Shown one piece after another: positions 1-46,038 of a DNA stretch of 46,038 nucleotides. The stretch covers positions 1-46,038 of the forward strand of contig CACOYI010000012.1 in assembly GCA_902631405.1 (NCBI GenBank), in the 5' to 3' direction. The notes under the pieces are model-generated. The model did not search any database and was not told the origin of the DNA. It saw only the letters and a program-made list of their open reading frames with translations. The number at the start of each line of letters is the position of its first letter. Within the stretch, counting starts at the first letter, position 1. This DNA comes from K189A clade bacterium (GTDB lineage Bacteria > Pseudomonadota > Gammaproteobacteria > Pseudomonadales > Azotimanducaceae). A program made the position numbers and the translations under genes.

Positions 1-563
1 TAAGAGTCGGAGTTTACGACAGGACCATTGGCGGTACTGGTTTGTTTGAACCCACCGAGGCTCGCAGCACCTATGCTATTAACAGATAGAGAAACGGTCT
101 CACCCTGGTTAGCGCCAGTCTGAATTAACTTTCCAGAGAAGTTACCGTCTAGAACTTTCTGATCGCCAAAACGAGTTGAAGTAGACATGCGAGTAAGCTC
201 GTTCTTCAGTGCAGTGATCTCGTTGTTAATCAACGTGCGGTCAGCAGCGGATGTGGTGTCCGTGGCGGCTTGCGCAGCGAGCGTTCTCATTCTCTGGAGA
301 ATGTCGTTGCCCTCATTCATAGATGCCTCAATCGTGTCGACCATCGCCAAACCATCTTGAGTATTTCGGATTGCTTGGTTCAGTCCACCGATCTGGGCTT
401 CCATTCGTTGAGATACGGCCAGTCCTGCTGCATCGTCAGCGGCTCCGTTAATTCTTTGTCCGGTAGCCAATCTCTCCATCGCAACCTTCATTTCGCGGTC
501 GACCTCGTTCATAGATCGTTGGGCAGCGAGTGAGGAGATGTTCGTACTTACTACTAAGCTCAT
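1..563 (-). CDS. fliC: Flagellin, N-terminal part (runs off the left edge)
   Basis: Structural subunit of the flagellar filament, exported by the flagellar type III system. The reverse-strand frame begins MSLVVSTNISSLAAQRSMNE and continues with the conserved flagellin D0/D1 helices (RLATGQRINGAADDAAGLAV, then the NDILQRMRTLAAQAA block). About 187 codons are present; the variable centre and C-terminal helices lie outside the window. The ATG at 563 is chosen because AGAGGTAA stands just upstream and the protein starts exactly at the family N-terminus. A sigma28 promoter lies about 75 bp upstream, so the gene is a late (class IV) flagellar gene. fliD lies upstream on the same strand. Confidence 0.96.
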   Translation of the reverse strand, partial: MSLVVSTNISSLAAQRSMNEVDREMKVAMERLATGQRINGAADDAAGLAVSQRMEAQIGGLNQAIRNTQDGLAMVDTIEASMNEGNDILQRMRTLAAQAATDTTSAADRTLINNEITALKNELTRMSTSTRFGDQKVLDGNFSGKLIQTGANQGETVSLSVNSIGAASLGGFKQTSTANGPVVNSDS

Positions 564-934
564 TTCATTTACCTCTGTTTTGTTGAAAAACGGCTCAGCT
601 GTAACGCCGGGCCATGTTTTTGTCTCATGACGAAAACAAAGTCGGCCCCGCATTAGCGATCTTTAGTTTTTAAGGCAGTCTCGAGGTTTTTTTTTGCAGA
701 TCGGCAAGAGGCTGCCGGTTATGGCAATACCTTTCCTAAAGAGGAGGTAGCCAAGCAATTCTTCGACGACGACCAGTTTATTGAAAAACGGTGATATCAG
801 TTTAGAGGACAAGCAGCCAGAGCAGCGAGAGCACCAATAAACTCATTACAACGAGCCGTCTCATGCGTCGGCATACTAAGCAATCAGTCCAAAGAATTTT
901 TTTAAGGCCTCGCAGGCTAAACATCTAGTTCGCG
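564..934. other. fliC-fliD intergenic region (371 bp, no convincing gene)
   Basis: Holds the fliC ribosome binding site and sigma28 promoter and a T9 run (687-695). The 11-mer TTGAAAAACGG occurs twice, at 583-593 and 781-791. Plus-strand codons from 657 to a TGA at 792-794 are open and look protein-like, but no usable start codon was found; this may be a gene remnant or chance. No flaG or fliS, often found beside fliC/fliD, is present. No clear terminator follows fliD. Confidence 0.6.
639..665 (-). promoter_or_regulatory. Sigma28 (FliA) promoter of fliC
   Basis: Read on the minus strand, TAAAG (665-661) is followed after 14 nt by GCCGACTT (646-639). The enterobacterial FliA consensus is TAAAGTTT-N11-GCCGATAA, so both boxes and the spacing agree, with mismatches only at the end of each box. 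Predicted transcription starts near 632, giving a leader of about 70 nt to the fliC ATG. An A9 tract on this strand (695-687) lies just upstream and could act as an UP-like element. FliA itself is not encoded in the window. Confidence 0.75.
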
Positions 935-2350
935 TTAATCACGTCTGTTCGTAAATGGAAGATTTTCAAAACTGCTGATCAGATTGTCTTTAGTATTGTT
1001 GAGTTCATCTATGAGCGCATTCATACTAGCAAACTGCTTTTCGTACCGTTCTTGAACCCGCCTCATTTTATCCTCCAACTCTGTCAGTTCATCCTGATAG
1101 TCGTCAACATCGTTGTTGAGCCTGGTAGTTTGTGTAGTGAAATAGCCGGTCGTTCCTGTTAGATCTTCGATCAATTTAGTTAAATCACCCGAGATTCCTC
1201 TATTTGCCTCACCGACCGACGACTGAAGATTGGTATCCGCGCTAAAAACCGTTCGAATATCGTCAAAATTTGCCGCAAGAGCTGAAGATAGCTTTGTTTC
1301 AGTTATATCTAAAAACCCCGATTTATTAATGCTAATCCCTATATCCGACAATCGCGTTATTGCTGTTCCAGGAGTGCTGGAGGCATGGGTAAAAAGGTTG
1401 GTGACAGATCTAACAACGTTCCTGAAGATAGTGTCGCCAGCCAAAGAACCATTCAAATCTCTATCTTTAAGGTTGTTGAGCTCTTCTTTGGAATTATTAA
1501 ATGACTCCACGAGCGCTTTTATATTATCTTCAACGGTTGACGTATCCCGAGTTACTGAAATTGCTGCGGTACCTGTAGTGGTTCCGTTAAGCGTGAAAGT
1601 CAGGCCCGAGACAACGTCGTTAATTGAATTAGTAGATCTCGAATATGCCACTCCGTTGACGTTAAGTGCGGCATCGCTTGCAGTAAATCCAACCGGTGTG
1701 TCTGAGCTAAGCATACTCCCTACCGATGGTGTCACTGTGAATTGCCCCTCGCTTCCGCTCTTGCCAACGAGTTGGATAATATAATCAGTCCCCGAAGTGC
1801 CTTTATCAATTAGATTTGCCGTAACATTGATATCAGCGGCGTTGATTGCATCCGTGATGCCCTGCGGGGTGGTCGTAGACACTGCGATCGTATGCGATAC
1901 TGTAGACGAATTCCCAATCTCAATAGTTAAATTAAACGCGGCACCTGAATTTAATAACTGAGTCTTGCTCGTAAACTTAGTGTCACCGTTTGGTGTGAGA
2001 TTTGTGCGTTGTTCTCTCGCTACAGAGGTGACAGAGATACTGTGAGCGCCAATGTCGGCGTTTGAATCGGCGGCTATAGTTAGAGCGCTAGTTTGGCTAT
2101 TGGAGACGGTGAAATTGTTGAAATCGTTTTTATCGTTCAGTCTCTTGGCGGCTACCGATAGTTGATCCAGACTTGAAACGGCCTTTGCTAGATCGCTGAT
2201 CTGTGTCTCACTATCCAGAATCCTGTCGTTAAGTCTGCTTTCCTTCGGAGCTCTCTCTGCCTCTACCAAGGCCGATACGATCTCCTTCGTATTAAAACCG
2301 GCGCCCGCGCCAAGTGTATTTACGTAATCAACGGTAGACACATTTTCCAT
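935..2350 (-). CDS. fliD: Flagellar filament cap protein FliD
   Basis: Cap (HAP2) protein that folds and inserts flagellin at the filament tip. The 471-residue product has the FliD_N pattern near the start (TLGAGAGFNTKEIVSALVEA), a Ser/Thr-rich centre and a C-terminal heptad-rich region (QTTRLNNDVDDYQDELTELE, then QERYEKQFASMNALIDEL) typical of FliD_C. The ATG at 2350 is used rather than the in-frame ATG at 2389: the latter lies inside the sigma54 promoter at 2388-2374, upstream of the predicted transcript start. AGAGG stands about 12 nt before the chosen ATG but may be largely untranscribed. Divergent from the FleQ-like gene. Confidence 0.93.
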   Translation of the reverse strand: MENVSTVDYVNTLGAGAGFNTKEIVSALVEAERAPKESRLNDRILDSETQISDLAKAVSSLDQLSVAAKRLNDKNDFNNFTVSNSQTSALTIAADSNADIGAHSISVTSVAREQRTNLTPNGDTKFTSKTQLLNSGAAFNLTIEIGNSSTVSHTIAVSTTTPQGITDAINAADINVTANLIDKGTSGTDYIIQLVGKSGSEGQFTVTPSVGSMLSSDTPVGFTASDAALNVNGVAYSRSTNSINDVVSGLTFTLNGTTTGTAAISVTRDTSTVEDNIKALVESFNNSKEELNNLKDRDLNGSLAGDTIFRNVVRSVTNLFTHASSTPGTAITRLSDIGISINKSGFLDITETKLSSALAANFDDIRTVFSADTNLQSSVGEANRGISGDLTKLIEDLTGTTGYFTTQTTRLNNDVDDYQDELTELEDKMRRVQERYEKQFASMNALIDELNNTKDNLISSFENLPFTNRRD

Positions 2351-2373
2351 CCATTTGTCTTTCCTCTTAGTAA

Positions 2374-2388
2374 GCAAATTATGTGCCA
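2374..2388 (-). promoter_or_regulatory. Sigma54 promoter of fliD
   Basis: Minus strand reads TGGCAC-ATAAT-TTGC, a perfect match to the RpoN -24/-12 consensus TGGCAC-N5-TTGC. With the usual 11-12 nt from the -12 GC to +1, transcription would begin near 2362, only about 12 nt before the fliD ATG. It fits control by the FleQ/FleR-type activators encoded next door. Confidence 0.85.
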
Positions 2389-2490
2389 TGGAGGAAAATC
2401 GCTATGCTGCCTATCAAGCTCAATATGGGGACACTTACTTGACTGGCTCGGCAAGAAATGTCCTCTAGCCGGCAAAAAAAATCCAGAACT

Positions 2491-2519
2491 TTGCCGTCTT
2501 GAATTTAAAAAAGTATATC
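2491..2519 (+). promoter_or_regulatory. Possible sigma70 promoter of the FleQ-like gene
   Basis: TTGCCG (2491-2496), a 17-nt spacer and TATATC (2514-2519) resemble -35/-10 boxes with four matches each. The -35 box overlaps the right arm of an inverted repeat, CGGCAAA (2470-2476) and TTTGCCG (2490-2496), which could be an operator. No sigma54 site was seen in front of this gene, as expected for a master regulator at the top of the hierarchy. Confidence 0.35.
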
Positions 2520-2577
2520 TCTCGCAAAGAAAATACCTTTTAGCTAAAGTTGAGCGTGTTTTCAGGAGCATAATCGG

Positions 2578-3687
2578 TTGACTTACAAAATAGTCGGCAG
2601 CAGTGATCGAACCAAGGAGTTGGAGGAACTCGTGAAGTCCGTCGCCCCCTCAGATGCTTCGGTTCTGATAACCGGGGAGAGCGGGTGTGGTAAAGAACTC
2701 TATGCCCGGGCGATACATCAACAATCAGAGAGATCGAGCAAACCGTTCATCGCCATAAACTGCGGTGCGATTCCCTCGGACTTGCTCGAAAGTCAATTAT
2801 TCGGGCATAAAAAAGGGGCTTTCACAGGCGCAATCTCCGATTTCAGAGGCAAGTTTCAAGATGCAGAGGGAGGAACGCTATTTTTAGACGAAATCGGAGA
2901 TATGCCATTTGATATGCAGGTCAAATTGTTGAGGGTCCTGCAGGAAAGGAACATCACGCCGATTGGTTCAAATCAGCTTATTAGTGTCGACGTGCGGATT
3001 GTTGCGGCAACGCATCGAAATATTGAATCAGAGATCGAAGCTCAGCGATTTAGGCAGGATTTATATTTTCGACTAAATGTTTTGCCTTTAGTAATTCCAC
3101 CTCTCAGGGAGAGACGATCGGAAATAAGAGAATTGATTGAACACTTCGCGAAAATCCACAAACAATCTGACAAAGGTCTCGTTGAATTGGACCATGATTT
3201 CTTATCAGCTATGGAGGCCTATGACTGGCCGGGTAACATTAGGGAGTTGTCCAATACCCTTCACCGTTTTTCGATTTTGTACGCTGGCAGAAAGATTGCG
3301 CTATCTGATGTAGACCCGGCGATGCTACCAGCTGGTCTGCTGGAGTTGTTAGCGACAAATAAACCCCAAGGAGAACCAAAGGCGCGCCTTTTTGAGGAGT
3401 CAGACGGCTCCACGGGGATGAGTAACCTCTCAAGACAGACGGATGTAAATCCTCCTGAAGGGATTGATGCTGAATTTGAATCAATTGTCATGCTTGCTCA
3501 AGGGTTTGGTGATTTCACTGAAGAGCAGCCCTCGCTTAAAACAATGCTAGGTGACATCGAGCAGGATTTGATAATGAAAGCGCTTGGCGAGGCGGGAGGT
3601 AATGTAAGCCGATGCGCGAAACTCCTCAAAATGCAGCGCACCACATTGATAGAGCGTATCAAGAAATACGACCTACAGAGCGCTTGA
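2578..3687 (+). CDS. FleQ-like sigma54-dependent flagellar activator lacking a receiver domain
   Basis: Enhancer-binding protein expected to open sigma54 promoters of early flagellar genes. The 369 residues start directly at the AAA+ domain: Walker A GESGCGKE (33-40), GAFTGA loop (80-85, contacts sigma54), Walker B LFLDEIGD (about 101-108), the WPGN motif near 217, and a Fis-type helix-turn-helix at the C-terminus with MQRTTLIERIKKY, characteristic of the FleQ/FlrA group. FleQ proteins normally carry about 120 more N-terminal residues; these are absent. The TTG start at 2578 is supported by AGGAG nine nt upstream. Position between fliD and a FleR-like gene also matches fleQ. Orthology to FleQ is inferred, not proven. 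Confidence 0.85.
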   Translation: MTYKIVGSSDRTKELEELVKSVAPSDASVLITGESGCGKELYARAIHQQSERSSKPFIAINCGAIPSDLLESQLFGHKKGAFTGAISDFRGKFQDAEGGTLFLDEIGDMPFDMQVKLLRVLQERNITPIGSNQLISVDVRIVAATHRNIESEIEAQRFRQDLYFRLNVLPLVIPPLRERRSEIRELIEHFAKIHKQSDKGLVELDHDFLSAMEAYDWPGNIRELSNTLHRFSILYAGRKIALSDVDPAMLPAGLLELLATNKPQGEPKARLFEESDGSTGMSNLSRQTDVNPPEGIDAEFESIVMLAQGFGDFTEEQPSLKTMLGDIEQDLIMKALGEAGGNVSRCAKLLKMQRTTLIERIKKYDLQSA

Positions 3688-3782
3688 AAATCGGGCATCG
3701 CTAACTGTCGAAAAACCGTCGGTGTGCCTAGCCAGAAAAGAATAAATATCCCAAATTACTGATAAATATATAAAAAATTATT

Positions 3783-3797
3783 TGGCACACAGTTTGC
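3783..3797 (+). promoter_or_regulatory. Sigma54 promoter of the fleR-like gene / fliE operon
   Basis: TGGCAC-ACAGT-TTGC matches the RpoN consensus exactly with correct N5 spacing. Predicted start near 3809, leaving about 24 nt to the ATG at 3833. It follows an AT-rich stretch (about 3740-3782). The FleQ-like activator encoded just upstream is the obvious candidate regulator, and the transcript would run into fliEFGHIJ because gaps between those genes are short. Confidence 0.85.
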
Positions 3798-3832
3798 TAG
3801 ATAAGCGGCAAATAGAACGGAAAATATTTGCC

Positions 3833-5227
3833 ATGTACGAAGATCAGCCAATCGAGCTCTTTTGGGACTCAAGTTCGGTATTAGACACAGCCACTGCTGG
3901 GATTCTACGGGGGGGTGGATTTTCTGCCAGACCAATATCGCTCTCACAACTAAGCGATAGACAGATGAGCGAAGAGACAGGCCCAAGAGTCGTTTGTGTT
4001 CAAGGATTCTTTGGAATGCAAGAAGCACATATTAAAAGTGTCAGAGAATTGTTGGGGCCGCGGGTTTATTTGATTTTCCGTGTTGAAAATAATGATTTTG
4101 AGACAGCTCTGATCGCTGCGCGCTGTGGAGTTGATGATGTCGTTACGAAAGACGCGGATTCCAAAAAATGGTCTGCAATTGCGGCGTCGGCAAGGATTCG
4201 TTTATTAAAATTCGAGTCATATGTATTTGTCGATGAGACAAGCCAAAATCTCCTCGCTTTGGTTGAAAGAGTTGGGGCATCGGATGTCACTGCCTTGCTG
4301 CAAGGGCCGACGGGATCAGGAAAGGAAGTGTTAGCGAGGCTGACGCATGACTTTTCTCCTCGGCGTGAGGGTCCATTTGTACCCGTGAATTGTGCGGCTT
4401 TGCCTGAAGAACTTGCTGAAAGCTTGTTGTTTGGACATTTGAAAGGCTCATTCACTGGGGCTACCAGAGATACCGAGGGTTTTTTCCGTCAAGCGCATAG
4501 GGGCACCCTTTTTCTAGACGAGATAGGGGAGTTGACTCCTCAACTGCAAGCTAAACTACTGCGAGCCATTCAAGAGAAAGAGGTCCTCCCAGTAGGTTCT
4601 TCTGATTCTCAAAAAGTTGATGTGCGGATAGTGTCGGCTACGAATCGGAATTTGAGAGATCCTCGGTTTAACAATGGTTTTCGAGAAGATCTCTATTTTA
4701 GGATCAGTACTTTTAGAATTAATGTTCCCAGTTTGAGTAGCAGATTGGATGACGTGTTACCCCTGGCAAACTTTTTTGTGCTCAAACACTCTCCTGAGAC
4801 GAGTTCAATACAATTTTCTCCAGAGGCAATCGCGAAATTGCTAGCCTACCAGTGGCCGGGAAATGTCAGAGAGTTAGAAAATGTTGTTCAACGGGCAATT
4901 GTTTTGTGCAACGGCGTTGAAGTGCACTCCAAACATCTAATCTTCGACGAACCAATAGGCGGATACTCGGTGGCTGATGGGGAATTTAGTTCTGACCATG
5001 CCTTCTCTTCTCACTCTCCCATAGACGCACGATCCTCGGTACGAGTTGAAGAGCCTTTGCAAGACGCGCTAGAGGCAAATGAATTTAGGATTATTGCGGA
5101 AACAGTTAAAGCTGCTCCAACCAAACAGGCGGCTGCAAAACAACTAGGTATCAGTGAACGAACACTCCGTTACAAAATGGCGAAAATGCGTGAGCGAGGT
5201 TTCGCACCGCAACGCAAGATTGCATAA
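3833..5227 (+). CDS. FleR/FlrC-like sigma54 activator with a degenerate receiver domain
   Basis: Second flagellar enhancer-binding protein, expected to switch on basal-body, hook and cap genes. The 464 residues comprise an N-terminal receiver-like fold (1-115), an AAA+ domain with Walker A GPTGSGKE (about 158-165), GSFTGA in place of GAFTGA (205-210) and Walker B LFLDEIGE, and a Fis-type HTH ending ISERTLRYKMAKMRERG, typical of FleR. In the receiver the end of strand 3 reads VVCVQGFF, so the phospho-accepting Asp is apparently replaced by Gln; the switch Lys (VVTKD) remains. The ATG at 3833 is chosen because an in-frame TTG at 3782 lies in the sigma54 promoter. No FleS kinase is adjacent. Confidence 0.88.
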   Translation: MYEDQPIELFWDSSSVLDTATAGILRGGGFSARPISLSQLSDRQMSEETGPRVVCVQGFFGMQEAHIKSVRELLGPRVYLIFRVENNDFETALIAARCGVDDVVTKDADSKKWSAIAASARIRLLKFESYVFVDETSQNLLALVERVGASDVTALLQGPTGSGKEVLARLTHDFSPRREGPFVPVNCAALPEELAESLLFGHLKGSFTGATRDTEGFFRQAHRGTLFLDEIGELTPQLQAKLLRAIQEKEVLPVGSSDSQKVDVRIVSATNRNLRDPRFNNGFREDLYFRISTFRINVPSLSSRLDDVLPLANFFVLKHSPETSSIQFSPEAIAKLLAYQWPGNVRELENVVQRAIVLCNGVEVHSKHLIFDEPIGGYSVADGEFSSDHAFSSHSPIDARSSVRVEEPLQDALEANEFRIIAETVKAAPTKQAAAKQLGISERTLRYKMAKMRERGFAPQRKIA

Positions 5228-5239
5228 GGATAACGAAAG

Positions 5240-5584
5240 ATGGTTGAAGGAATATACCAATCAAAAGTTAATTCTCTTTTGAGTCAAATTAGGGCCCATC
5301 AAGAAAAAGCCAACCTAGTTGCGCAAGATGCACCATCGAGTCGTCCAGTTGCTAATGAGGGGAAAGAGGGTTTTGGCACTTACGTTGAAAATGCAGTGCG
5401 CTCAGTGAATGAAAGCCAAATGGCTTCGGCTGATATGCGTGACGCTTATGAGCGAGGAGAAGATATCCCTTTGACTGACGTGGTCTTGGCCATGCAAAAG
5501 TCATCGCTAGCTTTCGAGGCGACGCTCCAAGTTAGAAACAAATTACTTAAGGCGTATGAAGACGTCATGAACATGCCGGTATAA
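5240..5584 (+). CDS. fliE: Flagellar hook-basal body protein FliE
   Basis: Small rod/MS-ring junction protein, the first export substrate needed for rod assembly. The 114-residue product has the conserved C-terminal half: [20 protein letters not shown] followed by [15 protein letters not shown], nearly identical in pattern to other FliE proteins. Starts 13 nt after the fleR-like stop with AAGGA upstream, so probably cotranscribed from the sigma54 promoter at 3783. fliF follows after 20 nt. Confidence 0.95.
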
Positions 5585-5604
5585 CTGACACGAAGGTAAA
5601 AAAA

Positions 5605-7401
5605 ATGGCAGAAAGCGCAATAGATTCAAACACTCAGATTATGTCTCCACAGGCGACCCAACAGTCGGCTGCAGTGCCCGCGCCGAGGCCTGAGCAGGCT
5701 AATCAGGATAGAGCAAACGCCTCTGCAGGGACTCCCATTGTTGCTTCGATTCTGAATCAACCGGGAGTGCAACGTACTTTGCCCGCCATCGTCGTGTTGT
5801 TTAGCTTGGCGGCGTTAGCTTTGATTTATTCTTATGTATCTGCCCCCGCTGCAAGACCAGTATTCACTGATTTATCGGATGCGGATAGACAAGTTGCATA
5901 CGATGCCCTTCTCGCGGCAGGCAACTATGGCGCTTACCTGGACAAGAGCACGGGATTGTTGATGATCCCAGAAAATGAATATTTTGACGCAAAGATCTTT
6001 TTAGCCTCCCAGGGCATTCCTCGAAGTGCCCAAGGCGGGGGCTTTGACGAATTACTCGCTAATGATTCGATGACACGATCAAGGAATATGGAAGCCGCGC
6101 AGTTAAAGGAGTTTGATGAAAGAGAATTAAAAGAAACAATTGAAGCTATCTATGCGGTGAAAAGCGCAAAAGTTCAGATCGCTCGGCCACAACAAAGCGT
6201 ATTCGTTAAAGACCGTGAACCGGCCAAAGCGTCGGTTTATGTGGAGCCTTATGGCGGACGAATAATTAGCCCTGCGAATATCCAAGCAATCGTCCATTTA
6301 GTTTCTTCAAGTGTGCCTTATCTGCCACCGGAAAACGTGGCTGTCATTAATAATAGTGGAATGCTGCTAACTTCAAAAAACGACCAAAACACGGCGATGA
6401 GCTTAGCTGCATCGCAGGTCGAGCACGAACAATCGATGGAATCCAACCTCAGAAATCGCATTGAACAGATCATGAGTCGTTTCGTAGGGTTCGACAAAGT
6501 TCGATCGGAAGTTGATGTTTTGCTCAATTTCACTGAAGTCGAAACCACTTATGAGGACTTTGATAGGGAGAATTTGGGAGGACTCACTCGATCGGAAGTG
6601 CTCAACATTGATGAGACAGAGGTAAGCTCGGGAGAAGGTGGGCCTCAGGCGGGAACATTTGTTCAGGCACCAGAGCAAACTGAGGCAGCTCCTGAGCAGT
6701 CCAAGCAAGTTAGCAGTTCTACTACTCGTAATTATGAGCTCGATAGGGAAATCCGCTATGTCAAGCAACAGGTTGGGGTGATTGATCGTATTACGGTGTC
6801 CGTGGCTTTTGATAGAGATGAGTTTTTGCGGACGAACGGAGTTGCTTCGCAAGACGGTAGCCCAGCAACTGAATTGACCGCCACTCAGATAGAAAACTTA
6901 GAAGATTTGATAAAGGGTGCAATAGGGTTCAGTGAAGAAAGAGGCGATGTTGTTACCCTAGTGCCTATGAAATTTTTTGAGCCAGAGCTCGAAGAACCAG
7001 TTCCAGAGGGCCTGGTAGATATGATCAGATCCTGGACCGACGATCCGACTTTTAGATATTTGCTACAAATGGGACTGGCAACCTTTTTAGTTTTGCTGAC
7101 GTTATTCATGGTGGTTCGCCCAGCCCTCAGATTTTATATGGCCGGCGGGAGAGCGGGCGCAACCCAAAGAAGCTCTGTCTCAGGAGAATTATCCCCAGCG
7201 GAGGTGGAACGTCTCCGGCAGGGAGATATAGATGATGTTCAAGAGATAAAAAGTAAGTTGATGCCAAAGAAGCGATCGATCCCAGAAGACATGTTGGACA
7301 CAGCTAACACTTATGATGAGAAAATTGCGCTGATGAAAATGATCACGGCAGAAGACCCGGGTCGAGTGGCTAATATGGTTAAAAGAATGCTCGCCTCTTA
7401 G
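5605..7401 (+). CDS. fliF: Flagellar MS-ring protein FliF
   Basis: Forms the inner-membrane MS-ring that carries the rotor and houses the export gate. The 598-residue product matches the usual length. A variable Gln/Ala-rich cytoplasmic N-terminus (1-50) precedes the first membrane segment (about 58-79, TLPAIVVLFSLAALALIYSY). The periplasmic YscJ/FliF ring-building domains follow (IPRSAQGGGFDELL; ARPQQSVFVKDREPAKASVY). The second membrane segment is near 490-510 (LLQMGLATFLVLLTLFMVV), and the cytoplasmic FliG-binding tail ends ITAEDPGRVANMVKRML. Lies 20 nt after fliE in the same operon. Confidence 0.97.
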   Translation: MAESAIDSNTQIMSPQATQQSAAVPAPRPEQANQDRANASAGTPIVASILNQPGVQRTLPAIVVLFSLAALALIYSYVSAPAARPVFTDLSDADRQVAYDALLAAGNYGAYLDKSTGLLMIPENEYFDAKIFLASQGIPRSAQGGGFDELLANDSMTRSRNMEAAQLKEFDERELKETIEAIYAVKSAKVQIARPQQSVFVKDREPAKASVYVEPYGGRIISPANIQAIVHLVSSSVPYLPPENVAVINNSGMLLTSKNDQNTAMSLAASQVEHEQSMESNLRNRIEQIMSRFVGFDKVRSEVDVLLNFTEVETTYEDFDRENLGGLTRSEVLNIDETEVSSGEGGPQAGTFVQAPEQTEAAPEQSKQVSSSTTRNYELDREIRYVKQQVGVIDRITVSVAFDRDEFLRTNGVASQDGSPATELTATQIENLEDLIKGAIGFSEERGDVVTLVPMKFFEPELEEPVPEGLVDMIRSWTDDPTFRYLLQMGLATFLVLLTLFMVVRPALRFYMAGGRAGATQRSSVSGELSPAEVERLRQGDIDDVQEIKSKLMPKKRSIPEDMLDTANTYDEKIALMKMITAEDPGRVANMVKRMLAS

Positions 7402-7424
7402 CGGGTTAAGGTAAAGGAATTATC

Positions 7425-8492
7425 GTGGCTAAAAAAGACAAAAAAAAAGAAGAAGAAAAACCCAAAGAACCGACTGCGCTAGAAAAGGAGCTTGCAGGGT
7501 TCGACTCGATAAAAAAAGCAGCTTTGCTTATGCGAGTCTTAGGTGAGCAGCAAGCATCCGAGATCATCGGTTACCTCAATCGCGAGGAGGTTGAAAAACT
7601 AGGCACCGCGATGGTTGACGTCGGTGATGTCACCCAAGGGGCGGTTGACGGGGTGCTTGATGATGTAATTGGTCAGCTTCGTGGACAGACAAACTTGGGT
7701 TTGGGCTCTAAGGATTATGTAGAGGGCGTATTAAAAAGAGCGTTGGGGCCAGAGAAATCGGCTTCTGTGCTCAGCCGAATACTCCCGTCAGCATCAAGCA
7801 AAGGCCTCGAAATTCTCGCGTGGATGACCCCATTAAATATCTACGAGATGATTGGGGATGAACATCCGCAGGTAATTGCGATCATTCTTTCGGTGCTTGA
7901 AGAAGATACCGCTGTGGAGGTCCTTGAGTTTCTGCCCAAGGAAATGAGATCGGAGGTCGTCCGTCGTGTCGCCCTACTTGACACGGTCCAACCTGGGGCT
8001 ATCTCGGAGCTTGAAAATGTGGTTCAGCGTCAGCTAGAAACCAACCTGGAATCTCAAGCAGCTCCTCTCGTCGGCGGAGCGAAGGCCGCTGCAAGCATAA
8101 TGAATAGGGCCAGTCTAGATTTGAATAACGAGATATTCGGCGAAATTGGAGAAATTGATGAATCTCTGAAAGATCAAATTCAGGGCTTTATGTTTGAATT
8201 TGAGGACTTTCTGAAGACTTCGTCAAGAGACATGCAAACGTTAGGACAAGCGATCGATCAGGAGGAATTGAAAGTTGCTTTTAGGGGTTCCTCTGATGCG
8301 GTAATCAATCATTTTTTAGACAATCTCTCAGAGCGGGTAGCGGAATTAATAAGAGACGACATGGAAATCGCACAGCCAAAGCCAGTCTCTGAGGTCATGG
8401 AAGCAAGAAACAATATAATCGCACAAGCCAGGAAGTTGCAGGATGCAGGCGAAATAATAATGTCGGCAGGCGATAGTGCTGATTACCTCTAA
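7425..8492 (+). CDS. fliG: Flagellar motor switch protein FliG
   Basis: Rotor protein that contacts the stator and, with FliM/FliN, forms the switch. The 355 residues are slightly longer than usual because of a Lys/Glu-rich N-terminal tail (1-20). The N-, middle and C-terminal FliG domains are recognisable, with EHPQVIAIILSVLEEDTAVE and the C-terminal helix bearing the charged residues DLNNEIFGEIGEIDESLKDQ. The GTG start at 7425 has AAGGA upstream. The codons just after it contain an A9 homopolymer (7440-7448), a possible slippage site. Lies 23 nt after fliF. Confidence 0.96.
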   Translation: MAKKDKKKEEEKPKEPTALEKELAGFDSIKKAALLMRVLGEQQASEIIGYLNREEVEKLGTAMVDVGDVTQGAVDGVLDDVIGQLRGQTNLGLGSKDYVEGVLKRALGPEKSASVLSRILPSASSKGLEILAWMTPLNIYEMIGDEHPQVIAIILSVLEEDTAVEVLEFLPKEMRSEVVRRVALLDTVQPGAISELENVVQRQLETNLESQAAPLVGGAKAAASIMNRASLDLNNEIFGEIGEIDESLKDQIQGFMFEFEDFLKTSSRDMQTLGQAIDQEELKVAFRGSSDAVINHFLDNLSERVAELIRDDMEIAQPKPVSEVMEARNNIIAQARKLQDAGEIIMSAGDSADYL

Positions 8493-8502
8493 AGGATAAG
8501 TG

Positions 8503-9351
8503 ATGACAGATTCTTGGAAGGCAGATTCTAGATTTATATCCAGATCACACAGCAATAGCTCAGAGCATTTCGTATCTGCTGATTTGAGGGCTAATGATAG
8601 TGGAAACTTTTCTCCCACGATGATCGTTAACGAGGGCTCCAATGAAAATAACGCCCACTCACCGGTCACCTACACCCAAGACGAACTCGAATCAAAGTTG
8701 GCTGAAATGAGGCAAGAGGTCACAGATGAGGTTCGACAGGACTTATCTTCGGAACTAGAGTCAGAGAAAACAAATTATCGTTCTGAATTAAGGCAAGAAT
8801 TTGAGGCATTCCTCTCTGCGGCGAAATCCCAAACTGTTAGGGAAGAACCTTTTCTTGAGCCAATAAGAGCCTTGTCTCTGGCTTTCGCTGGCGAAATCTC
8901 TCGGGCTGCTTTTTCATCCCCTCAGATGAATATTGAAAAGGCGATTGATGATTGCCTTATAGGGCTGGACTTGAGTTCGCTTGATGGCTTGGAGATTTAT
9001 GTTTCTCGAGGTTGGGCGGAGAAGTTGGAAAAAGAACCTTTAGCGGGGATTTTAGCCGACTATCCCGTTTTTATCGAGGAGAGTTTCGGGGATGGCGATG
9101 TACGACTAAAGTTGAATAGTTCTCAAGTCGAAAACTTGGTGTCTGATCGAATTGCGAGGCTTCAAGAGCAGCTGGCTAAGGTAGATTTTGGTCTGCTTCC
9201 CGAGGAGTTAAAACCCTCTGCAATGCCCATCCCCCAGGAAGAAGTGGGTGAGAGCGTTGAAACAATAGAAGGTTTGGAATCAGCTGACTCAGAAGATTCG
9301 AGTGAAGTCTTAAGCCCGGACACAGACGGGAAGTTAGAAAACGATGTTTGA
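8503..9351 (+). CDS. fliH: Flagellar export ATPase regulator FliH
   Basis: Stator-like partner that binds the FliI ATPase and links it to the C-ring. The 282-residue product has a poorly conserved N-terminus, a long coiled coil (about 65-115, KLAEMRQEVTDEVRQDLSSE onward) and the FliH/YscL C-terminal domain (FSSPQMNIEKAIDDCLIGLD; PVFIEESFGDGDVRLKLNSS). ATG at 8503 is preferred over GTG at 8500 because AAGGA stands six nt upstream. The last codons overlap the start of fliI by eight bases, suggesting translational coupling. Identification rests on the C-terminal domain and on its place between fliG and fliI. Confidence 0.9.
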   Translation: MTDSWKADSRFISRSHSNSSEHFVSADLRANDSGNFSPTMIVNEGSNENNAHSPVTYTQDELESKLAEMRQEVTDEVRQDLSSELESEKTNYRSELRQEFEAFLSAAKSQTVREEPFLEPIRALSLAFAGEISRAAFSSPQMNIEKAIDDCLIGLDLSSLDGLEIYVSRGWAEKLEKEPLAGILADYPVFIEESFGDGDVRLKLNSSQVENLVSDRIARLQEQLAKVDFGLLPEELKPSAMPIPQEEVGESVETIEGLESADSEDSSEVLSPDTDGKLENDV

Positions 9352-10687
9352 ATCCCAAACAATCGATGATCATGTTAAAGCAATAAAGGGGGCGTTAACG
9401 CCAATTCTGCCCAGAAAGTACGGCGTCTTATCAAAAATAGTTGGTTTAACCTATGAAGCGACCGGGATAGCCGCGCCAGTAGGCTCCATCTGCTCGCTGA
9501 TCAACGACTATGAAGAATGTGTAAAGGCTGAAGTGGTTGGCTTTGAATCAGAAAAGCTATATTTGATGCCGCTATCTAAGTCCTCTGGTTTGAGAGCTGG
9601 GGCGAAGGTTTATGTTTCAGAGGAGCGTGATAGCGCTGATGTGTCCTCTAATTTACTAGGAAGAGTAGTAAATGCTCATGGTGAACCTATAGACGGAAAG
9701 GAAGTACTAGGGATCGGTCAAAAAAGGAGTTTGGTTAGCAATCCAATAAATCCGATGGATCGGACGCCGATTAGTGAGGTGCTCGACGTAGGGATTAAAT
9801 CGATCAACGCCCTCTTTACAATCGGCTGTGGTCAAAGAATTGGTCTGATAGCAGGTTCAGGAGTTGGGAAAAGTGTTCTTTTAGGAATGCTTACAAAATT
9901 TACCAATGCTGACGTTGTCGTTATTGGACTAATCGGTGAGCGAGGACGCGAGGTAAAAGAATTTATAGAGTCGACTCTCGGTGAAGAAGGAAGAAAAAAG
10001 GCCATTGTTGTTGCAGCGCCTGCAGACGAATCTCCTTTACTGAGAATTCGAGCGACACATCTCGCGCATCTATATGCAGAGTATTACCGTGAGTCCGGAA
10101 AGAATGTGCTTTTGCTAATGGACAGTCTCTCAAGAGTAGCCCACGCCCAAAGAGAAATTGGTCTCGCCGTGGGCGAGCCGCCCACGGCCAAGGGTTATCC
10201 ACCATCGGTTTTTAGTCTGTTGCCAAAACTAATTGAGAGGACGGGCACCGGACGTAATGGGGAGGGCTCCATAACGGCTATCTACACCTTGCTGGCTGAG
10301 GGAGATGACTTGAACGACCCTGTCGTAGATATGGCTAGAGCTTCTTTGGATGGCCAGATAGTGCTTTCAAGGGCACTGGCGGATGCAGCGCATTATCCTG
10401 CAATCGATTTGATGGGCTCGATATCTCGTTTGATGCCTACCCTCGGAAATCCAGAAGAGATAGATGAGGCGAACCGATTTAGGCGTCTTTGGACGTTGTT
10501 TCAACAAAACGAAGATTTGATAAATGTCGGCGCTTATGAAAAGGGCTCAAACCCTGATTTGGACATGGCCATCTCACTAAGGCCGCACATGGAGGCCTTC
10601 CTGCGACAGGGAATGAATGACCGAGTAGATAAAGAGTCAGCATTAGCGCAAATGAGGGTATGCATGGCAAATGAAAGTAATGAATGA
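9344..10687 (+). CDS. fliI: Flagellum-specific export ATPase FliI
   Basis: F1-beta-like ATPase of the flagellar type III export apparatus, acting at the cytoplasmic face of the gate. The 447 residues match the family. Walker A GSGVGKS lies near 171-177, IGERGREVKEF near 200, the ATPase signature around VLLLMDSLSRVAHAQREIGL, and GEPPTAKGYPPSVFSLLPKL follows, all diagnostic of FliI. The start ATG overlaps the end of fliH and its 3' end overlaps fliJ, so the three genes are likely coupled. Confidence 0.97.
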   Translation: MFESQTIDDHVKAIKGALTPILPRKYGVLSKIVGLTYEATGIAAPVGSICSLINDYEECVKAEVVGFESEKLYLMPLSKSSGLRAGAKVYVSEERDSADVSSNLLGRVVNAHGEPIDGKEVLGIGQKRSLVSNPINPMDRTPISEVLDVGIKSINALFTIGCGQRIGLIAGSGVGKSVLLGMLTKFTNADVVVIGLIGERGREVKEFIESTLGEEGRKKAIVVAAPADESPLLRIRATHLAHLYAEYYRESGKNVLLLMDSLSRVAHAQREIGLAVGEPPTAKGYPPSVFSLLPKLIERTGTGRNGEGSITAIYTLLAEGDDLNDPVVDMARASLDGQIVLSRALADAAHYPAIDLMGSISRLMPTLGNPEEIDEANRFRRLWTLFQQNEDLINVGAYEKGSNPDLDMAISLRPHMEAFLRQGMNDRVDKESALAQMRVCMANESNE

Positions 10688-11129
10688 CAATAAGGTTGCT
10701 CGTTGGCAGAGTCTTATGGACCGAGTGGAGGGCGACTTAATGCAAGTGCAGGCTGCTTTGGCAAATATCATGGAAAAGCGGAACAATTTGTCAGATGAAG
10801 CGGCAAAACTTAACCGGATGAAAGTCGATTACCTAGAGAGTTTTCAGCATGGCTCTGTGGAGCCTCAGCTAAAAGCCAAAACGGTTTTTATAAAAGACTT
10901 TGTTCAACACCTGGAAGACACATTAGTATCAATAGCCAGAGAAATTGAACAAATAGATACGCTTCGAGCTGACATAAAATCCCGATATGCTGAGCTGTTG
11001 GGGCAATTTAATAAGTACAAAGCTTTAAAATCTCGTGCCACCTCGGCCTTAAGAAAAGAACAGCTTAGTCTCGAAAATAAGGAACAGGACATGCGAAATG
11101 TCTTAAGATTTTCTGGGAAATCTACTTAA
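10671..11129 (+). CDS. fliJ: Flagellar export chaperone/coiled-coil protein FliJ
   Basis: Small coiled-coil protein that inserts into the FliI ring and promotes export. The 152-residue product is almost wholly helical with heptads; typical parts are RVEGDLMQVQAALANIMEKR and IKSRYAELLGQFNKYKALKS. ATG at 10671 overlaps fliI by 17 bases; ATG at 10680 is an alternative, and neither has a strong ribosome binding site. Sequence conservation in this family is low, so position after fliI is an important part of the call. It ends the fliE-J block; a new promoter lies before fliK. Confidence 0.88.
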   Translation: MKVMNDNKVARWQSLMDRVEGDLMQVQAALANIMEKRNNLSDEAAKLNRMKVDYLESFQHGSVEPQLKAKTVFIKDFVQHLEDTLVSIAREIEQIDTLRADIKSRYAELLGQFNKYKALKSRATSALRKEQLSLENKEQDMRNVLRFSGKST

Positions 11130-11160
11130 ATCCATTTTCAATTCCCGAGCATCTTACGGC

Positions 11161-11175
11161 TGGCATAGAACTTGC
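11161..11175 (+). promoter_or_regulatory. Sigma54 promoter of the fliK operon
   Basis: TGGCAT-AGAAC-TTGC matches the RpoN consensus with one mismatch at the last base of the -24 box. Predicted transcript start is near 11187, about 42 nt before the fliK ATG. It splits fliEFGHIJ from fliKLMNO. Confidence 0.72.
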
Positions 11176-11228
11176 TGATCTGATCGGAGTTAGTGCGGAT
11201 TTAAACAAACTCGGAATTAGAAAATTTC

Positions 11229-12527
11229 ATGGAAGACTTACGCTTTCTATTGCCTATAACCGTTGGGAAAAGACTAGAAGTAGACTCAATCGCGACACAA
11301 GCGGAAGCTGAAACAGTAGAGAAACTTGATTTTCGCGATTTTTTGGCAGATTCCCACTCAGAGACATCAAATGTTGCAAATGATGGTTTGAAAACTGGTC
11401 TGGATATATCAGGCGGGGAGGCAGAGCAAAGCCACGTTCTCCCAGAAAAAATTTCCCCGGCGGTAAACACATCCCAAACCCTTGCGATTCATGCACGAAG
11501 TAAAGAAATTGGTAGGGTGATTTTTACCGGAGAGTCGACCTTTGAAGATAAAGTACATGTAGATATGGAATCTTTAAACGCGGGAGCTGACGCACTCTTA
11601 TCGCGGTTTATTGGTGACGCGAGTGGATCCTCGAAGGCAATGGTCGATCATATTCGGGATACAATGTTGGGCGCCACAGAGGTCGCGTCAAATATTTCAA
11701 AAGCCAGCCTAGGTGGTGAGCTCAATGACGATCAGTTGGGCATGCTAAAGTCGTCCCGACCGAATTCGTCGTCTGATTCCACGCAACAGATAATCTCCGA
11801 GCCGTCGCGATCTTTGATAGGCACGCAAAAGTTAACAACCAACGAACCTCAACTCTCAGTGACCCCAGACTTGAGTGCTGCAGAATCAGGTGGAGCGACA
11901 AAAGAACACTTAACCTCAAACATTGGCCAGAATGCTGATTTAGCGAAGCTTGTAAAACCCTTGGCTATGGATTTTGTTACGGAGACTGGGCTATCTGATC
12001 ACGATTCAATTCAAGCTAGTTTGAATGGTTCTAGGGGTGAGGCAGGAGATCAGGGGGGGAACCAACGAGATTCGGAAAAGCAAGATTCGGACGGAAGACC
12101 ATCAGGTTCTGAAAGAGATCGCCAGGAATGGCGTGAACGGTTTGCTGAAATCATCAGCGACCGAATAAAGGTAAAAGTTGATGAAGGCGAGTGGCTGGTT
12201 AGGATGAGCTTACAAGCGGCTGGTTTGGGGAGCTTCGATGTCTCCCTCAAATCCGATGATAAGGGGATTTTCGGTTCAATCCACACAGATGACCCTCAAG
12301 TAAAAGAGCTCCTCAATTCAGCGCTGCCTGAATTGGAGAGGGCCTTGAGTGAATCTCTCTCCTCTGCAGGAGAACAGCAAGTCAGGCTAGAAGTGCTCGA
12401 AAGCAATTCACTAGGTGAGAACGAAGAATTGGTGGATGCCCCGGAAATTATTATATCTGCATCTGAGTTGACGAATTCTTTGCCAGAAGGTTTCAAAGCA
12501 GGTGATGGATTGGATGTTTTTGTGTAG
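11229..12527 (+). CDS. fliK: Flagellar hook-length control protein FliK
   Basis: Secreted molecular ruler that sets hook length and triggers the substrate-specificity switch in FlhB. The 432-residue product has a long low-complexity, Ser/Asn/Asp-rich N-terminal two thirds and a compact C-terminal Flg_hook domain (about 325-395, with EWLVRMSLQAAGLGSFDVSL and an acidic helix PQVKELLNSALPELERALSE). Recognition depends on this domain and on the location directly before fliL. The ATG at 11229 has only a weak upstream GGA. It is the first gene behind the sigma54 promoter at 11161. Confidence 0.87.
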   Translation: MEDLRFLLPITVGKRLEVDSIATQAEAETVEKLDFRDFLADSHSETSNVANDGLKTGLDISGGEAEQSHVLPEKISPAVNTSQTLAIHARSKEIGRVIFTGESTFEDKVHVDMESLNAGADALLSRFIGDASGSSKAMVDHIRDTMLGATEVASNISKASLGGELNDDQLGMLKSSRPNSSSDSTQQIISEPSRSLIGTQKLTTNEPQLSVTPDLSAAESGGATKEHLTSNIGQNADLAKLVKPLAMDFVTETGLSDHDSIQASLNGSRGEAGDQGGNQRDSEKQDSDGRPSGSERDRQEWRERFAEIISDRIKVKVDEGEWLVRMSLQAAGLGSFDVSLKSDDKGIFGSIHTDDPQVKELLNSALPELERALSESLSSAGEQQVRLEVLESNSLGENEELVDAPEIIISASELTNSLPEGFKAGDGLDVFV

Positions 12528-12561
12528 TGTCTCAACTCGAGATTACGATTAGGGATCGCGC

Positions 12562-13077
12562 ATGAGATTATTTTTTCGGACACCATTGATATTATTTTTA
12601 GTCGCTACTATTTTCGCATGCGGCGAAGAAGTGGACCCAAATGCTCCCTTTGCTTGCGAGATCTATGATCCGTCTCAAGCAAAGAAGTACGCGAAGCCGA
12701 CGACACCTGAAGAGCAAAGGCAATTTACTAAGTGCATTCCGAGAGACGCAGGCGTGGTCCAATACCACCCCATTGAGAAGCCGGCGATGATTGTTAAGCT
12801 CCAAAATTCTCGTAAAATGATGCAGCTTAAATTTTCAGTGATGACGAAACACGATGAATTCGCTTTGATGCGAGTTCAGAAAAACGAGCAAGCGCTTCGT
12901 GCGGCCTTTAACGAGAGGATGTTGATGATCTCGGAAGAGGATACTAATCGACCCGAGTTTAGAAACGAGCTTAGGAACGATCTAAAGGTGGTGGCCAATG
13001 ACACGATGAGGCGAATCGAGGGCTATGATTTTGACATAGTCGAAGAGGTTCTCCTTACGAGCTACGTGGTGGAATAG
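12562..13077 (+). CDS. fliL: FliL-like basal-body protein, apparently a lipoprotein
   Basis: FliL associates with the MS-ring and stator and supports torque. The 171 residues have the FliL C-terminal region (MQLKFSVMTKHDEFALMRVQ, ending RIEGYDFDIVEEVLLTSYVV) and sit between fliK and fliM as expected. Instead of the usual cytoplasmic tail plus long membrane helix, the N-terminus is MRLFFRTPLILFLVATIFAC: a short basic n-region, a hydrophobic core of about 12 residues and TIFAC, which fits a lipobox with Cys20. Residue +2 is Gly, not Asp. The lipoprotein reading is inference. The ATG at 12562 has weak GGGA upstream. Confidence 0.8.
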   Translation: MRLFFRTPLILFLVATIFACGEEVDPNAPFACEIYDPSQAKKYAKPTTPEEQRQFTKCIPRDAGVVQYHPIEKPAMIVKLQNSRKMMQLKFSVMTKHDEFALMRVQKNEQALRAAFNERMLMISEEDTNRPEFRNELRNDLKVVANDTMRRIEGYDFDIVEEVLLTSYVVE

Positions 13078-13082
13078 ACTCC

Positions 13083-14075
13083 GTGTCAGAGGGCGAGAAA
13101 CTACTTACGGATGAGGAGCTTAAAGCGATTGAAGAAGTGGTCGCGTCCGGGAATTTGGGTGAGGGTTACAATATTGGGATCGAGGCTGATAGCTATGATT
13201 TGACGGCGAGGGAAAATCAGCCGGCGCTAGATACTGAAGTACTTGAGCAAGTTAATAGCAGGCTCCAGCGCCATCTCAGGCTCAGTCTCCTCAAAGAACT
13301 CAAATATGATGCTCCCGTCTCTGCCGAGGCTGTGGAGGTCACAGAGTATGCCGAGTACATTCAGAAAATTTCTAATCCTTCAAGTTTAAGCATCACAAAG
13401 ATATCGCCACTAAAAGATGAGTGCTTGTGCGTTCTCGATGCGCAGGTGATTTATAGCTGTGTGGACAATTGGTTCGGAGGATCCCCTCGCCCTTTGAGCG
13501 GAGAAGCCGCAAGCCGGGAATTTAGCCGAACAGAAGAAGTAGTTGCGAAAAAGGTTCGACTGTCCGTTTACTCGGCACTCATAGAGGCTTGGGCCCCCTC
13601 ATTAGAGGTCCAATGTGAATTTTTGAGAAGTGAGGTGAACCCTCTTTTAGTGAATCTCTTGGCTGATAATGAGCAAGTTGTAGTGACCCGATTTAAAATG
13701 GGGGGTGGCGACGAGGCCTTGGGTGCGGTAGACATTGTCTACCCGCTCGACAGTGTAAAATTACTCCGAGGTTCTCTGGTCAAAGCGGTGGAAGCGAAGG
13801 CGCCAAAGAGCCGGCTTGAGCAACAGTGGGCTTCTCGATTGAGAGGAGCTCTAGACGAGATTCCTTTTGAGGCAGTTGTTAACGCGGGTGAAATACCGAT
13901 TTCTTTTGCAGACCTCGCTAACCTGAAAGTTGGAGATACGATACCTTTCAAGAACATAGGCCGGTCAGAGTTGTCTGTAAATGGACTCTCGATATTTGAG
14001 GTAGAAATAGGAAGTGCTGGGGGCAACGCGGCGGTCAAACTAATGAGCAGTATTGCAAGTGAGAATACAGTATGA
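13083..14075 (+). CDS. fliM: Flagellar motor switch protein FliM
   Basis: C-ring protein that binds phospho-CheY and sets rotation direction. The 330 residues show the middle CheC-like domain (LDAQVIYSCVDNWFGGSPRP with the conserved FGG) and the C-terminal SpoA domain (about 250-325, PISFADLANLKVGDTIPFKN). The N-terminal CheY-binding motif, usually LSQDEIDALL, here reads LTDEELKAIEEV and is only partly conserved. GTG at 13083 follows the fliL stop by five nt with no clear Shine-Dalgarno, suggesting coupling. Its last bases overlap fliN (ATGA). Confidence 0.95.
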   Translation: MSEGEKLLTDEELKAIEEVVASGNLGEGYNIGIEADSYDLTARENQPALDTEVLEQVNSRLQRHLRLSLLKELKYDAPVSAEAVEVTEYAEYIQKISNPSSLSITKISPLKDECLCVLDAQVIYSCVDNWFGGSPRPLSGEAASREFSRTEEVVAKKVRLSVYSALIEAWAPSLEVQCEFLRSEVNPLLVNLLADNEQVVVTRFKMGGGDEALGAVDIVYPLDSVKLLRGSLVKAVEAKAPKSRLEQQWASRLRGALDEIPFEAVVNAGEIPISFADLANLKVGDTIPFKNIGRSELSVNGLSIFEVEIGSAGGNAAVKLMSSIASENTV

Positions 14076-14419
14076 GCGAAAGCACGGATGAATTAAGTAA
14101 TGCGGAAGCAGCAGAGAATGAAGTACAGGAACCTGGCGTTTCGGAAGAAAACTCTGCCACCGGGATAGATCAGGAATTGATTCAATCCATACCGGTGACG
14201 GTAACCGCTGAATTAGGCTCGGCCAAACTCAAATTGAAGGATTTGTTAAGGCTGACTCAGGGGAGCGTCCTAGAACTGGATTCAGTTGCTGGGTCCTCTC
14301 TGAACCTAAAAGTAAATGGCGCTGTCATCGCGAAAGGCGAAGTTGTCACAGTCGGTGATCACCTGGGTCTTTCGGTTACAGAGATCGTGTCGCCCATGGA
14401 GCGGATAAAACCGGCTTGA
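14072..14419 (+). CDS. fliN: Flagellar motor switch protein FliN
   Basis: C-ring component that, with FliM, forms the lower ring and docks FliH. The 115 residues contain an acidic N-terminus (1-40) and one SpoA domain (PVTVTAELGSAKLKLKDLLR, LTQGSVLELDSVAGSSLNLK, then VNGAVIAKGEVVTVGDHLGL), which follows the family closely. ATG overlaps the fliM stop as ATGA; the fliN stop overlaps the possible TTG start of fliO. Confidence 0.96.
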   Translation: MSESTDELSNAEAAENEVQEPGVSEENSATGIDQELIQSIPVTVTAELGSAKLKLKDLLRLTQGSVLELDSVAGSSLNLKVNGAVIAKGEVVTVGDHLGLSVTEIVSPMERIKPA

Positions 14420-14766
14420 TTGTGAGTCAATTTGACCCCATTTATGCGCTTATTGTTTTTATTGTTCTGATCTTTTCATTTTTACTCCTTGCTTGGTTTA
14501 TTCGGAACAAAACTTCTCTGGTATCCCTGGCGGTTAGTGAGAGCAATATTAAGCTTTCAAGCACCTTCAGACTGGATTCTAAAAACAAGCTTTGCGTGGT
14601 TGAGTACAGGAAAAAGCGGCTATTATTGGGTGTTGGACCAAATTCTATGAATTTATTGGATTGCGAAAATTTGGAAGACACTGAGGTCAACACGCGGGAA
14701 GAGTCGGAGAAGCAAGGGTCCTTCCGAAAAGTCCTTAGCAATACACTAAAACAAAAAGATTCTTAG
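14416..14766 (+). CDS. fliO: Flagellar export-gate assembly protein FliO
   Basis: Membrane protein that helps FliP assemble into the export gate. The 116 residues have one strong membrane segment at the N-terminus (about 7-28, PIYALIVFIVLIFSFLLLAW) and a small cytoplasmic domain with the FliO pattern (FRLDSKNKLCVVEYRKKRLL LG followed by VGPNSMNLL). The start may be TTG at 14416, overlapping the fliN stop, or GTG at 14422. Its stop overlaps the 3' end of the convergent transglycosylase gene by four bases, so the usual fliO-fliP link is broken. Confidence 0.88.
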   Translation: MIVSQFDPIYALIVFIVLIFSFLLLAWFIRNKTSLVSLAVSESNIKLSSTFRLDSKNKLCVVEYRKKRLLLGVGPNSMNLLDCENLEDTEVNTREESEKQGSFRKVLSNTLKQKDS

Positions 14767-15695
14767 GTAGGATTGTATCCTGGAGCTCTACCGATAAGCT
14801 GACCCATCTTCTCTCTGATTCTTTTGCTATCCCCAGTCCCAAGCCAAACCGCTAGTTGGTTGGCTACGAGCAGAATCTCACCTTCAGAGCAAACAGATCC
14901 ATTTCGCTGCAACCATTTGAAGAATTCTTTCTCGCGATTTGTTGGGTTATGTGTGCTTAACGTGGCGAGTTGTAGCGCTTTGATGTCGCAAACTGGTTTA
15001 ATCTCCTGCGGCTTGCGCTTTTCTTGAGCTGAAGTCGTTTTGCCGCGTTTTAACAGTAAATCTGTCTTATTGGATTTTTTAGAGGAGGAAATCTTCCTTG
15101 AATCGGATATTTTTACTTTTCTAGCCTGTAGCGTTTCCTCTTGAGGGAGAGTTGGCCAACTACCACCCAATATGGCTAATTGTTCTTTTACTTTGCGTTT
15201 GTAATTCAAAATTACAGAGGTCTCTGAGCCTCTTTTTGCAAGTGTTGTTGGGCCGACTCGGTAGGCCGACAGGGCATTTTCCTGGTCGCCATTATATTTG
15301 TCGGTGAGTTCTCTCAGATATCTGCCTCCTAGGTCGATATTGGTGCAAGGATCAAAGAGCGAGTCTTTCTTCGAGACTCCGAGGTGAGTCGCGGTAATTG
15401 GCCACTTTATTTGCATAAGGCCGATTGCATTGGATTTTGAAACCGCTTTTGGATTGAGACTGCTCTCGACAATAGCTATTGCCTTCAACCAATTGCTATC
15501 AAGCTCATATTTTTCAGCGGTCTTTTTAAAACAATTTGAGTAGGGCAGTTCCGTTCTGATCGAAGCTTTTAATTCGGACAATGTCGCTAACAAGGCGACC
15601 ACTACGGTCAGGCAAATAGGAAAGTATTTACGTGTCAGAATTTCGACGATGAAAATTAGATTGCTAGTGAAGGAATGAATAGCTTCATAAGGCAT
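14763..15695 (-). CDS. Lytic transglycosylase (SLT domain) set antisense within the fli cluster
   Basis: Cleaves peptidoglycan glycan strands in the periplasm. Ahead of the catalytic domain is a hydrophobic segment (YFPICLTVVVALLATLSELK) that may act as signal or anchor. The SLT domain has the catalytic Glu in AIAIVESSLNPKAVSKSNA, then IGLMQIKWP, and ALSAYRVGPTTL for the AYNxGxG element (one deviation). A basic linker and an unrecognised C-terminal domain of about 70 residues follow (KEFFKWLQRNGSVCSEGEIL). The ATG at 15695 is taken because the longer frames from 15746 or 15755 would contain the fliP sigma54 promoter; no start has a good ribosome binding site. A role in opening the wall for the flagellum is plausible from context only. 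Confidence 0.83.
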   Translation of the reverse strand: MPYEAIHSFTSNLIFIVEILTRKYFPICLTVVVALLATLSELKASIRTELPYSNCFKKTAEKYELDSNWLKAIAIVESSLNPKAVSKSNAIGLMQIKWPITATHLGVSKKDSLFDPCTNIDLGGRYLRELTDKYNGDQENALSAYRVGPTTLAKRGSETSVILNYKRKVKEQLAILGGSWPTLPQEETLQARKVKISDSRKISSSKKSNKTDLLLKRGKTTSAQEKRKPQEIKPVCDIKALQLATLSTHNPTNREKEFFKWLQRNGSVCSEGEILLVANQLAVWLGTGDSKRIREKMGQLIGRAPGYNPT

Positions 15696-15717
15696 TGAAT
15701 TTATTAGTATTAATTTA

Positions 15718-15732
15718 TGGCACTTTTTTTGC
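15718..15732 (+). promoter_or_regulatory. Sigma54 promoter of fliPQR-flhB
   Basis: TGGCAC-TTTTT-TTGC is a perfect RpoN consensus with N5 spacing. Predicted transcript start near 15744, about 35 nt before the fliP GTG. It restores flagellar control to the export-gate genes downstream of the inserted antisense transglycosylase gene. Confidence 0.85.
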
Positions 15733-15778
15733 TTTGTTGAGGCCATATCTGTCACAAATTTAAAGGGTCGTAGTAAAA

Positions 15779-16579
15779 GTGAGCATTTTCCTACATCGAG
15801 GTTTGCTTCCCACGGGCGGGAAGCTTATACGATTTCTGACTGCTTTGCCGCTAAGCTTTTTTGTAATCCCAGTTCTAATGGTAGCGAATTCAGCGGCAGC
15901 AGAGCCTGTGGCGGCCTTCAATGTACTAGAAGTAAACGAAGACGGTACAGAATATAGTTTGACTCTACAGCTCTTATTATTGATGACCGTTTTGGCGGTT
16001 TTGCCATCAATTCTAATCCTGATGACTTCTTTCACGAGGATTATCATCGTACTTTCTTTGCTTCGCCAGGCTTTAGGTACGGCTCAAACACCACCAAATC
16101 AAGTTTTGATTGGTATAGCGCTGTTTTTATCGCTGTTCATTATGGCGCCAGTATTGCAGCAGGTTTATGACGAGGCCTTCATGCCAGTTCAAGATGGACA
16201 GATGTCTTTCCAACAAGGTCTTGAGGTGGCGCGCGTGCCGGTGCAAGAGTTTATGGTGTCGCATACGCGAGAACAGGACTTGTTGATGTTTATGGAAATG
16301 GCCAATGAGCCCTCGGTAGAGAATCTTGCCGACATTCCATTTACGGTTTTAATGCCAGCATTTATAACTTCTGAATTGAAGACCGCTTTTACTATTGGGT
16401 TTTTAATTTACATCCCCTTCATCATTATTGATTTGGTTGTAGCCAGTGTTCTCATGTCGATGGGAATGATGATGCTGTCACCTATGATGATTTCACTGCC
16501 ATTTAAGCTGCTGCTTTTCGTGTTAGTAGATGGCTGGGGTCTCATCACAAGCTCGTTAGTTTCTACATTCATTAGATAG
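15779..16579 (+). CDS. fliP: Flagellar export-gate protein FliP
   Basis: Core subunit of the type III export channel (FliP5FliQ4FliR1). The 266 residues include a cleavable-looking signal sequence (about 1-40, LPLSFFVIPVLMVANSAAAE) and four membrane segments; family motifs are MTSFTRIIIVLSLLRQALGT, TAQTPPNQVLIGIALFLSLF and LMSMGMMMLSPMMISLPFKL. The GTG at 15779 is used; a weak AGGG lies upstream. First gene behind the sigma54 promoter at 15718 and followed by fliQ after nine nt. Confidence 0.97.
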   Translation: MSIFLHRGLLPTGGKLIRFLTALPLSFFVIPVLMVANSAAAEPVAAFNVLEVNEDGTEYSLTLQLLLLMTVLAVLPSILILMTSFTRIIIVLSLLRQALGTAQTPPNQVLIGIALFLSLFIMAPVLQQVYDEAFMPVQDGQMSFQQGLEVARVPVQEFMVSHTREQDLLMFMEMANEPSVENLADIPFTVLMPAFITSELKTAFTIGFLIYIPFIIIDLVVASVLMSMGMMMLSPMMISLPFKLLLFVLVDGWGLITSSLVSTFIR

Positions 16580-16588
16580 AGGTAGCAG

Positions 16589-16858
16589 ATGGACACCTCG
16601 TTAGTAATGGATATCGCCATTGAGTCTCTCATCGTAACTACTAAGGTTGCCTTTCCTATCTTGGCGGCTGCGCTCTTGGCGGGATTGCTAGTCGGTGTTT
16701 TGCAAGCAGCGACTTCAATTCAAGAAATGACGCTAAGTTTTATTCCTAAGCTCGCTGTGATGGCTTTAGCGTTAGCTATTTTTGGAGAATGGCAGATCGC
16801 CGTTCTGATGGAGCATTTTGACGTCATCTTCGAACGAATTCGTACTCTGGACGGGTGA
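16589..16858 (+). CDS. fliQ: Flagellar export-gate protein FliQ
   Basis: Small gate subunit with two membrane helices that closes around FliP/FliR. The 89-residue product shows both helices (PILAAALLAGLLVGVLQAAT; IPKLAVMALALAIFGEWQIA) and the conserved ATSIQEMTLSFIPKL loop. A good AGAGGT lies upstream of the ATG. Lies between fliP and fliR. Confidence 0.97.
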   Translation: MDTSLVMDIAIESLIVTTKVAFPILAAALLAGLLVGVLQAATSIQEMTLSFIPKLAVMALALAIFGEWQIAVLMEHFDVIFERIRTLDG

Positions 16859-16864
16859 GCAAAG

Positions 16865-17629
16865 ATGAAGCTCGTGATGATTGAGATGATGAGTCTACTG
16901 CACCAGTTCCTCTGGCCATTCGTGAGAGTATCGGCGATGCTGTTGACGGCTCCCATTTTTGGCACTACCGCTATTAATATACGAACGAGGGTCGCGATAG
17001 GAGCCGTCTTAACGCTTCTTATTTTTCAACAGATAGATGTACCAGCTATAGATCCCTTCTCTTTTCCCGCTCTAACGAAAATGTTTCATGAGGTGGTGGT
17101 TGGCGGATTAATGGGTCTAACTTTGCAAATAGTTTCCGCAGCTGTGATTTTATCCGGGCAAATGGTTTCCAATGGTATGGGTTTAGGTATGGCAAATATG
17201 ATCGACCCAAACTTGGGGAACGTTCCAACCTTGTCTAATTTTTTCCTAGTAATCGCGTTATTAGCATTTTTAAGCCTAGGAGGTCATCTCGTGCTTATCT
17301 CCGTAATGGTTGACAGTTATTCCGCGGTCCCTATTGGAAACGGAATGTTGTCTCTAGTGTCGATCGAGGGCTTCTTGGGCTGGACATCTCAAATGTTTAT
17401 CGGCGCGGTTACTTTAGTTCTGCCAGTGTTGGTCGCCTTGCTCATGATTAATGTCTCTCTTGGCGTCATATCCCGGGCTTCACCAAGTTTGAATATATTC
17501 GCCGTGGGTTTCCCCGCGCTAATTCCGGTTGGACTAGTGTTGGTCACGCTCACACTTACCTTTTACTACACCCGCTTGGAAACTCTTTGGTATGACAGCT
17601 TCAGATTTCTCCAGCAGTCCTTGTTCTAG
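16865..17629 (+). CDS. fliR: Flagellar export-gate protein FliR
   Basis: Single-copy gate subunit structurally resembling a FliP-FliQ fusion. The 254 residues have about six hydrophobic segments and family motifs RVSAMLLTAPIFGTTAINIR and VSAAVILSGQMVSNGMGLGM followed by ANMIDP. ATG at 16865 lies six nt after the fliQ stop. It lies directly before flhB, the usual order in gammaproteobacteria. Confidence 0.96.
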   Translation: MKLVMIEMMSLLHQFLWPFVRVSAMLLTAPIFGTTAINIRTRVAIGAVLTLLIFQQIDVPAIDPFSFPALTKMFHEVVVGGLMGLTLQIVSAAVILSGQMVSNGMGLGMANMIDPNLGNVPTLSNFFLVIALLAFLSLGGHLVLISVMVDSYSAVPIGNGMLSLVSIEGFLGWTSQMFIGAVTLVLPVLVALLMINVSLGVISRASPSLNIFAVGFPALIPVGLVLVTLTLTFYYTRLETLWYDSFRFLQQSLF

Positions 17630-17641
17630 AGAGTAATCGAC

Positions 17642-18805
17642 ATGGCTGAAGGACAAGAACAGGATCAAGACGACAAAACCGAAGACCCAACCGCGCGAAG
17701 ATTGCAAAAGGCGAGGGAGGATGGGCAGGTCCTCAGATCTCAGGACGCGACTACCGCGGCAGTAACGCTAGGCGTCATAGCCTGTCTCTATTTCGCGGGC
17801 TCTTGGTTTGCGCCGCGTTTCTTAGACTTATTTGCAACGGGTTTTGTATTCGATTTTGGTTTGGTTTACGAATCGAATCTTGCAGTCCGCTCTTTTGGCG
17901 ACCTTGCGCTGAGCGCATTTACTACTCTCTCGCCTTTACTGTTATTTGCCATGATCTTGGCCGTGGGCACGGCCAGTAGTATTGGCGGAATTGTGTTTTC
18001 TGGAAAAGCTGCTGCGCCCAAATTTAGCAAGTTAAACCCTATTAAAGGCCTTGCTAGGATTTTCGGATTGAGGGCGCTTGTAGAATTAAGTAAGGCCATT
18101 CTTAAGTTTGGCCTGGTAGCTACCTTCGCTACGATTTTTCTTTATTTGAACTTGGAAACATTCTTCTTCTTCGGTATGGCCGATGTGGGAAAAGCGATAG
18201 CGAGCAGTTTAGATTTGGTCTTGTTGGGGGCTACGATTACCTGCCTCGCTCTATTCGTGATAGCCGCGATAGATATTCCTTATCAGCGTTTTGAATTTAT
18301 TAAGAAACTAAAGATGTCTAAGAAGGACATCAAAGATGAATTGAAAGACATTGAAGGCCAGCCTGAAGTTCGTCAGAAGATTCGGCAAAAACAACGTGAG
18401 CTTTCAGAGCAACGAATGATTGATGACGTTCCAAAAGCGGATGTTGTAATCACTAATCCAGAGCATTTTGCGGTGGCGCTGGTATATGAGATCGAAAAAG
18501 ATGGTGCACCAAAGGTATTGGCGAAAGGCAAAGGGTTTACGGCGTTGAAGATTCGAGAAAAAGCGGCAGAGGCAAGCGTAGAGATCTTTGAAGCACCGCC
18601 TCTCGCGCGGGCCCTTTTCTTTACGGTAGAGGTTGGCCAATCCATCCCTGGTGATTTATTCCAGGCAGTTGCTCAAGTTATCGCGTATGTCTATGGATTA
18701 AGTGCGAAAGATCCCCGACAGAAACAGATTTCGAAGCCAAAACCGAAGGTGCCGAGAGACTTGATTTTTGACGAATATGGTAAACGTCAATTGGAATTTA
18801 AATAG
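17642..18805 (+). CDS. flhB: Flagellar export specificity switch FlhB
   Basis: Inner-membrane protein whose autocleaving cytoplasmic domain switches export from rod/hook to filament substrates. The 387 residues start with the family signature (QDDKTEDPTARRLQKAREDG), have four membrane segments (about 40-210) and a cytoplasmic domain with KMSKKDIKDELKDIEGQPEV. The autocleavage motif, normally NPTH, reads NPEH here (ITNPEHFAVALVY); the cleaved Asn-Pro bond and the His are kept. flhA, which often follows, is not here; instead two unrecognised genes follow with good ribosome binding sites. Confidence 0.96.
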   Translation: MAEGQEQDQDDKTEDPTARRLQKAREDGQVLRSQDATTAAVTLGVIACLYFAGSWFAPRFLDLFATGFVFDFGLVYESNLAVRSFGDLALSAFTTLSPLLLFAMILAVGTASSIGGIVFSGKAAAPKFSKLNPIKGLARIFGLRALVELSKAILKFGLVATFATIFLYLNLETFFFFGMADVGKAIASSLDLVLLGATITCLALFVIAAIDIPYQRFEFIKKLKMSKKDIKDELKDIEGQPEVRQKIRQKQRELSEQRMIDDVPKADVVITNPEHFAVALVYEIEKDGAPKVLAKGKGFTALKIREKAAEASVEIFEAPPLARALFFTVEVGQSIPGDLFQAVAQVIAYVYGLSAKDPRQKQISKPKPKVPRDLIFDEYGKRQLEFK

Positions 18806-18814
18806 GAGAGAGTA

Positions 18815-20257
18815 ATGGTTCCTAAGCAAAAGAATAATCACAGAATTCCGAGTGGGTATTTTTCATTTGCCGAATATCAGAAATGTTGCGAGGTCATCAA
18901 AGAACTGGAGTCGAGTGGTTCGACCGTTCTGTTGACCGCGATGAAGCCTGCTGTGGCTGCATATTATGTGAGCCTCATATCTAACAAGATCGTAAATCGA
19001 GGGCTCCGCGACAAGGTGATCGTCCGGAAAATGCCAAGAGACAAGGATCAGATAATTGAGGCGCTCAATCAAAAGTTGAACGATAAGCCATCGAGTTCTT
19101 TGTCTGAAAGCGAGAGCTTCAGGGCAAATGAGATCTGGTTATACGAAAGCCTTAACGGATTAAGCGTGCCAAATATTGTTTTTGCGGCGAGAACCGTCAG
19201 GCAATTAGCACTCGCCGGTGTCAGTCTCTTAGTTTCAATAAACGGCCAGCAGTCTGGGGGTATGAAAGAGATAATTCACTCTTGTAAGGCTCGGCGTTGG
19301 GACTTTGATTCGCCCACTCTAGAGGAATATGAAGGTCTAATGGAGAGAGTCTCTGATAAGAGGAACTTGCAGACTGTGGAGGAACTCGGAAGGGAACTGG
19401 GTTTCTATAGAGCACTGAAGGACTCGAAACCACGGCTTCTCTCTTTTAGCGCGACAGACCCCGCGGATATAGTAGAAGACCCAGCGGACTCTTTTATGTC
19501 AGATTCGGATGTACTGGACCTGATAAAAAAACACAAAAAAGATCGAAAACCCCTGGAATCCTTCGGCTCGAGAATGTGGAGGCAGTTATTGTCAGCGTTT
19601 TCGAATGGAAGACTCAACGCAATCAAACTTTCAGCGGGACTTTCAGTAATTGCAGTTATCAGCGCTTTACAATTTGAATTGGCAAGCTCTTCAGGCGGTA
19701 TCATTGAAAATTCAAAAGTGGTTCCGACGTCCGAATTTAAAGATCATGCTGAAAGTCAGTTAAAGAGCGCGGACGGCAAAAGTGATATCGAATTAATCCC
19801 GACTCCATCGACCTCTTTCGCCACAGGGTTCCAGGAAGATGAAACAGAGTTAATGCAGATATTCGTCGTCGAGCAGGGTTTAAGCGCTGAGTCGGCTAGT
19901 TCAGAGCCAACTCTGTCGGATGACATCAGTCAACTACCTACGGACGTTCCTGGAGAACAAATTCAGTCATTGAGAGCTCACACCAGTGCCGAAATTCCTT
20001 TGAAAAAAGAAGAGTACTTTGTTCAGCACGCGGCTTTTAGCCAATTGGAAGGGGCTATGGTTTGGAAAAATAACAAAGCAAGCGAAATCTCAACAGAGAT
20101 ATTCATCAAGGGAGACAACCCTAAAAGATTTGTGGTCTTAAGTGGACCTTTCAGAGAAAAAGATAGTGCCTCCGAATCGATAGCCGATTCCAGTGACGCG
20201 TTTGTCGTTACTAGTGAAGCCATTGGTGAGCACGTTTATTCAGTAAGTGGTTTATAG
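18815..20257 (+). CDS. Unrecognised membrane protein with C-terminal SPOR domain
   Basis: Not recognised as a named family. The 480 residues are arranged as: a cytoplasmic region (1-200) with alternating strands and helices (STVLLTAMKPAVAAYYVSLI; ANEIWLYES; LALAGVSLLVSINGQ) that resembles an AAA-type fold without a Walker A motif; a charged linker; one membrane segment (about 271-288); a Ser/Glu-rich periplasmic linker; and a SPOR-like domain at the end (about 405-478, YFVQHAAFSQLEGAMVWKNN ... RFVVLSGPF), a fold that binds denuded peptidoglycan. The overall plan recalls DamX. It begins nine nt after flhB with AGGAGAG before the ATG, so is probably cotranscribed. A flagellar role is inferred from position only. 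Confidence 0.75.
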   Translation: MVPKQKNNHRIPSGYFSFAEYQKCCEVIKELESSGSTVLLTAMKPAVAAYYVSLISNKIVNRGLRDKVIVRKMPRDKDQIIEALNQKLNDKPSSSLSESESFRANEIWLYESLNGLSVPNIVFAARTVRQLALAGVSLLVSINGQQSGGMKEIIHSCKARRWDFDSPTLEEYEGLMERVSDKRNLQTVEELGRELGFYRALKDSKPRLLSFSATDPADIVEDPADSFMSDSDVLDLIKKHKKDRKPLESFGSRMWRQLLSAFSNGRLNAIKLSAGLSVIAVISALQFELASSSGGIIENSKVVPTSEFKDHAESQLKSADGKSDIELIPTPSTSFATGFQEDETELMQIFVVEQGLSAESASSEPTLSDDISQLPTDVPGEQIQSLRAHTSAEIPLKKEEYFVQHAAFSQLEGAMVWKNNKASEISTEIFIKGDNPKRFVVLSGPFREKDSASESIADSSDAFVVTSEAIGEHVYSVSGL

Positions 20258-20279
20258 AAGCTATAGAAGCTATAGAAGC
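20253..20279 (+). repeat. Three tandem copies of a 9-bp unit
   Basis: TATAGAAGC is repeated three times without mismatch. The first copy contains the TAG stop of the SPOR-domain gene. The array ends just before the ribosome binding site (AGGAGA, about 20282-20287) of the next gene, so copy-number change would alter the gap between the two genes but not their frames. Confidence 0.9.
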
Positions 20280-20292
20280 TTAGGAGATATTT

Positions 20293-21192
20293 ATGTTTGA
20301 GAAATTATTCGGTCGTTTCTTCAAGAAAAAGGGAGGTAAAGCAGCTAAAAAGAAAGCGCCTGCTCCTTCCAAAGAGACCGTAAATGAATCTGTTGGTAAT
20401 GAGCAGAGCGCGTCATATGAAGAAGCGTCTGAAAATTCACTCTCCACTCCCAGCCCAGTTAGTGACGCCCAGCCATTAGATGACAAACCCCCGTCAGGCC
20501 TCATCAATATGAATGCTGGTCTGGAAAAAGAAGCCGAAAAAATTAAAGAGGCAAATGGAAACGGGAAAGGAAAGCCGCGGGTAGACGTTATCGATGCTAT
20601 GGGTAACAGCGTATCAGAGATGGTAGCCAAGATTACGAGGCAATTAGAAGCTTCTACAGAACAGCTCAGTAGGTCTCGAAAATACACGAACTTCGCCATG
20701 ATACTTCTTGGGGTAACACTTCTCGGCACTATAGTAGCCATGGGCTCGGTGGCCTGGACTTTGTCTTCACAAATGGGAAATGTCGATGAGGCAATTTCTT
20801 CTCTTCGAGAACAAGCAGACGTACAGGATAATTCAGTGGATCTAATCGCGGAGATGCGAATAGAGTTGCAGCAGCTGCTGGAGGGTCAAGCGATGGACTC
20901 CGAAGAAGTTGATGCTGACTCCGCTCTTAATCGAGAGATAGAAATTAAGATCCAAGAGCTGGCGGTTCTCATCGATAAGATTGCGGTCAACCAGACTAAC
21001 ATCGAGGGAAAGCTGTCCTCTCTCTCGAGAAGACTAGCGGATGGAGTTCCAACGAAGGGTGCAGCTAACAGCGAGGCCATGGAAAAAGCGTTAGCTAAGG
21101 TAGAGCAGCGCGTGGGCGACCTCTACACGATTGAGAAGGCGAGAATCGCTCGTGAGATAGCCGATCTGAGGTCACGTCGAAGTAGCCAATAG
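20293..21192 (+). CDS. Unrecognised single-pass membrane protein with coiled coil
   Basis: No family recognised. The 299 residues have a Lys-rich, possibly amphipathic N-terminus (MFEKLFGRFFKKKGGKAAKK), an acidic Ser/Pro-rich stretch, a helical segment (about 100-130), one strong membrane helix (about 132-157, FAMILLGVTLLGTIVAMGSV) and a C-terminal part dominated by heptads, probably coiled coil (SSLREQADVQDNSVDLIAEM; KALAKVEQRVGDLYTIEKAR). Good AGGAGA before the ATG. Lies 35 nt after the SPOR-domain gene and is probably the last gene of the fliP operon, so the two proteins may act together. Topology is predicted by eye. Confidence 0.72.
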   Translation: MFEKLFGRFFKKKGGKAAKKKAPAPSKETVNESVGNEQSASYEEASENSLSTPSPVSDAQPLDDKPPSGLINMNAGLEKEAEKIKEANGNGKGKPRVDVIDAMGNSVSEMVAKITRQLEASTEQLSRSRKYTNFAMILLGVTLLGTIVAMGSVAWTLSSQMGNVDEAISSLREQADVQDNSVDLIAEMRIELQQLLEGQAMDSEEVDADSALNREIEIKIQELAVLIDKIAVNQTNIEGKLSSLSRRLADGVPTKGAANSEAMEKALAKVEQRVGDLYTIEKARIAREIADLRSRRSSQ

Positions 21193-21196
21193 GATT

Positions 21197-21313
21197 ATGG
21201 TTGAAATTGAACAGCTCGTGAAAAAGAGCTGGTCTAGTTGGTTTCTAAGGAGTAATGGCCGGTCAAAACGGGAAATTTTGATGCCGGTCGCTACCATTCT
21301 CAGTAATATATAG
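21197..21313 (+). CDS. Possible 38-residue small protein
   Basis: An ATG four nt after the preceding stop opens 38 codons (MVEIEQLVKKSWSSWFLRSN ... ATILSNI), ending in TAG 27 nt before uvrD. The only ribosome-binding signal is TAGG close to the ATG. An imperfectly terminator-like hairpin, CAGCTC (21212-21217) / GAGCTG (21226-21231), lies within it. Basic and aromatic content would suit a small membrane-associated peptide, but the frame may be chance. Confidence 0.2.
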   Translation: MVEIEQLVKKSWSSWFLRSNGRSKREILMPVATILSNI

Positions 21314-21340
21314 TCTGATCATTGGGCCGGATGATGCGAT

Positions 21341-23527
21341 TTGGATATTACCCCAATTTTGGAAGGCTTAAACGAGGCTCAACGAGCGGCAGTCTCTTCG
21401 CCGCCAGAAAATGCATTAATTGTTGCTGGCGCAGGCAGCGGGAAAACGAGGGTTTTAGTTCATCGGATAGCGTGGCTGATTCAAGTAGAGGGTGTTTCTG
21501 CGCACAGCCTCCTGGCAGTAACATTTACTAATAAAGCTGCGTCGGAGATGCGACTTCGCGCCGAGAGTCTTTTGGGCAGTTCTGCAAAAGGAATGTGGGT
21601 AGGCACTTTCCACAGCTTGGCGCACCGTTTCTTGCGTATGCATTGGCAGGAGGCTGGTTTGCCTGCCAACTTCCAAATAATTGATGCAGATGATCAGCTT
21701 CGATTGGTAAAGCGGATCATGAAAAATGAAGGTGTCGATGACAAAAGATGGCCGCCTCGACAGGTGGTCTGGTTTATCAACGATAAAAAAGATCGAGGCC
21801 TTCGCGCCTCAAACCTAGTTGATAGCGAAGAACTATTTGAGACTGTTCATGCAAAAATTTATGAATCCTATGAAGATCTTTGCAATCAGGGCGGTTTAGT
21901 CGACTTCGCAGAGCTGCTGTTACGGTCATATGAGACGCTTTCTGGAGACTCGGAATTACTGAAGCATTATCGGAGACGCTTTCGCCAGATCCTTGTCGAT
22001 GAATTCCAAGACACCAACGGTCTTCAGTATAGTTGGCTAAAACAAATTAAGGGCGAAGATGCTTTTATCACGGCCGTGGGAGATGATGATCAATCAATCT
22101 ACGGCTGGAGGGGTGCGAGAGTTGAGAACATCCTCAGCTTCTCGTCAGATTTCGAGAACGTCAAAACACTGCGCCTCGAGCAGAATTATCGATCAACTCA
22201 GAACATTCTGCAGGCGGCCAATCAGATCATTAAAGGTAATTCAGGTCGCTTAGGAAAAAATCTATGGACTGATGGTAAAGACGGAGAGCCCATCAAAGTC
22301 TACGCTGGTTTCAATGATATTGATGAGGCTCGTTTCATAGTTGAGAGGATCGAGCAGTGGCTCACGAACGGAGGTCAAGCATCTGACGTGGGCATACTCT
22401 ATCGTTCAAATGCCCAGTCTCGAGTGATTGAGGGAGAGCTACTCCGAGCGGGTATTCCCTTTCAGGTTTATGGAGGCCAACGTTTCTTTGAAAGAGCCGA
22501 GGTAAAGAACGCGCTGGCATATATGAGGTTGATAGAGGATGTTGACTCCGACAATGCGATCGAGAGAATCATCAACGTGCCCCCTAGGGGGATTGGAGAT
22601 AAAACGATTGAGGCGGTTCGGTTGATCGCTCGACAGCACTCGATCTCTTTATGGAGTTCAATCCATACGGCCCTTGAGGAAAAGTTATTGTCCGGCAGGG
22701 CACTCAAATCGCTGGCTGAATTTAGTGCGCTTATTTCGACTCTAAAAGCCGAGTTAGAGGGAGCCGATTTAGCTGATATTTGTGCTCGCGTAATCGAAGA
22801 CACTGGGTTAATTACTTATCACTCTCAAGAACCGGGGGAAAAGGGTGTTGCGCGGAGAGAGAATCTAGAGGAGTTAATATCCGCATGTGCGCAGTTTTCT
22901 GGGGAATTAGTGTTTCCTATTCAAGACAGCGATATGGCTACCGTAAGTCCATTACAGGAGTTCTTAGATCAAGTAGCACTAGATTCGGGGGATCGTCAAA
23001 AAACTGAAGGACCCAGTATTCAACTGATGACCCTTCATTCCGCAAAAGGCCTAGAATTTCCGCTGGTCTTTATGAGCGGCCTGGAAGAGGGCTTGTTCCC
23101 CCATCGCATGTCGACGGAGCAGGAAGAGGGTCTAGAGGAGGAGCGACGCCTGGCCTATGTAGGTATCACGAGAGCGATGGAAGAACTCTATTTGACCTAT
23201 GCCGAAGTTCGAAGGCTTTTTAATGAAGACCACTTTAATGTTCCTAGTCGTTTCCTAAAGGAGATTCCAAAAGAGTTAGTACAGGAAATCCGAATAGGAA
23301 CCAACTCTCTGTTTTCTACCCATAATAGGCCGAATCCTTTAGAAAACGGTCCTTCAGAAATTCAGGGACTAGTTATTGGGTGTCGGGTCACTCATGCTAA
23401 GTTTGGCGAGGGGGTGGTACTACAATTTGAAGGTTCTGGTGAAAGAGCGAAAGTCCAGATCAATTTTGATGTTGGTGCGAAGTGGCTGATGGCCTCGGTC
23501 GCCAACCTAGAGGTAGTCAGTAGTTAA
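21341..23527 (+). CDS. uvrD: DNA helicase II UvrD
   Basis: 3'-5' superfamily-1 helicase for nucleotide excision repair and mismatch repair. The 728 residues follow E. coli UvrD throughout: LNEAQRAAVSSPPENALIVA, Walker A AGAGSGKTRVLVHRIAWLIQ (motif I), ILVDEFQDTN (motif II), VGDDDQSIYGWRGARVENIL (motif III), EQNYRST (motif IV), QLMTLHSAKGLEFPLVF (motif V), EEERRLAYVGITRAMEELYL (motif VI), and the UvrD-type C-terminal HAKFGEGVVLQFEGSGE. The TTG at 21341 is chosen because MDITPILEGLN aligns with the E. coli start (MDVSYLLDSLN); no strong ribosome binding site precedes it. No LexA box was found upstream. Confidence 0.96.
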   Translation: MDITPILEGLNEAQRAAVSSPPENALIVAGAGSGKTRVLVHRIAWLIQVEGVSAHSLLAVTFTNKAASEMRLRAESLLGSSAKGMWVGTFHSLAHRFLRMHWQEAGLPANFQIIDADDQLRLVKRIMKNEGVDDKRWPPRQVVWFINDKKDRGLRASNLVDSEELFETVHAKIYESYEDLCNQGGLVDFAELLLRSYETLSGDSELLKHYRRRFRQILVDEFQDTNGLQYSWLKQIKGEDAFITAVGDDDQSIYGWRGARVENILSFSSDFENVKTLRLEQNYRSTQNILQAANQIIKGNSGRLGKNLWTDGKDGEPIKVYAGFNDIDEARFIVERIEQWLTNGGQASDVGILYRSNAQSRVIEGELLRAGIPFQVYGGQRFFERAEVKNALAYMRLIEDVDSDNAIERIINVPPRGIGDKTIEAVRLIARQHSISLWSSIHTALEEKLLSGRALKSLAEFSALISTLKAELEGADLADICARVIEDTGLITYHSQEPGEKGVARRENLEELISACAQFSGELVFPIQDSDMATVSPLQEFLDQVALDSGDRQKTEGPSIQLMTLHSAKGLEFPLVFMSGLEEGLFPHRMSTEQEEGLEEERRLAYVGITRAMEELYLTYAEVRRLFNEDHFNVPSRFLKEIPKELVQEIRIGTNSLFSTHNRPNPLENGPSEIQGLVIGCRVTHAKFGEGVVLQFEGSGERAKVQINFDVGAKWLMASVANLEVVSS

Positions 23528-23552
23528 TAATCAATTTTTCAAGGGGGATGTT

Positions 23553-24674
23553 TTGAGAGATTTTTTTCATGGGCGAATAATCTCAGTCGCCATCGTATTG
23601 GCTTTTTTAGTTGGCTGTACCCCGAGTTCCGAAGATGGCGAAGGCGTCGCGCCTGTTAAATCATCGAGTCAGGTCTTTAGATGGAAAATGATTACGACTT
23701 GGCCTAAAAATTTGCCGGGTCTTGGCGTTGGTCCCGAACGCTTGGCAGATCATCTGCGTGTCATGAGTAACGGTCGCCTTGATATCAAAGTTTATGGCGC
23801 GGGAGAGCTCGTTGGTGGAATGGAAGTTTTCGATGCGGTTTCGCAAGGGACAGCAGAGATGGGACATGGTGCCGCCTACTATTGGAGGGGAAAGATACCT
23901 GCTGCACAGATGTTCGCTACCGTGCCATTTGGCATGACGGCGCAAGAGATGAATGGATGGCTGCACTATGGCGGCGGATTAGAACTTTGGAGAGAACTTT
24001 ACGAGCCCTTCGATATTGTGCCGTTCACAACAGGAAATTCTGGTGTTCAGATGGGGGGATGGTTTAACAAAGAGATCCTTTCAGTTGATGATCTTCAAGG
24101 GCTAAAGATGCGCATACCGGGTCTTGGTGGTGAGGTTCTGGCTCGCGCTGGAGGGTCGCCCCAGCAACTGCCTTTAGCAGAAGTTTATACCGCCCTTCAA
24201 ACTGGTGTGATAGACGCGACGGAGTTGGTCGGTCCATATAATGATTTGGCTCAGTCAATACATTCAGTGGCAAAATACTATTATTACCCGGGATGGCACG
24301 AACCTGGTTCGACGCTTGAGACTCTGATCAATAAGGATGCTTGGGAAAGCCTTCCGCCCGACCTTCAAGAAATGATAGCTGTTGCTACCCGAGCAATTAA
24401 TGAGGATATGCTGAGTGAGTTTACTGCGAAAAATAATGCTGCTCTAAACGTACTAATCGAGGAGCATGGTGTAGAGCTTAGGGCCTTCCCCGAGGATGTC
24501 ATTTACAAACTCAGAGAAATATCGAAAGGGTTAGTGAAAGAGTCAATGCAAGAAAATGATCTCTCTCGCAGGATTTATTCCTCCTATATGGAATTCCTCG
24601 AAAGCGTAGAAAATTATCATCGAATCAGTGAGCAAGCTTTTCTCGAGGCCCGGGCTGACGCGTCCACGAACTAG
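23553..24674 (+). CDS. TRAP transporter substrate-binding lipoprotein (DctP/TakP-like)
   Basis: Periplasmic receptor of a tripartite ATP-independent transporter. The 373 residues begin with a lipoprotein signal (AIVLAFLVGC, Cys22; +2 Thr) and continue with the DctP fold of the alpha-keto-acid/mannitol-chloroaromatic group: ITTWPKNLPGLGVGPERLAD, GAYYWRGKIPAAQMFATVPF-like segment, GLKMRIPGLGGEVLARAGGS with the substrate-carboxylate Arg, and TALQTGVIDATELVGPYNDL. TTG at 23553 has an excellent AAGGGGG upstream. Its partners dctQ and dctM lie on the opposite strand beyond the next gene. The exact substrate cannot be told. Confidence 0.9.
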   Translation: MRDFFHGRIISVAIVLAFLVGCTPSSEDGEGVAPVKSSSQVFRWKMITTWPKNLPGLGVGPERLADHLRVMSNGRLDIKVYGAGELVGGMEVFDAVSQGTAEMGHGAAYYWRGKIPAAQMFATVPFGMTAQEMNGWLHYGGGLELWRELYEPFDIVPFTTGNSGVQMGGWFNKEILSVDDLQGLKMRIPGLGGEVLARAGGSPQQLPLAEVYTALQTGVIDATELVGPYNDLAQSIHSVAKYYYYPGWHEPGSTLETLINKDAWESLPPDLQEMIAVATRAINEDMLSEFTAKNNAALNVLIEEHGVELRAFPEDVIYKLREISKGLVKESMQENDLSRRIYSSYMEFLESVENYHRISEQAFLEARADASTN

Positions 24675-25493
24675 ATGGAACTGAAAGCGACCCGTTACGA
24701 TGTTCGCGGTGAAATAGCGGTAATTTTTCTGGCTCGACCACACCGACGAAACGCTTGGACTGGCAGGATGCACAGCGAGTATCGATTTTTATTAGATCAG
24801 GCCAATAATGATCGGAGTGTCGGCGCTATTGTTGTCTCCGGGGAAGGGGACAGTTTCTGTGTTGGGGGTGACTCGCAGGCGCTCCAAGGCCATAGCGCTA
24901 GAGGCTCTTATGATAGCGGTATATCCAGTGACATAGCTTTGCCCGGCTATGGAATTGATGAAAGATTCGACGCAACGTTCGCATATCACTACGGGCTGAA
25001 CAAACCGATTATTGCGGCGATAAACGGGGCTGCTGCTGGTGTCGGATTGGCCTTGGCCGCTTTTGCCGATATAAGATTTGCGGTCCCAAAGGCAAAGTTA
25101 ACGACAGCACATGGCAAATTGAACTTGCCAGCAGAGTACGGCCTCTCTTGGGTCTTACCACGAATTGTCGGCCTAGGCCGTGCTAATGACTTACTGCTAA
25201 CCAGCAGAGTCTTTCTGTCTGAGGAGGCTGAAAAAATAGGTTTTGTAAACCAACTTTTTTCTTCAGAACAGCTTTTACATGAGGCCGAGAAATACGCGCG
25301 AGAACTAGTAAAGAATATTTCGCCTGATTCACTTCGGCAGACCAGATGGCAGATATATAGGGATCAGCATGACGCTGTGGCGCGTTCGGTTGAAAAATCG
25401 GAAGAGCTCTTAGAATCGATGATGAAAGACGAGGACTTTCGAGAAGGTGTGCGAGCATTGGTTGAGAAGCGTTCACCGCGTTGGAAAGAGTAG
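24675..25493 (+). CDS. Enoyl-CoA hydratase/isomerase (crotonase) family protein
   Basis: Acyl-CoA enzyme of the crotonase superfamily, probably hydrating or isomerising an enoyl-CoA in the cytoplasm. The 272 residues show the two oxyanion-hole regions (SFCVGGDSQALQG and AINGAAAGVGLALAAFADIR) and a Glu in LNLPAEYGLSWVLPRIVGLG that may be the catalytic acid/base. The ATG directly abuts the TRAP receptor stop (no gap, no separate ribosome binding site), suggesting tight coupling: the imported acid may be activated to a CoA thioester and processed by this enzyme. That link is inference. Confidence 0.88.
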   Translation: MELKATRYDVRGEIAVIFLARPHRRNAWTGRMHSEYRFLLDQANNDRSVGAIVVSGEGDSFCVGGDSQALQGHSARGSYDSGISSDIALPGYGIDERFDATFAYHYGLNKPIIAAINGAAAGVGLALAAFADIRFAVPKAKLTTAHGKLNLPAEYGLSWVLPRIVGLGRANDLLLTSRVFLSEEAEKIGFVNQLFSSEQLLHEAEKYARELVKNISPDSLRQTRWQIYRDQHDAVARSVEKSEELLESMMKDEDFREGVRALVEKRSPRWKE

Positions 25494-25500
25494 ATTAAAG

Positions 25501-26868
25501 CTAACCGTAAAGGTTGGCAGGCAACCAGGTACTTAAAGACGGCCAACGCAGTATCATAGCTAGCAGGATTACTTGGATTGCAATGAATGGAAGTGCCCCT
25601 TTGTAGATATCTTGAGTTTTAATCGAATTGGGAGCAACGCCTCGAAGATAAAATAAGGCAAAACCGAATGGTGGCGTGAGAAAAGATGTCTGCAGATTCA
25701 CAGCGATAAGTATCCCCAACCAAATGGGATCGGCTCCCATGGCCATTAGCACTGGGCCGACAATAGGAACAACGACGAAAGTGATTTCGATAAAATCCAG
25801 AATGAAGCCCAATAGGAAAATGACAAGCATGACTATCGCTAACGCTCCCCAAAGACCCCCGGGGAAGGATGCGAAGACGTTCTGAACCATCTCCTCTCCG
25901 CCAAAACCCCTGAAGACTAAAGAAAAAATCGAGGCGCCGATCAGGATGAAAAAAACCATCGATGTAGTCGAAATAGTTTGTTGGCACGTATCGCTTAAGG
26001 TCTCTTTCGTCAATTTTCTCTTTAGCCCCGCTAAGATCATCGCTCCGACGGCCCCAACTCCAGCTGCCTCGGTAGGAGTTGCTAGACCAATAATGATTGA
26101 CCCAAGAACCGAAAAAATTAGAGCTATCGGAGGAATTAGTGAGGTAATAGTGGCTCGAACATCAACCGCGTTTTCTTGCCGGATACTAGGCATTTTGGAG
26201 GGGTAAATTACTGAAACAATCAAAATATAAACGGTGTACAAACCCACCAAAATGGCGCCGGGGACGATAGCCCCCGCAAACAGATCCCCAACAGATACGG
26301 ACTTTGGTGCAAAGATACCCATATTCAGTTGCGCTTGTTGATATGCATTGGATAAAACGTCTCCCAACAGCACGAGCGATATTGAGGGAGGAATGAGTTG
26401 GCCAAGCGTGCCGGTGGCCGCAATGGTACCTGTGGAGATTTTGGGATCGTAACGTTTGTCTACCATTACTGGAAGAGCAATCATCCCGAGAGTAACGACC
26501 GTGGCCCCTACGATGCCTGTGCTGGCTGCCATCAACGCTCCAACGAGAATGACTGTGAGTGCTAACCCACCGGGCGCAGCTCCGAACAAACCGGATAGGT
26601 TGGTCAACAACTCTTTGGCAATTTCTGTTTTTTCGAGCAGCACACCCATAAAGACGAAAAGAGGAACTGCGATCAGAGTTTGGTTAGTTACGATCCCGAA
26701 AAGGCGTCCGGGAAGAAATCCAAAATCGTTAGGATTGAATGCACCGATCGCCATTCCTAAAAAAGCGAACATTAGTGAAGCGCCTCCTAAGGTTAAGGCG
26801 ACGGGATAGCCAGCTAGAAGAGCTGCGAAAGTAAAGAGGATGAGCAGAACAGGTAAAAACTCGACCAT
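25501..26868 (-). CDS. dctM: TRAP transporter large permease DctM
   Basis: Large membrane subunit that couples sodium flow to substrate uptake. The 455 residues are very hydrophobic with about twelve membrane segments and family motifs GRLFGIVTNQTLIAVPLFVF, GATVVTLGMIALPVMVDKRY, TIAATGTLGQLIPPSISLVL and GLATPTEAAGVGAVGAMILA. ATG at 26868 lies five nt after the dctQ stop. Convergent with the crotonase gene, seven nt apart, with no evident terminator. Confidence 0.95.
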   Translation of the reverse strand: MVEFLPVLLILFTFAALLAGYPVALTLGGASLMFAFLGMAIGAFNPNDFGFLPGRLFGIVTNQTLIAVPLFVFMGVLLEKTEIAKELLTNLSGLFGAAPGGLALTVILVGALMAASTGIVGATVVTLGMIALPVMVDKRYDPKISTGTIAATGTLGQLIPPSISLVLLGDVLSNAYQQAQLNMGIFAPKSVSVGDLFAGAIVPGAILVGLYTVYILIVSVIYPSKMPSIRQENAVDVRATITSLIPPIALIFSVLGSIIIGLATPTEAAGVGAVGAMILAGLKRKLTKETLSDTCQQTISTTSMVFFILIGASIFSLVFRGFGGEEMVQNVFASFPGGLWGALAIVMLVIFLLGFILDFIEITFVVVPIVGPVLMAMGADPIWLGILIAVNLQTSFLTPPFGFALFYLRGVAPNSIKTQDIYKGALPFIAIQVILLAMILRWPSLSTWLPANLYG

Positions 26869-26873
26869 TGCTT

Positions 26874-27368
26874 CTAGCGCTGTCTCAGTGTCTTTAGTAG
26901 CTGACAGCTTTTGCTGAGTCCGATTAAAGCAATCAGCAAAGCCGTGATAGGCAGAAGAGTCTTCAGAAGAAAGATTGCAGGCACCCCCCCTACCTCACTG
27001 GAGCCCTCAAATATCCGCCAGCTGGAGATAGCATAAGGCGTCGACCAGAATAGCATTAAGATGGACAGAGGTAACAGGAATAGGATGTGTCCAATCAAGT
27101 TGATAACCGATTGCGTCTGTCCTGACAACTTGGAATAGATTAAATCGACCCTGACGTGGTCGTCTCGCAAGATTCCAAGGGGTATTCCGAGTAGAAAAAA
27201 AAGAGCATGCGCGTAAGTGATTAACTCTTGTAAAAAAATAGTGCTGCTAGAAAAGAGATAGCGTAAAAGAACGACGCAAAGTGTAAGGCCTACCATTATT
27301 ACAGCTAACCACCTGAAGTGAGCTAAGTACTTTGTTGCTCTTTCGTCGAAGTGGTGTGTGGTGCGCAT
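26874..27368 (-). CDS. dctQ: TRAP transporter small permease DctQ
   Basis: Small membrane subunit that pairs with DctM and the binding protein. The 164 residues have four hydrophobic segments (WLAVIMVGLTLCVVLLRYLF; ELITYAHALFFLLGIPLGIL; LIGHILFLLPLSILMLFWST; LLPITALLIALIGLSKSCQL) and the motif ILRDDHVRVDLIYSKLS typical of DctQ. AGGTAATAGGT precedes the ATG. Begins nine nt after ubiA, so it appears cotranscribed with that unrelated gene. Confidence 0.92.
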   Translation of the reverse strand: MRTTHHFDERATKYLAHFRWLAVIMVGLTLCVVLLRYLFSSSTIFLQELITYAHALFFLLGIPLGILRDDHVRVDLIYSKLSGQTQSVINLIGHILFLLPLSILMLFWSTPYAISSWRIFEGSSEVGGVPAIFLLKTLLPITALLIALIGLSKSCQLLKTLRQR

Positions 27369-27377
27369 ACCTATTAC

Positions 27378-28226
27378 CTAGAAGACCTTGAAGGATTCGA
27401 GTGCTGAACCGATAAATATTGACGCGCCTACCCAAACATTATTCTTAAAAGCTAGCAGGCAACGCTCTCTCTCCCGAGATCTTATGAGGTTTGCTTGAAA
27501 AATAAAGAGTCCGGCGGCTGCAGCGATAGATATCCAATAAAAATTTTGAAACGCTAATTTCGTTCCAAGCACGCAGAGGATCAGGAGCGCGCAGGCCTGC
27601 AGCAGAGCGATAATGGTTCGGTCCCACTTCCCAAAGAGTATAGCGGTGCTTTTAACGCCAATTTTTGAGTCATCATCTCTGTCTACCATCGCATACTGAG
27701 TATCGTAGGCTACGATCCAAAGCAGAGAGGCGATGAACATCAAAAGGGCGTCGATTTTTAGGGCCCCTTTTGCTTCGGCCCAAGCCATAACTATACCCCA
27801 GCTAAACGCTGCGCCCAGAACCACCTGTGGCAAGTGCGTATACCTCTTCGCGAATGGGTACATGATAGCGAGGAGTAAACCAATGACGGCGAGTTTTTGT
27901 GTGAATGGCTCAAGGAAGAATAGTAAGCATGCCGCGCAACACACCAACCCAAAAAATAGGACTTGAGCATGCCACAACTTGATTTGACCGGTCGTCAAAG
28001 GCCGATGCTTAGTTCGCTTGACGTGCTTGTCAAATTCTCTGTCGGCTATGTCATTTATCACGCAGCCCGCGGAGCGCATTAGTACAGTTCCAAGAGAAAA
28101 TATGAGAGTTAGTTCAATCGATGGTATTCCTTCGCTGGCCATGACCAGGGCTGCCAAGGTCGGCCAGAGCAGCAACAAAGTCCCGACCGGCTTATCCAAA
28201 CGCATCAGTATGAGATATGCCTTCAT
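27378..28226 (-). CDS. ubiA: 4-hydroxybenzoate polyprenyltransferase UbiA
   Basis: Integral membrane enzyme that attaches the polyprenyl tail to 4-hydroxybenzoate in ubiquinone synthesis. The 282 residues carry both Asp-rich motifs (NDIADREFDKHVKRTKHRPL and YDTQYAMVDRDDDSKIGVKS) and about eight membrane helices; the N-terminus MRLDKPVGTLLLLWPTLAAL is typical. No ubiC (chorismate lyase) adjoins it, unlike many gammaproteobacteria. The ATG at 28226 has no clear ribosome binding site. Likely first gene of a ubiA-dctQ-dctM transcript. Confidence 0.96.
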   Translation of the reverse strand: MKAYLILMRLDKPVGTLLLLWPTLAALVMASEGIPSIELTLIFSLGTVLMRSAGCVINDIADREFDKHVKRTKHRPLTTGQIKLWHAQVLFFGLVCCAACLLFFLEPFTQKLAVIGLLLAIMYPFAKRYTHLPQVVLGAAFSWGIVMAWAEAKGALKIDALLMFIASLLWIVAYDTQYAMVDRDDDSKIGVKSTAILFGKWDRTIIALLQACALLILCVLGTKLAFQNFYWISIAAAAGLFIFQANLIRSRERERCLLAFKNNVWVGASIFIGSALESFKVF

Positions 28227-28536
28227 ACGAGATCAGTTCGCTCAAAATCATATATTACTGCTCGATCAATGCTTGATCCACATTCCGTAAAACTGAAGTC
28301 ATTTTAGGGTCGCCACTAAGTCTCCTTTTTTCGATTCAGTCTCTTGGTGAACCATTAATGACGCGCGCACAGAAATAAACCTATGGCTATTTCTTGTCAA
28401 AAGAGGCAAGTCTCTGTCTACGGAGCGCTTCTTGACCGATCGGTAAAGTTTAATTTGTCTTGGTATGGCGTAAGGAGATTGTATTAAGCATTATGGTGAT
28501 CAATTATTTTTCGCTGAGCTTCGTCGGAGAGGGAAT
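28227..28536. other. Divergent intergenic region between ubiA and the symporter gene (310 bp)
   Basis: No gene was seen. A perfect inverted repeat GATCAA-TGC-TTGATC (28264-28278) lies about 40 bp upstream of ubiA and could be an operator. The symporter ribosome binding site (GGAGAGGG) lies at the right edge. Promoters for both genes should be here, but no pair of boxes was convincing. Confidence 0.5.
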
Positions 28537-29805
28537 TTGGAATTAACTAGAAAGATACTGATCGCGATGGCCATTGGAGTCAGTTTGGGAGCTATTTTGC
28601 AGCTAACTGGATTAACCGAATCGCAAGTTATTCAGGACTATGTCGTGGATGGGCTGATAGATTCGGGAGGTAGGATTTTCGTTACGCTCCTGAAAATGAT
28701 GGTCGTCCCGCTGGTTTTTGTGTCGCTGGTGTGTGGGGCCGCGAATCTCGGGGTGACTGGCAGGGCAGGGCCTCTGGGTGGTAAGACAATCAGTTTGTAC
28801 CTAGTTACGACTGCTTTGGCGGTTACTCTGGCGCTCGCTTTTGCGTTGATCGTCGATCCCGGTTTGGACTCTAACGGGGACTCTGGAATGAACGTGCAGT
28901 TTGATCCGTACCAGGCTAAAGAGGCGCCGAGCGTAAAGGATACGTTACTTAATATATTTCCCTCAAACCCTATTGCTGCCATGGCGAGCGGCCAAATGCT
29001 TCAGGTAATTGTATTCGCCTTGTTTTTGGGGCTGGCTTTGTCAGGAGCTGGTCAGAGCGGACAAATGATTAGCAATTTTTTCATAGATACGAATCAGGTG
29101 CTTATGCGGTTGATAACTATGATCATTCAACTCACACCTTACGGAGTCTTTTTTTTGATGGCGAAGTTAGGAGCAACTCTCGGGCTGGGTGAAATTTCAA
29201 AGGTGCTCGTCTACTTCTGCACCGTTGCCGTCGCGCTCCTTTTGCATGGGTTGCTTGTTTACCCGCTTCTTTTAAAGGCTATTACTGGACTTAGTCCTTT
29301 TTCTTTTTTTAAGAAGATGAGAGAGCCGATCCTTGTGGCGTTCTCCACTTCTTCGAGTGGAGCGACTTTACCAGTTACATTACGCACAGTAGAACACCGC
29401 CTCGGTGTCAAAAACGACGTTGCGTCTTTTGCTATTCCCTTAGGAGCAACGATAAATATGGATGGAACAGCAATTATGCAAGGCGTTGCAACTGTCTTTA
29501 TCGCCCAATTTTACGGCCTTCAATTAGGGCTGGACTCCTATTTGATGGTTGTTCTGACGGCTACATTAGCCTCGATCGGTACGGCTGCCGTACCCGGAGT
29601 TGGGTTGATCACGCTGACACTGGTATTAGACCAGGTTGGTCTTCCGGTAGAAGGAATAGGATTGATTATTGGTGTAGATCGATTATTGGATATGCTCCGA
29701 ACGGCGGTAAACGTAACTGGTGATGGAGCGGTTGCGACAATTGTTGCCTCTTCGGAAGACCAGCTTGATCAAGAAATTTTCAGAGATACGAAGCAGAACG
29801 CTTGA
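28537..29805 (+). CDS. Dicarboxylate/amino acid:cation symporter (GltP/DctA family)
   Basis: Inner-membrane symporter of the DAACS family taking up glutamate, aspartate or C4-dicarboxylates with protons or sodium. The 422 residues have eight predicted membrane segments and the family hallmarks: the hairpin serine motif FSTSSSGATLPVTLR, PLGATINMDGTAIMQGVATV and VDRLLDMLRTAVNVTGD. TTG at 28537 is supported by GGAGAGGG nearby. Substrate cannot be assigned from sequence alone. Stands alone, convergent with recG (eight nt between). Confidence 0.92.
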   Translation: MELTRKILIAMAIGVSLGAILQLTGLTESQVIQDYVVDGLIDSGGRIFVTLLKMMVVPLVFVSLVCGAANLGVTGRAGPLGGKTISLYLVTTALAVTLALAFALIVDPGLDSNGDSGMNVQFDPYQAKEAPSVKDTLLNIFPSNPIAAMASGQMLQVIVFALFLGLALSGAGQSGQMISNFFIDTNQVLMRLITMIIQLTPYGVFFLMAKLGATLGLGEISKVLVYFCTVAVALLLHGLLVYPLLLKAITGLSPFSFFKKMREPILVAFSTSSSGATLPVTLRTVEHRLGVKNDVASFAIPLGATINMDGTAIMQGVATVFIAQFYGLQLGLDSYLMVVLTATLASIGTAAVPGVGLITLTLVLDQVGLPVEGIGLIIGVDRLLDMLRTAVNVTGDGAVATIVASSEDQLDQEIFRDTKQNA

Positions 29806-29813
29806 AGTCTAGA

Positions 29814-31796
29814 CTATGTAAAAGTGGAAGAGAGTTTGGGAAGCCAAACTTGAAGCAAAAAATTGATTTCGTCTCCGTGCTCATGCTGTCTAGAAAGCGT
29901 CTCTCTAGCTTTCTCGATTGCCTTGGGTACCAGATTAAAGTCGTCGTTTAGATCTGCGACACGGAAATTGAGTTCACCAGATTGCCTTGTGCCTGTAAGT
30001 TCTCCGGGGCCTCTCAGAACCAGATCTTGTTCTGCCAATTCAAAACCATCTTGGCTTTCTCTCATAGCATTGAGTCGTCTTTTAGCTATATCGTTTAGCC
30101 CGGGTTTAAAGGTTAGAAAACATCGGCTGGGCTTCGTGCCGCGGCCCACTCTCCCTCGCAATTGGTGTAATTGAGCGAGTCCGAATCTTTCAGAATTCTC
30201 TATCACTATATTCGATGCATTAGGGACATCTACCCCGACTTCGATGATGGTGGTGCAAATTAATATATCTGTCCTGCCCAGCTGGAAGTCGAGCATCACC
30301 TGCTTTTTTTCTTGGCTACTCATTTTTCCATTTAATTCTGCGATATTGCATTGCGTAAGTTTTTTCTTTAACTCTTCCTTTAGCTCTTGCGTAGCCATAG
30401 CATCAAGATCGTCGTTACTCTCAATCAAAGGACATACCCAATAGACCTGGTTTTCGTCCACGACCGCTGTTTTTATCTCCTCTATCAAGCGAGTTCGGTT
30501 CTCCAGAGAAACAGTATGAGTTTTAATGCGTTTGCGCCCCGACGGAACGTTTTTGATGGTCGAGACGTCAATTCCTTGATACCAAGTCATGAGCAGCGTC
30601 CTTGGAATGGGTGTCGCGGTCATAACTAACTGGTGCGGACAAAGACCTTTGCTCAGCAGACTAGCTCTTTGATGAACACCAAATTTATGCTGTTCATCGA
30701 TAATGACCAGCCCCAGACCTCCAAATTCGACGCTTTCTTGAATTAAAGCGTGCGTCCCTATAAGAACATCTATACGTCTTTCTCGAAGTGCTTTTTTTAT
30801 CTCCATCGCTTTTTTATTTGCCGTTTGGCTCGACAGGCTGGCGACCTTGATCCCTAGTGGTTCAAACCAGCTGGTAAAATTAACGAAGTGTTGTTCAGCC
30901 AAGATTTCGGTTGGCGCCATAACGGCGACTTGCAAGCAGGACTTTGCGCAAGACAGCGCTATTAAAGCTGATACCAATGTCTTCCCTGAGCCAACATCTC
31001 CTTGAAGTAGTCGGTTCATAGGCCTTGGTCCTTCAAGGTCTCTGAAAATTTCATTGACACAACGGGTTTGGTCATCGGTCAAAATGAATGGCAATTCGGC
31101 CATCATCCTGTCTTCCATTTCCGAATGCCTCGTAATACGAACTGATTCGCTATTGGCGGAGAGCGCTTTCTGTTTAGCTATAGATATGTAAAAGGCACAT
31201 AATTCCTGAAAGGCGATGCCAGAGCGAGCTTCCTCCGCTTCATCGATCGTTTGAGGTGAGTGAATTCTTTGGATTTTCTTAAGCAACTCAGAATCAAGGT
31301 TGGAAACGTTTTCCTTCAGTGTCATTTCCACTAATTTAGCGATTCTAGATTGGTTCATACCTTTAGTTAGACGGTAGATCGGAGTTAGTCTTTTTTCAGG
31401 CCGCAATGGTTTGGTTTTAGAGAGAGCGTATATTGGGTGAATAAACATAAGCCTCTTGCCGACCATAATGGCTCGGCCAAAAGCGGATAGGTATGAATTG
31501 GGCGAAAAGCTATCTTGTTGATATTTGGAAAAATTGAATAGCTTGATGGTTAGTTCTCCTGAGTGGTCTCGAACCGTCACCTCAAGACTGCGCTTTTTGC
31601 CGAAGACAACCCGCGCTCTGACAATTTTGCCGTGAATGAGAGCTGGTTCGTTGAACTGTAGGTCAATGATTTCTTTTAAGTCAGTTCGGTCTTCATAACG
31701 AATTGGCTTGAAAAGAAGCAAGTCAACCACCCGCTCTATGCCCAGCTTTGAAAGTGTTTGGCAAAATTTCGGGCCCACGCCTTTTAATTGGTCCAA
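29814..31796 (-). CDS. recG: ATP-dependent DNA helicase RecG
   Basis: Branch-migration helicase that regresses stalled forks and processes Holliday junctions. The 660 residues include the wedge/OB domain (LIHGKIVRARVVFGKKRSLE), Walker A QGDVGSGKTLVSALIA, Walker B VIIDEQHKFGVHQR (DEQH box), MTATPIPRTLL, and RQSGELNFRVADL near the end. The TTG at 31796 is the only usable start: no ATG or GTG stays in frame between it and ridA, so the N-terminus is somewhat shorter than in E. coli (693 residues). Last gene of the yicC-gmk-rpoZ-spoT-ridA-recG series. Confidence 0.95.
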   Translation of the reverse strand: MDQLKGVGPKFCQTLSKLGIERVVDLLLFKPIRYEDRTDLKEIIDLQFNEPALIHGKIVRARVVFGKKRSLEVTVRDHSGELTIKLFNFSKYQQDSFSPNSYLSAFGRAIMVGKRLMFIHPIYALSKTKPLRPEKRLTPIYRLTKGMNQSRIAKLVEMTLKENVSNLDSELLKKIQRIHSPQTIDEAEEARSGIAFQELCAFYISIAKQKALSANSESVRITRHSEMEDRMMAELPFILTDDQTRCVNEIFRDLEGPRPMNRLLQGDVGSGKTLVSALIALSCAKSCLQVAVMAPTEILAEQHFVNFTSWFEPLGIKVASLSSQTANKKAMEIKKALRERRIDVLIGTHALIQESVEFGGLGLVIIDEQHKFGVHQRASLLSKGLCPHQLVMTATPIPRTLLMTWYQGIDVSTIKNVPSGRKRIKTHTVSLENRTRLIEEIKTAVVDENQVYWVCPLIESNDDLDAMATQELKEELKKKLTQCNIAELNGKMSSQEKKQVMLDFQLGRTDILICTTIIEVGVDVPNASNIVIENSERFGLAQLHQLRGRVGRGTKPSRCFLTFKPGLNDIAKRRLNAMRESQDGFELAEQDLVLRGPGELTGTRQSGELNFRVADLNDDFNLVPKAIEKARETLSRQHEHGDEINFLLQVWLPKLSSTFT

Positions 31797-31869
31797 GGAC
31801 CCAAAGGAGTCGATTTGTGTCTTTTTGGAGTTTCTTATCGGTGTGCTCGGCGATGTGCGGGATGGCGAG

Positions 31870-32256
31870 TTAGCTCGCTACTATGGCCTCTATTTCGACT
31901 AGGCTGTTCTTTGGCAGGGAGCTTACGCCAACTGCCGCACGAGCCGGGAAAGGTTCCGCGAAGTAATGAGCCATCACTGCATTAAACTCGGCGAAGTTCT
32001 CTAGATCTGTGAGATAAGCGTTAATTTTGACACAATTAGACATGCGCGCCCCAGACTCTTCAATGATAGCTCGAAGATTGATAAAAGCCTGATGAGCCTG
32101 GTCACCAAAGTCCCCCCCAATCAATTCGCCGCTAGCCGGATCTATTGGGATTTGTCCTGATACAAAGGTTAACGTGTTAGCTTTTACTTTGATCGCTTGC
32201 GAGTAAGTCCCAATGGCAGCTGGGGCTTTATCTGTTTTTATGATTTGTTTCTCCAT
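31870..32256 (-). CDS. ridA: Enamine/imine deaminase RidA
   Basis: Hydrolyses reactive 2-aminoacrylate and related enamines produced by PLP enzymes. The 128 residues match the family: APAAIGTYSQAIKV, TFVSGQIPIDPASGEL, and the active-site Arg in FPARAAVGVSSLPKNSLVEI. ATG at 32256 follows spoT after 16 nt, the classical spoT-ridA arrangement. Confidence 0.96.
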   Translation of the reverse strand: MEKQIIKTDKAPAAIGTYSQAIKVKANTLTFVSGQIPIDPASGELIGGDFGDQAHQAFINLRAIIEESGARMSNCVKINAYLTDLENFAEFNAVMAHYFAEPFPARAAVGVSSLPKNSLVEIEAIVAS

Positions 32257-32272
32257 TTGATCGCCGCGCTTC

Positions 32273-34471
32273 CTAGTTTCCTGACCGGGCCAGATTCAAT
32301 ACAAAAGGAGATCTTCGCAGGTGTCGCATCAGCCGAGCTAAATGGGAGCGGTCTTTTACAAACAAACTCATTACTAGCGTACTTACTTCTGAATTACGCT
32401 CCTCTACGCCAATATTATCTATACCCGTTTCTGTTCCTGTAATTTCGGAAGCGATTTCTGCCAGGATGCCTTTCCTTCGCAAAACATTAACTTTCAAATT
32501 CGTCCTAAAATCTCCCGTTGTCGTGATCGTCCAGCGTGCGGGAATGAGTTCATGGGCTGCTCTACGTCTTATTTCCCCCAAATTGGGGCAGGTTTCAATA
32601 TGTACGACAAAGCCTCTCCCTGGGGTCATGTGTCCTACGATATGATCGCCAGGCACGGGGCCGCAACACCTTCCATAGTTTATAACGAGACCTTCACCGC
32701 CTTGTATCGCGACTGGACCTCCTCCCTCGACCTCTACAGCTTCATAGTTGGGATTATCCGCTGCAAGCAATTTTTGGGCAGCTACGTAGGCTAGCAAATT
32801 TCCATTACCAATGGCCTCAAGTAGCTCATCTAATCGTCTCACGCCCATTTCTTTAAAAACTTTTCGAAGTCTTCGGAAGTCGAGATTACTGATGCTGGTA
32901 TTCGCGTTGCCAAGAGCGCGGTTCAATAGGACTCTACCGAGGCTTATCGCTTCTTCGTTGTGCTGATTTTTTAACTCGTGGCGGATAGCTGAACGAGCTC
33001 TGGATGTAACTACGAAAGTCAACCAGTCGGGATTGGGCTTGGAAGTTTCTCCCCTTACGATTTCGACTACCTGGCCGCTCTCAAGCTGCTGGGAAAGAGG
33101 CGCAAGAGCGCCGTCGATTTTGCAGCTAACACATGAATTTCCAATATCAGTGTGAACATTGTAAGCGAAGTCGACAGCGCTCGCTCCAGTCGGGAGTTCT
33201 AAGATTTTTCCCTCCGGCGTGAAAACGTAAACCTCATCGGGAAAAAGGTCGACCTTAAGGCTGTCAATAAATTCTAAGGGATTTCCTGCTCTCTTCTGCA
33301 GATCCAAAAGGCTTTGGGCCCACTGCCTGGCTCGCTGTTGATTTTGCTCAAATTCCCCATCATTCTTATACAGCCAATGGCCAGCTATGCCATTTTCTGC
33401 CACGGCATGCATTTGCTTAGTTCGAATCTGAACTTCTATTGGCACGCCATGCATACCAAAAAGACTCGTATGTAGCGACTGATAGCCATTCACTTTGGGG
33501 ATTGCGACGTAATCCTTAAACCTCGTTACCACTGGTTTATACAGATTATGGACAACACCCAGTGCGCGGTAGCAGTTATCCGCATGATCGACTATGAGGC
33601 GAAAACCAAAAACATCCATGATCTCATTGAACGACTTCTGTTGGGAGCGCATCTTCTTGTAAATGGAGTAGATGTTTTTCTCTCTACTTACCACCTCGGC
33701 GCTTATGCCTTCTCTATTGAGAGCCGCTGAGATGCTGTCTCTGATTTCGTGTACGAGTTCTTTGCGATTCCCCCTTGCGGATTTAACGGCACGCTCAATT
33801 CTATCCGCTCGAAAGGGATACAGAGCTTTGAAACCGAGTTCCTCTAATTCGATTCTCATTGAATACATGCCCAAGCGATCGGCTATTGGCGCGTAAAATT
33901 CGAGAGTTTCTCGGGCGATTCTTCTCCTCTGGTCTGAAGACATAACTCCAATAGTCCGCATATTGTGAAGCCTGTCCGCCATTTTCACTAGGATAACGCG
34001 GATGTCTTTAGCCATTGCCAAAGCCATCTTCTGAAAATTTTCTGCCTGGGCTTCATCCCTCGACTTAGAAATTTTGGTTAATTTCGACACGCCATCAACT
34101 AGGCCAGCCACTGAATTACCGAACTTTTTAGTAAGGACTAACTTGTTTGCTTCAGAATCCTCGATAACATCGTGTAATAAGGCGGCCGAAATGGTCTCAC
34201 TGTCCATCCTCATACCCGCAAGTGTTTTGGCAACTGCTGTAGGATGCGTAATATACGCGTGCCCAGTGCGGCGTGTTTGACCCGCATGAGAGTAGGCCGC
34301 ATATTTGTAGGCTCTCGAGACTTTCTGACGTTCTTTAGGCGGAAGGTAATCTAAGCAATCAACCAGGGAGTCAAGGTCAGTCGGATCGGCGTTACCTTGA
34401 CTCCTAGCGTCGTTGGCGAGTTGAGTTAGGAAGTATGAGTCAGTTTCTAGATTAGGAGGCAGAGCTCTCAT
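32273..34471 (-). CDS. spoT: Bifunctional (p)ppGpp synthetase/hydrolase SpoT
   Basis: Makes and degrades the stringent-response alarmone. The 732 residues contain the HD hydrolase domain ([28 protein letters not shown] intact), synthetase domain ([46 protein letters not shown]), TGS domain ([20 protein letters not shown]), zinc-finger-like [11 protein letters not shown], and C-terminal ACT domain. Both active sites look intact. The ATG at 34471 overlaps the end of rpoZ by 20 bases. Confidence 0.96.
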
Positions 34472-34766
34472 CCGTGGAGGGTGACTCGTTGATATTGCTC
34501 TTTAGGAAGTTGAAATTCAACTCAATCTCTTCCTCTGAGCCTAGATCTTCCTCCTCAGAGATCTCGAGCTCGTCCAGATATTTATTGTCGACAAGACCCT
34601 GAGCGATCTCCCTAAGCGCAATAACGGTGTGTTTGTCATTTTCTTCCGGAACTAAGGGATCGACGTAGTATTTCCTGAGGCTTCTTGCTCGCCTACTAGC
34701 CAGCATCACCAATTCAAAGCGATTCTCAACGTTTTCAAGACAGTCTTCAACTGTAACTCTCGCCAT
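34452..34766 (-). CDS. rpoZ: RNA polymerase omega subunit
   Basis: Chaperones beta' assembly and forms part of the ppGpp site of RNA polymerase. The start [20 protein letters not shown] matches E. coli omega, followed by [20 protein letters not shown]. The ATG at 34766 is chosen over an in-frame ATG at 34781 on that alignment. The product is 104 residues, longer than the 91 of E. coli because of an acidic tail ([20 protein letters not shown]). Overlaps spoT; 125 bp separate it from gmk, room for its own promoter. Confidence 0.96.
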
Positions 34767-34891
34767 AGATGCTCGTTCCAAAACCAGAAGGATGAGTATA
34801 CTACTCGTCTAGCTTCAGGAGCACAACGCCCCAAAAAGAATCTGGTGCCTTAACCTAAACCCGAACACGTCGGTAGGTATGCTTGTCGGTT

Positions 34892-35455
34892 TTATTTTTT
34901 AGATCGATTTTTTATTATCGAAAATAGTTGATCCCTGGTCTCCTCCAAAATGTTATTGGTGAGGACATGCTGGTAGTTTGCGGACTGTCGCATATCATCT
35001 TCAGCCTGAGCTAGCCTTCGATTTATCGATTCTTGAGAGTCTTGACCTCTTTTCTGAAGCCTCGCCTCGAGGTCGGATAGCGATGGGGGAAGCAGAAAAA
35101 TGCTTGTAATATCAGAATCAAGCTTCATCAGTTGAGCGGCTCCCTGCCAATCTATTTCAAGTATTACGTCTAAACCCTTTTCCTGTTTCTCAGCTATCGC
35201 TCTTTTTGATGTGCCGTAAAGGTTCCCGAAGACCTCTGCAAACTCAAGAAACTCCTCATTTTCAGCCATTTCTAGGAAACGAGATCTCGATATAAAGTAG
35301 TAATCAAGACCATTTTTTTCGCTCCCTCTGGGCTTTCGCGTGGTGTGGCTCACGGAAGTCGTTATGGTCTTTTCCATTTCGATCAGGGATGAAAGGACGC
35401 TCGACTTTCCTGCGCCAGAAGGCGCTGATAGAACGAATAAATTGCCCCTTCTCAT
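34892..35455 (-). CDS. gmk: Guanylate kinase
   Basis: Phosphorylates GMP to GDP. The 187 residues are a little shorter than E. coli Gmk (207) but complete: P-loop APSGAGKSSVL, GMP-binding HTTRKPRGSEKNGLDYYFIS, and GLDVILEIDWQGAAQLMKL. ATG at 35455 overlaps the yicC stop as ATGA. The surrounding yicC-gmk-rpoZ-spoT order links guanine nucleotide supply to ppGpp metabolism. Confidence 0.96.
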   Translation of the reverse strand: MRRGNLFVLSAPSGAGKSSVLSSLIEMEKTITTSVSHTTRKPRGSEKNGLDYYFISRSRFLEMAENEEFLEFAEVFGNLYGTSKRAIAEKQEKGLDVILEIDWQGAAQLMKLDSDITSIFLLPPSLSDLEARLQKRGQDSQESINRRLAQAEDDMRQSANYQHVLTNNILEETRDQLFSIIKNRSKK

Positions 35456-36318
35456 TCTATGTTTTGAGTTTGTTCACGGATCTGTTCGATGAGTATCTTT
35501 AAATCAAGTGCTCTTCGCGAAGACTGGATATCTGTCGATTTGGACCCCATGGTATTCGCTTCACGGTTGAGCTCTTGCGCAATAAAGTCAATTTTTTTGC
35601 CATGAGGACCTTTTGAGGACATAAGTTTTTCGCAGTCCCTGATATGAGCCTGAAGCCTATCTAGCTCTTCGTGAATGTCACTCTTTTGAGCTAGTATCGC
35701 GAGCTCTTGTAATATCCTGTCTTCGTCAATTTGAGAATCAAAAAGATTCGTCCTTCTTCGTAACTCTCGGCGTTGTTTCTCGTTGATCCTGTTTAGGTCA
35801 TCGCGTTGCGCTACAAGTAAATCGTCTATTGAGCTCAGCCGCCTCGCGACAGCGGCCCCGAGAGCCATTCCTTCCGACGCCCGCCCGCCAATGAAACTCT
35901 CTAGCGTTTGACGGAAAAGAGAAATAATGGGCTTTTTCTCGAAAGAAATACCGTTTTCTTTATAAGGTCGGTTATCCCTCAACCATTCTGATATTTCACC
36001 AAAAGTTATTGCTCGGGTTTCAGGTATTCTTTTTCTTATTTCCTTCAAAAGGCGATTAAGCTTTGCGAGCTCTTTAGTGTCGTCTTTGGCCTTGGAAGAG
36101 TTACTCACAACTTTTAAGGTTGCTTCAATTTTGCCTCTTTCTGTCTTTGCCTGAGTGATTTTTTTTAATTGCTGCTCTAATCCCAAATCTCTGAAAGGCA
36201 ACTTTATTTGAATGTCAAGAAAGCGAGCGTTAACAGATTTGATTTCCCACGTTAGCGTAGAGTCTGCTCCTTTTTGTGAACAAAGCGCATATGATGTCAT
36301 GCTCAAGATTTTGCTCAT
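35452..36318 (-). CDS. yicC: YicC-family endoribonuclease
   Basis: YicC/YloC proteins are RNases acting in RNA turnover. The 288 residues carry the family start (LSMTSYALC ... TWEIKSVNARFLDIQIKLPF) and the conserved C-terminal region (HGKKIDFIAQELNREANTMG, SKSTDIQSSRRALDLKILIE QIREQ). It is divergent from rph; 135 bp lie between the two starts. First gene of the minus-strand operon ending in recG. Confidence 0.93.
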   Translation of the reverse strand: MSKILSMTSYALCSQKGADSTLTWEIKSVNARFLDIQIKLPFRDLGLEQQLKKITQAKTERGKIEATLKVVSNSSKAKDDTKELAKLNRLLKEIRKRIPETRAITFGEISEWLRDNRPYKENGISFEKKPIISLFRQTLESFIGGRASEGMALGAAVARRLSSIDDLLVAQRDDLNRINEKQRRELRRRTNLFDSQIDEDRILQELAILAQKSDIHEELDRLQAHIRDCEKLMSSKGPHGKKIDFIAQELNREANTMGSKSTDIQSSRRALDLKILIEQIREQTQNIE

Positions 36319-36453
36319 GATAGAAATTTCGGATAGGTTTCAGATTGAAATGTTACATAATACGAGATCCGCGCCGATGTTTCGAGAAAGATGAATTTAG
36401 ATTGAAATCAATTTCACCGCATCAATCATCTAAGGATTTAGGAGTCATGTTCT

Positions 36454-37164
36454 GTGAGACATAACGATAGAGAGACGGATCAGATGAGGAGCGTTTCCTT
36501 TGCACGCAACTACACTCGTCATGCAGCAGGGTCGGTTCTGGCTGAATTTGGGGATACGAAAGTGATTTGCACCGCGATTGTAGAAGAGGGAGTGCCGAGG
36601 TTCCTAAAGGGAAGTAAACGGGGTTGGCTTACCGCTGAATATGGAATGTTACCCTCGTCAACGAATACTAGGAATGATAGAGAAGCGGTTCGAGGAAAGC
36701 AAAATGGTCGCTCTATAGAAATCCAGCGTCTAATTGGAAGGTCTCTACGGGCCATGGTAGACATGGAAAAGCTGGGTGAAAGAACGATTAAGGTCGATTG
36801 TGACGTCATTCAGGCAGATGGAGGAACTAGAACAGCATCAATATCAGGAGGCGCTATCGCAATATGTGATGCCCTTCGCTCTGTAGGGAAGTTCGAAGAG
36901 AGTATTGATCTGATTGCTTCAGTAAGTGTTGGAATGATAGAAGGAGAGATTCTATTGGACCTCGACTACATAGAGGACTCTGGCGCCGATACAGATATGA
37001 ATTTTGTCTTTCTGGAAAATCATGGGTTCATTGAGATTCAGGGGACTGGGGAAAAGAAAGCTTTTACGGCGGCTGATTTCTCAAAGATGCTCGCTCGAGC
37101 GGAGAAAGGGATAGAAAATATCCTCTCCATACAAAGGAAAATGCTTGGTGAGTTGGCGGAGTGA
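36454..37164 (+). CDS. rph: Ribonuclease PH
   Basis: Phosphorolytic 3'-5' exoribonuclease for tRNA 3'-end trimming. The 236 residues match the family ([80 protein letters not shown]). GTG at 36454 is used with AGGAG ten nt upstream; a nearby ATG at 36447 is closed at once by TAA in its frame. It overlaps pyrE by four bases, the same rph-pyrE pairing as in E. coli. Confidence 0.97.
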
Positions 37165-37805
37165 GCAATAAAGTACCACGAGACGGATTCGTCGAATTTC
37201 TGATAGAGAGCGAAGTTCTGCTTTTCGGAGACTTCGAGTTGAATTCAGGTAGGAAAAGCCCCTATTTTTTTAATTTAGGTAATATCAATTCTGGAGAAGC
37301 TTTGCGCTCACTTGGTGAAGCTTATGCGCGAACCATAATAGAGAGTGACATTAGAGTTGATGTGCTTTTTGGCCCTGCCTACAAAGGGATTCCGATTGCT
37401 GTTAGCACTAGTATGGCCCTAGGAATGATGGGGTCTGATGTCAGTTTCGCGTTTAATAGGAAAGAGGCGAAAAACCACGGTGAGGGAGGCAACATCGTTG
37501 GAGCAGACATTAGGCGAAAAGTGCTCATCCTAGATGACGTCCTGACTTCCGGTAAAGCTCTCAAAGAAAGTATAGGTATATTGAAGTCCAATGGTGCCGA
37601 TGTTGTAGGGGCCTTAGTGGCGCTTAATAGAGATGAAATTGACGAAAACAAACAAACTGCTAGACAACTACTCGAGGAAACCGAAGGGATTAATATCATC
37701 TCAATCTGTTCGATCAAAGACGTGGTGAACTATCTAGAAAAAGACCCAGAAAGAAGACGCTTTGCAGAGAAAATCAGGGATTATCAGAGCGTTTATTGCT
37801 CCTGA
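37161..37805 (+). CDS. pyrE: Orotate phosphoribosyltransferase
   Basis: Converts orotate and PRPP to OMP in pyrimidine synthesis. The 214 residues show [38 protein letters not shown] and the PRPP-binding [20 protein letters not shown] at 37161 overlaps the rph stop (GTGA), so translation is probably coupled. Its 3' end overlaps the convergent slmA gene by 13 bases. Confidence 0.97.
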
Positions 37806-38422
37806 GATTGAACATGATCGTCTTTTCCCCCATGGCCCTGAATAATTATCTGCTCAATTAAGAACCAATCCAGAGCTATTCTTTCTGAGGGTTTTGACTT
37901 GAAATTGGAGTCAGCAAAATCTAACAAGTAACCTCTGATCATCCTTATTAGAAACTCGATTCTCACGTCAGCGGAGCTCTCTGGTTGGTTCGATGCATCA
38001 AGCTTCTTCTCAAAATAATGCTCTTTTAATACGCCTTCGAGCCGCCTGAAAATCCGATGGGCTCTCCGACTAATTTTATCTTCGCTTCTATTTAGATCGT
38101 TTGATATTAAAAGATTAGCCAAGCCAGGATTAGCCTCTAGATAACGAAAGAAAATCAGTATCGTATGGCGACAACGAACAGTTACATCGCTGTGTATTTT
38201 GTCTGCATTACTCTTCGTAATCTCCTGCAATAAGTTTTCTTCCTCCTGACGGAGTAAGGACTCATATATCTTGATTTTGCTTGGAAAATGACGATAAAGC
38301 GCCGCCTCCGATATCCCGATTTCCAAAGCTAGTTGGGCTGTTGAGACGTGACTGCTGCGGGAGGAGGCAAGTATCTTCAAAAGAGCAGTTAGAATCTCCT
38401 TTTTCCGGTTCTGCCTAGGCAT
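37793..38422 (-). CDS. slmA: Nucleoid occlusion factor SlmA (TetR family)
   Basis: DNA-bound inhibitor of FtsZ-ring formation over the nucleoid. The 209 residues have a TetR helix-turn-helix (VSTAQLALEIGISEAALYRH FPSK) and continue with SlmA-like sequence (IYESLLRQEEENLLQEI; RVLLRAHRIFRRLEG-type region). The neighbourhood with argB, coaBC and pyrE is the standard slmA context. Starts one nt after argB, so probably cotranscribed with it. Confidence 0.9.
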   Translation of the reverse strand: MPRQNRKKEILTALLKILASSRSSHVSTAQLALEIGISEAALYRHFPSKIKIYESLLRQEEENLLQEITKSNADKIHSDVTVRCRHTILIFFRYLEANPGLANLLISNDLNRSEDKISRRAHRIFRRLEGVLKEHYFEKKLDASNQPESSADVRIEFLIRMIRGYLLDFADSNFKSKPSERIALDWFLIEQIIIQGHGGKDDHVQSQEQ

Positions 38423-38423
38423 T

Positions 38424-39305
38424 TCAAGTTAGCTGCGAACCAATTCCGTCGTCTGTAAACAATTCTAACAGGAGCGCATGCTGCTCACTTCCATCAATTA
38501 TCTGCACACTACCAACACCCGCTTCTATTGCCTCAAGTGCCCCCCTCACTTTTGGGATCATTCCTTCATTGATAACTTTAGAAGCTATCAAACGAGACGC
38601 CTCTTTTTTGTCTATCTCCTTAATTGTTTCCCCGCTTGAATCTAATATTCCTCGAACATTGGTTAGGAGAATAAGTTTGCTCGCGTTAAGGAATTCCGCG
38701 ATTTTTGAGGCCGCGGTATCGGCATTAACGTTATAGGATAAACCGTCTTCGCCAATCGCTATCGGCGCGACGACCGGGATAAAATTTGACTCTGCGAGAG
38801 ATGTAAGTACCCGTGTTTGGACTTGAGTTATTTCTCCGACTTGGCCCAGATCAATGGTTTTATCTGTTCTTTTTCCGGACGCGTTTGTGAACGTCGCTTT
38901 CTTTGCCATCAGTAGATTCCCATCCTTGCCGGTAAGACCAATTGCTTTTCCGCCATACCGATTGATGAGAGATACAATCTCTTTGTTGACTTGACCACCA
39001 AGCACCATCTCAACAACCGCCATTGTCTCTGAATCCGTCACTCGGTTGCCATCCACAAATTCTGAATGAATCTCTAGCTTGCTAAGCATTTTACTGATCT
39101 GAGGCCCTCCCCCATGCACAATGATCGGGTTAATACCAATCAGCTTTAGAAGAGCGATATCGCTAGCGAATGAATGCTTTAGGTGTTCTTCCGCCATGGC
39201 GTTACCGCCGTATTTGACAACCATGGTTTTCCCTTGGAATGTCTGTATATACGGAAGTGCCTCGGTCAGAACTTTTGCCACGATGGGAGAAGGTTCAGCA
39301 ACCAT
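38424..39305 (-). CDS. argB: Acetylglutamate kinase
   Basis: Second step of arginine synthesis: phosphorylates N-acetyl-L-glutamate. The 293 residues have the amino-acid-kinase motifs (TMVVKYGGNAMAEEHLKHSF, INPIIVHGGGPQISKML, VDGNRVTDSETMAVVEMVLG, GEDGLSYNVNADTAASKIAE, GMIPKVRGALEAIEAGVGSV). ATG at 39305 has AGGAG upstream. An N-terminal helix before the kinase core (MVAEPSPIVAKVLTEALPYI) resembles that of arginine-sensitive hexameric enzymes, so feedback control by arginine is possible. Confidence 0.97.
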   Translation of the reverse strand: MVAEPSPIVAKVLTEALPYIQTFQGKTMVVKYGGNAMAEEHLKHSFASDIALLKLIGINPIIVHGGGPQISKMLSKLEIHSEFVDGNRVTDSETMAVVEMVLGGQVNKEIVSLINRYGGKAIGLTGKDGNLLMAKKATFTNASGKRTDKTIDLGQVGEITQVQTRVLTSLAESNFIPVVAPIAIGEDGLSYNVNADTAASKIAEFLNASKLILLTNVRGILDSSGETIKEIDKKEASRLIASKVINEGMIPKVRGALEAIEAGVGSVQIIDGSEQHALLLELFTDDGIGSQLT

Positions 39306-39352
39306 TTTTTTCTCCTAGGTCTTTAGAAATAACTTTTTTGAGCATGGGTAGC

Positions 39353-40597
39353 TCACCCGAGCCTTGCGCTATGTCGTTTTTTGAGATGCACCCTGAATTC
39401 TGTATAAATGATATCTATCAGCTCGCGAGACAAACTATCTTTGTCTGTTTTAGCAATTGTTCTCTCCTTTGTCCCGGAGACAAAAGTAACCTCGTTCTCA
39501 TTACTTTCGAAACCTATATCCTTTCTGGATACGTCATTGACAACGATTGCATCAAGATTCTTATCCTTTAGTTTGATTTTAGCGTTTTGTACGGGGTTAT
39601 TTGTTTCCGCGGCAAAACCGATAACCAAGGGTCTTTCTTCCATGCTAGCCACATGCCTTATTATGTCTGGAGTTTCCTCTAGCTCAATCCTCGGGGAGGT
39701 TTTGGCCAGGTCGCGCTTCTTTATTTTGTTCGCAGAGATTGTTTTGGCTCTGTAGTCGGCAACTGCTGCAACGCTTATAAATAGATCTGTTTTTGGTATC
39801 TCTCTCATTACCTGGTTTAACATTTCCTCAGCATTGGAGACATCTATCCTTTTGATTGCTTCCTTGGACGAGGCCACACCGGGACCTGCAATGAGTGTGA
39901 CATTAGCTCCTAACGCTAAAGAGGCTTCTGCTATGGCCACGCCTTGTTTGCCTGAACTATTGTTAGAAATGTATCTGACTGGATCCAATGCCTCTCTGGT
40001 GGGGCCAGCTGTAACGGTGACGTTGAAGTCGTGTAGCTTTGCCGATTCGTCAGAAAAAATTGCCGTAAGAATTTGTTGAGGATCCGGCAAGCGGCCAGGG
40101 CCATATTCGCCACAAGCCTGCTCACCGGTGCTTGGAGGAATTATCTGATAACCCATATTGCTCATAGCCTCAAGATTTCTCTTAGTTGCGGGATGAGATA
40201 GCATTACATGGTTCATCGCCGGGCATACGAAAATAGGGGATTTCGTTGCAAGACAGAGGGTAGAAAGAAGGTCATTCGCCATCCCTGTCGCTAGGCTGCC
40301 GATGCAGTTCGCGGTAGCGGGCGCAATGAGAATTTGGTCTGCCCATCGGGAGAGCTCTATATGACCCATAGCGCTTTCGGCGTCTGGGTCCCAAAGGGAG
40401 TCCCTCACTTTTCTGCCCGAAACGGCCTGCAAGGCCTCCGCGGTTACAAAGCGGTGAGCGTTTTTGGTCATAACCACTTGCACTTCGGCGCCGAACTTCA
40501 CGAGGTGGCGCACGAGGTCTGGTGTCTTGTAAGCAGCTATTCCTGCAGAAATACCTAATATTATTTTCCGGTTTCTCACTTCAGGTATCTTTCGCAT
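39353..40597 (-). CDS. coaBC: Bifunctional phosphopantothenoylcysteine decarboxylase/synthetase
   Basis: Carries out two steps of coenzyme A synthesis: cysteine ligation to 4'-phosphopantothenate (CoaB) and decarboxylation (CoaC). The 414 residues show the flavin domain (ILGISAGIAAYKTPDLVRHL, IAPATANCIGSLATGMANDL, FVCPAMNHVM, catalytic His in AMGHIELSRWADQ) and the CoaB domain (VTAGPTREALDPVRYISNNS, SGKQGVAIAEA). No dut or algC separates it from argB. Divergent from rpmB. Confidence 0.97.
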   Translation of the reverse strand: MRKIPEVRNRKIILGISAGIAAYKTPDLVRHLVKFGAEVQVVMTKNAHRFVTAEALQAVSGRKVRDSLWDPDAESAMGHIELSRWADQILIAPATANCIGSLATGMANDLLSTLCLATKSPIFVCPAMNHVMLSHPATKRNLEAMSNMGYQIIPPSTGEQACGEYGPGRLPDPQQILTAIFSDESAKLHDFNVTVTAGPTREALDPVRYISNNSSGKQGVAIAEASLALGANVTLIAGPGVASSKEAIKRIDVSNAEEMLNQVMREIPKTDLFISVAAVADYRAKTISANKIKKRDLAKTSPRIELEETPDIIRHVASMEERPLVIGFAAETNNPVQNAKIKLKDKNLDAIVVNDVSRKDIGFESNENEVTFVSGTKERTIAKTDKDSLSRELIDIIYTEFRVHLKKRHSARLG

Positions 40598-40688
40598 AGT
40601 TGCGTCGGTCCTAGCGGTAAAACAGGGCGCAAAGCTTAGAAGGCTTTTTGTCGTTATTGAACCAAAATTTTAAAAAACTTCACTTTAG

Positions 40689-40717
40689 TTGCTCAGATAG
40701 AAACGCTCTGGTATAAA
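40689..40717 (+). promoter_or_regulatory. Probable sigma70 promoter of rpmB-rpmG-mutM
   Basis: TTGCTC (40689-40694), a 17-nt spacer and TATAAA (40712-40717), with TG one base before the -10 box (extended -10). Predicted start near 40724, about 20 nt before the rpmB ATG. Confidence 0.55.
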
Positions 40718-40744
40718 CTTCTGCCGAGAAACGAGGTGCCCCAA

Positions 40745-40981
40745 ATGTCGAGAGTTTGTCAGGTGACAGGTAAGAAGCCGATGACTGGAAATAACGTCAG
40801 TCATGCTCAAAATAAAAATAAACGCAGGTTTATGCCAAATCTGCGCTTCCACCGTTTCTGGGTGGACTCGGAAAACAGGTATGTAAGGTTAAAGGTCTCA
40901 TCTAAAGGCATGAAAATAATCGACAAAAAGGGTATCGACGAGGTGCTCAAGGACGTTAGGGCGTCAGGGTATAAAATATAG
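40745..40981 (+). CDS. rpmB: 50S ribosomal protein L28
   Basis: Ribosomal large-subunit protein of 78 residues: [20 protein letters not shown], then [17 protein letters not shown], closely matching L28. ATG at 40745 (GAGGTG upstream) is preferred to the in-frame GTG nine bases earlier because the family begins MS(R)VC. It is followed by a hairpin and rpmG, the usual pairing. Confidence 0.97.
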
Positions 40982-41002
40982 AACCCCGGACAGAACGGGG
41001 TT
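40982..41002 (+). other. Stem-loop between rpmB and rpmG
   Basis: AACCCCG (40982-40988) pairs perfectly with CGGGGTT (40996-41002) around a 7-nt loop, starting right after the rpmB stop. There is no U-tract after it (TTGTCACC follows), so full termination is unlikely; RNA processing, partial attenuation or mRNA stabilisation fits better. Confidence 0.6.
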
Positions 41003-41028
41003 GTCACCTAATGTAAAGGGAGCGTGCT

Positions 41029-41184
41029 ATGAGAGAAAAAATAAAGTTGGTTTCAAGCGCTGGAACTGGGCACTACTACACAACGGATAAAAACAAAAAA
41101 AACATGCCGGATAAGATGGAGATTAAGAAGTTTGACCCAGTAGTTCGTAAACATGTTGTTTACACGGAAGGCAAGATTAAATAG
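41029..41184 (+). CDS. rpmG: 50S ribosomal protein L33
   Basis: Short gene of 51 codons, [20 protein letters not shown], then [20 protein letters not shown] and [11 protein letters not shown], a clear L33. AAGGGAG lies upstream of the ATG. It lacks the zinc-binding CXXC pairs, i.e. the zinc-free (C-minus) form. Lies between rpmB and mutM. Confidence 0.96.
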
Positions 41185-41190
41185 CTGTCT

Positions 41191-42012
41191 GTGCCAGAAC
41201 TGCCGGAGGTCGAAACTACTAGGGCCGGTATCCGACCCTATATAAAAGGTAAGACTCTCACCAGCTTCCACGTGCGACAAAAGTTGCTCAGATGGCCTGT
41301 GGAGCTTCCCAATACAATCAAGGGCAAGAGTGTCGATGAGGTCGAAAGAAGGGGAAAGTATATTCTACTTAGAATGGCCTCGGGCTGTCTGATCATACAT
41401 CTGGGAATGTCGGGGAGTCTTAGGATAGTTCAAGGGTCTGCAGCGGTGTCCCAACACGATCATTTGGATCTCACTTTTGATGGTCTAAGCTTGAGGCTAA
41501 ACGACCCTAGACGATTCGGGAGCGTGCACTTCCACAAAGGTATCCCCGAAACACATTGGTTGCTGCATAAACTCGGCCCTGAGCCGCTTGGTGAAGAGTT
41601 TTCTGAAGACTATCTTTTCCGTCAATCCAGAAGAAAGAGAGTAAGCGTTAAAAGCTTTTTGATGGACAGTTCGGTCGTTGTGGGTGTAGGTAATATTTAT
41701 GCCACCGAGGCGCTCTTTTCGGCGCGGATAAGGCCTACTGTGCGGGCGGGCAATTTGAGTAGAAAAGCTTGTGGGAATCTAGTTTCAGAGACAAAAAGAA
41801 TACTCCAAGCGGCTATAAAGCTTGGAGGAACAACATTACGGGACTACGTTGGAGCAGGTGGGAAGCCGGGTTATTTTACACAGAGCCTAAACGCATACGG
41901 ACGGGAAGGAAGACCCTGTCGGGTTTGTGGGGATGTCCTACAGAGAATTATTCTTTCTCAAAGATCTACCGTCTTCTGCGGGACCTGTCAGGTGAGGTTC
42001 GGCTGGTCTTAA
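41191..42012 (+). CDS. mutM: Formamidopyrimidine-DNA glycosylase (Fpg/MutM)
   Basis: Removes 8-oxoguanine and FaPy lesions and nicks the abasic site. The 273 residues start with the catalytic PELPEVETTRAG (Pro2, Glu3), keep Lys near 57 (VERRGKYILLRM), the GNIYATEALF helix and a C-terminal zinc finger with two CXXC pairs (CRVCGDV; FCGTCQVRF). GTG at 41191 must be the start since Pro2 is catalytic. Six nt after rpmG; convergent with coaD one base away. Confidence 0.97.
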   Translation: MPELPEVETTRAGIRPYIKGKTLTSFHVRQKLLRWPVELPNTIKGKSVDEVERRGKYILLRMASGCLIIHLGMSGSLRIVQGSAAVSQHDHLDLTFDGLSLRLNDPRRFGSVHFHKGIPETHWLLHKLGPEPLGEEFSEDYLFRQSRRKRVSVKSFLMDSSVVVGVGNIYATEALFSARIRPTVRAGNLSRKACGNLVSETKRILQAAIKLGGTTLRDYVGAGGKPGYFTQSLNAYGREGRPCRVCGDVLQRIILSQRSTVFCGTCQVRFGWS

Positions 42013-42013
42013 A

Positions 42014-42496
42014 TCAATGATTGCGAGCCAGATTGCTGGCAACGGCAGGATGCACAAATTGTGATATGTCTCCACCAAGGGCAGCTATTTCCCTGACTAA
42101 TGTAGAGGAAATGAAGGAGCATTCTTTTGAGGTCGGAAGGAAAACATACTCTATGCTCGGATCTAAAGAGGTGTTCATCTCTGCCATCTGAAATTCGTAA
42201 TCGAAGTCTGTGACGGTCCTTAGACCTCGAAGAATGAATGGAGTGCCCTTCGAAGAGGCATAGTCCACCAGCAAGGTATTGAAGCCCTCTACCTCTACTC
42301 TCGCTCCGTACTCGGAAAGAACGGTCTTGCAAAGAGCTATGCGGTCAGCCAGGTCTGTTTTGGGATCCTTTTGTGCAGAAGTTCCGATCGCTAGAATGAC
42401 TCTGTCAAATAATTTGAGAGCTCGTTCGACGAGGTCGGTATGCCCATTGGTTATCGGGTTGAACGATCCGGGGTACACTACTGCGTTGGAAGACAT
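42014..42496 (-). CDS. coaD: Phosphopantetheine adenylyltransferase
   Basis: Penultimate step of CoA synthesis: transfers AMP to 4'-phosphopantetheine. The 160 residues carry YPGSFNPITNGHTDLVERAL (HXGH-type TNGH), ILRGLRTVTDFDYEFQMAEM and ISSTLVREIAALGGD. Downstream of rsmD on the same strand (44 nt gap), the common rsmD-coaD pairing. Confidence 0.97.
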   Translation of the reverse strand: MSSNAVVYPGSFNPITNGHTDLVERALKLFDRVILAIGTSAQKDPKTDLADRIALCKTVLSEYGARVEVEGFNTLLVDYASSKGTPFILRGLRTVTDFDYEFQMAEMNTSLDPSIEYVFLPTSKECSFISSTLVREIAALGGDISQFVHPAVASNLARNH

Positions 42497-42540
42497 AACG
42501 ATTCGATCTGATTTTTCTGGATCATATATTTCGGTTCGCT

Positions 42541-43155
42541 CTACCGCAAGCTTACGGCGTTAGGTTCACGGCGTTTGCTTCGCTTTTCAGCAAGTATTCC
42601 AGCTCTATGGCCTCCGCTACTTTCCTTATAGATACTTAATGAATGCTTTTGACACAACTCTTTCAGGAATTTTATATTGCTCCCCTCGAGATAAATAAGT
42701 TGTCCTTCCGACAACCTCTCTTTTATCAAGGATACTGTTTTTTCTAGTATCTCAAGGTTGGAGAATGGCGGGTCTAAAAAAAAGATATCGAACTGCTCGG
42801 GACATCTTTCAAGAAAAGATTGTGCAGTTGCGTGAAAAATCTGACAGTTTTCTGCATTCAAAAGCTCTGCGTTAGATAAAAGGGAGAGATAGACTTTTTT
42901 TGATTTTTCTACCAAAAAGACGCAGTTAGCGCCGCCCGAAGCGGCCTCGAAGCCCAGAGCCCCTGACCCGGCAAATAAATCGAGGCATCGGCTGTTCCTT
43001 ATAATTGGCCGTAACCAGTTGAATAGTGTTTCTCGCTGGCTCCCTAGCGTTGGCCGCAGCCCATCGATAGAAGGGAAAGAAAGCACCCTTCCTCCCCACT
43101 TGCCGCTTATTAATCGAACACTTCCTCTCTGGTTAACTCCCCTTTTTGCTCTCAT
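42541..43155 (-). CDS. rsmD: 16S rRNA (guanine-966-N2)-methyltransferase RsmD
   Basis: Methylates G966 of 16S rRNA in the 30S subunit. The 204-residue product has the SAM-binding motif DLFAGSGALGFEAASGGANC, RPTLGSQRETLFNWL and the catalytic DPPF (FFLDPPFSNLEILEKTVSLI). ATG at 43155 is preferred to a TTG at 43200 because AAGG lies seven nt upstream and RsmD proteins start close to this point. Divergent from ftsY, the usual rsmD/ftsY arrangement. Confidence 0.94.
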   Translation of the reverse strand: MRAKRGVNQRGSVRLISGKWGGRVLSFPSIDGLRPTLGSQRETLFNWLRPIIRNSRCLDLFAGSGALGFEAASGGANCVFLVEKSKKVYLSLLSNAELLNAENCQIFHATAQSFLERCPEQFDIFFLDPPFSNLEILEKTVSLIKERLSEGQLIYLEGSNIKFLKELCQKHSLSIYKESSGGHRAGILAEKRSKRREPNAVSLR

Positions 43156-43263
43156 ATAAGGGCCTTCATTTCCATTGCGTCTTCTGCCACTAGAAGACAA
43201 TAATAGATGGGAGTTTTGAAGGCAGTCAAAACGAGTAATTCATAGTTATCTTGGGCTAAGTAA

Positions 43264-44220
43264 ATGGCAATTCCTTCCTTAACGACCGAAGGCAATTCAG
43301 CTGGCAAACTAAGGCGTGGCCTTGGAAGCTCGAGGAAAAAGCTTACCTCTTTGTTCGCTGATCTTATCTTGGGACCAAAAAAGATAGAGAAAGATTTTTT
43401 CAAGGATCTGGAGAGTGCGCTTCTGTCAGTTGATATAGGTCCTAGTAGTGTCAACTATATGTTCGAAAGTTTAGTGGACAAACTCCCTCGTTCCAGTTTG
43501 TCGGATCCAAAAATATTATTACCTGAATTAAAGCGCATCATGGTGGAAAAGCTCTCCTCCTATCACTCAGAAATGGAAATAGGCTCTAGCGCGCCGCATA
43601 TAGTCTTTTTCGTCGGTGTAAACGGCGCTGGTAAAACAACAACAATAGGAAAATTAGCTGAGAGATACTCGGCAAAAGGAAAGTCAATTCTGTTAGCGGC
43701 AGGCGACACCTTTAGAGCAGCGGCCGTTGATCAGTTGAGCCAATGGGCGGATAGATCTGGGGCTCAGATTATCTCCTCGGCAGGATCCTCTGATAGTGCC
43801 TCTGTCATCTACGATGCGATACAAAAGGCGCAATCTTCGGAGATTGATCTGCTTCTTGTCGATACAGCTGGGCGTCTGCAAGCTAACTCTCAACTCATGG
43901 ACGAATTGAAAAAAGTAAAAAAGGTTACTGGCAAGCTGTCGGAGGGGGCTCCTCACGATATCGTATTGGTGATTGATGGTTCTGCAGGACAGAATGCGAT
44001 TTCTCAGGTTGCTGAATTCGACAGGGCCTTAGGTTTGACCGGGCTGGTAGTAACCAAACTTGACGGCGGTGCGCGCGGCGGAGTGATCTTTTCGATAGAA
44101 AGTGAACTGGATGTTGAATTACCAATTTTCTTTATTGGGGTCGGCGAATCGAAAGAGGATTTGTTGGATTTCAATCCCCTTGAGTACGTTGAAGCTCTTT
44201 TGCCTTGGGACGATTTTTAG
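43264..44220 (+). CDS. ftsY: Signal recognition particle receptor FtsY
   Basis: GTPase receptor that docks SRP-ribosome complexes at the membrane. The 318 residues hold the NG domain: P-loop GVNGAGKTTTIGKLAE (about 118), LAAGDTFRAAAVDQLSQWAD, LVDTAGRLQ, TKLDGGARGG and IFFIGVGESKEDL. The acidic A domain of E. coli FtsY (497 residues) is missing; only a short basic N-terminus remains. Its stop abuts the ftsE ATG. First gene of ftsY-ftsE-ftsX. Confidence 0.97.
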   Translation: MAIPSLTTEGNSAGKLRRGLGSSRKKLTSLFADLILGPKKIEKDFFKDLESALLSVDIGPSSVNYMFESLVDKLPRSSLSDPKILLPELKRIMVEKLSSYHSEMEIGSSAPHIVFFVGVNGAGKTTTIGKLAERYSAKGKSILLAAGDTFRAAAVDQLSQWADRSGAQIISSAGSSDSASVIYDAIQKAQSSEIDLLLVDTAGRLQANSQLMDELKKVKKVTGKLSEGAPHDIVLVIDGSAGQNAISQVAEFDRALGLTGLVVTKLDGGARGGVIFSIESELDVELPIFFIGVGESKEDLLDFNPLEYVEALLPWDDF

Positions 44221-44898
44221 ATGTCGCAGACCCCTTTGATATCTCTGGTCAGAGTCTCAAAGAAGTTTGGCAGTGGACAGGAAGCGCTATCGGAGATTAG
44301 TGCGGAATTTCATGAAGGTACCGTTACCTACGTTACTGGTCACTCTGGTGCGGGCAAAACTACTTTGTTAAGACTAATTTTTGGCGCGGACAAGGCGTCA
44401 CGTGGAAAAGTGTTGGCGGCTGGGCGAGATATAGGAAAGCTCACCATCGCAGAGCTACCTTGGTATCGGAGGAACGTGGGCGTCGTTTTTCAGAATCCGA
44501 ACTTAATCTCGCGACGTTCTATTTTTGAGAATGTGGCCTTACCTCTGCTGATAGACGGGGAGAAACTAAGTCAGGTTGAGAAAAGAGTAAGGGGAGCTTT
44601 ATCGCGTGTACATTTGGCTGGAAGAGAGAATCTTTTCCCCTACCAACTCTCCATTGGAGAACAGCAACGGGTCGGATTGGCGCGGTCGATAGTGAGGCGT
44701 CCAATTATTCTGATCGCAGATGAACCGACGGGTAATTTAGACCCTGAACTGTCAAGGACGATTTTTGGTTTGCTGAGCGAATACTCGGCTACGGGTGCGG
44801 CTGTGATTGTTGCTAGCCACGACATTAATTTGGTACGTGCATACAAAGGGCGGGAATTCAGCTTAAATCAAGGGAGAGTGATAACAAATGATGAATAG
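44221..44898 (+). CDS. ftsE: Cell-division ABC ATPase FtsE
   Basis: ATPase of the FtsEX complex, which activates peptidoglycan hydrolases at the septum. The 225 residues have Walker A TGHSGAGKTTLLRLIFGA, Q-loop VGVVFQNPNLISRRS, signature LSIGEQQRVGLARSIVRRP, Walker B LIADEPTGNLDPELS and switch His in IVASHDINLV. The signature differs from the usual LSGGEQQRV by Ile at the third position. Follows ftsY without a gap. Confidence 0.96.
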   Translation: MSQTPLISLVRVSKKFGSGQEALSEISAEFHEGTVTYVTGHSGAGKTTLLRLIFGADKASRGKVLAAGRDIGKLTIAELPWYRRNVGVVFQNPNLISRRSIFENVALPLLIDGEKLSQVEKRVRGALSRVHLAGRENLFPYQLSIGEQQRVGLARSIVRRPIILIADEPTGNLDPELSRTIFGLLSEYSATGAAVIVASHDINLVRAYKGREFSLNQGRVITNDE

Positions 44899-44924
44899 AA
44901 AAATTCGTCATTGAGGCTTCCCTT

Positions 44925-45908
44925 TTGAAAAAGGATTTTGAAAGAGATCTATTCGCCGCCCCTAAATTGGGTCGGCGCCTAGTTAATTGGCTTAGAGATC
45001 ATATCCGTGTTGCCCATGAGGTATCAAAGAATGTGAGTTTAGAGCTTTTCGGCAGTTTTTTAACTTGGTTTATCATGGGGCTTTCGCTTTCTTTCCCGGC
45101 GGGCTTATATCTCGCTCATTTAAATGCTGAGAAGGTTGAAGGATTGGTCGGCCTGAAGGGTGGGGTAGCAATTTATTTTCAAACGGGAACAACCGAATCC
45201 GAAATAGCTATTATTCAAGATTGGATAGCGCAAAATCCCGAATTGGAATTGAAAGAAATAAGGTCAAGTGAAAAGGCCTTTGTGGACCTTATGTCAATAA
45301 TCTCCGACCAGACAGAGGAGCCTAGCATTTTAGAGGGTATCGACCATACGGTCTTGCCAGCAAGTATGCTGGTTGAATTGCCGTCCGGTTACGACGAGCG
45401 CCGCCTAGCCGCGTTGAAAGCTGAAATAGAAGAGCTTCCCAGGGTTGATTTCGTGGCCATGCAATATGAATGGTTGGAACGTTTAGCCGCCTTTCAGTCG
45501 CTAATTGAAAATCTTTGGATTTTGAGTGCACTGTTATTTGGGCTCGCTTCAGTTTTGGTAACATCGATATCTGTTAGTTTTGCGATTCGGAGCCAGCTAG
45601 AGGAACTAAAGGTTTTTCAATTCTTAGGAGCCTCCAAAAGACAAGGAAGGCGTCCATTCATTTACCTAGGTGCTATTTTCGGAATCGGAGGCGGGCTTGT
45701 AGCGCTTTTCATTTTGGCCGTGGTTTTGAGCGTTATTGAGCCCAGTCTCTCCTCCCTGTATTCGTCTTACGGCCGAGAAGCATTTATCGTAGGGTTCGAT
45801 TTGTATTTCAGCTTGATTCTCATTTTATCTTGTATGGTTTTGGGAATTATCGGTGCTAGATTGGCGTCCGGCCGAGAGCTTGATAATTTGGATGATATGA
45901 TAGCCTAA
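44925..45908 (+). CDS. ftsX: Cell-division membrane protein FtsX
   Basis: Membrane partner of FtsE that transmits ATP hydrolysis to periplasmic amidase activators. The 327 residues have four membrane segments (about 40-65, 195-220, 245-270, 290-312), a large periplasmic domain after the first, and the motif SLELFGSFLTWFIMGLSLSF, ending ARLASGRELDNLDDMIA. TTG at 44925 follows GAGG by eight nt. The CIRCE element and rpoH follow. Confidence 0.94.
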   Translation: MKKDFERDLFAAPKLGRRLVNWLRDHIRVAHEVSKNVSLELFGSFLTWFIMGLSLSFPAGLYLAHLNAEKVEGLVGLKGGVAIYFQTGTTESEIAIIQDWIAQNPELELKEIRSSEKAFVDLMSIISDQTEEPSILEGIDHTVLPASMLVELPSGYDERRLAALKAEIEELPRVDFVAMQYEWLERLAAFQSLIENLWILSALLFGLASVLVTSISVSFAIRSQLEELKVFQFLGASKRQGRRPFIYLGAIFGIGGGLVALFILAVVLSVIEPSLSSLYSSYGREAFIVGFDLYFSLILILSCMVLGIIGARLASGRELDNLDDMIA

Positions 45909-45915
45909 ACTTTCA

Positions 45916-45942
45916 TTAGCACTCTCTTTATAAGAGTGCTAA
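45916..45942 (+). promoter_or_regulatory. CIRCE element (HrcA operator) upstream of rpoH
   Basis: TTAGCACTC (45916-45924), nine bases, then GAGTGCTAA (45934-45942): a perfect match to the CIRCE consensus TTAGCACTC-N9-GAGTGCTAA bound by the HrcA heat-shock repressor. It lies 31-57 bp before the rpoH ATG. -10-like sequences lie in the spacer (TATAAG, 45929-45934) and just after (TATAAA, 45943-45948), so HrcA could block polymerase. The hairpin has no U-tract, so it is not a typical ftsX terminator. hrcA is not in the window. Confidence 0.9.
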
Positions 45943-45972
45943 TATAAAAGAAAGTGTTACTGGAAGTAGCAG

Positions 45973-46038
45973 ATGAATTCACAAGTAATGATGTTGCCTT
46001 CACTCTCTCCGGGATTGGATATAGACTCCTATTTACGG
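45973..46038 (+). CDS. rpoH: RNA polymerase heat-shock sigma factor, first 22 codons (runs off right edge)
   Basis: The frame reads MNSQVMMLPSLSPGLDIDSYLR, resembling the N-terminus of sigma32 (a Leu/Pro-rich start, then G-x-DSY(I/L)R at the beginning of region 1.2). The ftsY-ftsE-ftsX-rpoH order is conserved in gammaproteobacteria and strongly supports the call. GGAAG precedes the ATG. The gene has a CIRCE element upstream. Confidence 0.88.
   Translation, partial: MNSQVMMLPSLSPGLDIDSYLR

Follow-up and report, generated by a model that had tools for sequence, protein, structure and literature searches.

In the analysed genome a CIRCE element, the operator of the HrcA repressor, stands directly in front of rpoH, and by sequence comparison most related bacteria with an hrcA gene show the same layout. 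The element before rpoH is real and probably functional. We consider it very likely that HrcA uses it as a functional operator at the rpoH promoter, such that loss of HrcA activity would raise sigma32. In the class-wide comparison CIRCE often shares its DNA with a sigmaE-type promoter, which opens the further prospect of a gate between two stress responses.

A perfect CIRCE element between ftsX and rpoH

The window, i.e., the whole stretch of 46,038 nucleotides that was analysed, is one entire contig of a 73%-complete, 1.6-Mb bin. The perfect CIRCE proposed from the sequence-only reading was borne out: positions 45916-45942 read TTAGCACTC TCTTTATAA GAGTGCTAA, with both 9-base arms and the 9-base spacing exact (0 mismatches). 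At up to 3 mismatches this is the sole match in the window, where 0.02 are expected from shuffled sequence, and also the sole match in all 1,598,538 bases of the 73%-complete bin. The element sits inside the 64-base gap between ftsX and rpoH, and 30 bases (45943-45972) separate it from the ATG at 45973. The features of the locus are collected in Table 1.

Table 1. Features around the CIRCE element, in window coordinates
Feature	Position	Strand	Basis
ftsY	43264..44220	+	TIGR00064, over cut-off
ftsE	44221..44898	+	TIGR02673 best match, below curated cut-off
ftsX, directly upstream of CIRCE/rpoH	44925..45908	+	TIGR00439, E 3.5e-52, below curated cut-off
CIRCE operator (HrcA site), TTAGCACTC-N9-GAGTGCTAA, exact	45916..45942	.	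exact match; conserved in relatives
Possible sigma70 -35 (TTAGCA), within left CIRCE arm	45916..45921	+	weak, prediction only
Possible sigma70 -10 (TAATAT), right-arm end and next three bases	45940..45945	+	weak, prediction only
Second inverted repeat GTGTTAC-N5-GTAGCAG, between CIRCE and ATG	45954..45972	.	holds GGAAG ribosome-site-like core; genus-wide
rpoH, first 22 codons only	45973..46038	+	residue match; rpoH in same position in relatives

Because the contig stops at 46038, only 22 codons of rpoH are readable, and this fragment of 22 residues gave no match to a family model. The name rpoH was assigned because of the ftsY-ftsE-ftsX order, the identity of the 22 residues to RpoH (50-55% in four near relatives, 14-32% in six distant ones) and the same-genus loci in which the same CIRCE is followed by rpoH. 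All 10 longer members of alignment A1 match TIGR02392 (RpoH). A search of the bin for the remainder of rpoH did not recover it; the one match, below the RpoH cut-off, falls in a frame of 638 residues, probably RpoD.

The repressor gene is present in the same bin, as the proposed regulation demands: hrcA encodes 358 residues with winged-helix and C-terminal Pfam domains and is followed by grpE and then dnaK, both read by eye. Neither groEL nor RpoE was found in the 73%-complete bin, an incompleteness that makes both absences say little.

Two candidate controls of hrcA itself were rejected. CIRCE is missing upstream of the bin's own hrcA (best match, 7 mismatches) and, with this one included, from all 23 measured upstream regions among 30 hrcA loci of the genus and its order neighbours; of the other seven loci, L303 and L328, measured separately, also lack it. 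A sigma32 promoter at hrcA was discarded since 22 of the 23 regions scored no better than shuffles, and the L322 region, at 11/13, equalled its own best shuffle. Where measured, the hrcA loci (L002 and those of relatives, L303-L331) are thus without an upstream CIRCE, unlike in Geobacter.

Conservation of the element in the genus and order

CIRCE occurs at up to 2 mismatches somewhere in all 36 same-genus genomes. It precedes rpoH at this stringency in 32 of them, each region coming from a different genome, and at 3 mismatches in two more (G026 and G031), giving 34 of 36; no rpoH region was obtained from the remaining two, G019 and G021. The gene order is retained as well: of the 31 rpoH regions that extend at least 300 bases upstream, 30 show ftsX just before, in the same orientation. 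Across 33 genus rpoH regions, window included, mean pairwise identity was 94.7% in the arms and 31.3% in the spacer, with 30.8% in the 50 bases upstream and 40.5% in the 30 bases downstream.

The genus set comprised 70 CIRCE regions, 32 before rpoH, 37 before groES and one unassigned (L284). Of the groES regions, 34 belong to 33 of the 36 genus genomes, each with CIRCE before groES, and three to other families of the order. The hrcA gene was found in 32 of the 36; the four genomes in which it was not found (G028, G032, G033 and G035, 58-91% complete) all have CIRCE before rpoH. In other families of the order, CIRCE before rpoH was detected in G057, G040 and G039, where hrcA was found, and in G038 (L368; 75% complete), where it was not.

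Co-occurrence with hrcA across Gammaproteobacteria

Of 370 gammaproteobacterial genomes, 277 yielded hrcA and 369 an RpoH-model match (351 over the cut-off). From these 369, the best 110 rpoH places by score were taken (30 loci and the next 80 in list order, 109 genomes), which is not a random draw. Genomes missing from the 277 positive ones, compared by eye, were counted as hrcA-negative, and CIRCE was scored at up to 3 mismatches within 450 bases upstream of rpoH. The element was present at 85 of the 94 places in hrcA-positive genomes versus 3 of the 16 in hrcA-negative ones and, counted by family, in 51 of 53 versus 2 of 11 (Fisher 1e-7). The reversed motif, used as a control, matched none of the 110 places at up to 3 mismatches.

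Not every place fits the simple reading. Nine of the 94 hrcA-positive places lack CIRCE, one of them a second rpoH in G383, whose other copy has the element. Conversely, G138 (L212), G122 (L214) and G237 (L202) have CIRCE before rpoH with no hrcA found; for these, as for G038, G028, G032, G033 and G035, hrcA may lie in an assembly gap or have been lost recently, or the site may be read by a different protein. A separate observation concerns family f157, in which the hrcA-positive G366, G289 and G191 (L206, L210, L234) are all without CIRCE before rpoH; this lineage seems to have dropped the link.

The persistence of CIRCE at 3 of the 16 hrcA-negative places and in the four genus genomes without a found hrcA is what would be expected if the element were a relic, or a chance palindrome, that now does nothing at rpoH. 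We regard this as very unlikely: the element is exact in the window, its arms are far more conserved than the spacer and the upstream flank, its presence follows that of hrcA across families, and the reversed-motif control was empty. The near-zero shuffle expectation, that control and the conservation of arms over flanks are the grounds for rejecting a chance palindrome.

A scan of named genomes widened the taxonomic range. It demanded CIRCE together with a sigma-factor motif, so that their joint presence there is by construction and the scan, being selective, is silent on frequency. It returned at least 118 contigs, in at least 110 of which CIRCE is followed by an RpoH-like frame of 279-313 residues (one, L146, touching the locus end); the rest among the matches listed are seven frames cut by the locus end and one short frame (L107). 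Halieaceae, Woeseiaceae, Methylococcales, Pseudoalteromonas, Alcanivorax, Rhodanobacter, Dyella, Thioalkalivibrio and Legionellales are represented among the matches listed, as are some records titled beta- or deltaproteobacterial. FtsX was recognised upstream in at least 66 of the 96 listed loci with enough upstream DNA, a lower bound obtained with one distant query. One metagenome bin titled Klebsiella pneumoniae (L101) also carries CIRCE before rpoH; its title is probably wrong, because its RpoH start is close to those of L069 and L133, which are titled only Proteobacteria or Gammaproteobacteria.

The arrangement singled out by the sequence-only reading is real, and its status as a peculiarity of this genome is rejected, CIRCE preceding rpoH in the genus, the class (85 of 94 places) and the named genomes, with a Geobacter case already in print.

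Overlap of CIRCE with a predicted rpoH promoter

The consensus of the 88 CIRCE-bearing class regions reveals GGAACTT at a fixed place just upstream of CIRCE and AAT after it. A sigmaE-type promoter, defined as GGAACTT, 15-17 bases and TCTRA with at least 10 of 12 positions matched, was detected in 66 of these 88 regions versus 1.9% with shuffled flanks; it was present in none of the 37 groES CIRCE regions, a control drawn from the genus and three order neighbours and not from the class. Its -35 begins at -16 with a spacing of 16 in 52 regions and at -17 with a spacing of 17 in nine, and in both registers the -10 falls on CIRCE positions 7-11 (counted from 0), that is, on the last bases of the left arm and on the spacer. 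This common register is shared by 61 of the 88 regions and 37 of the 53 families. The -35 is the stronger half, since strict TCTRA occurs in only 18 of the 88 regions (shuffled spacers would give 4.6%), and TCTCA, in 20 regions, is the form seen most often. Among the matches listed for the named set, at least 62 of 116 usable regions have a sigmaE-type promoter.

Base preferences within the element give a second sign of promoter overlap. The third base of the left arm is G in 31 of the 88 class regions, yielding TTGGCA, which is nearer to TTGACA, versus 1 of 88 for the mirror base. TAAAAT or TAATAT runs across the right end of CIRCE in 44 of the 88 class rpoH regions versus none of the 37 groES regions.

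Closer to the window, 9 of 32 usable genus regions reach 10/12 for sigmaE (0.9% with shuffled flanks), and the order neighbours score 12/12 (G039), 10/12 (G057) and 9/12 (G040 and G038) in the register. In the window's own rpoH region the sigmaE -35 is missing from the common register, and the best match, TAAACTT-N16-TATAA, lies six bases out of register with 9/12, one short of the threshold. The possible sigma70 pair TTAGCA-N18-TAATAT scores 8/12, as do four other pairs in the region, and a fixed-threshold scan of 45700-46038 found no consensus sigma70 site and no terminator. What appears over CIRCE in the window is thus only a weak sigma70-like promoter.

The claim that HrcA sets rpoH transcription is accordingly kept in part. 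The proposed repression, and with it the coupling of the two heat-shock circuits, is well supported by comparison, because hrcA is present and the element is conserved with ftsX upstream; HrcA need not be the sole input, because in relatives the same stretch also holds a sigmaE-type promoter. We see an even chance that CIRCE laid over a sigmaE promoter of rpoH, with the left arm and spacer doubling as the -10, is an old gammaproteobacterial switch in which sigmaE, responding to envelope stress, would fire only once HrcA is released by cytoplasmic folding stress, and of which E. coli P3 would be a remnant after loss of hrcA and CIRCE.

The promoter registers also bear on whether the palindrome might work by folding into a hairpin in the rpoH mRNA leader and not as a DNA operator. 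Any perfect inverted repeat is able to fold, and the E. coli rpoH mRNA is a thermosensor, which counts for such a role. We nevertheless hold it to be very improbable, given that the presence of CIRCE follows hrcA and that the same arms stand before groES; moreover, the starts predicted from the registers would lie within the right arm or beyond it, leaving no more than half of the palindrome in the transcript.

A second inverted repeat in the rpoH leader

The genus shares a further inverted repeat between CIRCE and the start codon. GTGTTAC-N5-GTANCAC is found in 31 of 33 genus rpoH leaders, and the repeat begins 12-14 bases past CIRCE in 29 of 33 regions. In members with a short leader it holds a ribosome-site-like GGAGG or GGAAG; in nine members with a long leader it keeps its place close to CIRCE, and the start codon follows some 60-190 bases further on.

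A few large-genome relatives carry exact copies elsewhere: before an hfq-like frame (L348), before RND-adaptor-like frames (L347 and L352), all named by eye, and with no frame found beside (L344). These copies at other genes hint that the repeat may be the operator of another, unnamed regulator. An RNA-hairpin reading was weak, the 61-base leader folding no better than shuffles (z = +0.5).

Such a repeat could in principle provide the main control of rpoH in the genus, as another regulator's operator or a leader hairpin, with CIRCE secondary. Its occurrence in 31 of 33 leaders, the exact copies before hfq-like and RND-adaptor-like frames and the folding of its 27 bases of RNA taken alone (z = -2.9) speak for this; we still judge it unlikely to a high degree. 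The 61-base leader as a whole shows no such folding, U-A never occurs as the pair at the fourth position, the window copy has one end base changed, the repeat has no known regulator, and the motif read backwards, as a control, gives similar counts in many of the genomes.

Proposed model and comparison with known systems

HrcA acting through CIRCE remains the preferred account. In an unstressed cell, HrcA on CIRCE would keep RNA polymerase out, since the promoter itself lies under the element. HrcA activity would be lost through heat or GroEL titration, the latter known from other bacteria (PMC6032397), and rpoH and groESL would then be derepressed together, with sigma32 from derepressed rpoH switching on the wider heat-shock set. 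In the relatives, activation would come from sigmaE, and HrcA would gate the induction of rpoH by envelope stress.

CIRCE before rpoH is not new in kind, since it was printed in 2004 for Geobacter sulfurreducens, where Table 8 of Rodionov et al. gives an exact CIRCE directly before rpoH at position -51 (PMC545781). The likeness includes groESL, which CIRCE also precedes both there and in the present genus; the difference lies in hrcA-grpE-dnaK-dnaJ, preceded by CIRCE in G. sulfurreducens (PMC545781) and found without it here in all the measured hrcA regions. For beta-, gamma- and epsilonproteobacteria, Rodionov et al. refer to Permina and Gelfand 2003 (PMC545781), which, going by its title, is the likeliest place for an earlier list of gammaproteobacterial CIRCE-rpoH sites.

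At the groESL and dnaK operons of Helicobacter pylori, the HrcA operator, in the account consulted, similarly lies close to or over the -35/-10, and HrcA activity is raised by GroE (PMC6032397). H. pylori differs in using HspR as well (PMC6032397), and in the present case the proposed target of HrcA is the gene of the heat-shock sigma factor. Our search of the open-access literature returned no statement of a fixed CIRCE-sigmaE overlap at rpoH. If CIRCE works there as proposed, this fixed overlap with a sigmaE-type promoter would form a gate, open to testing, between the envelope and cytoplasmic stress responses.

The HrcA and sigma32 circuits are kept apart in the textbook picture because the model E. 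coli has only sigma32, and the control genomes in which HrcA was matched do not include this species. Its rpoH upstream region contains TGAACTT-N16-TCTGA, 11/12 for a sigmaE promoter and like the class-wide element, which we take to be rpoH P3. The rpoHP3 promoter serves as a sigmaE reporter (PMC2956729). The likeness is thus a sigmaE promoter upstream of rpoH, and the difference is CIRCE, which is missing there (best match, 8 mismatches). If CIRCE at rpoH works as proposed, the usual state in hrcA-bearing Gammaproteobacteria would be hierarchical, the sigma factor being gated by a repressor that senses chaperones, with E. coli as the derived case.
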